Source of the DNA: Stomorhina lunata | Lineage: Eukaryota > Arthropoda > Insecta > Diptera > Rhiniidae | Assembly: GCA_933228675.1 (NCBI GenBank) | Contig: OW121744.1 | Span: 95,193,264-95,257,263 of the forward strand | Length of the DNA stretch: 64,000 nt | Direction: 5' to 3' | Part shown: piece by piece, positions 1 to 64,000 of the stretch | Position numbering within the stretch: position 1 is the first letter of the stretch | How the letters are laid out: every line of letters starts with the position of its first letter | Notes under the pieces: model-generated | Seen by the model: only the letters and a program-made list of their open reading frames with translations | What the model was told of the DNA's origin: nothing | Databases searched by the model: none | Position numbers and translations under genes: made by a program

Positions 1-64
1 GAAACCAAATTCCTCGACGCGTTTCGATGGTTGGTTAAGCCATCTCTTCAGGAGGATTATCCCC
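1..64 (-). ncRNA. Hammerhead ribozyme, type I, minus-strand copy
   Basis: Mirror image of the plus-strand ribozyme at 572-638. On the minus strand it reads stem I CCTC, core CTGAAGA, stem II GATGG/CCATC with a 9-nt loop, GAA, mini stem III ACGCGT, then C and GAGG closing stem I. The predicted cut lies between plus-strand positions 16 and 15. The outer part of stem I runs into the window edge, so the distal helix cannot be checked completely. All invariant core positions are present. Whether it is transcribed is unknown. Confidence 0.8.
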
Positions 65-330
65 AATTTAGACAGATCGAAAACCTCGCATTATTACTAA
101 ATTTACAAACATAACTATTAAGAATTATGTTCATAAACCAAAAGTAAAAGCGTAGATTATCGACTGAACAAAAACAAACATTTTTCAGTTTTCATCTACC
201 TTCACTTCCCACATTCTTGCTGTAGCCGTCGGCTACTATATGCAGAATGCTGTGAAGAAGGGGGGGGGTAAGATGTTTTAAAATAAACAAGTTTATTTTA
301 AAAAATAAGCTGAATGCATGCAGTTTTATC

Positions 331-380
331 AAAAAATAACAAATTAGTCGGGATGTAAATATTATTCAAAAAGAAGTGTA
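331..380. repeat. 50-bp segment inverted relative to 55453-55502
   Basis: Exact reverse complement of 55453-55502, the sequence that follows the ribozyme unit in the 55-kb copy. Here it sits inside the foldback loop, while the right arm of this copy runs instead into satellite DNA at 737. This shows that the left copy was rearranged by inversion. Confidence 0.85.
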
Positions 381-571
381 TTACAGCATTCTGCATATAG
401 TAGCCGACGGCTACAGCAAGAATGTGGGAAGTGAAGGTAGATGAAAACTGAAAAATGTTTGTTTTTGTTCAGTCGATAATCTACGCTTTTACTTTTGGTT
501 TATGAACATAATTCTTAATAGTTATGTTTGTAAATTTAGTAATAATGCGAGGTTTTCGATCTGTCTAAATT

Positions 572-638
572 GGGGATAATCCTCCTGAAGAGATGGCTTA
601 ACCAACCATCGAAACGCGTCGAGGAATTTGGTTTCTCC
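572..638 (+). ncRNA. Hammerhead self-cleaving ribozyme, type I
   Basis: A complete hammerhead core is visible. Stem I is TCCTC (580-584) with GAGGA (621-625). The core is CTGAAGA (585-591), matching CUGANGA. Stem II is GATGG (592-596) with CCATC (606-610) and a 9-nt loop. Then come GAA (611-613) and a minimal stem III, ACGCGT (614-619). The C at 620 is nucleotide 17, giving the preferred GUC cleavage triplet with the cut after 620. An outer stem I helix, GGGGA (572-576) with TCTCC (634-638), encloses an internal loop, the usual place for contacts with loop II. A very short stem III is typical of ribozymes in Penelope-like elements and animal retrozymes. ACGCGT is self-complementary, so two RNAs could form a dimeric stem III. 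Fold and identity are clear; activity is untested. Confidence 0.88.
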
Positions 639-736
639 GCAAACATTTTTTGGCTTTTTATCAATAAATTGATCTGTTACATTAATAAATAAATGTAACA
701 GGTTTGGGATCAAATGCAAATACACTTCTTTTTGAA

Positions 737-1850
737 AATTTTTCTGTAAAAAATTTTTTCGTAGAAAAATTTTTTTATCGAAAATTTTTCTATAAAAACA
801 AATTTTATAAAAAAAAACAAATTTTATAAAAACAAATTTTAAACAAACATTTTTCTATAAAAAATTTTTTAATGAAAATTTTTCTTCAAAAAATTTTTTA
901 ATGAAAATTTTTCTTCAAAAAATTTTTTTGAAGAAAATTTTTCTATAAAAAAAAATTTTTAAAGAAAATTTTTCTATAGAAATTAATTTCTATAGAAAAA
1001 TTTTTAATAGAAATATTTTTCTATAGAAGTATTTATCTATAGAAATATTTCTCTGTAGAAATATTTTTCTATAGAAATATTTTTCTATAGAAATATTTTT
1101 CTATAGAATAATTTTCAATAGAAATATTTTTCTATAGAAAAATTTTCAATAGAAATATTTTTCTATAGAAAAATTTCCAATAAAAATATTTTTCTATAGA
1201 AAAATGTTCAACAGAAATATTTTTCTATAGAAAAATTTTCAATAGAAATATTTTTCTATAGAAAAATTTTCAATAGAAATATTTTTCTTTAGAAAAATTT
1301 TCAATAGAAATATTTTTCTATAGAAAATTTTTCAATAGAAATATTTTTCTATAGAAAAATTTTCAATAGAAATATTTTTCTATGGAAAAATTTTCAATAG
1401 AAATTTTTTTCCATAGATAAATTTTCAATAGAAATATTTTTCTATAGAAAGATTTTCAATAGAAAAATTTTTCTATAGAAAAATTTTCTATAGAAACATT
1501 TTCTATAGAAAAATTTTCAATAGAAACATTTTGCTAAAGAAAAATTTTTAATAGAAATATTGTTCTATAGAAAAATATTTCTATTGAATATTTTTCTTTA
1601 GAAAAATTTTCAATAGGAATATTTTTCTATAAAACAATTTTGAATGGAAATATTTTTAAATAGAAAAATTTTCAATAGAAATACTTTGCTATAGAAAAAT
1701 TTTCAAAAGAAATATTTTTCTATAGAAAAATTTTAAATAGAAATATTTATCTGTAGAAAAATTTTAAATAGAAATATTTTCCTACAAAAAATTTTCAATA
1801 GAAAAATTTTTTAAAGAAAAAAAATTTTATCGAAAATTTTTCTATAAAAA
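737..1850. repeat. Satellite H, 31-bp tandem array
   Basis: Period 31 bp (CTATAG at 1225, then 1256). Each unit holds a CTATAG core flanked by T4-5 and A4-5, then TTTTCAATAGAAATA. Units are regular at 1040-1760 and badly decayed at 737-1010 and after 1800. The unit resembles satellite G (51.6-55.2 kb), with CAATAGAAATA in place of CGATAAAAAAA. It directly abuts the hammerhead element, as satellite G does at 55.16 kb. Confidence 0.9.
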
Positions 1851-3685
1851 AAAACTGTTTAAATTTTTTTTCAAACAATATTTAAAAAATTAAAGCGTCA
1901 TTGTTTACAAAAATAATTGTATCGAATCGTATATTTTGTTCTGAAAATTGGATTTTGATTTGGTTTGTTGCATAGTTTGTTTTTGTATTTTCTGTAACAA
2001 TGCGGCACGAACCGAATTTGCACACATCCAAATCTCAACTGAATGCCTTTATTACTTATTTTCACGAGTTTCATTTATGATCGTTATTTAAAATCGTTTT
2101 TTAAGAAAACTACAAATTGTCTTCGGCTTCTGGTGGTAAGGGCTGCCTACTCCTGCTTATCAGAAACATAATATCTGCATAGATCAAACGAGTGAAAGAG
2201 GGAAGAGTTCGAAATTCTAAAAAGAAGTTTTAATTTAAAGCTATATATGACCTACCCGATATTTATATTGCAAAGAGAAAAAGTACAAAACCTTTAGTTT
2301 ATGATGACATCACAAAGTGAAAGAAGAAATCTTAAAATGTGGGTTATTTCTTAACAAATGATAATAAGTTAGAACAAAGCGCCAAGTTTCTGAATGTGTA
2401 GTGGAGCTAAAAGATAGGAAAGCTTAAAAGCATTGTTAATGCAAATTGGGGGTTTACATGTAGGGTGCTTAATGCTTGCTATTGCCAAATATATGCTGTG
2501 GCCTCAAACTAATTTTCTGAGCTTTCGGACAGAATAGTGTTATCAGTTGAAAGAAAAACTTTAAGTAACAAAATTTGTGTAGCAAAACCACATTAAAAAT
2601 ATACAAAATAGAGAAAAATACTCTTTAAAATATTATCAAAAAAATCTAAATAAAAAATTAACAAAATTAGAAAATCTTGCTATTTTTGAATAGTACACCC
2701 AAAATAGCACATAAAAAGAAGTCATACAATGGAAAAACCTTTGAGATGCATTCAAGCTAAATAATTTCATCTATTTTAGGATTTTCATTTCTTTTAGGTT
2801 TTTCATTTCTTTTAGGATTTTCATACAAATTTTGTTTGGCATCAATAGCCAGTAAGACATGAGCTTAACTAAGTCTGACTATTCATCATCGTCAAAAGTC
2901 ACATTTATAAAACATATCCAATATGAGGATTTTAAATTTTTTTTCAGCTTTCAGCTATTTATGTAGTTATATCTTTTCTATTTATAAGTTATTTTTTTCT
3001 AAAAAAAAATCTTTTGAACATTAAAACAATGCAGTCAGTAATACCGGGTATCCTGGTACTAATGGTGGTGCCCAGCAAAAAATAAGCGTTAAAAAGCAGA
3101 CACATTTTAATTAAATGTACAGACAAAGGACAAAACAAATGCTCACTTACACATGCACACAAATGCTCACTCACACATACATTAGAGAGATAAGGATAAA
3201 AAGAAATGTATTTTTACCACAGGACTCTACTTATAAAATAAGTATAAATGACTTTGTAGATATCAGGCATTACTGATGCTTCCTGGAAAGGATTTTTGCA
3301 ATTTTTTTAACGAAGAATTTGGATTAATGTATGTGTGTTGGAAAAGAAGAAAGGATATATTTTTTGGCTAATAGAATTTGACTAATTAAGATTTTTTAAT
3401 GAACTATATTTTACCTTCATAAAATATTTTTGGTCTAACGTTTTGTTAAATGGTTTCAAGATTATCTTCTTGCTGTAAGATGAGATTAGACAAAAGGGTA
3501 TAATTTATTGAAACGTAGCAGGAAAGGAACCATTTAATTAGCAAAAATTTTATATTTTTATTTAAATAGAGAAGCAGTTGCTTAGCTAATATATAGGCCA
3601 CAATGATCATTTCGATAGTCTATTGCCAAAACTCTATGATATAAAGATGTTTCACTTCTTTATATTAATCTGCCATATGGTCGTT
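1851..3685. other. AT-rich spacer, no gene seen
   Basis: Mixed AT-rich sequence with poly-A/T runs, a short CA-rich patch at about 3135-3182, and a local duplication of TTTCATTTCTTTTAGG near 2785-2820. No open frame has a recognisable product, and I see no clear transposon terminus. Confidence 0.6.
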
Positions 3686-3840
3686 TTGTAAAGTCCCATA
3701 AAAAATATAGTATAGCGCTTTACCTTTAAATCGGAAACAACTAATGGAAACGATTTCCCAATGAGAAAAAGTTAAGGCACACACACGTGGTCATGATACA
3801 TTTCAATGTTTGTGCTTTCTCATGCTTTTCCAAAATACTT
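3686..3840 (+). repeat. Dispersed flank repeat, copy 1
   Basis: Similar to 27410-27555 over about 145 bp. Shared blocks include CCCATAAAAAATA, TCGGAAA, CCAATGAGA and AAGGCACACACACGTG. Both copies lie just upstream of a satellite array, but the arrays belong to different families (A here, C there). Confidence 0.75.
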
Positions 3841-3879
3841 ACCCTAAAACATGCAAAATTTCCTCTAAAAATTAGACAT

Positions 3880-6370
3880 ATTTCAAAAATTTCTGATAAG
3901 AATAAAAAAAATTGTAAAAATATGATTTAAATATAATACATTTTTAAAAAATTTCCTATAAAAATAGAGAATTTTTCCAAAATTTTCTAAAAAGATAGAA
4001 AATTTTCTATAAAAATACAAAATTTCGTATCAAAATAATAAATTTCGTATAAAAATAAGAAATTTTTAAAAAATTTCGCATAAAAATATAAACTTTAGAA
4101 AATTTTCGAATAAAAATAAGAAATTTTTGAAAAATTTTCTATAAAAATAGGAAATTTTTGAAAAATTTTCTATAAAAATAGGAAATTTTTGAAAAATTTC
4201 CTATAAAAATAGGAAATTTTTGAAAAATTTCCTATAAAAATAGGAAATTTTTGAAAAATTTCCTATAAAAATAGGAAATTTTTGAAAAATTTCCTATAAA
4301 AATAGGAAATTTTTGAAAAATTTCCTATAAAAATAGGAAATTTTTGAAAAATTTCCTATAAAAATAGGAAATTTTTGAAAAATTTCCTATAAAAATAGGA
4401 AATTTTTGAAAAATTTCCTATAAAAATAGGAAATTTTTGAAAAATTTCCTATAAAAATAGGAAATTTTTGAAAAATTTCCTATAAAAATAGGAAATTTTT
4501 GAAAAATTTCCTATAAAAATAGGAAATTTTTGAAAAATTTCCTATAAAAATAGGAAATTTTTGAAAAATTTCCTATAAAAATAGGAAATTTTTGAAAAAT
4601 TTCCTATAAAAATAGGAAATTTTTGAAAAATTTCCTAAAAAAATAGGAAATTTTTGAAAAATTTCCTATAAAAATAGGAAATTTTTGAAAAATTTCCTAT
4701 AAAAATAGGAAATTTTTGAAAAATTTCCTATAAAAATAGGAAATTTTTGAAAAATTTCCTATAAAAATAGGAAATTTTTGAAAAATTTCCTATAAAAATA
4801 GGAAATTTTTGAAAAATTTTCCATAAAAATAATAAATTTTTGAAAAATTTCCTAAAAAAATAGTAAATTTTTGAAAAATTTCCTATAAAAATAGTAAATT
4901 TTTCAAAAATATCCATAAAAATAGTAAATTTTTGAAAAATTTCTTAAAAAAAAATAGAAAATTTTTGAAAAAATTACGATAAAAATAGGAATTTTTTGAA
5001 AAATTTCCTATAAAAATAGGAAATTTTTGAAAAATTTCCTATAAAAATAGTAAATTTTAAAAAAATTTAATATAAAAATAGGAAATTTTTGAAAAATTTC
5101 GCATAAAAATAAGAAAATTTTGAAACATTTCCTATACAAAAAGAAATTTTTGAAAAATTTTCTATAAAAATAGTAAATTTTTGAAAAATTTCCTATAAAA
5201 ATAGTAAATTTTTGAAAAATTTCCTATAAAAATAGCAAATTTTTGAAAAATTTCCTATAAAAATAGAAAATTTTTGAAAAATTTCCTATAAAAATAGAAA
5301 ATTTTTGAAAAATTTCCTATAAAAATAAAAAATATCAATAGTAAATTTTTGAAAAAATTTCCTTTAAAAATAGAAAATTTTTGAAAAATTTTCTATAAAA
5401 ATAGAAAATTTTTGAAAAATTTCCTATAAAAATAGGAAATTTTTGAAAAATGTCCTATAAAAATAGGAAATTTTTGAAAAATTTCCTATAAAATAGGAAA
5501 TCTTTGAAAAATTTCCTATAAAAATAGGAAATTTTTGAAAAATTTCCTATAAAAATAGGAAATTTTTGAAAAATTTCCTATAAAAATAGGAAATTTTTGA
5601 AAAATTTCCTATAAAAATAGGAAATTTTTGAAAAATTTCCTATAAAAATAGGAAATTTTTGAAAAATTTCCTATAAAAATAGGAAATTTTTGAAAAATTT
5701 CCTATAAAAATAGGAAATTTTTGAAAAATTTCCTATAAAAATAGGAAATTTTTGAAAAATTTCCTATAAAAATAGGAAATTTTTGAAAAATTTCCTATAA
5801 AAATAGGAAATTTTTGAAAAATTTCCTATAAAAATAGGAAATTTTTGAAAAATTTCCTATAAAAATAGGAAATTTTTGAAAAATTTCCTATAAAAATAGG
5901 AAATTTTTGAAAAATTTCCTATAAAAATAGGAAATTTTTGAAAAATTTCCTATAAAAATAGGAATTTTTTGAAAAATTTCCTATAAAAATAGTAAATTTT
6001 TCAAAAATATCCATAAAAATAGTAAATTTTTGAAAAATTTCTTAAAAAAATAGAAAATTTTTGAAAAAATTACTATAAAAATAGGAATTTTTTGAAAAAT
6101 TTCCTATAAAAATAGGAAATTTTTGAAAAATTTCCGTTAAAAATAGAAAATTTCCTTTAAAAATAGGAAATTTTTGAAAAATTTCCTATAAAAATAGGAA
6201 ATTTTTGAAAAATTTCCTTTAAAAATAGGAAATTTTTGAAAAATTTCCTATAAAAATAAAAAATTTTTGAAAAATTTCCTATAAAAATAAGAAATTTTTG
6301 AAAAATTTCCTATAAAAATAAGAAATTTTTGGAAAAGTTTTTATAAAAATCGGAATCTTTTTGAAAAATT
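3880..6370 (+). repeat. Satellite A, 31-bp tandem array
   Basis: Period 31 bp (TAGG at 4210, then 4241). Each unit consists of two nested palindromes: an 11-bp arm pair around AAAA centred on CCTAT-AAAA-ATAGG, and AAATTTTT-G-AAAAATTT. Units are nearly identical at about 4145-4830 and 5400-5990 and diverged at the edges and at 4830-5400. The variant stretch with TCAAAAATATCC at 4903 recurs at 6001, so a block of about 1.1 kb was duplicated. Open frames here are repeat artefacts. Confidence 0.97.
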
Positions 6371-6379
6371 TCAAATAAT

Positions 6380-7715
6380 ACTGAATTAATTAAAAAATTA
6401 TAATATTCATTTGAATCATGACTAATTTGCCCTTTTTCGTGGGAAAAATCTAATTTTCACGTAATTTTCTGAATTTTCATTAAACATCAAAAATAATTGA
6501 AAATAGGCTTTATTACTTTTTCCAATTATAGCAAATTAATTTTGTACATAATAGAATATTTCCAAAAAAAAGGGAATCAATTTCGATATCATTTTATTTT
6601 TGTTTTAACACAATAATTGATTATATTGTTAAAGAAAACATTTCTTCGGAATAAAAAGTAAAACAATATGTTGTAATGTCAGCAAATATTATATTGAATG
6701 CTGGATATATTTGAGATTTCAAAGAAATTGTCTTGAACAAAGGAAAAAGAATATCGAACTTAACTAAACAACTGTCAAAATAATTTCAATTTAGCAAATA
6801 GATTTTCTTTCTTCTACACTTTCTTCGAAAATAAAATACAAATTGAAAGCAGAAAATACTTGTAATGAAATGTGAGAAAAACTTTTTTTTTCGCCAAAGA
6901 AACAAACTGACCAAAATAGTGATAAGAATAAAGACAAACACACACAAGTTAGGACCTAGGAAAATAACCTAGAAAAAAAAAACATTTTATTTAATTTTCC
7001 CAAGTTTGATTGCTTAAGAAATTTTCTCCAAATTGTTTAAGTTATTTGCTTCAGTTTATTTCATTTTACTTCGTTTTTTTGTATGTATGTATGTATGTGG
7101 GCGAATTACAGGTGTAATTTCTTTTGTTTTACTTTCAGGTTTTCTCTGCGTGTTTTAGAGATTTTGAGTTTAAATGAAAGAAATTAAATAATTTTCAGTT
7201 GTTCTGTTTTTTTCTTTTTTTGTATCATGTCTTACACGAAAAAAAGGGTAAAAGGCACGCGCCACTGATAATCTATAATAGACAGAGGGACAGACTTGCA
7301 AAAGACCATTATTTGCTTTAACTAACATCGAACTGTCTTGTAAAATTGTAAGACAGCTCTAAATAAAATGTAGCAAATTGAGAAAAAAAAAAGGGTTGGG
7401 GTTACTTTTCTCAGATGAAAAGGAAACATAGGTAAGAAAATGTCTAATACATATTTCTTTACGGGTAACTGATTTCCACAAAGGTTTGGTCTTTTGATTT
7501 TGGTCTATTTTGAACTTTAAATTTTAAAGATTCTGAAAATAAGGAAATTGCTTGACTTGCTAGACGTTTTCATTGAAAGGAGTAAGCCGGAAATAAAAAG
7601 CTTTCTTGTCTCGATTAACCACCTTGCATTATTCATAGTCTACTCTCAGTCTAAATTCCATTCTAAGCTCAATAATTTTAGTTTTATATTTAAATCAATA
7701 TATTTGCTATAAATA
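6380..7715. other. AT-rich spacer with a GTAT microsatellite
   Basis: Contains GTAT repeats at about 7081-7097, a GACAGAGGGACAGAC patch at 7280-7295 and T-rich tracts. I see no coding region or transposon. Confidence 0.6.
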
Positions 7716-8770
7716 AATGCACAATAGGGTGGGTCGTTTTTTGACTTTTGTCTCTGATCGACTTCTAAAATTGAAATTATATGGCCAAATTATGTCAATC
7801 GGAAGTGTGCAAAATATTATTGATTTATTTTTAGGATACGAGCCCGCGCAACGTGCCCAAAATTTTTGAGCCCAATTATGTGGGGAAAACTGAGAGTATT
7901 TGCAGTTTTTGCTGCATTTCGTTCATTTACAATTTATTTTAAAGATAAAAGATAATAAAATCTAAAAGTGAACTAATGCAGCTTTTATTGAAGTCATCAA
8001 TATTTGAAATCCATAAAACGTTTTTAAAGTTATTGCGATTTTCCCCCAAAAATTCGTGTCCTTGACAATACGCCTAAGGATACACCGCTAGAAAAAACTA
8101 CTTTGGACAAAAGCTCGCAAAGCAAGACATGATTTATCATTTTAAGACCTGTAAGTACTTTATAGTTTAATTTTGTTAAAATATAACAATATTTAATTAG
8201 TTTTTTTCATAATCGAAAATGGGTAATTTTTCTCAGGTGGGTTTTTAATTTTTTGAAAATTTTGTTAAACAAATATTACAAATTTGAATTTCTCTCATCG
8301 GTGTATTAAAATAGGTAAAAAAAGAAAATCAAACTCCAAAAAATTGAGGTCGATATCTCACACCATTTTGCCGTACCTTGTGTTCGAATTCGACGAATTT
8401 CGCAAAAAAGTAATTTTTTGCTCATAATTTGAGTAAATGCTTCATAAATCTTATTTATGTTCAATTTTAATAATGTTAATATGGAATAAAATTATCCATA
8501 CTATGGAAAATATAAGCAGGTTCTTTGTTTTTAAAATTGGGCAAACTTAACCCTTTTTTTCCGGAGGCAAAAATTAAAAATTTGATTTTTTGTATTTTTT
8601 TTTATTTTTTAAATACATATTGTTATTAATTTATTACTGAATTTTATTAAATATACTTAAAAGTAATTATTGTACACTATAACAAAGTATTTTTTATTAA
8701 AAAATATTTTAACCCTTTTTAGACATGGGGTCAAAAATGACCCAAGTTTTTTTTTTGGCTCTTTTTTCAA
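7716..8770 (+). other. Probable decayed dispersed repeat beginning TAGGGTGGGTCG
   Basis: Starts AATAGGGTGGGTCGTTTTTT, which looks like the end of a non-coding dispersed element. It then has less repetitive sequence (for example GAGCCCGCGCAACGTGCCC near 7850). No matching inverted end was found in the window, so boundaries are uncertain. The palindrome GGGGTCA-AAAA-TGACCC lies at about 8726-8742. Confidence 0.3.
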
Positions 8771-8774
8771 CAAA

Positions 8775-8830
8775 TTTTGATTAAAAACCATTAATGTTAT
8801 TATTTTGATTAAAAGCCAATAATGTTATTA
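8775..8830 (+). repeat. 28-bp direct duplication
   Basis: Two adjacent units beginning TTTTGATTAAAA at 8775 and 8803, differing at a few positions. Confidence 0.7.
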
Positions 8831-8885
8831 TTTGACACCAAGATTATTTTTTTTTATTATAAAAAATATTTTAAATATTTTGTAG

Positions 8886-8918
8886 ATAATTATAATTACC
8901 TCCCATAGGGATGCCTTC
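8886..8918 (+). repeat. 33-bp sequence also found inside satellite B
   Basis: Identical to 12447-12479. It includes TACCTCCCATAGGGATGCC, which is not AT-simple, so chance identity is unlikely. Confidence 0.85.
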
Positions 8919-8984
8919 CCTTGATAGAGTTTTTAGTCCTTTACAAACACAAATTTAGTTGTATTTAGATAATATTCAGCACAA

Positions 8985-9265
8985 ATATTGCTTATCATAA
9001 CCTTAATCAGTGTACCTAATTTTGTAGGAATCGGCCCATATTTGACCATACCTCCAATACAAGACACATTCTCAAAAGACGTTTATATACATATAAAAGG
9101 ACAAAAACCTGTATAACTCTAAAGATAAATGCATTTGATTACTTAAACTTTGCACAGATAAATATTTTCTCAATATAAATCAATAACCAAAATTTGGTAA
9201 CAATCGGTCCACAATTGACCCTAGCTCCCATATCAGGCCTTTAGCCGGAAATGACATAAATCTCG
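8985..9265 (-). mobile_element. Remnant related to ACAAGTAAG dispersed family
   Basis: On the minus strand it carries GGGAGCTAGGGTCAATTGTG followed by GACCGATTGTTACC, plus a second GGTATGGTCAAATATGGGCC. These match the repeated internal motif (GGAGCTATGGTCAAATGTGG then ACCGATT) of the family copies that follow. No ends are visible. Confidence 0.55.
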
Positions 9266-9283
9266 AAACTTTGAAAAAAAAAA

Positions 9284-9717
9284 AACAAGTAAGAAAGTGC
9301 ATTAGTCGGTCAAGCCCGACCATACGATACCCTTCACCACTAAGGTCAAAGGTGTTCTTTTTAGTGTATAAAGACAATTATTTGCTAAATTTTGCCATCA
9401 TACAAACATATTCTAAAAACTTTTAAATTTAAGCTGTTTCCGCCATATGGACTTATATGAGAGCTAGGGACCGATTATCTCGAAATTTGGCAAATTGATT
9501 ACAGTTGTCATAAAAATTATGTATGCTTAAAAACTAAACTTAAAATTCTCGTTATCTTCAGATTTATGAGCGTTTTAGTGAATTTTGTCTCATTTAGTGC
9601 GTTTTGAGAAAAGAGCTATGTAGTATGGGAGCTATGGTCAAATGTGGACCGATTTCAAGGAAATTCAATACAGTGATTTAAGTTTACACAAGTAGTATTT
9701 TTTTTAAATTTCATAAA
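9284..9717 (+). mobile_element. ACAAGTAAG-family dispersed element, 5' fragment (copy A)
   Basis: Begins AACAAGTAAGAAAGTGC after poly-A. It then has the small hairpin GTCGG..CCGAC, GATACCCTTCACCAC, and the motif ACTTATATGAGAGCTAGGG. It breaks off where copy B starts, so only the 5' half is present. No coding capacity. I know this motif as common in fly genomes but cannot assign a superfamily from the sequence. Confidence 0.8.
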
Positions 9718-9718
9718 A

Positions 9719-10820
9719 AACAAGTAAGAAAGCGCTATAGTCAGTCAAGCCGACCATACGATACCCTTCACCACTAAGGTCAAAGGTGTTATTTTTCCAG
9801 TATAAAGACAAATATTTGCTAAATTTTGCCATCATACAAACATTTTTTCAAAACTTATACACTCAACCTGTTTCCGTCATTTGGACTTATATGAGAGCTA
9901 GGGTCATATGTGGACCGATTATCTCGAAATTTGACAAACTGATTACAGTTGTTACAAAAATTATGTATGCAAAAAACAAACTCAAAAGTTTCATTATCTT
10001 TAGATTTATGAGCGTTTTAGTGATTTTTTGTCTCATTTAGTGCGTTTTTAAAGAAGAGTTTGTATGGGAGCTATGGTCAAATGTGGACCGATTTCAACGA
10101 AATTTGATACAGTGATTTAAGTTTACATAAACAGTATTTGTTTTAAATTTTATCTAAAAATATTGATATTTGTGGCCAATATATCAATTCCGGGTAGTGG
10201 GACCTATGGGAGGTGCCATAAATAATGGACCGATTTTGACCAATTTCAATAGCCATGGTCCCATTATCCATAAAATTATCTGTGTCAAATTACGAATTAC
10301 GACCTGTAGTTTGATTACAAGGTTTACATGGGGGTTCAGCCAGTCGTCCAGCCAGACGGACGGACGGACGGACATCGCTATATCGACTCAGAAAGTGATT
10401 CTAAGCCTATTGGTATACTAAAAGCTGGGTCTAAGACAAATATTTATATGCGTTACAAACATCAGCACAAACTTATAATACCCTTTCCACCTATGGTGGT
10501 GAAGGGAAGTGGGATCTATGGGAGGTATCATAAATAATGAACCGATTTTGACGAATTTCAATAGCCATGGTCCCATTAACAAAAATCTATGCCAAATTTC
10601 ATCAAATTATCTTTAGAATTGCGACCTGTAGTTTGATTACAAGGTTTACATGGGGGTACAGCCAGCCAGACGGACGGAGGGACATCGCTAAATCGACTCA
10701 GAAAGTGATTCTAAGCCTATTGGTATACTAAAAGATGGGTCTAAGACAAATATTTCTATGCGTTACATACATCAGCACAAACATATAATACCCTTTCCAC
10801 CTATGGTGGTGAAGGGTATA
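9719..10820 (+). mobile_element. ACAAGTAAG-family dispersed element, full copy with duplicated 3' half (copy B)
   Basis: Begins AAACAAGTAAGAAAGCGC and ends at the 3' hairpin ACCCTTTCCACC-TATGGTGGTGAAGGGT. The 3' half (from GTGGGACCTATGGGAGGT through the terminal hairpin) occurs twice in tandem with a period of 310 bp (CTATGGTGGT at 10491 and 10801). An internal GGAC microsatellite (about 10358-10373) belongs to the element, since the other copies share it. Short open frames across it on both strands are not conserved between copies. Confidence 0.85.
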
Positions 10821-10860
10821 ATAACTCATAGCATATGTATGTATGTCTCTAAGACACAAG

Positions 10861-10957
10861 GAAAACTTGTTTAATTGTTGGTCCATATTTGACCCTAGCA
10901 CTGAAGGGTATCATATAGTCGGGCTTGACCGACTATACCTTTTCTTACTTGTTTCTA
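10861..10957 (-). mobile_element. ACAAGTAAG-family 5' fragment, reversed
   Basis: On the minus strand: AAACAAGTAAGAAAAGG, TATAGTCGGTCAAGCCCGAC, then ATGATACCCTTCAG and the internal motif GGTCAAATATGG. With copies A and B it makes a nest of three insertions within 1.7 kb. Confidence 0.8.
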
Positions 10958-10959
10958 AC

Positions 10960-12255
10960 TACCAACTGTATATTTTGCTTTAATCTTCAAAAAATTCAGT
11001 TTATCTTTAATTTCGCATTAGAAATATTTAAAATTTTTTTGCTAAATTCTTCGTTTTCATTTGGATATTAGGAAACCTTTAAATAAAATGCATTAAATTC
11101 CTGATGTTCATTTTGTTTATATAGTGACTAGAACTTTGGTATCGAAGCCTTAGAGTAAGGTAAGGACTTTATATATAGAAGAGAAGTTAGATGTTCTAGG
11201 TTAGAAATCATCATGAAAAAATGTTAAGCTCAGTTGAACCACAAAACGACCAAGAATCTCACTTTTATTTTATCTTTGATTTTTTGTACCCACATTTTTT
11301 GCCAGGACTCAAACAACACATACACCTACACCTTTACTACATTTTTTATTTTTTTACTAAAATACGTGTATTTTTTTTATTATTTTTGCTGGTTGTTCTA
11401 CACTTTGTTTCTCGGGGTTTTTTCTGTTTTTTTTTTTTTTGATGTTTATTGTTTGGAAAAAGCACAGGAATAGTTAGCAGGATATGAAAGTTTATTTCGT
11501 TCATATTTAGCTTTTTTGAGAAATTTCTTTCTTTTTCTAAAAAAAAGAAAAGAATTAAAGTCATTACAGGGAGTTGGTAGATTGTTCAGTTTAAATTCCG
11601 TATTTATGGCTATCAAGGTAGACAGACATTGAAACGGACAGACGGCTCGAACTGCAAATAGAGAAAAAAGAAAACAACTTACCCAGACATTTATTAGTGG
11701 TCTTCCTTTTAACTCTCCTTATCTCAGGATCCTTGGGCTAAATTAATACCACTCGTATTTCTAAATGCTAGAGTTCGTATGTATTCCCTATTATTTTCTT
11801 TTTTGTTGTTCTAAAGCAAAAGAAAGTAAAAATTTCTTTTTAATTTAACTTAACAGATTTTTATTACCTTTACCATTATTGTACTTACATTTCTGTATGT
11901 TTTGCTGTTTTTTGCAAAAATCTCTTAACTGTAGGTAGAGATTTGTATTTAAAGAATTTTTAGTTTTTTTTTTTTGAAGTTAAATAATGGAAAGGGGGTA
12001 AACAATGTCTTTGTTGGAAAATTTATGGTCCAATGTGAAAATATCCGCTCAACTATAATCATGGGACGTGTTTATAGGTTTGTTACATTTAATAATACCA
12101 ACCTCCAGATTTAGCTAAAGTTAAATAATTTTTTGCTATAACCTTGAAATATTAAACAGTGGAGGAGAAAAGTAGATAAGATCATATATTTCAAAATTTC
12201 ATAGGAAATTAAAAAATTACTAAAGGGAAGCTTAAGGTTTCAAGTTGAAGCTTTA
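10960..12255. other. AT-rich spacer, no gene seen
   Basis: T-rich and A-rich runs, and a GACAGACATTG / GGACAGACGG patch near 11618-11645. Two overlapping plus-strand frames of 73 and 79 codons (11221-11473) consist of Phe, Leu and Tyr encoded by T-runs and look like chance. Confidence 0.6.
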
Positions 12256-12259
12256 AAAT

Positions 12260-13450
12260 TTTGTTCTGCATAAAAGTTTTCTAAAGAAAAGGTTTCCCAT
12301 ATTAAAGTAATAACTTTTTACATATTTAAATTTTTTTATAGAAAACTTTTGCTACATTTAAGTTTAGGGTAGAAAAATTTTCCCTTCAAAGTTTTCTATG
12401 TAAGACTTTTCTCACATTTAAGTTTTCTATTGAAAACTTTTCTCACATAATTATAATTACCTCCCATAGGGATGCCTTCTTAACTTTTCTCACATAAAAG
12501 CTTTATATAGAAAACTTATCTAACATTAAAATTTTCTATAGAAAACTTTTCAAAAATTAAAGTTTCTTCTTTTCACATTAAAGTTTCCGATAAAATACTC
12601 TTCTCACATTAAAGCTTAATATAGCAAACTTTTCTTACATTAAAGTTTTCTATAAAAAACTTTTCTCATATAAAAGTTTTCTACAGAAAACTATTCTCGC
12701 ATTAAAGTTTACCATAGAAAACTTTTCTTGCATTAAAGTTTTCTATTGAAAACTTTTCTCACATTGAAATTTTATATAGAAAACATTTCTCACATTAAAG
12801 CTTTCTGTAGAAAACTTTTCTCACATTAAAGTTTTCTATAGAAAACTTTTCTCATATTAAAGTTTTCTATAAAAAAAACTTTTCTCATATTAAAGTTTTC
12901 TATTAAAAGCTTTTCTTACATTAAAGTTTTCCATAGAAAGCTTTTGTCACATTAAAGTTTTCTAAAGAAAACTTTTGTCACATTGAAGTTTTCTATAGAA
13001 AACTATTCTCATATTAAAGCTTTCTACAGAAAACTTTTCTTATATTAACGTTTTCTATAAAAAATTTTTCTTACATTAAAGTTTTCTATAGAAAACTATT
13101 CTTACATTAAAATTTTCTATAGAAAACTTTTCTCACATTAAAGTTTTCTATAGTAATCTTTTCTCACATTAATATTTTCTATAGAAAACTTTTCTTACAT
13201 TAAAGTTTTCTATAGAAAACTTTTCTCATATTAAAGTTTTCTATAGAAAACTTTTCTCATATTAAAGTTTTCTATAGAAAACTTTTCTCATATTAAAGTT
13301 TTCTATAGAAAATTTTTCTCACCTTAAAGTTTTCTAAAGAAAACTTTTCTCAAATTAAAGTTTTCTAAAGAAAACTTTTCTAAAATTAAAGTTCTCTATA
13401 GAAAACTTTTCTCATATTAAAGTTTTCTATAGAAAACTTTTCTGAGATTT
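12260..13450 (+). repeat. Satellite B, 31-bp tandem array
   Basis: Period 31 bp (AAAG at 13202, then 13233). The unit has the core TTTTCTATAGAAAACTTTTC followed by TCACATTAAAG or TCATATTAAAG. Units are most regular at 13140-13440 and decay towards 12260. A foreign 33-bp piece interrupts the array at 12447. It passes directly into satellite C near 13450. Confidence 0.95.
12447..12479 (+). repeat. 33-bp foreign insert in satellite B
   Basis: Identical to 8886-8918 and unrelated to the satellite unit around it. Its flanks TTTTCTCACATA and TTTCTCACATA are satellite on both sides. Confidence 0.85.
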
Positions 13451-15080
13451 AAACTTTTGTAGGATAGTTTATGGAATCTTTGAGAGAGCTTAAGCTTCCT
13501 GTGGAGAGCTAAGAGTTTCTATTGGAGATCTTCCAGTTTGTATGGCATTTATGAGCTTTTTAAATGAAATCTTAGGGATTCTGCAAGAAAGCTTATGTTT
13601 CTACAAGAAACCTTGAGGTTCCCATACGAAAGCTTAAAGTTTCCAAAAGAGCGCTTAAGGTTTCCAGATCAAGATTTCTTTAAACAAACAAAAGTTCGTA
13701 TATGAATATCTCTATAGAAGACCTTAAGGTTTCTAAAGGCGAGCTTAAATTTGCTATAGTATATCTTAAGATCTCTATAGTTTCTATATAGTTCCTATAG
13801 AAAAGCTTAAGATTCGTAGTAAATGCTAAGGTTTTTTTAAAAGGCTTATAGATTTTATAGAGAAGTTTAAGTTTTCTAAAGAATTTTTTAGAGTTTAAAT
13901 TAAAAAAAGCTTACGATTTCTATACATAGGAAAGCTTAATGCGTCTATGGGAAAGTTTAAAGTTTCTATGGTAAAGCCTTTCAGTAGAAAAGCTTTTGGT
14001 TTCTATAGAAAAGATTTTGGTGTCTATAGAAAAGCTTCAGGTTTTAATAGGAAAGCTTTAGGTAAGCTATAAGTTTATATAGGAAAGCTTCAGGTTTCTA
14101 AAGAAAAGTCTTATATTTTAATAGGAAAGCTAAAGAACAGCATTATATTTCTATAGAAAAGCTTTAGTATTCTATAGGAAAGCTTTAGGTTTTAATAGGA
14201 AAAGTTCAGTATTCTAAAGGAAAGTACTAGGTCGCTACAGAAAAGTCTCAGTTTTCTATAGGAACGATTTTGGTTTCTACAGTAAAGCTTAAGACTTCTA
14301 TAAGAAAGTTTCTTTAGTAAAACTTTAGATTTCTATAGGAAACCTTTAGGTATTTATAGTAAATCTTTAGGTTTCTATTAGAAAGTTTTAGGTTTGTATA
14401 TTAAAGCTTTAGGTCTCTATATAAAAGCTTTAGGTTTTATATGAAAACTTTGGGTTCCAACAAGAAAACTTTTAGTTTCTATAGGAAATCTTTTAGTTTC
14501 TATAGGAAAGCTTTTGGTCTCTATACGAACGCTTTCAGCTGCTAAAAGAAAGCTAAAAATTTCTATATGAAAGCTATAGGTTTTTAAAAGAAAGCTTAAG
14601 GTTTCTATAGGAAAGCTTATTATTTCTATAGGAAAGCTTTAGGTTTCTATAGAAAAGCTATATCTTTTATAGTAAAGCCTTAGGTTTCTATTAGAAAGTT
14701 TAAGGTTTGTATAGGAAAGCTTTATTTTTCTATATATATGAAAACCTTATGTTCCTATAGGAAACTATAAGTTTCTATAGAAAAGCTTTTGTTTCTATAG
14801 GAAAGCTTTAGGTCTCTATAGGAACAGTTTAGATTGCAAAAGGAAAGTTTTTGGTTTCTATAAGAGAGTTTTAGGTTTTTATATGAAAGCTTTGGCTTTC
14901 TATAGGAAAGCTTTAAATTTCTTAGTGATAGCTTTAGGTTTCCAAGGAAACTTTTTGGTTTATATAAAAAAGCTTTAGGTTTTTATAGGAAAGCTTTAAG
15001 CTTCTAAAGGAAAGCTTTAGGTTTCCAAGGAAAGCTTTATGTTTTTTTTTTTAGGAAGGCTGAAAACTTAACTTTTCTAT
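13451..15080 (+). repeat. Satellite C, 21-bp degenerate array
   Basis: Period about 21 bp, built on GGTTTCTATAGGAAAGCTTT with many substitutions. AAGCTT (HindIII) recurs at nearly every unit. Identity between neighbours is far lower than in satellites A or B, indicating an old array. Confidence 0.9.
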
Positions 15081-16614
15081 AGGAAAGATACAACTTTTGG
15101 AGTGTTTGAAGCTTTTAATTTTTGTCTTCTTTTAAAAGTCACTGTAAGTTTTAAATTAATCTACATATTTGCGGTATTAAAATCAGCTTTACTTTCCTCT
15201 ACTCCCAGAAGTAGTATATTTTGCTGCTATGATTTTTAAGTCCTGACTATGATTTACAGCTTTGTTTTGAAAGCATCAAGCATTTTTATCTTATAATTTC
15301 TGATCCTAAATTTGTATTGAAAAACAGATACAATATTTTTCTGACTACTCTTAACTTTTCAATTTCAAAAGGATTAAGATGGTGTTATATCTACCACTGG
15401 CTGCCCCATAGCTGTATTGCTCAGTCAAAGTTTTTATGGCTACAGCTTTTTTTATTAGGTTTATATTTTTTATCGCTTTTTCTTTCAAAACAATGTTTGG
15501 GGTTCCATTTTTTCAACACTCACACACAAGATATTCTCACTTTTATTTGTATTGTTCGAGTGTCGAACTTGAAAATTTTGTATTTAGGAGTTATTGAATT
15601 GAAAATAGTATTGACTTTATTCTTTAGTATAATTCTTTTGAAAAACTGGTAACAAAAAAGCTGTAAATCATAAAAAAAAAGGGAAAGCAACATAGGAGAC
15701 GTTTTTAGAATTTGATTTGGCTTGAATTCAAACTAAAGAACTCAGAACTAAAAAATTCATTCAAAGCCAAAGTGCCAGCCATGTATTTAAATCGTATTAT
15801 AATTTATGAGCTTTTTTTATTCTGGGCTTTAAGTTTTATTATTATTAAGTTTGTTTTTTTATATTTTTCTTTTCAGTTTTTATTTTATTTAAAATATATC
15901 TTTAACTAAACGTTTATTCTTTCGCCAGACACTTTAATCTTGCGTCTGTGTAAGACTTTTCAAATAAGCTTAAATTTTATGTCTGTAGCTTTAAGGTGTG
16001 TTTTGAGCTTTTTTTCTTTTCTTATAAATCTAATGCATTCAGAATTTTCTTTCAAAGTATTATTGGCAATTTATGGTGTAATATGAGGTAAATTTAATAA
16101 GTCATTGACAATATTGGTTTCCCTTTCTTTTACTTTATTTAAAATTTTGTCGTTAGAAAAAGAAACGTAAGAATATCTTGGGTATATTTCAAAAGTTGTC
16201 ATAAATTTTTTATTTAATGTTAAATTATCACTGTCGTAAAAGGAACGAATAATATGTTGAAAATAAAATAATTTCAATAAAATTGAAAATAAGTTGAAAA
16301 TACGAGTATGACTTTTTAAGTGAAACTATAAAATTGTTAAGATAAATTATAGGAATTTACAGCTAAAGCTGCTAAAAATAAAATGACAAGCTTTAAGTTG
16401 TAATAAAGAAAATACTCAGAAATTTTCTACAAAGTTTTTTACAAAGTCTAAATTTTCCTTAGAAAAGCCAAAGCATTTCTATGTGAGAATTTATAGACTA
16501 CAAAAGGAAAGCTTAAAAATTCATATAAAATCAGAATTAGTACTAAAAATAATCATAGTAATCGTTTCTAAGCATTCAGATTCATAACGAAACTATTTAG
16601 TTAATTATTCTAAA
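15081..16614. other. Spacer, no convincing gene
   Basis: AT-rich. A 111-codon plus-strand frame (15317-15652) begins with TTG, is dominated by Phe, Leu and Ile from T-rich DNA, and shows no domain. I do not call it. A 65-codon frame follows at 15712-15909 with the same character. Confidence 0.55.
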
Positions 16615-17790
16615 CATTTTATAGGAAAGCTCTACTTTTCTTGAGGAAAGAAAAAAATTTCTACGTTAGAGTTTATGGACAGCAAAAGAAGATCTAAGGA
16701 ATTTATATAGGCAAAATAGTGAATTTCTAAAAAACACTTTAAAGATTCATTAAGGAAACTTACATAAGTGAATCCTTAGGATTCCAAATGACTTTTAAGA
16801 AAAGTTTAATGGTTCCTAAAGCAAAGCTTTAGGGTTGCTATACAAAATATATATTATTAAGAGCTTTTAAACTAGTTTTTGATTCATTGGACGTAGTTAA
16901 GTGTTTATAGCAAAACCTAAGGTTTTTATAGGATAACTTACGGTTTCTAGAAAAAAAAGCTTAACACTTAAAAACAAAAATTTCAATGGGAAAGCTTAAG
17001 GTTAGCAAAAGTTTAAATTTCATTTACAAAAGCTACAGGTTACTTTCGCAAAACATAAGAATTTAAAGAGAAAGCTTAAAGTTTTTATTAGGAAAGCTTT
17101 AGTTAATTGGTTTTCAGTAGGGTTTTATTTAGGATAGCTTAGGTTTTAGTTTAGGAGAGCTTGTGGAGCTTTCAGCTTTACGTTTCTTTAAGGAAGCTTT
17201 AGGTTTCTAGAGGAAAAGCTTAAGGGGTTTATAGGAAAGATTAAAGTTTCTATATGAAAACTTTAGGTTTTGTAGGAAAGGTTTAGGTTTCTACAGAAAA
17301 GCTTTAGGCTTCTATAGGAAAGCTTAAGGTTTCTACAGAAAAGCTTTAGGTTTCTATAGGAAAGCTTAAGGTTTCTATAGGAATGCTTTAGGTTTCTATA
17401 GAAAACTTAAGGTTTTTATAGGAAAGCTTTTGGTTTCTAAAGAAAAGCTTTAGGTTTATATGGAAAAGCTTTAAGTTTTAACAGCAAAGCTTTAAGTTTT
17501 GTTTTTTTTTTTTTATTAGAAAACATCTGTCTGAAATTTTTTGTTTTTATGTTCGAAAGCTTGAAATTTTTTGTAGAAAGCTTTTTATAAATATTTTGGA
17601 AAAAGTTTAGGGTTTTCTGTATGAAAGCTTTAGGTTTTGAGAGGAAAGCTTGAGGATTTCTCTAGTATAAACCAATTTAAAACCCTTTGGTTTTTAATAT
17701 AAAAGCTCTAGATTTTTTAGAATAGCTAAGAAAGAAGTTTTTATGGAAAAGCATTAGTTTTTTGTCTGAAAGCTTAGGGTTTTCTAGAGG
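16615..17790 (+). repeat. Satellite C, 21-bp array (second block)
   Basis: Degenerate at both ends and fairly regular at 17260-17500, where units read GGTTTCTATAGGAAAGCTTA or GGTTTCTACAGAAAAGCTTT. A poly-T run lies at about 17498-17515. Confidence 0.88.
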
Positions 17791-18180
17791 AAATCTTGAG
17801 CTTTACAGAATACAAATTTTCCATAGTAAAGCATAAATTTTATATGGAAAAGTTTAAGATTTATATAGAAAAGCTCTACATTTGTGAAAGAAAGCTCTAT
17901 GATTCCAATTATAATTTGAAGTTAGAACATTTATGTAATTTCGTAGCCATACTGTTTAAGAGGTTTGTTTTGCAAGGCTCCGTTAACGATATCTTTCTTT
18001 CCTCGGACTTCGATTTAAACATCGTAGTTCAGAAAACATAAAGATACACAAAAAATAACGAAACATATTAGGGATTACCTTAAGAAAGCATAAAAGGTGT
18101 AATTTATCTTATAGGAGAGCATAGGGATTACAATACAAATTTACGAGCGTTGCTATAGAAAAGCTTACGTATTCTTAAAA
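17791..18180 (+). other. Decayed satellite C edge
   Basis: Scattered GGAAAGC and AAAGCTT words with a less repetitive patch at 17940-18060. An 81-codon frame (17796-18041) crosses this without recognisable content. Confidence 0.5.
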
Positions 18181-19450
18181 AAGTAGGATTGCTATAGGAA
18201 AGTTTTAGAATTCTTGTGATAGCTTTAATTTTTAATTTTATAGCAAAAGTTGTTGGTTCTGAGTGCACAAATTTGGTTTTCTGGAAATAATCTTTTAGTT
18301 TCTAGAGACAAGATATAAATTCTAGTTTCCTGAAGAAAGCTTTTGGTTGATAGTGGAGAAAAGCCTGAGGACTGCTATAGAAAAGTTTTGGAAAACTTAG
18401 TGAAATTTTTGGCTTTTTAGGAAAGCCAGTACAGCTTTTGGCTGATGTTTTTTTAAAGCTTTGAGTTTTTAGATGATTTTAGAGAAAATAATTGGGTTTC
18501 TGGTGAAAGAATTGATGTTTTGGAAAATAAGTGAATCCAGGTGAAAGCTCTTGAAGAATTCTATGAAAAAAATTATTAAGCTTTAAGTTACAATTTTATC
18601 AAAACATAAATTTCCGGTTTAGTTTTTGCAAAATGTGTGTTTTTTTTCAGGATAGCTTTTACCTTTAACCTTTGGTAGAGGTTAGGATTTCTATAGGAAA
18701 GTTTTAGAAATCTTAGTAACAGTTTTTTTTAGAAAAGCTTTAAGTTTTTGTAGGATTTTAGTGGAAATATCTGGGTTTCTTGAGAAAGGTTTGGTGTTTT
18801 AGAAAAAATCTCAGTGACTCTAGGTAAAAGCTTTTGATTTCTGGAGAATAATTTTAAGGTTTCTGGAAAAAGTATTTAGGTTTTATGACAAAATCTTTCG
18901 AATTTTATGAGATATGTTATTAAGTTTTAAATATAAACTTTATAAAAACATGGGCTTTTGAAGATGAAAGCGTTTTTCAGGTTTCAGATTTTAGAATTTA
19001 GAATTCTATGAAATAAGTTATTAAGCTTAAAGTTAAAATTTAAACAAAACATGGATTTATGGTTTAGTTATACAAAATGTGCGTTCACTTACTTTTTCAT
19101 GATAGCCTTTTCTTTTTAAGGATAGCTTAAGTTTTGTAGTATAGCTTTTGGTTGAGGTTGGGACTTCTATAGGAAAGTTTTAGAAAATTTAGTAAAAGCT
19201 TTTATTTTTTAAGAAAAGCTTTAAGTTTTTAGAGGATTTTAGTGGAAATCTCTGGGTTTCTAGAGAAATATTTGGTATTTTTGAAAAACTTTTGTGACTC
19301 TAGGTGAAAGCTTTTGATTTCTGAAGAATAATTTTAAGGTTTCTAGAAAAAGTTTTTAGGTTTAATAACAAAAGATTTCGAAATCTATGAGATATGTTAT
19401 TAAGCTTTAAGTAAAAACTTTGGAAAAAACATGGATTTCTGCTTTATTTA
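18181..19450 (+). repeat. Higher-order repeat derived from satellite C
   Basis: Long composite units are built from diverged 21-mers. TTCTATAGGAAAGTTTTAGAA at about 18689 recurs at about 19165 (spacing 476), and AAAACATGGATTT-type words recur near 18601, 19037 and 19425. The two best units align along their length, including GACTCTAGGTGAAAGCTTTT and GAGATATGTTATTAAG. Confidence 0.8.
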
Positions 19451-20930
19451 AACAAAATGTGTTTTTATTTGTATCAATTGCTTCCATATTTAGTCATGGC
19501 GCCTTTTTTTGGACTCCGGCAAAAGCGGCTTGATTAAAGGAAATTGAAATTAATATCATTTTAAATTTCCTTGTGTAATTTTTGAATTGTTTTTTTTTAT
19601 AATATTTCCTACAACTGACTTTTTGTTAAGTTTTGACTCTTAGCATTTAATTTTACTCTGTTGTGTTTTAATCATGAATTGCACAACTGTCAATTATAGA
19701 AAAGGAAAACCTTGAAATGTCCCAAAAACCAATAAACAAAAGTAGCATCCCGTTCCCGCAGAACATGCAACAACAGTTTCTTTTCTTCTAAATATAAAAC
19801 CAGGCTAAACTTAAAAGCTCAAACAATTGACTTTGAACGTTTGTAAGTTGAATTGTATTGGAATATATTGATGATGGTTTGTTTGTAGGAACATACTCTT
19901 ACATGTGGTTACCAAAAATAACTGAACAACAAAATCGACACGATACAATGTTAAACACTATGTCTGTCCTTACTAATGTCCGTCCTACGGTTCATGCGTC
20001 CGTCCTTCTGTCTTTCTAGTGTTGATTACAATCGTAAAGAGCAAACGGTTTTAAATGCTTAACAAGTCAACAGCAAAATTTAAAGGCATCATCATGCAAT
20101 AAAACTTGTATTCTCTGTTTAAAATCTATAGATAAAGATCAATATTGCACATACCGACAGACAGACGGACAGACAAACACTTGGTTAAGAAAAGCTGTAG
20201 TAAAATCCTGAAAATAAAAACGAAACACTAAAACTAGTTAAAATTGCGGGAGGTACATCGTTGTAGACAAAGCTAACCATTCGATCTAAATACACTTACA
20301 CAGTCATGCCTTCAACTCTAAGGAAGTCAGATATCCAGTACACTTTATACATATATACTAGTAGATATATTCCTCTACAATATTGGTTAAAAGCTCACTT
20401 CAATAATAATAAATTGAAATAGACAAGTAACATTTTTAGGTTTTAATTTTAATTAATAAAAAACCCAGAAAAAAAAAGCTCTATCCACTACGAGAACAAA
20501 TTATTGCATTGAGGTGAAAAATATTTTATACGATAAATTTTTTTTCCTACATTTTTCTTTTAATATTTTATTTTATTACAATTCTTTTGATTAGTTTCTT
20601 TTTTTTGCTTCACTTCGCTTTTGCAATTGTTGGTATTTTCTTTTTGTTTCTTCATGAAATCTTAAGAAAATAATTCACTGTCAATAAATTGCCATAAATT
20701 CAAATGTGATTGGTAATAAATGACGTTTTAACTCTAAACGCGTGAGCAATAAATTACTGTAACAATTGGTTGCATATACAAAAAAAAAAAAAATAATAAT
20801 ACAAATAAAAAAAGCTTCATTCATTTATTCCTTGAGATATGTCGGTGTATGCAAGCATTGAATAAATTTTATAGTTTTTTTCCAAAGATACTCTACTTTG
20901 TGAGAGCCATGAAAATAATAAATGGATAAT
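19451..20930. other. Spacer with GACA/GTCC patches and poly-A
   Basis: Contains GTCCGTCC-type words at 19965-20020, GACAGACAGACGGACAGAC at about 20156-20176, and poly-A at about 20780-20793. No coding region recognised. Confidence 0.6.
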
Positions 20931-20934
20931 AAAG

Positions 20935-23185
20935 GTTTATAAATGGGAATTAAAAGCTTAAAGTTTCTAGAAGAAAATTCATAGGTTCTTGATGAAACTC
21001 TTATTTACATTTTATAGAAAAAGCTTAACGCTTAACCAGAAGTTTCCATAAAAAACAATTTCAGTTTCTAGTGAGAAGCTTATTATTTCGCCAAAAAAGT
21101 TCTTTACAAGAAAGCTTTAAGATTAAAAAAGCCTTGGTTCTTAGTAGAACAGCTTTATGTTTTAGTTTAAAAGCTTTGGGGTTTGAACTCTAAAACCTGT
21201 GCTTTACAATTATCAAAACTTAAAATTTCCATATGAATCAATAAGTTTCTATATAAGAGCTTTTCTTAATAAAAAACTGTCGCTTTTTATGGACGAACTT
21301 TAAATTACCTAAGGGTTTAAGTTTATAGTGTAAACTTACTATTTCGTCGTAAAAGCTTAAGTTCTTAAACTTTTTATATAAGAGCTTTTAATTTCTTAAT
21401 TAAAAACTGTAGCTTTTTATGGGTGAACTTTAAATTACCTAAGGGTTTCTGTTTCTAGTGGAAACTTACTATTTCGTCGTAAAAGCATAAGTTCTTAACC
21501 TTTTTATAAGAAAGCTTTACGATAAAAAAAAAGAGTTCGGGCTTAGTAGAAAAGCTTTATGCTTTAGTTTAAAAGCTTTGGGTTTAAAAATCAAAGACTT
21601 GTGCTTAACAATTATTAAAACCTTAAATTTCTTTATGAAACATTAAGTTTCTATATAAGAGCTTTTAATTTCTTAATAAAAAAATTAGCTTTCAGTGGGA
21701 GAAATTTAAATTGTCTAAGGGTTTCTGTTTCTAGTGAAAAACTTAATATCTCGCCCGGAAAGCTCAAGAACAGCTTTATGTTTTAGTTTAAAAGCTTTAG
21801 GTTTAAAAATCAAAGACTTGTGCTTAACAATTATCAAAACTTAAAATTTCCATATCAAACAATAAGTTTCTATATAAGAACTTTTAATTTCTTAACAAAA
21901 AAATTTAGCTTTCAGTGGGCGAACTTGAAATTGTCTAAGGGTTTCAGTTTCTACTGAAAAACTTAATATCTCGCCAGGAAAGCCTAAGTTCTTAAGATCT
22001 TCATAAGAAAGCTTTGCGATTAAAAAAGCGTTGGGTCTTAGTAGAACAGCTTTATGTTATAGTTTAAAAGCTTTAGGTTTAAAAATCAAAGACTTGTGCT
22101 TAACAATTATCAAAACTTAAAATTTCCATATCAAATAATATGTTTCTATATAAGAGCTTTTAATTTCTTAACAAAAAACTTTAGCTTTCAATGGGCGAAC
22201 TTGAAATTGTCTAAGGGTTTCTGTTTCTAGGGGAAAACTTACTATTTCGTCGGGAAAGCTTAAGTTCTTAAGATCTCCATAAGAAAGCTTTGCGATTAAA
22301 AAAGCGTTGGGTCTTAGTAGAACAGCTTTATATTTTAGTTTAAAAGCTTTGGGTTTAAAAACCAAAGACTTGTGCTTAACAATCATTAAAACTTAAAATT
22401 TCCATATGAAACAATTAGTTTCTATATACGAGCTTTTAATTTCTCAATAAAAAACTTTAGCTTTCAGTAGGCGAACTTCAAATTGTCTAAGGATTCCAGT
22501 TTCTAGTGGAAAACTTACTATTTCGTAAGGAAAACTCAAGTTCTTAAGATCTTCATAAGAAAGCTTCACGATTAAAAAAGCGTTGGGTCTTAAAAACTGT
22601 GGCTTTCCGTGGGCAAACATTAAATTGCCTAAGGGTTTTAGTTTCTAGTGAAGTTCTTACTATTTCATCAGGAAAGTTTTAATTCTTAAGCACTTCATAA
22701 GAAATTTATGATAGAAACGAAAAGAGCTTTATGAAAGAAAACCGCTTTATGATAAAAAATCGTTGGGTCTTAATACAATTGCTTTATATTTTACTAAAGA
22801 CTTGAGCTTAACAAAATATAAAAGCTTAAAGTTTGTATATGAAACATTAAGTTTCTATATAATATTTTATATTTATAAGCATTACTCTTCTAAAAAGCAT
22901 GTTCCTTCCATATAAATTCATGATTTTTTTTATAATGATTTTGTTAGTGCGATTTAAGATTTTCTTAAGATAAGCTTGGAGCTAAAGTTTTACGAAGGAG
23001 CAAGTTGTGCGTTAGGTTACTACAAGCAAATTTTTATACTCCACATAAAAGCTTTATATTTTTAAATCGAAACTTAAAGTTTCCGTTGTGTATTTAGAGC
23101 AAACTTAAGGTTTATTTAGAAAAGCTTGATGTTTATAAAGAAAAGCACGCATTATGTGTTTGAAAAGCTTTAAGTAATCAAAAAA
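20935..23185 (+). repeat. Higher-order repeat, about 276-bp units
   Basis: Marker GTTTCTATATAAGAGC and variants lie at 21245, 21647, 21865, 22142 and 22418, giving spacings of 402, 218, 277 and 276. Each unit includes TTTAGCTTTCAATGGGCGAA, TTGTCTAAGGGTTTC, TTACTATTTCGTCGGGAAAG and AAAAGCGTTGGGTCTTAGTA. The two shortened or extended spacings show unequal exchange. Short frames across it are repeat artefacts. Confidence 0.88.
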
Positions 23186-24140
23186 GCTTTTAGATTCTAA
23201 TCAAAATCATATGTTTTATGTAATTATGGTTTCTTTTTCAAGTTTTAGTTATTTTAATATTAACAAATTGAACCCAAGTAGAGTTAAATTATTTTGTTAT
23301 ATTACTCCTATAAGAACTACAACTTCCAACCTCAAATGAATCTTAGTTCTAAATGGCAATCATTTAAAAAACCATAAACATAAACAATTCTTTTAAAACC
23401 ATTTAGAAAATATTACACAATAACTAAAGAAACAGTAGACATTATTCCACAATGTGTGGCAGTAAATTGTAGCAAATCTACATAGACCGACAGAGAGACA
23501 GACAGACAGACAGACAGACAACCTGCTCTAATTGCAACACATGCAAAATAAATTGTGAACTACAATAACAAAGTAAAATGAAGTTAAAAGGGTTAAATCT
23601 ATAAAATAGTAACTAATAAAAATGAATATTGCAGTTATATATAAAACTTAATACCGCAATAAATTTAAGGTCGAAACCTTTAATTCTAACCCAACCCATG
23701 ATTTAGAAATAAAATCTTATTTATTTATACTCTAAAACGTTTTCCGTTTTCTCAAATGTTGGTGTTCTATTGAAAATTTGTGGGCTTGTATTTTTTTTTT
23801 TTTTTGTAAAATATAAATGAGATTTATAATTATAGATATAATTGTTAAAAAAAAGAACATTTGTATGTTTATTTGTTGTTCTAGGTTTGTAAGTCGTTTT
23901 AAAGCTAAAAAAAACTTTTACTTTTTTATTGTTTTGTTCTTAATTCTAAATGGTCGTTTGTCTTTTTTTGCTTGATAAAAATTGTTATTCAAACTTTAAT
24001 TCTGAAATGTTGGTTATTTAATTTATTTCATTCCTATTAATAATACCCTACACTATCATTGCACAAAATGGTATATAGGGTTAGTGTTAAGGCTTGGAAG
24101 CCTATGGGGGGATTTGCGACATATTTGCATTCACCTATCC
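23186..24140. other. Spacer with GACA microsatellite
   Basis: (GACA)n at about 23489-23520. A fragment near 24046-24130 with ATAATACCCTACACTATCAT and TATATAGGGTTAGTG resembles the tail of a dispersed element but cannot be matched in the window. Confidence 0.55.
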
Positions 24141-26262
24141 TTGAAAGTTTCTAAAGGAAGTTTAGCTCTTAAAAAAAAAGTTTAAGGCTTATATAGCAAA
24201 GCTTTGAGTTTTTATTAAAAAGCTTAAGATTTCTTATTGAAAGCTTTTATATAAAAGCTAAAAGCTTTATAGAAAAGCTTAAAGCTTTTTTAGAAAAGCT
24301 TAAAGCTTTTACAGAAAAGCTTAAAGCTTTTATAGAAAAGCTTAAAGCTTTTATAGAAAAGCTTAAAGCTTTTATAGAAAAGCTTAAAGCTTTTATAGAA
24401 AAGCTAAAAGCTTTTATAGAAAAGCTTAAAGCTTTTATAGAAAAGCTTAAAACTTTTATAGAAAAGCTTAAAGTTTTAAAACAAAAGCTTTAAGCTTTTA
24501 TAAAAAAGCTTAAAGCTTTTATAAAAAAGCTTAAAGCTGTTATAAAAAAGCTTAAAGCTTTTATAAAAAAGCTTAAAGCTTTTATAAAAAAGCTTAAAGC
24601 TTTTATAAAAAAAGCTTAAAGCTTTTATAAAAAAGCTTAAAGCTTTTATAAAAAAGCTTAAGACTTTTATAGAAAACCTAGACTTACGGTTTCTGTAGGA
24701 AAACTTATGGTTTCTATAGCAAAGCTTAAGGTTTTTATAGGAAAGCTTTCGTTTTCTATAGAAAAGGTTGAGTTTTTTTAAGAAAGCTTGGTTTGTATAG
24801 GCAAACTTTATGTTTCCCATTTTCCTATAGGAAAGCCTTAGGTTTCTTTATGAAAGCTTTAGGTTTCTATTGTAAAGTTTTAGGTTTCTATAGGAAAGCT
24901 TTAGATTTCTGTAGAAAAGCTTTAGGTTTCTATAGGAAATATTTAGGTTTCTATGGAAAAGCTTTAGGTTTTTATAGGAAGGCTTTAGATTTCTATAGGA
25001 AAACTTTAGGTTTCTATAGGAGAGCTTTCCATTTCTTTAGGGAACCTTAAGGTTTGTTTAGGAAGTTTTTGGTTTTTATAGGAATGCTTTAGGTTTATAT
25101 AAGAAAGCTTTAGATTTCTATACAAAAACTTTATGGTTCTATAGAAAGGATTTACGTTTTAGGAAAGCTTTAGATTTTTGTAGGAAAGCTTTTAGTTTCT
25201 ATATTAAATCTTTTCGTTTCTATAGGAATGATTTAGAATTCTATAGAAAAGCTTAAGGCTTCTTAAGGAAAGCTTAAGGTTTCTAAAGGAATGCTTTAGG
25301 TTTCTAAACTTATACTTTAGGTTTCTATAGGAAAACATTAGGCTTCTATAGGAAAACTTAAGGTTTCTTTAGAAAATTTTTAGTTTTTATAGGAATGCTT
25401 TAGGTTTCTATGGGAAAGTTCAAGGTTTCTATAGGAAACTAAAGGTTTCTATAGGAAAGCTTAAGATTTTTATAAGGAAACTTAAGGTTTCTATAGGAAA
25501 GCTTTAGGTTTTTATAGGAAAGCTTTAGGTCTATAGGAAAGCTTAAGTTTTATAGAGAAAAGTTTAACGTTTCTATAGGAAAGCTTTAGGTTTCTATAGC
25601 AAGCTTAAGGTTTTAATAGGAAAGCTTTAAGTTTCTATAGGAAAGCTTTAAGCTTCTATTGAAAAGCTTTAGGTTTCCATAGGAAAATTTTAGTTTTCGA
25701 TATGAAAACTTTAGTTTGCTATAGAAAAGCCTTAGGTTTCTATAGAAAAGTTTACATTTCCATTGGAAAGTTTTAAGAATCTATAGAGACGTTTAGGCTT
25801 TCTATAGGACAGCATTAGGTTTTTACACTAAAGCATTAGGTTCCTATAGGAAAGCTTTTGGTTTCTACAGAAAAACTTTAGGTATCTTTAGAAAAGCTTT
25901 GTGTTTCTAAAGGAAAGCTTTAGGTTTCTTTAGGAAATTTTAGGATTCTATTGAAAAGCTTTAGGTTTCTAAAAGAAGGCTTTAGGTTTCTATAGAAAAG
26001 CTTTAGGTTTCTATGGGAAAGCTTTAGGTTTCTATAGGAAAGCTTTTGGTTTCTATAGGAAAGCTTTAGGTTTCTATATGAAAGCTTTAGGTTTCTTTAG
26101 GAAAGCTTTATGTTTCTATAGGAAAGTTTTAGGTTTCTATAGGAAAGCTTTGGGTTTCTATAAGAAAGCTTTAGGTTTCTATAGGAAAGCTTTAGGTTTC
26201 TACAGGAAAGCTTTAGGTTTCTATAGAAAAGCTTAAGAAAAGCTTAATATTTCAGTAGGATG
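24141..26262 (+). repeat. Satellite C, 21-bp array (third block)
   Basis: Two parts. At about 24240-24665 units are almost perfectly palindromic (GAAAAGCTTAAAGCTTTTAT), with period 20-22. From 24665 to 26262 they are the common GGTTTCTATAGGAAAGCTTT type, most regular at 25975-26230. Long frames on both strands (24476-24820 and 24793-25050) are repeat translation. Confidence 0.95.
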
Positions 26263-26282
26263 GACAAAAAATTGGACTATAT

Positions 26283-26317
26283 AAATTGACCGACTATAGT
26301 ACTTTCTTACTTGTTAT
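26283..26317 (-). mobile_element. ACAAGTAAG-family 5' tip, reversed
   Basis: On the minus strand AACAAGTAAGAAAGTACTAT then AGTCGGTCAA. Only the extreme 5' end remains, next to the right edge of a satellite C array. Confidence 0.7.
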
Positions 26318-26319
26318 TT

Positions 26320-27404
26320 GTTCTTTATTCTTAATAGCATTTAAAATTATAATTGACCTTAATTAATCTTAACATATTGTGGCATTTTAAGCGGTTTGCT
26401 TTCAGTTCGTTTTTTTTTGCTTTCCTTCAATTTAAACTTTGATTTACATAAATTGTTTGTTCTTGATTTTTGCTTCATTTTATATCTTTAATTGTTGAAA
26501 AATAAAAATGCATTTAGTTACAATTTATTTCTGCGCATAATTTATCTTTAAAATACGTGAGTTATATCTTAAAGATAAACTTTAGCCATTTGTCTAGTTT
26601 TGTAAACTTGATTAATTAGTTATTGTTAAACATTTAAGAAAAAAGAGGTGTGCTATTGAGTTTTTTCTTAAATCAGATGTTGAACAAATTGTTGGTGACT
26701 TTGTGCAATTTTGAAATAGTAGATTTTTGATATTGATCTAGAATCTAAGAGGAATTTGTATGGTGTGAACTTTGTATGATAATTCAAAATAACTCAACAT
26801 AATCTTTAGATATACTCATAATGATTCACATAGAAACCTAAAGCTTTTCTATAGAAACTTAAAGCTTTCATATAGAATCTATTTCAAGATCATATCCATT
26901 ATTCATATATATTTCATTTTCCCTCAATTTTATTCTAAAAGCATCATCTTTAGCTGCCTTTTAATATAAATTCATAATTATGGGTTTTCGTTATTAGTTA
27001 GTTTTTTCCCCAACTCTAAATCATTACTCCTTACTAATTAACCGTCTTTCCTGCATGTTTTCATTTGAGTTGAGTTGTATTACTAATTAATTCTCTTACA
27101 TGTTTTATGCATATTAAATGTTTAATAATCATCTACTAACTAGACGCAAAAAGGCATCGAGGCAACAAAAAAAAATATAACACAACAAAACTTAAATGAA
27201 ATTGAACCGTACAGACACAATTCGAAAACACTTGATATTTTATGCGTGAAAATATTCAACACGTTTTTTGATTTCCCAACACAAATGTTTTGGATCGCAT
27301 ACCACAATCACTTGTGCATACAGGCAACACAATTCATTTAGAACTAGACGTGGGACCGAGCGATAAGTCTAAAGATTTGCTTTAAGGTTTCTAGAGACAA
27401 GCTT
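26320..27404. other. AT-rich spacer, no gene seen
   Basis: Two reversed satellite-C-like words at about 26828-26875 (AAACCTAAAGCTTTTCTATA). Otherwise unremarkable. Confidence 0.6.
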
Positions 27405-27409
27405 ACGGC

Positions 27410-27555
27410 AAAGACCCATAAAAAATAAAATTAACCGCTTTTAATCTAATTCGGAAATTACTTATGGAGTTGATTATCCAATGAGAGAAAGCTAAGGCAC
27501 ACACACGTGCTTATGAAAAATATGTTTGTTTGTGCGTTTATGAGCTTTTCATTGT
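27410..27555 (+). repeat. Dispersed flank repeat, copy 2
   Basis: Partner of 3686-3840: CCCATAAAAAATA, TCGGAAATTACT, CCAATGAGAGAAAG and AAGGCACACACACGTG in the same order and spacing. A satellite C array starts about 65 bp downstream. Confidence 0.75.
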
Positions 27556-27619
27556 TCTTTATTCACTTTAATTTCACTTTTGACAGAAAACAAATATATG
27601 GACTGCAATATCTTTATAT

Positions 27620-28325
27620 TATAGAGTATTTGCTTACAGTTTCTAGAGGAAAGCTTAAGGTTTACATAGGAAAGCTAAGGGTTTCTACAGGAAAGCTAAA
27701 TGTTTCGTTAGGAAAGCTTAAGGTTGATATAAAAAAGCTTTTGAACTCTATAGAATAGCTCAAAGTTTTTATTCTTTTGGAAAGATTAAGGTTTCTATAC
27801 AAAAACTTATGGTTTATATAGGGAAGTTTATGGTTTCCATAGGAAATCTTAAGGTTTCTAAAGGATCTGCAGGAAAGCTTAAGGTTTCTGTAGGAAATAT
27901 TAAGGTTTCTGTAGGAAAGCTTAAGGTTTCTATAGGAAAGCTTTAGGTTTCTGTAGGAAAGCTTAAGGTTTCTGTAGGAAAGCTTAAGGTTTCTGTAGGA
28001 AAGCTTAAGGTTTCTGTAGGAAAGCTTAAGGTTTCTGTAGGAAAGCTTAAGGTTTATGTTGGAAAGCTTAAGGTTTCTATAGGAAAGCTTTAGGTTTCTG
28101 TAGGAAAGCTTAAGGTTTCTGTAGAAAGCTTAAGGTTTCTGTAGGAAAGCTTAAGGTTTCTGTAGGAAAGCTTAAGGTTTATGTTGGAATGCTTAAGGTT
28201 TCTGTAGGAAAGCTTAAGGTTTCTGTAGAAAAGCTTAAGGTTTCTGCAGGAAAGCTTAAGGTTTCTGTAGGAAACCTTACGGTTTCTGTAGGAAAGCTTA
28301 AGTTTTCTGTAGGAAAGCTTTATGG
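27620..28325 (+). repeat. Satellite C, young 21-bp sub-array
   Basis: Unit GGAAAGCTTAAGGTTTCTGT plus one base, nearly identical at 27870-28320. The CTGTAG variant replaces CTATAG, distinguishing it from the other C blocks. It includes paired AflII-like CTTAAG and AAGCTT words. Confidence 0.93.
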
Positions 28326-28354
28326 CTCTTTTTTCTAAGTCGCCAAAAAAGCAA

Positions 28355-28650
28355 AAACAAAAGTGAATTTCCCACAGAAAAGATAAAACTGAAAAATGTT
28401 TGTGTATTTCTGTTCAGATGATAATCTTAGCTTTATGTTAATAATTGTTTGACACAATAATTCTTATTTATTCTGTCCCACAAATAAGATATAATGTGTG
28501 TTTTTTGCACTGTCTAGAACTAGGGATGGCTTAACCAACCATTGAAACGAGACGAGGAAAGGTTTCCCCACCGACATTTTTGGTTTTATCAAAAAACTAT
28601 TTATTACAATATTAAATTACAGTAATAAATTAGCTTTTTAGTGCAATACA
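28355..28650 (+). mobile_element. Hammerhead-bearing element, diverged single arm
   Basis: Aligns with 431-705 with many differences: ACTGAAAAATGTTTGTGTAT, TTCAGATGATAATC, GATGGCTTAACCAACCATTG, AAACGAGACGAGG, ACATTTTTGGTTTTATCAA. The ribozyme is dead. CTGAAGA is replaced by sequence ending CTAGG, and the cleavage GTC has become GAC, while stem II and GAAAC are kept. Confidence 0.75.
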
Positions 28651-28669
28651 CCACAGCAAAACTTTTAAA

Positions 28670-31265
28670 AAAATTTTTTTTTTTTAGATAAATTTTTCAT
28701 AAAAAAATTTTGTCTAACTTCATTGAGTATGATTCACTACGTATGATTTTTGATAAAAAAAATTCTAAAGAAAAGATTTTGATAAAAAAAATTTCTATAG
28801 GAAAAAATAAAAAAATTTTCTATAGAAAAATTTTTGATAAAAAAATTTTCTATAGGAAAAAATAAAAAAATTTTTTATAGAAAAATTTTTAATAAAAAAA
28901 TTTTCTATAGAAAAATTTTTGATAAAAAAATTTTCTATAGAAAAATTTTTGATAAAAAATTGTCTATAGAAAAATTTTTGATAAAAAATTGTCTATAGGA
29001 AAAAATTAAAAAATTTTCTAAACAAAATTTTTGATAAAAAAATTTTCTATAGAAAAATTTTTGATAAAAAAATATTCTATAGAAAAATTTTTGATAAAAA
29101 AATTTTTTAATAAAAATTTTTCTATAGAAAAATTTTTGATAAAAAAATTTTCTATAGAAAAATTTTTGATAAAAATATTTTCTATAGAAAAATTTTTGAT
29201 AAAAAAATTCTCTATAGAAAAATTTTTGATAAAAATATTTTCTATAGAAAAAGTTTTGATAAAAAACAAAAATATTTTTGATAAAATAAAATTCTAAAGA
29301 AAAGATTTTGATAAAAAAATATTTCTATAGAAAATTTTTTGATAAAAAAATTTTCTATGGAAAAAATTTTTGATAAAAAAATTTTCTATAGAAAAATTTT
29401 TAATAAAAAAATTTTCTATAGAAAAATTTTTAATAAAAAAATTCTCTATAGAAAAATTTTTGATAAAAAAAATTTTCTATAGAAATATTTTAGATAAATA
29501 AATTTCAATGGAAACATTTTTGATAAAAAAAAATTTTCTATAGAAAAATTTTTAATAAAAAAAATTTCTATAGAAAAATTTTTGATAAAAAAATAAAAAT
29601 ATTTTTGATAAAAAAAATTTTCTATAGAAAAATTTCTGATAAAAAAATTTCTATAAAAAAGATTTTGATAAAAAATTTTCTATAGGAAAAAATAAAAAAA
29701 AATTATATTTGTTAAAAAAATTTTTTATAGAAAAATTTTTGAAAAAATATAGGAAAAAATTAAAAAATTTTCTACAGAAAAATTTTTAATAAAAAAATTT
29801 TCTACAGAAAAATTTTTGATAAAAAAATTTTCTATAGAAAAATTTTTGATAAAAAAATTTTCAATAGAAAAATTTTTGATAAAAAAATATTCTATAGAAA
29901 AATTTTTGATAAAAAAATTTCTATAGAAAAATTTTTATTAAAAAATTTTTCTATAGAAAAATTTTTGATAAAAAAATTTTCTATAGAAAAATTTTTGATA
30001 AAAATATTTTCTATAGAAAAATTTTTGATAAAAATATTTTCTATAGAAAAAGTTTTGATAAAAAAATAAAAATATTTTTGATAAAAAATTTTCTATCGAA
30101 AAATTTAAAAAAAAAAAACTTTCTATAAAAATGATTTTGGTAAAAAATTTTCTATAGAAAAATTTTTGATAAAAAAATTTTCTATAGAAAAATTTTTGAT
30201 AAAAAAATTTTCTATAGAAAATTTTTTGATAAAAAAATTTTCTATGGAAAAAATTTTTGATAAAAAAATTTTCTATAGAAAAATTTTTAATAAAAAAATT
30301 TTCTATAGAAAAATTTTTAATAAAAAAATTCTCTATAGAAAAATTTTTGATAAAAAAATTTTCTATAGAAATATTTTAGATAAAAAAATTTCAATGGAAA
30401 CATTTTTGATCAAAAAAAATTTTCTATAGAAAAATTTTTAATAAAAAAAATTTCTATAGAAAAATTTTTGATAAAAAAATAAAAATTTTCTATAGAAAAA
30501 TTTTTGATAAAAAAAAATTCTATAAAAAAGATTTTGATAAAAAATTTTCTATAGGAAAAAATAAAAAAAAAAATTATAGAAAAATTTTTGATAAAAAAAT
30601 TTTTTATAGAAAAATTTTTGAAAAAATATAGGAAAAAATTAAAAAATTTTCTACAGAAAAATTTTTAATAAAAAAAATTTCTATAGAAAAATTTTTGATA
30701 AAAAAATTTTCTATAGACAAATTTTTAATAAGAAAGTTTTTGATAAAAAAATTTTTTATAGAAAAATTTTTGATAACAAAAATTCCAATACAAAATTTTT
30801 GATAACAAAAATTCCTATAAAAAAAATTTTTATAAAAAAATTTTTTGTAGAAAAATTTTTGATCAAAAAATTTTCTATAGAAAAATTTTCGATCAAAAAA
30901 TTTTCTATAGAATAATTTTTGATAAAAAAAAAATTATATAAAAATATTTTTGATGTAAAAAAAACTTTCTATAGAAACATTATTATAATATTTTTCTATA
31001 GAAAAGTTTTCGATAAAAATATTTTTCTATAGATAAGTTTTCGATAAAAATTTTTTTTATAGAAATGTTTTCGTTAGAAATATATTTCTATACAAAAATT
31101 ATCAATAAAAATATTTGTCTTTAGAAAATTATCGAAAAAATTTTCGTTAAAAATTATTTTTCTATAAAAAAAACTTACGGTAAAATAAGTTTTCTATAGA
31201 AAAATTGTCGATAAAATTATTTTTCTATAGAAATATTTTGGAAAAAATATTTTTTTTTTATAGAA
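28670..31265 (+). repeat. Satellite D, 30-bp tandem array
   Basis: Period 30 bp: GATAAAAAAATTTTCTATAG followed by A5T5. Because 30 is divisible by three, spurious frames of 80-90 codons run on both strands. Internal variant blocks are duplicated (see the separate entry). After about 30940 units decay, with longer, TTTTCGATAAAA-like forms. Confidence 0.95.
29320..30685 (+). repeat. About 0.88-kb duplication inside satellite D
   Basis: Variant landmarks recur in order: CTATGGAAAAAATTTTT at 29355 and 30242, TCAATGGAAACATTTTTGAT at 29505 and 30391, GAAAAAATATAGGAAAAAAT at 29741 and 30620. Offsets are 887, 886 and 879. Confidence 0.85.
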
Positions 31266-31269
31266 AAAT

Positions 31270-32780
31270 CTTAAAATCTATCCTAATCCTAAGTTTGTGT
31301 CTATGACTTTTGAAAACCTATAACCTGACAATGCCACCCTCGTTTAATTATGTATTCTCTTATTTTATAGGCACATACACCAAATACGACTAAAACTTGC
31401 AATCAATTAAACAAAAACCAAGCAACATTATGGATGGCAACATAAGCAACAACTATAGCAGCGACAGCAACATTTGTTAATATTTAATGAAATCCCATAT
31501 CGATGTCAAAGATTGCCAATGATATTTTACACTAACAACAAATAGAGACAAGCAACAACAAGAGTATATACAGAAAAGACCCAAAAGGAAAATTTGGCTT
31601 GGAGTTATAGCTTTTTTGTATGAGGTAGGTTAAGTTAGGTAAGTTTAACATTAGAATAAACTCACGTATAGGAAAGCTTAGGTCATTAGGTTGATGAAGT
31701 GATGAAGATAGCTCAAGTTCTTTTTGGTTATGATTGGTTAAGATAGGTAGAGGAAATAGTCTCAATTGAGGGTTATTTTGAAACAGAAAAACTTTTATAT
31801 ATTTCCTACCAGGTTTTTAATGATACCATAACCGCACTCTCTAATACACTAAAAGCATTCCAAAACAAAGTGCACCTTTTATCCTTGGAGAATATTTTAA
31901 GCTCAACAGCAAATACAAGTGTAGAAAGCTCCAATAACCGAAATAAAAAAAACAAGTAATTGTATGTTGCTGAGAAAAAAATGTCATCTTCAGTTTTGTA
32001 ACCACCTTAAATGTTTAATAGTCTCAGCCCCAAAGTTGTCATTAACATTATCCTCGTAGTCATTAACATTTACTTGTATAGTCGTACACTTATGTCGTAC
32101 TACAACTACAGCTAAAGCTTTGGTAAGGATGAGACCATAGCATTAGTATCTAGTCATAGTAAAATTACTACTATTTTATAGACAGATGCTTGATGTTTTT
32201 TGTAGCTGTTATTTTTACAACTTTTTGAATTTCATGTGTAACACTAGTAAATAGTCAATTGCTTGTAAGTTACGCAAAATTAAGAACATGCTCTCATTTA
32301 CATATTCATGCGTTTTCACGATGTCACTTTAGTCTGTTCAGTCTTTTTTCTTTATTATGTACCTCATCTTCTTCTGTAGCTATGGAATGTTTTGAAAAAT
32401 AAAATTCTGAAATTAAGAAAAATTACGCAAATGTTTTTCAATGTACACGATTTTTATATTTTTGTAAAAAAAAAAGAAAATGAAGTAAATATTTTCCATT
32501 AACATAAAAGTGGTAATTGGAGAACATTACACTGACTTGAAGCGACTTTTGGTGGATATGATTTTAATATCCAACATTCAATTAAATGACATGAATAAGG
32601 GGGTAATATGTGTTGGAACGACGGCCCCAGGAAAGCTTTGAATATACGAATATTTCACAGCTCAATATGAAAAAAATAAAAATTCCTATAGAAACGTTCA
32701 AGTTTCCGTACAAAATGTTAAAGTTTCCTATTGGAGAATAATTTTTTTTTGTAGAAAAGACCCTTTCTGGGAAAGGAAAC
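31270..32780. other. Spacer, no gene seen
   Basis: Includes a CAGCAACA-rich stretch (about 31440-31475) and generic AT-rich DNA. Two minus-strand frames of 66-77 codons have no recognisable content. Confidence 0.6.
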
Positions 32781-32784
32781 ATTT

Positions 32785-34545
32785 TTGAAAAATTTCCTAT
32801 AAAAAGAGAAAATTTTTGAAAAATTTCCTAAAAAAATAGAAAATTTTTGAAAAATTTCCTATAAAAATAGGAAATTTTTGAAAAAATTATTATAAAAATA
32901 GGAAATTTTTTAAAAAATTCCTATAAAAATAGGAAATTTTTGAAGAAATTCCTATAAAAATAGGAAATTAAAAAAAATCCTATAAAAATAGGAAATTTTT
33001 GAAAAATTTCCTAAAAAAAATAGAAAATTTTTGAAAAATTTCCTATAAAAATAGGAAATTTTTAAAAAAATTCCTATAAAAATAGGAAATTTTTGAAAAA
33101 AATCCTATAAAAATAGGAAATTTTTGAAAAAATTCCTATAAAAATAGGAAATTTTTGAAGAAATTCCTATAAAAATACGAAATTTAAAAAAAATCCTATA
33201 AAAATAGGAAACTTTTAAAAAATTTCCTATAAAAATAGGAAATTTTTGAAAAATTTCCTATAGAAATAGGAAATATTTGAAAAATTTCCTATAAAAATAG
33301 GAAATTTTTGAAAAATTTCCTATAAAAATAGGAAATTTTTGAAAAATTTCCTATAAAAATAGGAAATTTTTGAAAAATTTCCTATAAAAATAGGAAATTT
33401 TTGAAAAATTTCCTATAAAAATAGGAAATTTTTGAAAAATTTCCTATAAAAATAGGAAATTTTTGAAAATTTTCCTATAAAAATAGGAAATTTTTGAAAA
33501 ATTTCCTATAAAAATAGGAAATTTTTGAAAATTTTCCTATAAAAATAGGAAATTTTTGAAAAATTTCCTATAAAAATAGGAAATTTTTGAAAAATTTCCT
33601 ATAAAAATAGGAAATTTTTGAAAAATTTCCTATAAAAATAGGAAATTTTTGAAAAATTTCCTATAAAAATAGGAAATTTTTGAAAAATTTCCTACAAAAA
33701 TAGGAAATTTTTGAAAAATTTCCTATAAAAATAGGAAATTTTTGAAAAATTTCCTATAAAAATAGGAAATTTTTGAAAAATTTCCTATAAAAATAGGAAA
33801 TTTTTGAAAAATTTCCTATAAAAATAGGAAATTTTTGAAAAATTTCCTATAAAAATAGGAAATTTTTGAAAAATTTCCTATAAAAATAGGAAATTTTTGA
33901 AAAATTTCCTATAAAAATAGGAAATTTTTGAAAAATTTCCTATAAAAATAGGAAATTTTTGAAAAATTTCCTATAAAAATAGGAAATTTTTGAAAAATTT
34001 CCTATAAAAATAGGAAATTTTTGAAAAATTTCCTATAAAAATAGGAAATTTTTGAAAAATTTCCTATAAAAATAGGAAATTTTTGAAAAATAGTAAATTT
34101 TTGAAAAATTTCCTATAAAAATAGTAAATTTTTGAAAAATTTCCTATAAAAATAGTAAATTTTTGAAAAATTTCCTATAAAAATAGTAAATTTTTGAAAA
34201 ATTTCCTATAAAAATAGGAAATTTTTGAAAATTTTCCTATAAAAATAGGAAATTTTTAAAAATTTATTATAAAAATAGGAAATTTTTTAAAAATTTTCTA
34301 TAAAAATAGAAATTTTTGAAAATTGTCCTATAAAAATCGAAAATTTTTGAAAAATTTCTTTAAAAAAGGATAAATTTTTGAAAAATTTCCTATAAAAATA
34401 ATACGTTTTTGAAAAATTTTCTATAAAAGTTAAATTTTTAAAAAGATTCCTATAAAAATAGTAAATTTTTGAAAAATTTCCTATAAAAATATAAACATTT
34501 TAGAAAAATTTCCTATAAAAATAGTATATTTTTGAAAAATTTCCA
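32785..34545 (+). repeat. Satellite A array, forward orientation
   Basis: Same 31-bp unit and orientation as 3880-6370. Nearly invariant at about 33285-34085, with imperfect units at both ends (A-rich variants lacking TTG at 32940-33200). A run of TAGTAAA variants lies at 34089-34200. Confidence 0.97.
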
Positions 34546-34549
34546 CGAC

Positions 34550-35695
34550 AGTTTAAGTTTCCTATAGGAAATTTTCGGTTTCCTTTGTCCATTTCTGTGT
34601 AAGTTTTATTTAACCTAACAATTTTCCAAACATATGTCAAATGTAATTGCAAATAAATATATTTCACCGAACAATTTATATTATTTTAATATTGTTACCA
34701 TACTAAAAAACCACTATAATTTATATTTCAATTAACTAAAATTTAATGAATTCTATAAATTAATTGTGCTATCAAATTGAAAAATTATTGCCTTTTTTTG
34801 GGGTAATTAATTACATTTGACATTAATTACATTTTAATTTACAACCTACAACTACGTACTATAAAGATAAAAGTTAACTACAAAGTACGTGCCATAGAAT
34901 TTGCAATAAAGTCAACATAAATTTAACGATATCACACCTTACCCAAACACCTACCAAAAAGCTTTTTCTACACAATTACAGATATAACTTCCCCTAGCCC
35001 ACATTACCAACCAACCAGCCTTTCCATTTTTGTAACAAAAAATGCAGATTTTTTTTACATTTAAAATTTAACACATACAGAGAAAGGGAGACATGCATTT
35101 AAAATTAATTTGACTTGAAAATTTATGCTACTGCACTCCATACAACAATGGCCATTAACTTAAATAAGTGATTCCTGAATATGTCCAAAATAAAACAAAA
35201 GGGAAATAAACGTAAAACTACTGGTTACACCAATAACAGAGCAACTGCAAAACGAAAAAAAACTGGCAAAAACATAAAAGTCCTACAAACGATTTATGTT
35301 GAGCAATTGTTGAAAAATGCACCTGCACGCACTAAAAGCTGACATAGAGTTCAGAATATTTGATAGAAGCGGAAACGGATGTTGTTACTTGAAACCTGTA
35401 AAAATTGAGGTGGGAAATGAACACAAACACACATATAGACATGAAACTAAACCAATAGTAAATAAAACTGAATTTGTATGTGGTTGTATAATTGCTGGTG
35501 TAGTCAAGTGGGAACAAATTAAGAGAATTGCACATTTTGATATACAAAAAAAAAAAAAATAATATCTAAAAGTATTGAGAGGTTTACAGGATTTATAGTA
35601 ATTCTATAAACTTTCCTATAGAAAACATAAACTTTTCAATAGAAAACTGAAAATTCTCTAAAAAAGAAATGAAATTTTCTATAAAAACATAAACT
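34550..35695. other. Spacer between oppositely oriented satellite A arrays
   Basis: About 1.15 kb of AT-rich, non-satellite DNA with no confident gene. An 81-codon plus frame (35317-35562) ends in poly-Lys from an A-run. The last 100 bp hold degraded satellite words. Confidence 0.6.
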
Positions 35696-35699
35696 TTTC

Positions 35700-38600
35700 T
35701 ATAAAAAACCTATAAAAGTATTAAATTTTTCAAAAATTTCATATTTTTTATAGGAAAATTTTCAAAAATTTCCTATTTTTATAGGAAATTTTTCAAAAAT
35801 TTCCTATTTTTATAGGAAATTTTTCAAAAATTTCCTATTTTTATAGGAAATTTTTCAAAAATTTCCTATTTTTATAGGAAATTTTTCAAAAATTTCCTAT
35901 TTTTATAGGAAATTTTTCAAAAATTTCCTATTTTTATAGGAAATTTTTCAAAAATTTCCTATTTTTATAGGAAATTTTTCAAAAATTTCCTATTTTTATA
36001 GGAAATTTTTCAAAAATTTCCTATTTTTATAGGAAATTTTTCAAAAATTTCCTATTTTTATAGGAAATTTTTCAAAAATTTCCTATTTTTATAGGAAATT
36101 TTTCAAAAATTTCCTATTTTTATAGGAAATTTTTCAAAAATTTCCTATTTTTATAGGAAATTTTTCAAAAATTTCCTATTTTTATAGGAAATTTTTCAAA
36201 AATTTCCTATTTTTATAGGAAATTTTTCAAAAATTTCCTATTTTTATAGGAAATTTTTCAAAAATTTCCTATTTTTATAGGAAATTTTTCAAAAATTTCC
36301 TATTTTTATAGGAAATTTTTCAAAAATTTCCTATTTTTATAGGAAATTTTTCAAAAATTTCCTATTTTTATAGGAAATTTTTCAAAAATTTCCTATTTTT
36401 ATAGGAAATTTTTCAAAAATTTCCTATTTTTATAGGAAATTTTTCAAAAATTTCCTATTTTTATAGGAAATTTTTCAAAAATTTCCTATTTTTATAGGAA
36501 ATTTTTCAAAAATTTCCTATTTTTATAGGAAATTTTTCAAAAATTTCCTATTTTTACAGGAAATTTTTCAAAAATTTCCTATTTTTACAGGAAATTTTTC
36601 AAAAATTTCCTATTTTTATAGGAAATTTTTCAAAAATTTCCTATTTTTATAGGAAATTTTTCAAAAATTTCCTATTTTTATAGGAAATTTTTCAAAAATT
36701 TCCTATTTTTATAGGAAATTTTTCAAAAATTTCCTATTTTTATAGGAAATTTTTCAAAAATTTCCTATTTTTATAGGAAATTTTTCAAAAATTTCCTATT
36801 TTTATAGGAAATTTTTCAAAAATTTCCTATTTTTATAGGAAATTTTTCAAAAATTTCCTATTTTTATAGGAAATTTTTCAAAAATTTCCTATTTTTATAG
36901 GAAATTTTTCAAAAATTTCCTATTTTTATAGGAAATTTTTCAAAAATTTCCTATTTTTATAGGAAATTTTTCAAAAAATTTTTCCTATTTTTATAGGAAA
37001 TTTTTCAAAAATTTCCTATTTTTATAGGAAATTTTTCAAAAATTTCCTATTTTTATAGGAAATTTTTCAAAAATTTCCTATTTTTATAGGAAATTTTTCA
37101 AAAATTTCCTATTTTTATAGGAAATTTTTCAAAAATTTCCTATTTTTATAGAAAATTTTTCAAAAATTTCCTATTTTTATAGGAAATTTTTCAAAAATTT
37201 CCTATTTTTATAGGAAATTTTTCAAAAATTTCCTATTTTTATAGGAAATTTTTCAAAAATTTCCTATTTTTATAGGAAATTTTTCAAAAATTTCCTATTT
37301 TTATAGGAAATTTTTCAAAAATTTCCTATTTTTATAGGAAATTTTTCAAAAATTTCCTATTTTTATAGGAAATTTTTCAAAAATTTCCTATTTTTATAGG
37401 AAATTTTTCAAAAATTTCCTATTTTTATAGGAAATTTTTCAAAAATTTCCTATTTTTATAGGAAATTTTTCAAAAATTTCCTATTTTTATAGGAAATTTT
37501 TCAAAAATTTCCTATTTTTATAGGAAATTTTTCAAAAATTTCCTATTTTTATAGGAAATTTTTCAAAAATTTCCTATTTTTATAGGAAATTTTTCAAAAA
37601 TTTCCTATTTTTATAGGAAATTTTTCAAAAATTTCCTATTTTTATAGGAAATTTTTCAAAAATTTCCTATTTTTATAGGAAATTTTTCAAAAATTTCCTA
37701 TTTTTATAGGAAATTTTTCAAAAATTTCCTATTTTTATAGGAAATTTTTCAAAAATTTCCTATTTTTATAGGAAATTTTTCAAAAATTTCCTATTTTTAT
37801 AGGAAATTTTTCAAAAATTTCCTATTTTTATAGGAAATTTTTCAAAAATTTCCTATTTTTATAGGAAATTTTTCAAAAATTTTCTATTTTTATAGGAAAT
37901 TTTTCAAAAATTTCCTATTTTTATAGGAAATTTTTCAAAAATTTCCTATTTTTATAGGAAATTTTTCAAAAATTTCCTATTTTTATAGGAAATTTTTCAA
38001 AAATTTCCTATTTTTATAGGAAATTTTTCAAAAATTTCCTATTTTTATAGGAAATTTTTCAAAAATTTCCTATTTTTATAGGAAATTTTTCAAAAATTTC
38101 CTATTTTTATAGGAAATTTTTCAAAAATTTCCTATTTTTATAGGAAATTTTTCAAAAATTTCCTATTTTTATAGGAAATTTTTCAAAAATTTCCTATTTT
38201 TATAGGAAATTTTTCAAAAATTTCCTATTTTTATAGGAAATTTTTCAAAAATTTCCTATTTTTATAGGAAATTTTTCAAAAATTTCCTATTTTTATAGGA
38301 AATTTTTCAAAAATTTCCTATTTTTATAGGAAATTTTTCAAAAATTTCCTATTTTTATAGGAAATTTTTCAAAAATTTCCTATTTTTATAGGAAATTTTT
38401 CAAAAATTTCCTATTTTTATAGGAAATTTTTCAAAAATTTCCTATTTTTATAGAAAATTTTTCAAAAAATTCCTATTTTTATAGGAAATTTTTCAAAAAT
38501 TTCCTATTTTTATAGGAAATTTTTCAAAAATTTCCTATTTTTATAGGAAATTTTTCAAAAATTTCCTATTTTTATAGGAAATTTTTCAAAAATTTCCTAT

Positions 38601-39365
38601 TTTTATAGGAAATTTTTCAAAAATTTCCTATTTTTATAGGAAATTTTTCAAAAATTTCCTATTTTTATAGGAAATTTTTCAAAAATTTCCTATTTTTATA
38701 GGAAATTCTTCAAAAATTTCCTATTTTTATAGGAAATTCTTCAAAAATTTCCTATTTTTATAGGAAATTCTTCAAAAATTTCCTATTTTTATAGGAAATT
38801 CTTCAAAAATTTCCTATTTTTATAGAAAATTTCCTATTTGGATAGGAAATTTTTCAAAAAGTTCCTATTTTTATAGGAAATATTTCAAACATTTCCTATA
38901 TTTACATGAAATTTTTCAAAAATTTCCTATTTTTATATGAAATTTTTCAAAAATTTTTATAGGAAATTTTTCAAAAATTTCCTATTTTTATAGGAAATTC
39001 TTCAAAAATTTCCTATTTTTATAGGAAATTCTTCAAAAATTTCCTATTTTTATAGGAAATTCTTCAAAAATTTCCTATTTTTATAGAAAATTTCCTATTT
39101 TGATAGGAAATTTTTCAAAAAGTTCCTATTTTCATAGGAAATTTTTCAAAAATTTCCTATATTTACATGAAATTTTTCAAAAATTTCCTATTTTTATATG
39201 AAATTTTTCAAAAATTTTTATAGGAAATTTTTCAAAAATTTCCTATTATTATAGGAAATTTTTCAAAAATTTCCTATTTTATAGGAAATTTTTGAAAAAT
39301 TTCCTATTTTTATAGGAAATTTTTCAAAAATTTCCTATTTTTATAGGAAATTTTTCAAAAATTTT
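35700..39365 (-). repeat. Satellite A array, reverse orientation (about 116 units)
   Basis: The plus strand reads the reverse complement of the unit (GGAAATTTTTCAAAAATTTC with CTATTTTTATA), period 31. It is the largest and most uniform array in the window, with very few substitutions at 35760-38690. From 38700 a CTTCAAAAA variant spreads over several units, and a variant block starting TATAGAAAATTTCCTATTT at 38821 is duplicated at 39082. Confidence 0.98.
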
Positions 39366-39369
39366 ATAG

Positions 39370-41360
39370 AAAACATCAACTTTTCTTTAGTTTCTGTTTG
39401 GATAGAGTTTATTTTATTTGAAAACTTAGGCAACCTCCATTGAAACTTTTTGTAATTTTTCGTTAAAATAAATACCGAAAATTTCATATTTCATTATGTA
39501 CCGAAATGTCAGAACAAACTACCTATAACTTTCTTCCTTTATCACAACGATATACAAAAAAATGGATATAAAGGTATTTCATGAATGTTTTAAATGTAAA
39601 TTGTAAATGGAAAACAGCAACAACTACAAAAAAATCTCTTTACAAAAAAGACAAACATGACTGAACATGTTCAGTCACGTGCATTCCTGTAAAATTTGTT
39701 AAATTATTTTGCATGATGGTCAAGTAACATTTAATATGGCTGAGTGCATAATACACTCACAAATAAACGAGAGACACATACATACAAATTTACAAATGTA
39801 TAAATTTAAATATGAAATGTCACATGAAATCCTTAGACGGATGCTAAAAAATTGTGATGAAAATTGGCATTAAAATAATTTTTTTTTGAGTTTTTGAGCT
39901 GTTAAAGGGATTTGTGCTTGATCTTAATTGGAATTTATATTAAAATTATATTTTTAAAAGTTCTGCCTACTTTTGAGGTATTCAAGTTATATTTGATCTG
40001 AAACTCCTAAAAGTATGCTATTTTCTGTAAAGTCGTTTCATTTGGAATCTGTAGCTCCCTATTACAAAATTCCTGAGTTACACATTTATTATTGTGATGT
40101 CCAGTCAAATGAACAATCACATTTTAACAGTGTTGTAGTGGCTGTAGTAGAGAAGTTGTACGATTCAAAATAACAAAAGGACATACTTTTACAACATAAA
40201 TACATATAAATTCACACAATATTCGCACATATTTATTAACATTCATATGTATCAGAAAATACATTCAAACACCCCGATACACATGCATTTACAACATGTG
40301 TCATCCATTGTTTTTTGTGAGAGAGAGTTGCCACAGCAACAAATCATCAAAAGGATAACAAATTAACACAAACACATACCAATACAACTCGACATAACTG
40401 TAAATACTTACACACACTTATGTAGACTATAGAAAATATTTAAAATCCTGTTCAATTTTACATTTTCAGTTTTCGGGGTATGTATGTGTTGTGTGGGTGT
40501 ATTTAAGTCTGAATTTTCCATACGCACCGGAAAAGCACTCACACACACTTCCACAATTGCATACAAAAGATAGACAGACAGACAATTTATGGGAATTTAT
40601 GTTTTAATTGCTTAAGCACGCATGCACTCACACAATCATTCAAACATTTATATACATTCGTATTAAATAATGTTTTTAAATTGAAATTTGTTAAACGTCG
40701 AGAATTCGTTTTTTTTGGTTGCCTACATTTTTATTTGTATTTACTTTTATGATGCTTCCGGGAAAATGGCCTTTTGTAAAAATATTTGATTTTAATTACC
40801 CTCAAAAATTTTTGGTATTGATTTTATACAAAAAAAGAAAAAAACAGTTAAATGCGGCAAGTAGAAAAAAGTTTATAAAATTAAGAGCTTTGGTGAAAAG
40901 TAAAGCATATCTAAAGGGTTGGGTATATTATAATATTTACATTACATAAAAAAATTAAAGTGAAAAGTAATTTAAATAATAAATAAAAATATTCAATGCA
41001 TTTGGTTTAAAATAATTTATTTTAAAAATTTAATGCACTGGCATTGGGTTTGTAATTTTCGAAATTTAAAGAAAATTTGTTGCATACTTTTAGAGGGGTC
41101 AACATTTCGTTTAGAACTTTTCATAAATTGAATTTATTTAAGCTTTATCAATCAATGTTGTATGTCAAAAAATACAACATTGATGGACAAAAAGAAAATG
41201 TGATTGTATTTGTGGGCGAAAGAGAGGATACACTGGCAGAAGCACGAATCGATAAAAAATTTCAGTTACCGCCGAACCAGCGAGTAATGAACATGAGGAG
41301 GAGTATTGTACTTTGTTTTGTTATTTTTAGTAAACAAATATTAATTATTTGTTTTCTATA
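39370..41360. other. Spacer with CA-rich patches; no confident gene
   Basis: Contains scattered ACACAC and CATACA words and a perfect 20-bp palindrome at 39658. A TTG-initiated frame at 41077-41361 has one less-biased stretch around 41160-41320 but no recognised domain and no supporting splice signals. Confidence 0.55.
39658..39677. repeat. Perfect 20-bp palindrome next to an E-box
   Basis: TGACTGAACATGTTCAGTCA is identical on both strands. Its centre GAACATGTTC fits a p53-type decamer pattern (RRRCWWGYYY), and CACGTG overlaps its right end at 39676-39681. Binding is not implied. Confidence 0.8.
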
Positions 41361-41361
41361 G

Positions 41362-42005
41362 AAAAAAAGTATCTTTCTATAGATATCTTATATTATTATA
41401 AGAAAATATACTATTTCTTATAAATAAAAAATTACTTTTTCTATAGAACAAATTACTTTTTCTATAGAAAAAATTACTTTTTGTATAAAAAAAAATTACC
41501 TTTTCTATAGAAAAAATTATTTTTTTTGTAGATAAAATTAATTTTAATATAGAAAAAAATACTTTTATTATAGAAAAAATTACTTTTTCTATAGAAAAAA
41601 TTGATTTTTCTATAGAAAACATTACTTTTTCTATAGAAAAAATTGATTTTTCTATAGAAAAAATTACTTTTTCTACAGAAAAAATTACTTTTCTATAGAA
41701 AAAATTACTTTTTCTATAGAAAAAATTACTTTTTCTATAGAAAAAATTACTTTTTCTATAGAAAAAATTACTTTTTCTATAGAAAAAATTACTTTTTCTA
41801 TAGAAAAAATTACTTTTTCTATAAAAAAAAATAAAATTACTATTACTTCTATAGAAAATTTTTTTTTTCTATAGAAAACTTATCTTTTCTACAGAAAAAC
41901 TTATTCTTTCTATAGAAAAACTTATTGTTTACATAGAACAACTTTTTTTCCATAGAAAAACTGATTTTTTTTTATTGAAAAACTGAATTTTTTTATATAA
42001 AAACT
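41362..42005 (+). repeat. Satellite E, 21-bp tandem array
   Basis: Period 21: TTACTTTTTCTATAGAAAAA plus one base. Regular at 41580-41830, with decayed edges where TTACT becomes TTATT or CTGAT. Shares the CTATAG palindrome with the other families. Confidence 0.95.
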
Positions 42006-42187
42006 GAATTAAATATTTAGCATTAAAATAATCTCATATAATATCACAACATCTCGCAGTGTATCTGGAAGAAAAAACAACAAAATTTGATCAAAATAAT
42101 AGCTTAACTAAAGAGCATAAGAAAAAGGAGGCGTTGCTTGCAAACAATTGTTTGATGAAATGTCCATCAATGACATACAACCATAGA

Positions 42188-42258
42188 GGGACGGTCGTGG
42201 TAAAGCAGGTTAGTCATCCGCCTATTACACCAGAGATACCAAGTTCGATCCCCGGTCA
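42188..42258 (+). ncRNA. tRNA-like head of a probable SINE
   Basis: A polymerase III A box, TGGTAAAGCAGG (42198-42209), fits TRGYNNANNNGG. A B box, GTTCGATCC, lies at 42243-42251. The box spacing is right for a tRNA. The T stem is damaged (CCAAG facing CCCGG), as expected for an old copy that has lost CpG or GG bases, and no good acceptor stem forms. A GC-richer body follows (about 42280-42400: GCGGTTCACCTCATAACTC and CGGTTCGGAGCCGGAG), consistent with a SINE body rather than a working tRNA gene. No second copy is seen in the window. Confidence 0.55.
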
Positions 42259-42259
42259 A

Positions 42260-43060
42260 TAAAAAAACAATAAATTAAAAAAAAGCGGTTCACCTCATAA
42301 CTCAGCGGTTCGGAGCCGGAGTTAAAACGCAGGTCCCTTTTAATGAGTCTAAAAATAGAATCGGGTGCAGCTCATTGTCTTAGAAAAGTACCACTTGTTC
42401 CAATTGCAATGTTGTATTGGACAATTGGTAAATGAACCAATAGTGTTCGAAGGTTGATTGGACTTGCCAACAGACACTCAGATCAGGACAAAAAGCTTTT
42501 CGAAACTGGCATAATAAAAACACTGTTTGACCACCGCTTTTGAAAAATCGAATGATGCAGTACTTAAGAGTAGAGTATAGATATTAAGGATCTATAAAAA
42601 GGTACTAAAATTTGCTTAATTTTTTAAAACGAAAAGTGACAAAGTTTTTCGTCAAACTCAGTAGCTCATGCATCGAATATAGTTTCACAGCTTTAATTTT
42701 GATGTCAATTTTATTAAGATACAGAACTTTAGTCTTAGTCATCAGAATAAAATAACTTATTCTCGTATATAGTTTAGGAGATATCAGGAAATCAAAAAAG
42801 TTCGACAAAAGTCAGTGTTCTCGTTTTTCTTTGGACAAAAACTAAGTCGGCTTGATTTTGCTCGGTTCTCCCATCATAACTACGTGAAAGATGAAAAGGT
42901 TTTTTTTTTAGATTGAGCCATAAATATTCACCGAAATTTACCGATCGTAAAAATAAGTTCAAAATTATCAGAAAGTTTTCGCGTAAATTGTTACGTACAA
43001 TTAAAGCAAAAAGTGTTGCAGTCATTTAGGCTTACTTTTTTAATCTAATTGCATTTAAGT
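42260..43060. other. Possible SINE body and spacer
   Basis: The GC-richer part to about 42480 may belong to the SINE. The rest is AT-rich without a recognisable gene; minus-strand frames of 67 and 77 codons look like chance. Confidence 0.4.
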
Positions 43061-43520
43061 GTAAGTTTAAGGCAGGTACAGATTTCATCCAAAATTAGTA
43101 GCGCTTTTTTGTGTAATCTAATAGATGGAATTGTTAAGAAATCCGGCTTATACAAAAGAATAAAACCTTAAAGAGTTAAGGGATCTTAACCAAAATTAGT
43201 ATTACTTTTTGTTCGATCAATAAATAGACATGTGTCGATTTTTTTCTAATTTGGGGGTCCAAGACAGGTGCCTCAAAGAGTCAAAGGATCTCAAACAAAA
43301 TTAGTATAACTCCTTCTTGAATCATTTAATTTTTTCAAATTCTGTTGAGAATTGCATTGAAAAAAAATGTTATGAAAAAAGTGAGTCCAAGGGAGGTTCC
43401 CAAGGACTCAACTTTTTGATGAGATTTGCGACTTGTACATTAGAAAGAAAACCTGGTGAAAAAATGGGAGTCTAAGAGAGGTACCCCAAGGAGTCAACAA
43501 ATTTCAACCAAATTTACAAT
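43060..43520 (+). repeat. Degenerate direct repeats, about 85-190 bp apart
   Basis: A module resembling GTCCAAGACAGGTGCC(T/C)CAA.GAGTCAA followed by CAACCAAAATTAGTAT recurs in diverged form at about 43065, 43168 (second half only), 43256, 43386 and 43469. Confidence 0.55.
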
Positions 43521-43539
43521 TGAATTTAATTTATCAGCA

Positions 43540-43880
43540 TTAATGTGATTCTCGGGGCTAGGTTATATGGCAGCTCTAACTAAATGTGAACCATTTTCTA
43601 AATACAACTTTTTCAAGAAATAGAAAATACTTTTGTAAAAATTTTGGCCTTCTAGCTCTTTTCGTTAAGGCTCTAACGCGCTTTCATTTGACGGACAGAA
43701 ACCCCCTATCTTTTTTATATTTTTGTGTTTCCATAAGTTTTTTATAAGGGAGCTATGGTCAAATGTTGACCGATTATGACAAAATTTTGGCTTTTGAGTT
43801 TATATTCAATTAAAACGGAATTACAATCTTAAAATTCCTCCATTCTTTTTGATGGCGGGTATAACGATGTAACTTATTTT
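43540..43880 (+). mobile_element. Distant relative of ACAAGTAAG family
   Basis: Contains GGGAGCTATGGTCAAATGTT then GACCGATTATGACAAAATTT, and ends near GATGGCGGGTATAACGATG, similar in layout to the family tail. No 5' end is visible. Confidence 0.4.
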
Positions 43881-43896
43881 ACATATATACATATAT

Positions 43897-43944
43897 AGCT
43901 CTAGCATTCGATGTCAATTTCCATTGACTTCAAATGCTAGAGCT
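43897..43944. repeat. 48-bp hairpin (22-bp arms, 4-nt loop)
   Basis: AGCTCTAGCATTCGATGTCA and two more bases, then loop TTCC, then the complementary arm ending AAATGCTAGAGCT. Two mismatches in 22 pairs. It lies 30 bp before dispersed-element copy C. Confidence 0.85.
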
Positions 43945-43974
43945 AAAGGGATCTGATGTTGCCAGTCGTATATG

Positions 43975-44765
43975 AAACAAGTAAGAAAGTGCTATAGTCG
44001 GCCAAAACCGACCATACGATACCCTTTACAATTAAGGTCAAAGGTGATCTTTTTCCTGTATAAAGACAAATATTTGCTAAATTTTGCCATCATACAAACA
44101 TTTTCTCAAAACTTATATATTTAAGCTATTTCCGTCATTTGGACTTATATGAGAGCTAGGGTCAAATGTGGACCAATTACCTTGAAATTTAGCAGTTGTT
44201 ACGAAAATTATATATGCAAAAAATTAACTTAAGATTCTCATTATCTTCAGATTTACGAGCGTTTTTTTGTGATTCTTGTCACATTTAGTGCGTTTTGACA
44301 GAAGAGTTTGTATGGGAGCTATGGTCAAATGTGGACCGGTTTAAATGAAATTATACAGTGATTTAAGTTTACATAAGCATTGGTTGTTTTAAATTTCATG
44401 AAAAATATTGATATTTGTGGCCAATATATAAATTCCGGGAAGTGGGACCTATGGGAGGTACCATAAATAATGGACCGATTTTGACCAATTTCAATAGCCA
44501 TGGTCCCACTATCAAAAAAATGATCTGTGCCAAATTTCATCAAATTATCTTTAGAATTGCGACCTGTACTTTGATTACATGGTTTACATGGGGCTCCAGC
44601 CAGACGGACGGACGGATTTAGCGGATGGACTGACATCGCTAAATCGACTCAGAAAGTGATTCTAAGCCTATTGGTATACTTTTTGGGTCTAAGACAAATA
44701 TTTCTTTCATACATCAGCACAAACTTATAATACCCTTTCCTCCTATGGTGGTGAAGGGTATAAAA
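43975..44765 (+). mobile_element. ACAAGTAAG-family dispersed element (copy C)
   Basis: Complete copy from AAACAAGTAAGAAAGTGCTA to the terminal hairpin CCTATGGTGGTGAAGGGTAT. About 790 bp, without the 3' duplication seen in copy B, so this is probably close to the basic length. The GGACGGACGGA tract is present at about 44604-44615. Non-coding; frames on either strand are shared shadows. Confidence 0.88.
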
Positions 44766-44769
44766 AATC

Positions 44770-46197
44770 ATTATTTGTAGAACTTCGTGACATTTTTCTG
44801 ATATTATGTTCTCTGTAAAATCTGTAATCTTTATTTCTTTTTTTTATGGGTTCCTCTGAAAAATCTCCAATTCTTGCTTAATGACATTTTCATTCTCTAT
44901 GATAAAGAACTTTGCCAACTTTTACTGATATATTTTTGGCATAATCGCCAAATTTTCTATCACTAATTTTATCATTGTAACTTGTCAAATTCAAGGATAA
45001 CAGAAGAAGAAGGATTAGTAATTATTTTAAATCTTGAAATAAGAAATATAATATTAAATATTATTAAGACCTGCTAAATATATTTGGGATCAACAATAAT
45101 CTTCTTGCAGTATTGCCATCGTTTGTATTGCCTGATCTTATTTTTGGTTGATCTATAATTAACCCGTGTTTGAGAAATGCATCTTAAGCTTGTTTCTTTT
45201 TTAATGTTCTTTTTTTCTTTGTTGGTGTCTTTCTTTTTTTTATCGATCCTGAAGATCCAAAGTCCAAATCATAGCTCATTTTCTAAAATTTCCAAATGTC
45301 TTTGTTTTGAAATGAAATCACAAAATTTTCTACATTTTCAAACTTTGTCAAACTTTACTATATAAACGTTAATTGCTTGATGGCAGCACTGTAATCGCCC
45401 AATCCCGAAATAATATGGCAACTCTTATGCTTTAATACTGGGCAATTGTTGTGATTTTTATAAAATCTCCTTATACTGGGTCATGTTACTTATTACGGAT
45501 TTTGGGCTAAATATGCAAATATATGCAGATAAATTAAACACCGCTATAAAGCTAAGACTTTAGGAATTAATTTCCGTTTAACACAATGTTAGAGGTCCTA
45601 CTATTACAAGTTGTCGACCAACTAAATTTCTATACATTTTTAATTTAATATTAAGTATAATGAAAAATATTGAAACTAATAAGAGCTTTGTGGCAAACAA
45701 TTGCTAAGTTTGCAGCAAAACATTTAAAATGGACTTGCAATCTGGTTGTCAAAGAAATTTTAAACAAAGAAATTCAAGGGAAGTGGAATTTTTAATATAA
45801 ATTTTTTTTTGCATAAAAACTATATTAAAATTTTTTCGCTCTTGGCTATAAATTTCAATATTCATTCTTATTGGTTTGACTATATAAATATTTCAAGCTT
45901 TTTCGATATTAAACAATTCTTTGGATAACTATTAATAAATATTTCTTAATAAACTTTATTTTGCCCCCATAAACATTTTAGTGGTCTAAATTAAAATAAA
46001 AATCTGAACTTAAGTTAAATAAAAAAAAGAAAAAGAAAATATTGAAAAATAAGAAAATAAAAACTCCTAGAATGTAAAGCAAAAGGAAAATCATGTTTAT
46101 CAACAACAAGAATAAGAACATATTTTTTCTATTTCTTTTTTTTATTATTATTATTTTCATAGTTATTTGCAAATAAACTTTGTGGTTTAAACTTTTA
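44770..46197. other. AT-rich spacer, no gene seen
   Basis: No domain or transposon end recognised. Frames of 62-64 codons are T- or A-run translations. A pyrimidine tract with CATAG at about 46130-46162 resembles a 3' splice site. Confidence 0.55.
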
Positions 46198-46326
46198 ATG
46201 AGATCTTATTTCTTATTTGCCATCTTAAGGATTCTTGGCAATAACCAAACACCACTTCAAACACCGCCACCATCACTAACACCACAAAGCACTTCCTCGA
46301 CCACTCTTTCAAGCAGTTGTAAATAA
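46198..46326 (+). CDS. Candidate 42-codon small ORF, Thr/Ser/Pro-rich
   Basis: ATG at 46198 to TAA at 46324. The product starts MRSYFLFAILRILG, a hydrophobic stretch, and continues with a Pro, Thr, Ser and Gln-rich tail (NNQTPLQTPPPSLT then Ser/Thr runs). The tail DNA (46240-46320) is richer in C and G than anything for several kilobases around it, which is why I note it. It could be a small peptide gene, part of an exon preceded by the splice-acceptor-like tract at 46130-46162, or chance. An in-frame stop at 46174 rules out a simple extension from that acceptor. I do not recognise the product. Confidence 0.2.
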   Translation: MRSYFLFAILRILGNNQTPLQTPPPSLTPQSTSSTTLSSSCK

Positions 46327-46329
46327 TTC

Positions 46330-46838
46330 CAATATCTCCGCCTCCCCCAATCTCTAGTATTTACAATATTTTCAAACTATTATAAGATTTTATGCAAAAC
46401 TAAACTAAAAATTGTATAGAAAACCATGAAGTGTTGGTAAATCTTGACTTCAAAACGATTTTTGTTCTAGTGATTTCTAGTAGTAACTCCACTGGAACGG
46501 CGGAATGAGAAGGACTACAAAAATTGTGAAAAAATTACTTTATAGAAAAAATAGAAAAAAATTTTGTTCTAATAAAGCGGATCTTCTACAAACGCCCAGT
46601 TATACCAATGGAACGTACAAGAGGAATTATAATAAAATATTTAAAAGTTGTTGTTATTTGCGGAATAAGGAAAAAAAAAACAGTTCAAGAAAATATAAAG
46701 TACAGGATAAAGTTTACAAGAAAATTATATTTGTCCAATAGAGAGTAGATTATAAGAAAAATGAAAAAAAAAATGACAGTATAACAGATAAAAACGACGT
46801 TTGTAGGTAGTACACAATAAAAATCAACATTCCAAATA
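46330..46838. other. Spacer, no gene seen
   Basis: A 78-codon Lys/Asn/Tyr-rich plus frame (46505-46741) matches the base composition and shows no domain. Confidence 0.5.
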
Positions 46839-46839
46839 A

Positions 46840-47775
46840 TTTTTAAAAGAAAATTGTTCGATTATAATTCTTTTCTATAAAAACTGTTCTATTATAACAG
46901 TTTTCTACACAAAATTTTTCGATTCTAAATGTCTTCTTTAAGAAAATTGTCGGAATATAACAGTTTTCTTTAAAACATTATTAGATTATAATAGTTTTGC
47001 ATAGAAAATTTTTTTATTATAACAGTTTTCTACAGAAAATAATTTGAGTATAACAGTTTTTGATAAAAATATATTCTCTATAGAAAAATGTTCGATTATA
47101 TCAGTTTTCCGAGGAAAATTTTTCAATTATAACAATTTTCTATAAAAAATTGTTCGAAAAAAAGAGATTTGATAAGAAAATTTATCAATTATAACAGTTT
47201 TCTATAGAAAAGTTTTCTATTATAAAAGTTTTGTATGGAAAATTTTTAAACTATAACCTTTTTATATAGAAAATTGTTCGATTATAACAGTTTTATTTAG
47301 AAAATTATTCAATTATAACAGTTTTTAATAAAAATATATTCGACTATAATATTTCTTGGTAGAACATTGCTCAATTATAGCAGTTTTCTATCGACAATTG
47401 TTCGGTTATATCAGTTTTCCATAGAAAATTGTTCCGTTATAACAGTTTTCTATAGAAAATTTTTCGATTATAAGAGTTTTCTTAAGAAAATATATTAATT
47501 ATAACAGTTTTCTGAAGCAAATTGTTATATTACAAAAGTTTCATACGAAAAATTGTTCGATTATAACAGTTTTATATCAAAGTTTTGTTGACTATAACAG
47601 TTTTCTATAGAATATTTTTCGATTACAAGAGCTTTCTTTAGAAAAGGATTTTAATAAATTTCTATAGAAAGTTGTTCGCTATTAACAAATTTCTTTTAAT
47701 TTGAACAATTTGTTATAGAAAACTGTTATAAGTGAATAGTTTACTATAGATACTTCGTTGATTATGACAGTTTTC
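46840..47775 (+). repeat. Satellite F, degenerate 31-bp edge (GATTATAACAG type)
   Basis: Units read GTTCGATTATAACAGTTTTC then TATAGAAAATT with many substitutions. Same period and same core palindrome as the CpG-bearing block that follows. Confidence 0.9.
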
Positions 47776-48915
47776 CTGTCGAATAGAAAACTGTTCCCGT
47801 AGAACACTTTTCTATCGAAAATTGTTCCCGACGAACACTTTTCTATAGAAAATTGTTCCCGACGAACACTTTTCTATAGAAAATTGTTCCCGACGAACAC
47901 TTTTCTATAGAAAATTGTTCCCGACGAACACTTTTCTATAGAAAATTGTTCCCGACGAACACTTTTCTATAGAAAATTGTTCCCGACGAACACTTTTCTA
48001 TAGAAAATTGTTCCCGACGAACACTTTTCTATAGAAAATTGTTCCCGACGAACACTTTTCTATAGAAAATTGTTCCCGACGAACACTTTTCTATAGAAAA
48101 TTGTTCCCGACGAACACTTTTCTATACAAAATTGTTCCCGACGAACACTTTTCTATAGAAAATTGTTTCCGACGAACACTTTTCTATAGAAAATTGTTCC
48201 CGACGAACACTTTTCTATAGAAAATTGTTCCCGACGATCACTTTTCTATAGAAAATTGTTCCCGACGAACACTTTTCTATAGAAAATTGTTCCCAACGAA
48301 GAGTTTTCTATAGAAAATTGTTCCCAACGAACAGTTTTCTATAGAAAATTGTTCCCGACGAACACTTTTCTATAGAAAATTGTTCCCGACGAACACTTTT
48401 CTATAGAAAATTGTTCCCGACGAACACTTTTCTATAGAAAATAGTTCCCGACGAACACTTTTCTATAGAAAATTGTTCCTGACGAACACTTTTCTATAGA
48501 AAATTGTTCCCGACGAACAATTTTCTATAGAAAGTTGTTCCTGACGAACACTTTTCTATAGAAAGTTGTTCCTGACGAACACTTTTCGATAGAAAATTGT
48601 TCCTGACGAACACTTTTCTATAGAAAATTGTTCCCAACGAACAGTTTTCTATAGAAAATTGTTCCCAACGAACAGTTTTCTATAGAAAATTGTTCCCAAC
48701 GAACAGTTTTCTATAGAAAATTGTTCCCGACGAACACTTTTCTATAGAAAATTGTTCCCGACGAACACTTTTCTATAGAAAATTGTTCCCGACGAACACT
48801 TTTCTATAGAAAATTGTTCCCGACGAACACTTTTCTATAGAAAATTGTTCCTGACGAACACTTTTCTATAAAAAATTGTTCCTGACGAACACTTTTCTAT
48901 AAAAAATTGTTCCTG
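47776..48915 (+). repeat. Satellite F, homogeneous CpG-bearing 31-bp block
   Basis: About 36 units of TTGTTCCCGACGAACACTTT then TCTATAGAAAA, almost identical. GTTC-CCGAC-GAAC is itself an interrupted palindrome carrying two CpGs. Sub-variants with CCCAACGAACAG cluster at about 48290-48345 and 48625-48715, showing block spreading of variants. Confidence 0.98.
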
Positions 48916-49640
48916 TCAAACACTTTTCTATAGAAAACTGTTCCTGTCAAACACTTTTCTATAGAAAACTGTTCCTGTCAAACACTTTTCTATAGAAAAC
49001 TGTTCCTGTCAAACACTTTTCTATAGAAAACTGTTCCTGTCGACCACTTTTCTATAGAAAACTCTTCCTATCTAACACTTTTCTATAGAAAACTTTTCCT
49101 GTCTTACACTTTTCTATAGAAAACTGTTAGTGTCGACGACTTTTCTATAAAAAGCTGTTCCTGTCGACCACTTTTCTATAGAAAACTGTTCCTATCGAAC
49201 ACTTTTCTATAGAAAGGTGTTCTTGTCTAACACTTTTCTATAGAAAACTGTTCCTCTCTAACACTTTTCTATAGAAAACTGTTCCTCTCTAACACTTTTC
49301 TATAACTGTTCCTGTCTAACACTTTTCTATAGAAAACTATTAGTGTCAAACACTTTTCTATAGAAAACTGTTCCTGTCAAACACTTTTCTATAGAAAACT
49401 GTTCCTGTCTAACACTTTTCTATAGAAAACTGTTCCTGTCTTACACTTTTCTATAGAAAACTGTTAGTGTCGACGACTTTTCTGTAGAAAGCTGTTCCTG
49501 TCGACCACTTTTCTATAGAAAACTGTTCCTATCTAACACTTTTCTATAGAAAAGTGTTCTTGTCTAACACTTTTCTATAGAAAACTGTTGCTCTCTAACA
49601 CTTTTCTATAGACAACTGTTTATTTTCTATATAAAACTGT
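48916..49640 (+). repeat. Satellite F, CCTGTC variant block
   Basis: Same 31-bp frame, but GACGAAC is replaced by GTCAAAC, GTCGACC or GTCTAAC. A run with GTTAGTGTCGACGACTTTTC then GCTGTTCCTGTCGACC at about 49126-49175 recurs at about 49460-49510, a duplication of roughly 0.33 kb. Confidence 0.92.
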
Positions 49641-50160
49641 TATAAATGTTATAATGAAACCATTTTCTAAGAAAAACTGTTATAATCGAAAAATTTGCTT
49701 TGGAAAACTGTTATGATCGAGTTATTTTATTTAGAAAACTGCTATTATTGAATAATTTTCTATAGGAAACTGTTAAAATTATATATTATATATTTTTAAT
49801 GAAAAATATTATAATGGAACAGTTTTCTTTAGAAAACTATTATTAAGTGTTATAATAAAACCATTTTCTAAAGGAAACTGTTATGTTCGAAACATTCTTT
49901 GTAGATAACTGTTAAAAGTGTTATAATTAAACCATTTTCTAAAGAAAACTATTGTAATCGAAAAATTTTCTTTGAAAAACTTTTATATTCGAGCTATTTT
50001 CGTTAGAAAACTGTTATAATCGAACAACTTTCTTTAGAATACTGTTAGAAACGAATAATTTTCAAAAGAAAACGGTTATAATAGAACAGTTTTCTGTAGA
50101 AGACTGTTAAAATGGATAAATTTTTTTAGCCAAAAAATTTTCAGTAGAAAACTGATTTCT
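49641..50160 (+). repeat. Satellite F, decayed right edge
   Basis: Units with AAACTGTTATAATCGAA and ATTTTCTTTAGAAAACTG, strongly diverged. This mirrors the left edge and points to a homogenised centre with ageing flanks. Confidence 0.85.
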
Positions 50161-50164
50161 TTTT

Positions 50165-51500
50165 TGAATTTTTTTGACTTTGCGTGTGACAGGTTAAAAA
50201 TACCTCCTGTAGCCTGCTCCTTACAAATTCCTTTATTTATATTTATAAACAGATTTTCCCACAGTTAATGATAGTTACAAAAATTTTACAAAGTTCTTCT
50301 ACGCAAGTTTGCTATAAAAAAAACTAAATGAAAAAATATTTTTTTCTACTCAAAAAAAAAAAAATTATATTAAGTTTTCTTTTATGTGGTCCTTTTTCTT
50401 TACAAATGTGACAAATATAAAATTAAGAAAATTTTTAATTAAAAACTATTCCTACAGCAAATTCAGGCAATAGCAAGTGGTTTTAGTATAAGAACATGCA
50501 AATATATATTTTTAATGAGTAGCAAATGTTTCAGTTTAATTTAAATAAAATAATTTAAATATTCTTATTTTTTTAATGAAAGTAGAAAAGTTTTATTTAA
50601 ATATTTTTTTTGTTTAAACAATTTGAAAATGTTGCATGGTTAACGTAATTTTCATGTATTTTTGGTTTATTTTAATTATAACTTAAGGCTTTAAGTAACA
50701 AGTCCTTCTCTGGTACACATACATACACTTTACATCTACAAATGACATTATTAAGCCTTGGAAACAAATACATTTAAATGCAATTTTCCTTGTAAAAACT
50801 AATTGTTGCCCCACAAAAACAACAAAAAAGACAAAGAATAGAAATAAAAAACTTTTTGTAACTAAAAAAATAAAACTTTTGGTCTTCATTTATAGTTTTT
50901 TGTTTCTCAAAAAAAATAATTTTCCTATTTCTTACATCACACACATACATACACATACATGCCACATAAATACAATCAGTTGTAAGTTTATTTACCCCAA
51001 AATCCACATGTGTTTAATAGTTGAAATTACTAAACTTACATCTATTTATACATAAGTATATTCTCATAACATGTTGCATGTTGTGTACTTTTGTGGCAAA
51101 CTTCTCCATGTCACATATTTGGCATTAAGCAATGAAAATTGTTGAGGAAAAGAAAACAAAAAAAAAAAACAACCTGACAAAACTTTATTAATAAAAGTTT
51201 TTTTTCTATAATTAAAGTAGGAAGCAGAGCAAGAAAATGAAATAAGAACATTAAACCTCTGGCTTAAATATGTTAAGAATTGGTATTAAAACTATATTTG
51301 ACAAGAAAATTAGTCGAGACATTGGGTTGGTTTAAAACTTGGCTAAAAATAATATAAAAACAAGAAATGGAAAAATAATTAAAATAAAAAGTTTAAAAGT
51401 GGCATTAAAGCGTATTAGAGGAATATATTGCATTTTTAATATACAAATTTTCGACTAAAGAGAAGAATTGACTTAAGAAAAATTTTCTATTAAAGGGAAC
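50165..51500. other. AT-rich spacer, no gene seen
   Basis: CATACA words near 50715-50960 and generic AT-rich DNA. Overlapping minus frames of 68-77 codons (50683-51007) lack recognisable content. Confidence 0.6.
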
Positions 51501-51504
51501 ATTG

Positions 51505-51622
51505 TAATACCTTTCACCGCCATATGTGGAAAGGGTATATTTGGTTTGTGCTGATGTTTGTAACGCAAAGAAATATTGGTCTGAGACCCACCTTTTAGTA
51601 TACCGATCGACTCAGAATCACT
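51505..51622 (-). mobile_element. ACAAGTAAG-family 3' fragment, reversed
   Basis: On the minus strand: GATTCTGAGTCGATCGGTAT, ACTAAAAGGTGGGTCT, AATATTTCTTTGCGTTAC, AAACATCAGCACAAACC, then the terminal hairpin ACCCTTTCCACAT-ATGGCGGTGAAAGGT. It is cut by satellite G at 51625. Confidence 0.85.
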
Positions 51623-51624
51623 AA

Positions 51625-54600
51625 AGAAAATTTTTCAATCAAAATTTTTTTCGATAAAAAATTTTTCTATAGAAAATTTTTCGATAAAAAATTTTTCTTT
51701 AAAAAATTTTTTGTTCAGAAAAGTTTTTTAAAGACAATTTTCGATAAAATATTTTTCTATAGAAAACTTTTCAATAAAAACAATTTTCTATAGAAAATTT
51801 TTTTATTTAAAAATTCAAAAAAAATAATTCTTACAAAAATCTTCGATAAAAAAATTTTCGATAGAAAAATTTTTCTATAGAAAAATTTTCGATAAAAAAA
51901 TTTTTCTATAGAAAAATGTTCGATAAAAAAATTTTTCTGTGGAAAAATTTTCGATAAAAAAAATTTTTCTGTAGAAAAATTTTCGATAAAAAAATTTTTC
52001 TGTAGAAAAATTTTCGATAGAAAAATTTTTCGATAAAAAAATTTTTCTATAGGAAAATTTTCGATAAAAAATTTTTTCTATAGAAAAATTTTCGATAAAA
52101 AAACTTTTCTATAGAAAAATTTTCGATAAAAAAATTTTTCTATAGAAAAATTTTCGATAAAAAAATTTTTCTATAGAAAAATTTTCGATAAAAAAATTTT
52201 TCTATAGAAAAATTTTCGATAAAAAAATGTTTCTATAGAAAAATTTTCGATAAAAAAATTTTTCTATAGAAAAATTTTCGAAAAAAAATTTTTCTATAGA
52301 AAAATTTTCGATAAAAAAATTTTTCTATAGAAAAATTTTCGATAAAAAAATTTTTCTATAGAAAAATTTTCGATAAAAAAAATTTTCTATAGAAAAATTT
52401 TCGATAAAAAAAACTTTTCTATAGAAAAATTTTCGATAAAAAAATTTTTCTGTAGAAAAATGTTCGATAAAAAATTTTTCTGTAGAAAAATTTTCGATAA
52501 AAAAATTTTTCTGTAGAAAAATTTTCGATAAAAAAATTTTTCTGTAGAAAAATTTTCGATAGAAAAATTTTTCGATAAAAAAATTTTTCTGTTGGAAAAT
52601 TTTCGATAAAAAAATTTTTCTATAGAAAAATTTTCGATAAAAAAATTTTTCGATAGAAAAATTTTCAATAAAAAAATTTTTCTATAGAAAAATTTTCGAT
52701 AAAAAAATTTTTCTATAGAACAATTTTCGATAAAAAAAATTTTCTATAGAACAACTTTCGATAAAAAAATTTTTCTATAGAACAATTTTCGATAAAAAAA
52801 TTTTTCTATAGAAAAATTTTAGATAAAAAAATTTTTCTATAGAAAAATTTTCGATAAAAAAATTTTTCTATAGAAAAATTGTCGATAAAAAAATTTTTGT
52901 ATAGAAAAATTTTCGATTAAAAAATTTTTGTATGAAAAAATTTTCGATAAAAAAATTTTTGTATGAAAAAATTTTCGATAAAAAAATTTTTGTATAAAAA
53001 AATTTTCGATAAAAAAAATTTGGTATAGAAAAATTTTCGATAAAAAAATTTTTCTATAGAAAAATTTTTGATAAAAAAATTTTTCTATAGAAAAATTTTC
53101 AATAAAAAACTTCTTCTATAGAGAAATTTTCGATAAAAAAATTTTTCTATACAAAAATTTTCGATAAAAAAATTTTTCTATACAAAAATTTTCGATAAAA
53201 AAATTTTTCTATAGAAAAATTGTCGATAAAAAAATTTTGTATGAAAAAATTTTCGATAAAAAAATTTTTCTATAGAAAAATTTTCGATAAAAAAATTTTC
53301 TATAGAAAAATTTTTCTATAGAAAAATTTTCGATAAAAAAAATTTTCTATAGAAAAATTGTCGATAAAAAAATTTTCTATAGAAAAATTTTCGATAAAAA
53401 AATTTTTCTATAGAAAAATTGTCGATAAAAAAATTTTTGTATAGAAAAATTTTCGATAAAAAAATTTTTGTATGAAAAAATTTTCGATAAAAAAATTTTT
53501 GTATAAAAAAATTTTCGATAAAAAAATTTTCGATAAAAAAATTTTTCTGTAGAAAAATTTTCAATAAAAAAATTTTTCTATAGAAAAATTTACGATCAAA
53601 AAATTTTTCTATAGAAAAATTTTCGATAAAAAAACTTTTCTATACAAAAATATTCGATAAAAAAATTTTTCTATAGAAAAATTTTCGATAAAAAAATTTT
53701 TATATACAAAAATTTTCAATAAAAAACTTCTTCTATAGAAAAATTTTCGATAAAAAAAATTTTTCTATAGAAAAATTTTCGATGAAAAAATTTTTCTATA
53801 GAAAAATTTTCGATAAAAAAATTTTTCTATAGAAAAATTGTCGATAAAAAAATTTTTGTATAGAAAAATTTTCGATAAAAAAATTTTTGTATGAAAAAAT
53901 TTTCGATAAAAAAATTTTTGTATAAAAAAATTTTCGATAAAAAAAATTTGGTATAGAAAAATTATCGATACAAAAATTTTTCTATAGAAAAATTTTCGAT
54001 AAAAAAACTTTTCTATAGAAAAATTTTCGATAAAAAAATTTTTCTATAGAAAAATTTTCGATAAAAAAAATTTTCTATAGAAACATTTTCGATAAAAATA
54101 TTTTTCTATAGAAAAACTTTCGATAAAAAAATTTTTCTATAGAAAAATTTTCGATAAAAAAATTTTTCTATAGAAAAATTTTTGATAAAAAATTTTTCTA
54201 TAGAAAAATTTTCGATAAAAAAATGTTTCTATAGAAAAATTTTCGATAAAAAAATTTTTCTATAGAAAAATTTTCGATAAAAAAATTTTTCTATAGAAAA
54301 ATTTTCGATAAAAAAATTTTTCTATAAAAACATTTTTCTATAGAAAAATTTTCGATAAAAAAATTTTTCTATAGAAAAATTTTCGATAAAAAAATTTTTC
54401 CATAGAAAAATTTTCGATAAAAAAATTTTTCTATAGAAAAATTTTCGATAAAAAAATTTTTCTATAGAAAAATTTTCGATAAAAAAATTTTTCTATAGAA
54501 AAATTTTCGATAAAAAAATTTTTCTATAGAAAAATTTTCGATAAAAAAATTTTTCTATAGAAAAATTTTCGATAAAAAAATTTTTCTATAGAAAAATTTT

Positions 54601-55155
54601 CGATAAAAAAATTTTTCTATAGAAAAATTTTCGATAAAAAAATTTTGCTATAGAAAAATTTTCGATAAAAAAATTTTTCTATAGAAAAATTTTCGATAAA
54701 AATATGTTTCTATATAAATATTTTCTATAAAAATATGTTTCTGTAGAAAAATTTTCGATAAAAAATTTTTTTATATAAAAAAAAACTTTTTCATCTAAAA
54801 ATTTCCAATTGAAGAATTTGTTATTAAACAATTTCTATAAAAAACTTCTACAGAAAATTTTGTTACTAAAATTTTTCTATAGACAGTTTTCGATAAACAA
54901 ATTTTTTTTTCATAAAAATATTTTTCTATAAAAAGTTTTCGATAAAAGTATTTTTCTATAGAAAAATTTGCTATAAAAATATTTTTCTACAGAAATTTAT
55001 TTAAAATTTTATATACAAAAATATTTATATCGAAAAATCTCTTAAAAAAACCTTTTTTATTTAGAAATTTTTAAAAGAAACTTTTTCTATCTAAAAATTT
55101 CCAATTGAAGAATTTGTTATCAAAAACTTTCTATAGAAATAAACTTTAACAGAAA
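51625..55155 (+). repeat. Satellite G, 31-bp tandem array
   Basis: Period 31 (CGAT at 54446, then 54477): TTTTCGATAAAAAAATTTTT then CTATAGAAAAA. Most uniform at 54420-54690. Variants (GTATGAAAAAATTTTC; CTGTAG) cluster in blocks that recur, for example at 52900-53020 and 53850-53960. The last 400 bp decay into longer units. The hammerhead element follows directly. Confidence 0.97.
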
Positions 55156-55162
55156 TTTTACA

Positions 55163-55502
55163 GTGAAGGTAGATGAAAACTGAAAAATGTTTGTTTTTGT
55201 TCAGTCGATAATCTACGCTTTTACTTTTGGTTTATGAACATAATTCTTAATAGTTATGTTTGTAAATTTAGTAATAATGCGAGGTTTTCGATCTGTCTAA
55301 ATTGGGGATAATCCTCCTGAAGAGATGGCTTAACCAACCATCGAAACGCGTCGAGGAATTTGGTTTCTCCGCAAACATTTTTTGGCTTTTTATCAATAAA
55401 TTGATCTGTTACATTAATAAATAAATGTAACAGGTTTGGGATCAAATGCAAATACACTTCTTTTTGAATAATATTTACATCCCGACTAATTTGTTATTTT
55501 TT
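55163..55502 (+). mobile_element. Hammerhead-bearing element, single-arm copy
   Basis: Bases 55163-55468 match 431-736 with no difference I can find (constant offset 54732). The next bases, through 55502, are the sequence found inverted at 331-380. The order is: 5' part with ACTGAAAAATGTTTG, the ribozyme, TTTATCAATAAATTGATCTG, GGGATCAAATGCAAAT, and CATCCCGACTAATTTG. It starts abruptly at the edge of satellite G and is 75 bp from the related foldback at 55579. No protein is encoded. Confidence 0.88.
55304..55370 (+). ncRNA. Hammerhead self-cleaving ribozyme, type I (55-kb copy)
   Basis: Same sequence as 572-638. CTGAAGA is at 55317-55323, stem II GATGG at 55324-55328 with CCATC at 55338-55342, GAA at 55343-55345, mini stem III at 55346-55351, and cleavage is predicted after C55352. 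Stem I is TCCTC with GAGGA, plus the outer GGGGA/TCTCC helix. This is the only intact copy not facing an inverted partner, so it is the one most likely to fold as a ribozyme if transcribed. Confidence 0.87.
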
Positions 55503-55578
55503 GAAGAAATTTTTTTTAGCAAAAAGTTTGTTATTGAAAAATTTTCTATATAAAAAAATTTAAACAAAAATAAAAGTT

Positions 55579-56056
55579 ATTCGCACTTGATCCCAGTATT
55601 TTACAATTATTTATTAATATAATAGACAATTTATTGATAAAACCCGAAAAGTGTTTGAGGGGACTACCAATTCCTCGACGCTTTTGTATGGTTGGTTAGG
55701 CCATCATCTTCAGGAGGAGTATCCTTCTACTTTTAGACAGATCAAAAACCTCTCCTTATTACCTGTTTTACTAACAAAATTATTACGAATTATATTTGTA
55801 AATCAAAGGTAAAGAAAAGCTCATATTATCGAAAGTAAACACAGACATTTTTCAGTTTCATCTTCTTCATTTCACAGGTAGTAATGCAAAGTTTTCGTTC
55901 TGTCTAAAAGTTAGGGTACTCCTCCTGAAGATAATAGCCTTAGCAACCATCAACCATCGAGGAATTAGTTGTCCCCAGAAACAATTTTTGGTTTTTATCA
56001 ATAAATTGTCTATTACATTAATAAATAAATGTAATAGACTGGGATCAAGTGCAAAT
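55579..56056. mobile_element. Complete foldback element related to the hammerhead element
   Basis: The ends are inverted: ATTCGCACTTGATCCC (55579-55594) and GGGATCAAGTGCAAAT (56041-56056). Inside, the left half is the unit on the minus strand and the right half the unit on the plus strand, meeting near 55870-55880. Both ribozymes are broken. The minus copy (about 55671-55720) keeps CTGAAGA, stem I and GCGTC but has G12 changed and a poor stem II. The plus copy (55921-55962) keeps CTGAAGA but has lost the GAAACGCGTC segment. It is clearly older than the 55163 copy and shows the family's true termini. Confidence 0.85.
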
Positions 56057-56059
56057 AAT

Positions 56060-58000
56060 TTTTCTATTTAAAATTATTTATCACAAATTTTCTTTAGAAA
56101 AATTTGATATCAGACAATAAAAGATTTTGTTATCTTAATATTTTCTATAAAAAATATTTTATATCTTAATGAGAAAAAATTTCTATAGAAAAATACTCTA
56201 ATTATGGGATTTTTTTTTTCTATAGAAAATTTTTTCTAATAATGAAATACATTTTCTACAGAAAATAATAAAATATACTTTTTAGGTCTTTGGCATAAAA
56301 GAAAAGCATTGCATACTTTTGGGATGTATTTAAAATTAAATGCTTATAAATTAGCATTGAAGTGTACAATGTATTTTAATAAAAAACGTTATAAAAAATT
56401 TAAAATAATGAAAGCCCAGTCATTGGAAACAAGCGAGCGTAGCATATGGCGTACGTCTGGAAAATTGAACACAAAAAACTGACTGACACCTTTTCTATAA
56501 CTCCCAACGAATACAAATGAATTTTATGGAAAAACTGGATTGTTTATTTTATTAAAGTGTAATTAACTATGAACAAATCACTCAGATATTAAACCTGCAA
56601 TATTTTTTTTTAATATTATTCTTTTTTACAGAAAAAAAATAATAGAAATATGTTTACATTGTCTGTGATGCATAAAATTTTTCCCTACATCCCTTAAAAT
56701 ATGCAAATTATTTATGAAAAAAATTACACTTTGACTTATGCCTCGTTTAATTTAAAGTTAAATATTATTAAAGTTTAAAGACCGTAGGTTAATCAAAGAT
56801 TACAATTTCTTTCTAAGTTATGAAAAATGTTTAAAAAGAGAGGGGGCGTTTAAAATGATTGATGGTGGGAAACAAGTTAAACTTCATAATATGGAAAAAT
56901 TCTAGGTATAAGAAAATATTTTAAAGGTATGATTGTCGGCGAGTTAGAGCTTGCATTACCCTAGTTGCAATGTAATAAAACCTTATTTAGTTGATTTTAA
57001 CAAGATTATTTTTTTCAAAAAGGTTTCAATGAGGTGCTGGGTTTCTTCAGTTTTAAATTGTTCCATAGCATTTTGCATTGTGACCACTGATTATAGATGT
57101 CAAAGCTTTAAACTATACACCTTTCATGTCAAACTGACTAACAGGCAATTACAGACTTCATCAAGGCGCAACGAATGGTAGAGCTTGGCAAAAAATTAAA
57201 AAAAAAATGTATTTCTCCATATCTCTTTACCTTAAACATAGATAGATCTGCCATTTAACACCACGCATTTACAGCAAAATGACTGCAGCTACAAAGTACG
57301 AGTAGAGAAACTAAGTTTTTGTCTTGGTCTGTTTAACATCAAGCCTCTATTTAGTATGGCTGATTTCCACTTCAGTCAGTCTTAAAACACAGAAAACGAG
57401 CAAAAAATCTTAAAAAAAGTAGCTTGCCTTTTTTCTGTTTTAGTTTGATACCAAAATTGCAATAGGTGCTAATTACATATGGCTAAAATGTAAGGCAAAA
57501 TGTAATCGCAACTCACTTACTATAAAGGCATCAGGCTATTTTCTTCAGTATTTTTTTCATTTCTTTCTTAAGCGGCGGCAACAATCATCGTCCTCATCAC
57601 TTTTGCTCTGAAAAATAAGCTCAAGTTTAGTTGTTGAGGGTAAATTACGGAAATCAGTCTTGACTTGGCATATCAAAGTCAATTAACTCTTTAAAGGTAT
57701 TACATTCAGACACATGAAGTAACATACAAATTTACCTTGAAATTCAATGTTAGTAACATTTTCTCGCTATCATTTACAAGAGCGCCAGAAGTTAAAGAGA
57801 AGAATAATTGCATTTGAGTTTTGTTTTTGATTCAAATTAAGAGCTTCGCTTAGGAAATTTCAAATGTCAAACTTTAAATTTGGAAAACTGTAAAATTGAA
57901 CAAAAGATGCAATTAACAAATTGTCTTGAATTCCATTAAATGAAACTAAAGATTAATTGTAGGACACACAACGATTGTTTATAAAATGTAATCAATTTTT
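56060..58000. other. Spacer; one candidate terminal exon
   Basis: A short satellite-like patch lies at 56090-56280. The rest has less simple sequence. A 76-codon plus frame (56951-57181) is unrecognised. The only coding-like signal is the minus-strand stretch at 57557-57607. Confidence 0.5.
57557..57607 (-). CDS. Candidate last coding exon fragment (16 codons and stop)
   Basis: On the minus strand an acceptor-like CTTATTTTTCAG is followed at once by an open stretch reading SKSDEDDDCCRRLRKK and TGA. The acidic run followed by basic residues, and its GC-richer DNA, stand out in an AT-rich region. I found no upstream exon or clear polyadenylation signal, so this may be chance. Confidence 0.2.
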   Translation of the reverse strand, partial: SKSDEDDDCCRRLRKK

Positions 58001-58273
58001 TTTTCTCAATAAATTTCTTTTTCTTCTTCTGTTATCCTTGACTTCCAGTGAAGCATAGGGCCTCAATCATCCTTTTATATCGAACTCTATAGCGAGATGT
58101 TAGGCATACGACATTCCACGAATAGTTTGCTGCTTTCAACTCCGCATAAAGTAACCTTCTCCACATTCTAGCAGGTGCACCAAGACGACGGCCGCTTCCC
58201 TGTGAATTCCAACAAAGCGCTTGTCGATCAATGTCGGTATTTGGCTTTCGAAGTGTATAGTCCACCGCCATTT
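58000..58273 (-). pseudogene. LINE 3' end: C-terminal tail of reverse-transcriptase ORF
   Basis: Minus-strand open frame 58271-58032 reads TLRKPNTDIDRQALCWN then SQGSGRRLGAPARMWRR, a tail ending ALCFTGSQG and stop. This matches the conserved end of many non-LTR retrotransposon ORFs (GHTLRKP, RQAL.WNPQG, GRP..TWRR, ALC). GATAACAGAAGAAGAAAAAG follows the stop, a GAA-rich 3' tail. It is 5'-truncated near 58273, as usual for LINE insertions. The ATG at 58271 is not a true start; the fragment is the end of a much longer protein. Confidence 0.85.
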
Positions 58274-58283
58274 CCGTTGACTT

Positions 58284-58345
58284 CTATTCTTCTTCTATTA
58301 TCCATGGCTAACACTGGAGCATAGTTGCTCAAGAATTGGTTTCAT
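58284..58345 (-). pseudogene. Second LINE 3' end, severely truncated
   Basis: The minus strand reads QLCSSVSHG and stop, then GATAATAGAAGAAGAATAGA. This corresponds to the last residues and GAA-rich tail of the copy at 58000-58273. The first copy appears to have landed at or within the tail of this one. Confidence 0.65.
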
Positions 58346-58370
58346 TCATCATAATTCTCTTGCATAGATT

Positions 58371-58512
58371 ATGCAGCTCCAAAATCCTTGTGCCAGCTGC
58401 TGTAGCAGGGGGATTTGTAGCATGATTAACCCTTTGAGTAGTATATTCTGTAACGTTGTTTCTTTCCATGATTATAACATCGTAAGTGCTAAGTCGGTGG
58501 GTGATGGGTCCA
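58371..58512. repeat. Dispersed repeat, uninterrupted copy
   Basis: CAGCTCCAAAATCCTTGTGC through GATTAACCCTTTGAGTAGTA and TAACGTTGTTTCTTTCCATG to GTGCTAAGTCGGTGGGTGAT. The same sequence occurs at 59707-59776 plus 60574-60640, there split by a mariner-like element. Confidence 0.85.
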
Positions 58513-58547
58513 AAGGCACGATCCACTTTTGAATATCGAATAGGGTG

Positions 58548-58772
58548 TTCATTTTACTCGACTTTTAATTGTTGATTACTCAAATAACATGAAAATGGGG
58601 TTTTTGAATTACTCGGAAAATCGATTAATCGTCAAGTTAATCGAGTAAAATATTCGTTTTAAAATTACTCAAATACAATTTTTTCATAAAATTATGGTGT
58701 TTTATTAATAAAAAATTTAACAATTCACAATAAAAAAGCATAAAACAAAAATAAAAATTTTATTGTTAATAA
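58548..58772. mobile_element. hAT-like transposon terminus
   Basis: Starts TAGGGTGTTCATTTTACTCG and contains repeated ACTCG, CGATTAATCG and TTAATCGAGTAA words, a pattern typical of the sub-terminal region of hAT elements. It is interrupted at 58773 by dispersed-element copy D. The decayed coding stretch at 59400-59690 may be its other part. The superfamily assignment rests on motif style only. Confidence 0.4.
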
Positions 58773-59394
58773 AAAACAAGTAAGAAAGTGCTATAGTCGG
58801 TCAAGGCCGACCATACGATACCATTCATATGCATATTTGCTAAATTTTGCCATCATACAAACAGTTTCTCAAAACTTATATATTTTTTTTAGCTGTTTCT
58901 GATATTTGGACTTATATGAGAGTTACGGTCAAATGTGGAACGCTTATCTCGAAATTTTGCAAAAATAAACTTAAAATTCCCATTATCTTCAGATTTAAGA
59001 GCGTTTTAGTGGTTTTGGTCCCATTTAGTGCGTTTTGACAGAAGAGTTTGTATGGGAGCTATGGTCAAATGTGGACCGATTTCAACGAAATTTTAGTTTA
59101 CATAAGCAGTATTTTTTTAAATTTCATGAAAAAATATTGATATTTATGGCCAATATATCAATTCCGGGAAATGGGACCCATGGGAGGTACCATAAATAAT
59201 GGACCGATTTGGACGAATTTCAATAGCCATTGTCTGTGCCAAATTTCATTAAATTATCTGTAGAATTGCGACCTGTACTTTGATTACATGGTTTACATGG
59301 GGGTCCAGCCAGCCGTCCAGCCAGACGGACGGACTGACATCGCTAAATCGACTCGAAAAGTGATTCTATGCCTATTGGTATACTAAAAGTTGTG
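58773..59394 (+). mobile_element. ACAAGTAAG-family dispersed element, 3'-truncated (copy D)
   Basis: From AAAACAAGTAAGAAAGTGCT, through GTCGGTCAAGGCCGAC, to CCTATTGGTATACTAAAAG. It lacks the terminal ACCCTTT..AGGGT hairpin and has small internal deletions. It is inserted within the presumed hAT-like element. Confidence 0.85.
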
Positions 59395-59399
59395 TCTTT

Positions 59400-59690
59400 A
59401 GTAATTCTGTTATGCAAATAGTGAGCGAAATTCCTTTTCCGTAACGTCAAATTCCGGATCCAGAATTTCTAATATATTAGATATTCCTTAAATTGTCTCG
59501 TAGTGAAAACAGCAATTTCTATGCTGGATTCGGGGTTTGCTAAAAGCAATTTTGGCGAGATATTCAATGCATTTTGTCGATTCTTCTTTTGAAGTTTGAA
59601 GCTGCAAAATAGCTTCTTTTCCATCAAGAAACATCACCCTTTTAAAGATTTTGTGGTATTTCTTATTTTATCGGTTTCAGAAATCTTAGT
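59400..59690 (-). pseudogene. Decayed coding fragment, unidentified (possibly hAT-like)
   Basis: The minus strand has a stretch readable as LDGKEAILQLQTSKEESTK then CIEYLAKIAFSKPRIQ, a break, then LEILDPEFDVTEKEFRSLFA and stop. Codon-like composition is much better than in surrounding spacers, but stops and frame changes are present. I do not recognise the family. Its position beside the hAT-like end suggests they belong together. Confidence 0.35.
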
Positions 59691-59706
59691 TGAGTTTTAG
59701 ATAAGG

Positions 59707-59776
59707 CAGCTCCAAAATCCTTGTGCCAGCTGCTGTAGCTGGGGGATTTCTAGCATGATTAACCCTTGGAGTAATA
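59707..59776. repeat. Dispersed repeat, left part of interrupted copy
   Basis: Matches 58371-58437 up to GATTAACCCTTGGAGTA, then the mariner-like element begins. Confidence 0.8.
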
Positions 59777-60573
59777 AATGGTGTCCCAACTAGAACGCAA
59801 TTTTTAAATTTTAAATGTAGCAATTGAATTGTTTCTCTGACTACATGATATGTGGCACGGTCTTGTTGAAACCACATCCCCTCCAAATTCATTTCTTCAA
59901 TTAAAGGCAAGAAAAAACTGGTTATCATTTCACGAGACCGAACACAATTGACTGTTTGCGCTTGACCTGCCTCATTTTCATCAAAAAAAGGTCCAATGAT
60001 TCCTCCGGACTAAAAACCACACCACACAGTGACACATTGAAGATGCATTTGCTTCTCGTGAATCACTCGAAGATTTTCCTCACCCCAAATGTGCCAATTC
60101 TGCCTAATGACGAGGCCATCAAGATGGAAATGGGCCTCGGCACTGAGATAATTTTATCCGCAAAATCTGAATTTTCATGTTGTCTCTCGAATACCCAATT
60201 AACGAACTCCCTTCGCTGTCCAGGCTCATTAGTTCCTGAGTCAATTGAAGATGCAAATCTTTCGTCAAAATTCACCGCAAAGTGGATTTGGAGACACCAA
60301 TTTGCTGAGCGACATCATCACGTACAGCTGTGACATTTTCGGTCGATCGACCTGGTCGATCCATTAACCTCTTTACAGTTGACTCTTTTGGAGCATTATT
60401 GTGACTCTAAATTAATCGCAAATTGCGAACTGTAGCCGCAAAACTTTCACTATTTTGGTAACCTAATTTTTACTAAACTCATACTTTCTACTAGCAAACA
60501 ATAACAATTGTTCAAATGTCAAACAATGACACTCGCGCCAAATTTAAAAATTGCGTTATAGTTGGACACTTTG
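59777..60573 (-). mobile_element. Tc1/mariner-like element, internally deleted, TA-flanked
   Basis: Inverted ends of about 30 bp: plus-strand GTGTCCCAACTAGAACGCAA TTTTTAAATT from 59781, and minus-strand AGTGTCCAACTATAACGCAA TTTTTAAATT from 60570. TA dinucleotides flank the element (59775-59776 and 60574-60575). Length 797 bp; relatives with a complete transposase would be about 1.3 kb. The right inverted end follows a partial transposase, so the C-terminal coding part was lost by internal deletion. It sits in a dispersed repeat whose uninterrupted copy is at 58371-58512. Confidence 0.85.
59812..60480 (-). pseudogene. Mariner-superfamily transposase pseudogene
   Basis: Read on the minus strand across frames. 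N-terminal DNA-binding part: SFAATVRNLRLI, SHNNAPKESTVKRLM, DVAQQIGVSKSTLR, stop, ILTKDLHLQ. Then REFVNWVFERQ and FADKII, a frameshift, AEAHFHLDGLVIRQNWHIWG, ENLRVIHEKQMH, VTVWCGF, a stop where Trp is usual, SGGIIGPFFDENEAGQ, and MWFQQDRATYH. In this family the first catalytic Asp lies in SDEAHF; here it is Ala at the frameshift. The second, in FQQD, is kept. The third catalytic region is deleted. It cannot encode an active enzyme. The plus-strand frame at 59956-60333 is its shadow. Confidence 0.85.
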
Positions 60574-60790
60574 TAATGTTGTTTCTTTCCATGCTTAAAA
60601 CATCGTAAGTGCTAAGTCGATGGGTGATGGGTCTACGACAGACTTTCGTATAGCGAGCCGCTCGATCCGAGACAGACGCCCGCTTGCAGCCGGAACTAAT
60701 ATGTTGAACAGACGCTGTGTTTTTGTACTTTACCAAGTACAATTAACTTAGACCAAATACATTGGAATGGCTCTAAGATAACTCCCTGAC
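60574..60790. repeat. Dispersed repeat, right part of interrupted copy, and flank
   Basis: TAATGTTGTTTCTTTCCATG to GTGCTAAGTCGATGGGTGAT matches 58449-58512. Beyond about 60640 it carries GC-rich sequence (CGCTCGATCCGAGACAGACG) with no partner in the window. Confidence 0.7.
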
Positions 60791-60793
60791 CCT

Positions 60794-61270
60794 GACCTAG
60801 AATCCCACACGGGTTGTTAACCGCATCCTAGATAACCAAGAAGTACCACGAAGAGATGACAATAGAAATTGGATACAGTTCTTACCTGGTAGCTGGAGAT
60901 GGCAGACAACAGCTGGATCCCATTACATCCCACATGCTTTTCCTATAGAAGCAGGGATTTTGTTTATAGCGATTGGGCCACCATTTTTACCGGATGGACT
61001 TGACATTCGAGTTACTTGATATTTGATATTTGCTGACCTAGAATCCCACACGGATTGTTTACCTCAACTTCAAGATGTACCACGAGCAGGTGAGATTAGG
61101 AATTGGATACAGTTTTTACTTGATAGCTGGTGACGCCAGACAACAGCTGCATCCTATTACATCCCACATACTTCTTCTATAGCTATTCTTATGCGATTCA
61201 GTCACCATATATACAGGGTGGACTTGACATTCAAGTTGTATATTCGTAACATGATTGTTGTTGATATTTG
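60794..61270. repeat. Two-copy tandem duplication, 240-bp period
   Basis: GACCTAGAATCCCACACGG at 60794 recurs at 61034. Later shared words include GGATACAGTT.TTAC, GACAACAGCTG.ATCC and GGACTTGACATTC. The unit includes the downstream end of the LINE reverse-transcriptase fragment, so a chimeric LINE-plus-other segment was duplicated. Confidence 0.8.
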
Positions 61271-61960
61271 CCGAGATTTCCAAATAGCTCGGAGATTGTC
61301 GAGTGCAGATTCTGCCTTATTAAAACGCTGTTCAATATCCGCCACATTTTGTAGATACCAAACCTGTAAGAAAATTAAAGGTACCTACACTTCCAATAAC
61401 CTTTTTACCTACATTGATGTATGTCGACGGGTTTGCGCCATAACCTCCAGGCATTATCTTTGTCTTGGAAATAGTGATGTCCAGCTCAGCTGTCTGAGAT
61501 TCAACAGTGATAGCGTTAGTGTTTTCTTGAAAGTAAATAAGATTTGGCTTAGAAAACATAAGTCATTAGTGTATTCCAAGATCTCGAGTTGTTTCATTGG
61601 ATACCGTGTCTTTCATTCAGAGCCAAGCGCATTATATTGTCGATGACGAGGACAAAAATTATAGGTGACATCATACAACCCTGCCTTACTTTAGTAGTAA
61701 CTCCGAACGGATTTGACAATTTACCTTTATATAGGATTTGACATTTTAAATCCATACTTCAGAATTTTCATTGGCATTTAACGATTTTCTTAAATTCTCC
61801 ACAGATAGTTCTAATTTAAACTGTAAAAGGCCTTCATAAAATCGATAAACTCAAGGTAAATGGGGGTGACGAGTTCATTACTTTCTTTATTTGTGCCTCG
61901 TTTTCCCCATAAGAACGATGTAAATATGAGTCTAGGACGTCAGGCTAGTAGCCCACTCCT
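61190..61960 (-). pseudogene. LINE reverse-transcriptase fragment
   Basis: Minus strand, several frames. Motif A reads YLEFIDFMKAFYSL (about 61870-61820), where FIDF keeps the catalytic Asp but KAFD is KAFY. Motif B is KVRQGCMMSPIIFVLVIDNI (about 61695-61640). Motif C is LEYTNDLCFLS (about 61580-61550), with YADD changed to YTND (61573-61562), losing one catalytic Asp. Then come ISKTKIM, INVGKKVIGSVGTFNFLTGL, and after a frameshift DIEQRFNKAESALDNLRAIW and LRIYNLNVKSTLY. These are hallmarks of a non-LTR retrotransposon; I do not assign a clade. The 58-kb C-terminal tail could be part of the same original insertion or another copy. Confidence 0.85.
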
Positions 61961-61964
61961 GGAA

Positions 61965-62035
61965 AAAACTAACTATAAAAAAGCAAAAAAGAAGATTTAA
62001 AACGGCCCCCTGTTAATGTCTATGACAAACAAAAA
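61965..62035. other. Junction between oppositely oriented LINE fragments
   Basis: About 70 bp, AAAAAAC- and AAAAAAG-rich, separating minus-strand reverse-transcriptase sequence from plus-strand endonuclease sequence. Confidence 0.5.
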
Positions 62036-62247
62036 AAGGACCATGATTTAAGCATTAGCACCTGCAACATCCGAAGTCTTTACAGAGGAGGTGCTCTGAT
62101 GTAGTTAATGGATGTGTTCCAGAAATATAAATGACTGCTGTCTAGGAATCGAGATGGAATGGCCACGGTATCGCCAGGACACCAAAAGATAAAAGTTGCC
62201 ATGAGCGTAGGCATGAATATGGTCTAGTCTCCAGATTCACCCCAAGT
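62036..62247 (+). pseudogene. LINE AP-type endonuclease N-terminal fragment
   Basis: Plus strand: LSISTCNIRSLYRGGALM, stop, LMDVFQKYK, a frame change, MTAV, stop, ESRWNGHGI, then SCHERRHEYG. This matches the start of the endonuclease/exonuclease/phosphatase domain in LINE ORF2 proteins (consensus-like TWNVRTLYR.GAL, ...QE.RW.G.G, ...HE.G). The catalytic Glu of the QE motif remains while Gln is a stop. Trp of TWN is Cys. It is in the opposite orientation to the reverse transcriptase next door, so it is either a separate insertion or an inverted 5' end. Confidence 0.8.
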
Positions 62248-62389
62248 TAATTCAAGTTTATTCAGTCTATGATTTTGTTATTAGAATTAACAGGAAACAC
62301 CAAGTTCGTACTAGAGAAGTGGCGAGGTTGTAATTTGAAAAATAATGTCTTAATTTTATTCACGAGATTAAGATTAAGATAGATTTTCT

Positions 62390-62480
62390 GCAGGAAATCT
62401 GTTTTAAAAACAGTCATATTTTCTATAGAAAATCTGTCTTATAGAAAAATTTTTATAGAAAATTTGTCTCTGCCTCACTT
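62390..62480 (+). repeat. Vestige of CTATAG satellite
   Basis: Three or four decayed units: TTTTCTATAGAAAATCTGTC and TATAGAAAATTTGTCTC. Resembles satellite F edges. Confidence 0.55.
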
Positions 62481-63340
62481 AACAGGTATATTTTCTACAG
62501 AATATTAATACCTTAAAATCTACTACATACACCAAATGAAGCTTATCCCAATTTTGCCCTTTCCTCACTCCTTCATAACTTCTTCATGTATATTTGAAAA
62601 AATGACATGAAATAATAATATTTTGTTTAAAACTGGCGGAAAAAAAAACCCAAAATAACAAACAATATTCTAACAATATTTGCTTTTAACTTTCCAACCA
62701 CAAAACATTACAGGATGTTAACAAAACTCCCTCCAACAACATCAGGTCCAATTTACAACAATAACCATAACATTATGCGAATTTCGAAAACACGTTAAGT
62801 CGTTTGCGTTTATGTCTCGTAAAACGAATCTCGTATTAGTATTAGAGTTAAAGTTAGAGTTGTTAGAATTTGTTAGTTATTTGTTCGTTCGGTTTGTTGT
62901 CATAGTATAAAACATTGAAATGAGTTGAATTGGAAATTATGGTACGTGGAACAGACATTCGTACATACATACTTTACAACCTTCAGACATGTGGTGGTGG
63001 CAAAGAAGTATTGCATGGAGAGTAATTAGCATTTAACTTTTTGATGCTTCATAAACTTTTGCTAGAAACAACATAAACAAAAACAACAATGCCGGCAGAA
63101 ACAACATTAAACAGATATCCTCAACTTTTATACAGCCACATTGGAAGTTGTATGACCAAAAAGATACTAGTTTTGCGGTTGAATGTAGTAAATTCTATTT
63201 AATATTTAAATTTTTCATTTCGACCAATAATGAAAGACAAGTGGTGATTAAATTTGTAATAGAAACCATATTAACGCTTTAAGTGAAATCTGAAATTTTT
63301 AGGAAAGATAACAGCAAAAGTCATTTTCTCAGTAATATTT
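62481..63340. other. AT-rich spacer, no gene seen
   Basis: Includes a GTTAGAGTT/GTTAGAATT patch (62845-62880). Nothing coding recognised. Confidence 0.6.
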
Positions 63341-63344
63341 TATA

Positions 63345-64000
63345 AACAAAGGGAAAATTTCTTTTATCAAATTTTTGAAAAATGTCCTATAAAAATTGGA
63401 AATTTTTGAAAAATTTCCTATAACAATAAGATATTTTTGAAAAGTTTCCTATAAAAATAGAAAATTTTCTTGTAAAAATAGGAAATTTTTAAAAAATTTC
63501 GTATAAAATAGAAAATTTTTGAAAAATTTCCTATAAAGATAGGAAATTTTTGAAAAATTTTCTATAAAAAAAAGAAATTTTTGAAAAATTTCCTATAAAA
63601 ATAGGAAATTTTTGAAAAATTTCCTATAAAAACAGGAAATTTTTGAAAAATTTCCTATAAAAACAGGAAATTTTTGAAAAATTTCCTATAAAAATAGGAA
63701 ATTTTTGAAAAATTTCCTATAAAAATAGGAAATTTTTTAAATATTTCCTAAAAAAATAGGAAATTTTTTAAAATTTCTTATAAAAATAGGAAATTTTTGA
63801 AAAATTTCCTATAAAAATAGGAAATTTTTGAAAAATTTCCTATAAAAATAGGAAATTTTTGAAAAATTTCCTATAAAAACAGGAAATTTTTGAAAAATTT
63901 CCTATAAAAATAGGAAATTTTTGAAAAATTTCCTATAAAAATAGGAAATTTTTGAAAAATTTCCTATAAAAATAGGAAATTTTTGAAAAATTTCCTATAA
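63345..64000 (+). repeat. Satellite A array, forward, continuing past the window
   Basis: Same 31-bp unit and orientation as 3880-6370 and 32785-34545. The left edge is degraded at 63345-63600, and units become uniform towards the window end. A CTATAAAAACAGG variant appears at 63629, 63660 and 63873. Confidence 0.96.

Follow-up and report, generated by a model that had tools for sequence, protein, structure and literature searches.

The hammerhead motif that we analysed in a 64-kb window of Stomorhina lunata DNA (the window being the whole stretch of 64,000 nucleotides under study) is part of a short, non-coding dispersed repeat, present in many copies across the 728-Mb genome (104 contigs). 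This repeat is probably a non-autonomous retrozyme, whose circular RNA would be copied by the reverse transcriptase (RT) of a Penelope-like element (PLE). The motif represents the presumed self-cleaving part of a 464–485-nt non-coding unit, consistent with a non-LTR retrozyme carrying a minimal PLE-type hammerhead. The genome shows two alternative ends, head-to-head geometry, sequence shared between junctions, circular permutation, tandem laps, some shared rare variants and conservation of the hammerhead. What is new here is the insertion evidence, which from genomic sequence appears to link reverse transcription of the PLE type with a hammerhead repeat that is non-coding; at the level of titles and abstract openings, with the subscription literature largely outside, no comparable family is described in flies.

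The motif, a minimal type I hammerhead of subfamily A, spans positions 572..638 on the plus strand and was identified from the sequence, from a motif scan with shuffles and from the conservation of the block between subfamilies A and B. Outer stem I is formed by GGGGA (572-576) and TCTCC (634-638), and inner stem I by TCCTC (580-584) and GAGGA (621-625). The CTGAAGA core (585-591) is followed by stem II, in which GATGG (592-596) pairs with CCATC (606-610) around loop II, CTTAACCAA (597-605). The GAA(A) core (611-614) leads into the minimal palindromic stem III ACGCGT (614-619), C17 corresponds to position 620, and cleavage is predicted between 620 and 621. Stem II GATGG contains an ATG at 593-595. 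Complementarity points to a possible loop-loop contact (600..633) between AACCAA of loop II (600-605) and TTGGTT in the internal loop of stem I (628-633). All type I hallmarks are present, namely CUGANGA, GAAA, the G-C opening of stem II, a UH cleavage site and an open stem I; as read from its letters, 572-638 is thus a complete minimal type I hammerhead motif, as the earlier note had reported for all invariant elements. Exact copies occur at 55304..55370 on the plus strand, where sequence and motif scan agree, and at 1-64 on the minus strand, found by sequence comparison, both as had been claimed.

Scanning the window with stems II and I of at least 4 bp, thresholds that were set once the motif was already known, returned exactly these three copies and none besides. 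Since the three are exact copies of one family, they count as one event in any argument from chance. Two hundred dinucleotide shuffles yielded five matches in total at 4 bp or more and none with both stems of at least 5 bp, which bears out the contention that a chance match is very unlikely. We consider a fortuitous hammerhead within an ordinary satellite or SINE very improbable: the motif was picked post hoc from a scan of raw sequence and has no Rfam match (see below), but the shuffles do not reproduce it, the best-conserved 50-column window between subfamilies A and B is the hammerhead (46/50), and PLE-type ends occur in the same element.

Three subfamilies of the repeat were distinguished, with first-look candidate counts that differ from copy numbers and with candidate sets that may overlap. 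Subfamily A has a 464-bp unit and gave 759 first-look candidates in a genome search with 316 bp of the element; the best 40 of these were scored, their main matches are 99-100% identical, and by its sequence the subfamily appears young. Subfamily B, found through a diverged copy adjoining A in locus L021, has a 485-bp unit and 3715 first-look candidates, and among the best 40 of these the other 39 scored copies are 93-95% identical to the query. Subfamily C is older: with the window copy at 55560-55876 as query it gave 3061 first-look candidates, and the remaining 39 main matches among the best 40 have 80-86% identity. The unit lengths derive from head-to-tail spacing, 464 bp in L025 (A) and 485 bp in L044 (B). 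GC content is 32.3% in unit A and 31.3% in unit B, the longest open stretches measure 79 aa and 85 aa, respectively, and no LTR structure was seen in the family.

Identity between subfamilies A and B is 75% over 382 columns and 72% over an alignment of 510 columns, in which the hammerhead block agrees at 42/46 positions and the remainder at 326/464. The four differences in the block concern N7, the single free position of the core, and three bases of loop II; the A unit in this alignment is that of L025, which is one loop II base off the family majority. The core of subfamily B is the canonical CTGATGA. In both A and B the ATG of stem II runs into a stop at codon 3, and by sequence the two together are perhaps a relic of a PLE ORF start. 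A B-like variant at L040 1588-1682 (minus strand) lacks this stop, so that its frame stays open for longer, a possible trace of the same start. Four B copies (L049, L050, L052 and L057) are bordered on their outer side by the same sequence, TCCTTGTTATTGG or a version differing at one base, so that a B copy seems to be carried within another repeat. In L072, two B arrays (3259-4176 and 8695-9612) lie 5.4 kb apart in a 2.2-kb direct repeat that is 95% identical, an arrangement that judging from the sequence is a local duplication. No ORF of at least 100 aa lies between these arrays; a PLE was sought there and not found, the single ORF of that size in L072 (105 aa) sitting outside.

The Rfam covariance-model check, set beforehand as the refuting test for the hammerhead, produced no match above threshold. 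Rfam 15 at the gathering score gave no match in the whole 64-kb window. With the E-value limit raised to 5 for the window (146 matches) or to 10 for region 380-760 (six matches), no hammerhead family appeared. On subfamily B, RF00008 scored 15.6 bits (E 3.1) for both motifs of L044, against a gathering score of 48.5, and three unrelated Rfam families scored at least as high within the same stretch. In reviews, PLE hammerheads are characterised as minimal and without helix III (PMC6155905, PMC7761336), so the miss is unsurprising, although we still count it as a failure.

Thermodynamic folding did not favour the hammerhead either. The 67-nt A motif folds into an alternative structure at -16.1 kcal/mol, compared with -12.8 kcal/mol for the hammerhead fold, and for the B motif the values are -19.4 and -14.9 kcal/mol. 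In the folded 464-nt circle, the pair probabilities are 0.008 for stem I and 0.094 for stem II. The one nested hammerhead dimer that was computed has an energy of -23.9 kcal/mol, whereas two motifs cofolded without constraint adopt a different structure at -35.7 kcal/mol. As an observation on the wider unit, GAAAAATGTTTG at about 178-191 and CAAACATTTTTT at about 366-378 of unit A are complementary and largely kept in B; on sequence grounds, pairing between them would enclose the hammerhead region in a single RNA domain.

We further compared the motif in 115 places, giving 36 distinct rows, whose blast matches cover at least 85% of the motif query, a selection that favours conserved copies. 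Over the 36 distinct rows, 92.1% of cells in the hammerhead pairs are paired, against 34.7-58.8% in slid controls and 91.7% with shuffled columns. Two-sided changes were observed in 3 of 22 pairs, one in outer stem I and two in the loop-loop contact; inner stem I and stem II show no such change. Covariation is accordingly weak, and the case for the hammerhead is carried by conservation. The AACCAA/TTGGTT contact is paired in 87.5% of cells over the 36 distinct copies, and four of its six pairs are kept in B. These data bear on a reading in which the element is mobilised by a PLE while its hammerhead is dead or vestigial and kept for another role, such as RT binding. In its favour are the minimum-energy folds, the lack of an Rfam match and the GAA element, which is broken in 3 of the 36 distinct rows; moreover, a PLE hammerhead studied biochemically did not cut unless its protein was supplied, and in vitro insertion could do without this ribozyme (PMC11167929). 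Against this, the stem and catalytic positions are kept between A and B while changes fall at N7 and in loop II, and CTGANGA is intact in all 36 of these rows, conserved though their selection makes them. We judge a vestigial hammerhead unlikely.

The insertion ends point to PLEs. Most copies of subfamily A terminate at one of two alternative 3' ends, T1 (...CTTCTTTTTGA) and T2 (...TTATTTTTTGA), located 37 nt apart, and B copies have T1 and T2 ends of their own (...AGTAAAACTTTTTAA and ...GATAAACCTTTTTAA), 40 nt apart. For A, 67 copies in 39 loci (L001-L039) comprise 44 T1 ends, 15 T2 ends and 8 ends elsewhere; the L025 array enters this count as two pieces, which makes one T1 a splitting artefact, and one of its ends, counted as 'elsewhere', is merely where the locus sequence stops. 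Both copies of L032, which lie in a local duplication, are included. For B, the 29 copies divide into 12 T1, 13 T2 and 4 elsewhere. Copies entered these counts with an identity of at least 94% (A) or 88% (B) and a length of at least 60 bp; the window itself, which is the same place as L001, and the duplicate B loci L045, L050, L052, L057, L065 and L067 are left out. Because the loci are the best 40 matches per query, the counts of ends, and likewise those of copies spanning the predicted cut given below, favour copies that contain the query.

When copies of subfamily A are arranged head-to-head, the two ends are combined in a non-random manner. Among 20 such A pairs, 13 are T1/T2, one is T1/T1, none is T2/T2 and six include an unclassified end; random pairing predicts 38% T1/T2, and the probability of at least 13 among the 14 classified pairs is 3e-5. 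The pair in L025, one of the unclassified ones, becomes T2/T1 once the whole insertion is viewed as L073. In B, one of four head-to-head pairs is clearly T1/T2 and three have an unclassified end.

The outer junctions of these pairs were examined for target duplications in 13 rows, to which the L001 and L010 pairs contributed none; two rows join ends of different insertions (L007 and one of L024), leaving 11 usable. Exact duplications of 9-12 bp occur at both outer junctions in 7 of the 11 (L006, L024, L033, L034, L035 twice and L036), which exceeds the 4 bp used as a criterion for non-LTR retrozymes. In the other four (L005, L016, L023 and L031), 7-13 bp are common to the junctions with a shift of 1-3 bases. 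The targets are AT-rich, so junction sharing may partly be due to chance; the least repetitive exact duplications are AGATTTTTTTAT and AAATTTTTTG.

Long, near-perfect inverted arms with target duplications would also be expected of a DNA transposon or foldback element with the inverted repeats as terminal repeats. However, the arms vary in length and start, they end on the outside in two distinct internal sequences, numerous copies stand alone and lack their 5' part, and the units lap in tandem. We rejected such an element on its variable arms and regard it as extremely improbable. A further possibility for the head-to-head copies is self-priming on an antisense template, the mechanism put forward for rotifer Penelope on the basis of palindromes at the inverted junctions (PMC3846280). 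This appears doubtful for the present family, in which the two arms meet at arbitrary points of the unit and the outer ends correspond to two different RT starts, more simply explained by two independent primings.

The 5' starts are spread around the whole A unit (KS against uniform, p=0.16), and none of the 67 A copies starts within 5 nt of the predicted cut. Sixty of the 67 span that cut, a proportion biased upward, as the search query itself spans it. A linear RNA cut by the hammerhead would end at the cut, whereas a circle or an uncut tandem RNA would not. Taken together, the two 3' ends, head-to-head copies, short target duplications and circular permutation are, as far as genomic copies reveal, a PLE signature carried by these insertions.

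Several such copies are present in the window. One head-to-head insertion consists of a plus arm at 383..735, a 5'-truncated A copy ending at T1, and a minus arm at 1..382, which contains the hammerhead at 1-64 and whose 3' end, at T2, is located outside the window, some 140 bp to its left (L001 931-1453). The copy at 55162..55504 (plus) is a single 5'-truncated A copy ending at T2. An older subfamily C copy at 55568..55876 (minus) has a degraded core, with CAAA for GAAA, and its head-to-head partner at 55878..56080 (plus), also older, has a degraded hammerhead. At 28381..28625 (plus) lies an old relative, about 68% identical to A, that lacks the 5' half of the hammerhead. AT repeats of the AAAATTTTTCTATAG type form very long arrays in much of the window (for example 745-1500 and 51760-55000) and in the flanks of many loci, and such arrays are a frequent insertion target of the family. 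Elsewhere in the window, a 107-aa open stretch occupies 59689-60009 (minus) and presumably reads as a transposase remnant; Pfam gave no significant match there, just a sub-threshold DUF7398, and the assignment was dropped.

Evidence on the template comes from the insertion L073, which comprises a minus arm of 1060 bp and a plus arm of 1690 bp, 5.9 units in all. Its laps are nearly identical, with one differing base. A loop II variant is found in 6/6 of its hammerheads, compared with 1/60 other A motifs. Its poly-C tracts have 8 C in 5/5 cases, against 10/33 elsewhere (range 6-22); as 8 C is the commonest length elsewhere, the tracts add little. An 11-bp match, AAAATTTTGTA, appears to occur at both ends. 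Over all A loci, rare variants are shared at 20.8% of variant sites between tandem laps (17 pairs), at 7.2% between inverted arms (39 pairs) and at 0.7% between different loci (3333 pairs). This sharing rests on about five sites in tandem laps (L025, L023) and about five in inverted arms (L005, L007, L036), and because the copies are near-identical, most pairs share no variant.

We also searched for sequences that could supply the enzyme. A profile search of the genome with PF01541 gave 14 candidates, all of which were scored, and two GIY-YIG places; with just two matches genome-wide, an abundant PLE lacks support. At the weaker place, C2:141353859-141354092, a 143-aa frame reads IYVGTTKNKLKTRLSGHK...TALATHCVESGH...KRFTLEMLHI, which we take to be of Penelope type; Pfam confirms GIY-YIG in this fragment, and of its 28 homologues one carries an organism name, Haematobia irritans. 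In a genome search with PF00078, 150 of 15826 candidates were scored, and these yielded places alone, among which PLEs are not separable. The window contains one ORF of at least 150 aa, and five translated stretches from the window gave no RT match. The earlier observation that no RT of this kind is seen thus holds within the window as far as it was searched, but the genome has at least one Penelope-looking GIY-YIG ORF fragment. Across 74 loci (276 kb), six open stretches of at least 150 aa have ordinary composition, none of them within the element; five gave no family match to RT or GIY-YIG, and the sixth (L074) is an ATAT repeat. Most of these loci extend over 3.3 kb, and a distant ORF could escape. 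A frame neighbouring the element in L055 has a sub-threshold match to zf-AD, a domain typical of insects, and a 639-aa open stretch at L070 705-2621 (plus), about 3 kb from a B array, has no Pfam match at E 0.01. Within the element itself, no ORF with RT and EN is present: the units are closed and have no open stretch longer than 85 aa. A hammerhead repeat without an ORF is not an autonomous PLE; being dispersed and non-coding, with tandem and inverted copies and PLE-type ends, the family conforms to the earlier proposal of a non-autonomous element resembling the hammerheads of PLEs and the retrozymes of animals.

The repeats could also be solo or truncated pseudo-LTRs (pLTRs) of an autonomous Penelope with a 464-485-nt pLTR, for which tandem transcripts would serve as template with no circle involved. 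Autonomous PLEs have pLTRs with minimal hammerheads, bear tails, and occur as tandem arrays and as inverted copies (PMC11167929, PMC3846280). In PMC11167929, the PLE ORF starts with an ATG at the beginning of hammerhead stem II, where our units also have an ATG, with its stop at codon 3, and mutants of the hammerhead (HHR) left insertion in vitro unaffected. In addition, uncut tandem RNA could mimic a circle. Such an origin is nevertheless unlikely: the 464/485-bp units are closed, with longest open stretches of 79 and 85 aa, RT and GIY-YIG are unmatched in the five scanned stretches from the 74 loci of mostly 3.3 kb, and the 5.9 nearly identical units on the two arms of L073 are most simply explained by a circle.

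Returning to the retrozyme reading, we infer cleavage, the circular RNA, the order of events and the identity of the enzyme as follows. Tandem copies would be transcribed, and the hammerhead would cut the transcript into unit-length RNA that is then ligated into a circle, after the model of animal retrozymes. A Penelope-like RT/GIY-YIG endonuclease, acting in trans, would nick both strands of an AT-rich target. Reverse transcription would start inside the RNA at T1 or T2, 37-40 nt apart and with a common T-run ending, and the RT would travel a variable distance around the circle. If both target strands prime, the T1 and T2 cDNAs would meet head-to-head and leave inverted, 5'-truncated copies within a short target duplication. 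For the specific form of this scheme, a rolling-circle, twin-primed Penelope synthesis in which both target ends prime on one RNA circle, we see an about even chance.

This family has much in common with the metazoan non-LTR retrozymes as outlined in PMC7229834: short non-coding tandem units, a type I hammerhead, a GC content below 50% and dispersed copies. The retrozymes described there have canonical hammerheads and demonstrated RNA circles, whereas the S. lunata family has a minimal palindromic stem III and a putative RNA circle. Cervera & de la Pena (2020) list insects among retrozyme hosts and suggest that LINEs or PLEs do the mobilising, with PLEs as the favoured candidates (PMC7229834). 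The role of PLEs was proposed there from shared hammerheads, tandem copies and co-occurrence (PMC7229834, PMC7761336), while in the present family PLE-type insertion ends are documented.

With PLEs, in turn, the family shares a minimal hammerhead without helix III (PMC11167929, PMC6155905, PMC7761336) and an ATG in stem II, and it differs from them, as presented in those sources, in having no ORF, a closed 464-485-nt unit and thousands of first-look candidates. A PLE examined biochemically has two adjacent internal RT starts that match a 30-40-bp tail, extends both strands and uses AT-rich targets (PMC11167929). Rotifer Penelope has head-to-head inverted pLTRs, one of them with a 31-bp tail, and target duplications of 8-10 bp, and its pLTRs are described as sufficient for mobilisation in trans (PMC3846280). 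The RT starts 30-40 nt apart, the head-to-head copies, the AT-rich targets and the short duplications are thus shared with PLEs. The T1/T2 pairing differs: PMC11167929 observed no difference in RT start between the top and bottom strands.

Two motifs could base-pair with each other over 6 bp through the palindromic stem III ACGCGU, which recalls PLE hammerhead variants that, in work by Lunse et al. in 2017, reportedly cleave as dimers.

The presence of PLE-type ends on non-coding hammerhead repeats makes the link between retrozymes and PLEs directly testable in one genome. The pairing of T1 with T2 also supplies evidence from the genome about the completion of a PLE-type insertion, whose steps still await validation according to the 2024 biochemistry (PMC11167929). 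If true, twin priming on one circle would account for the PLE 'tail' as well as the head-to-head copies, and retrozymes and PLEs would be joined as parasite and helper.
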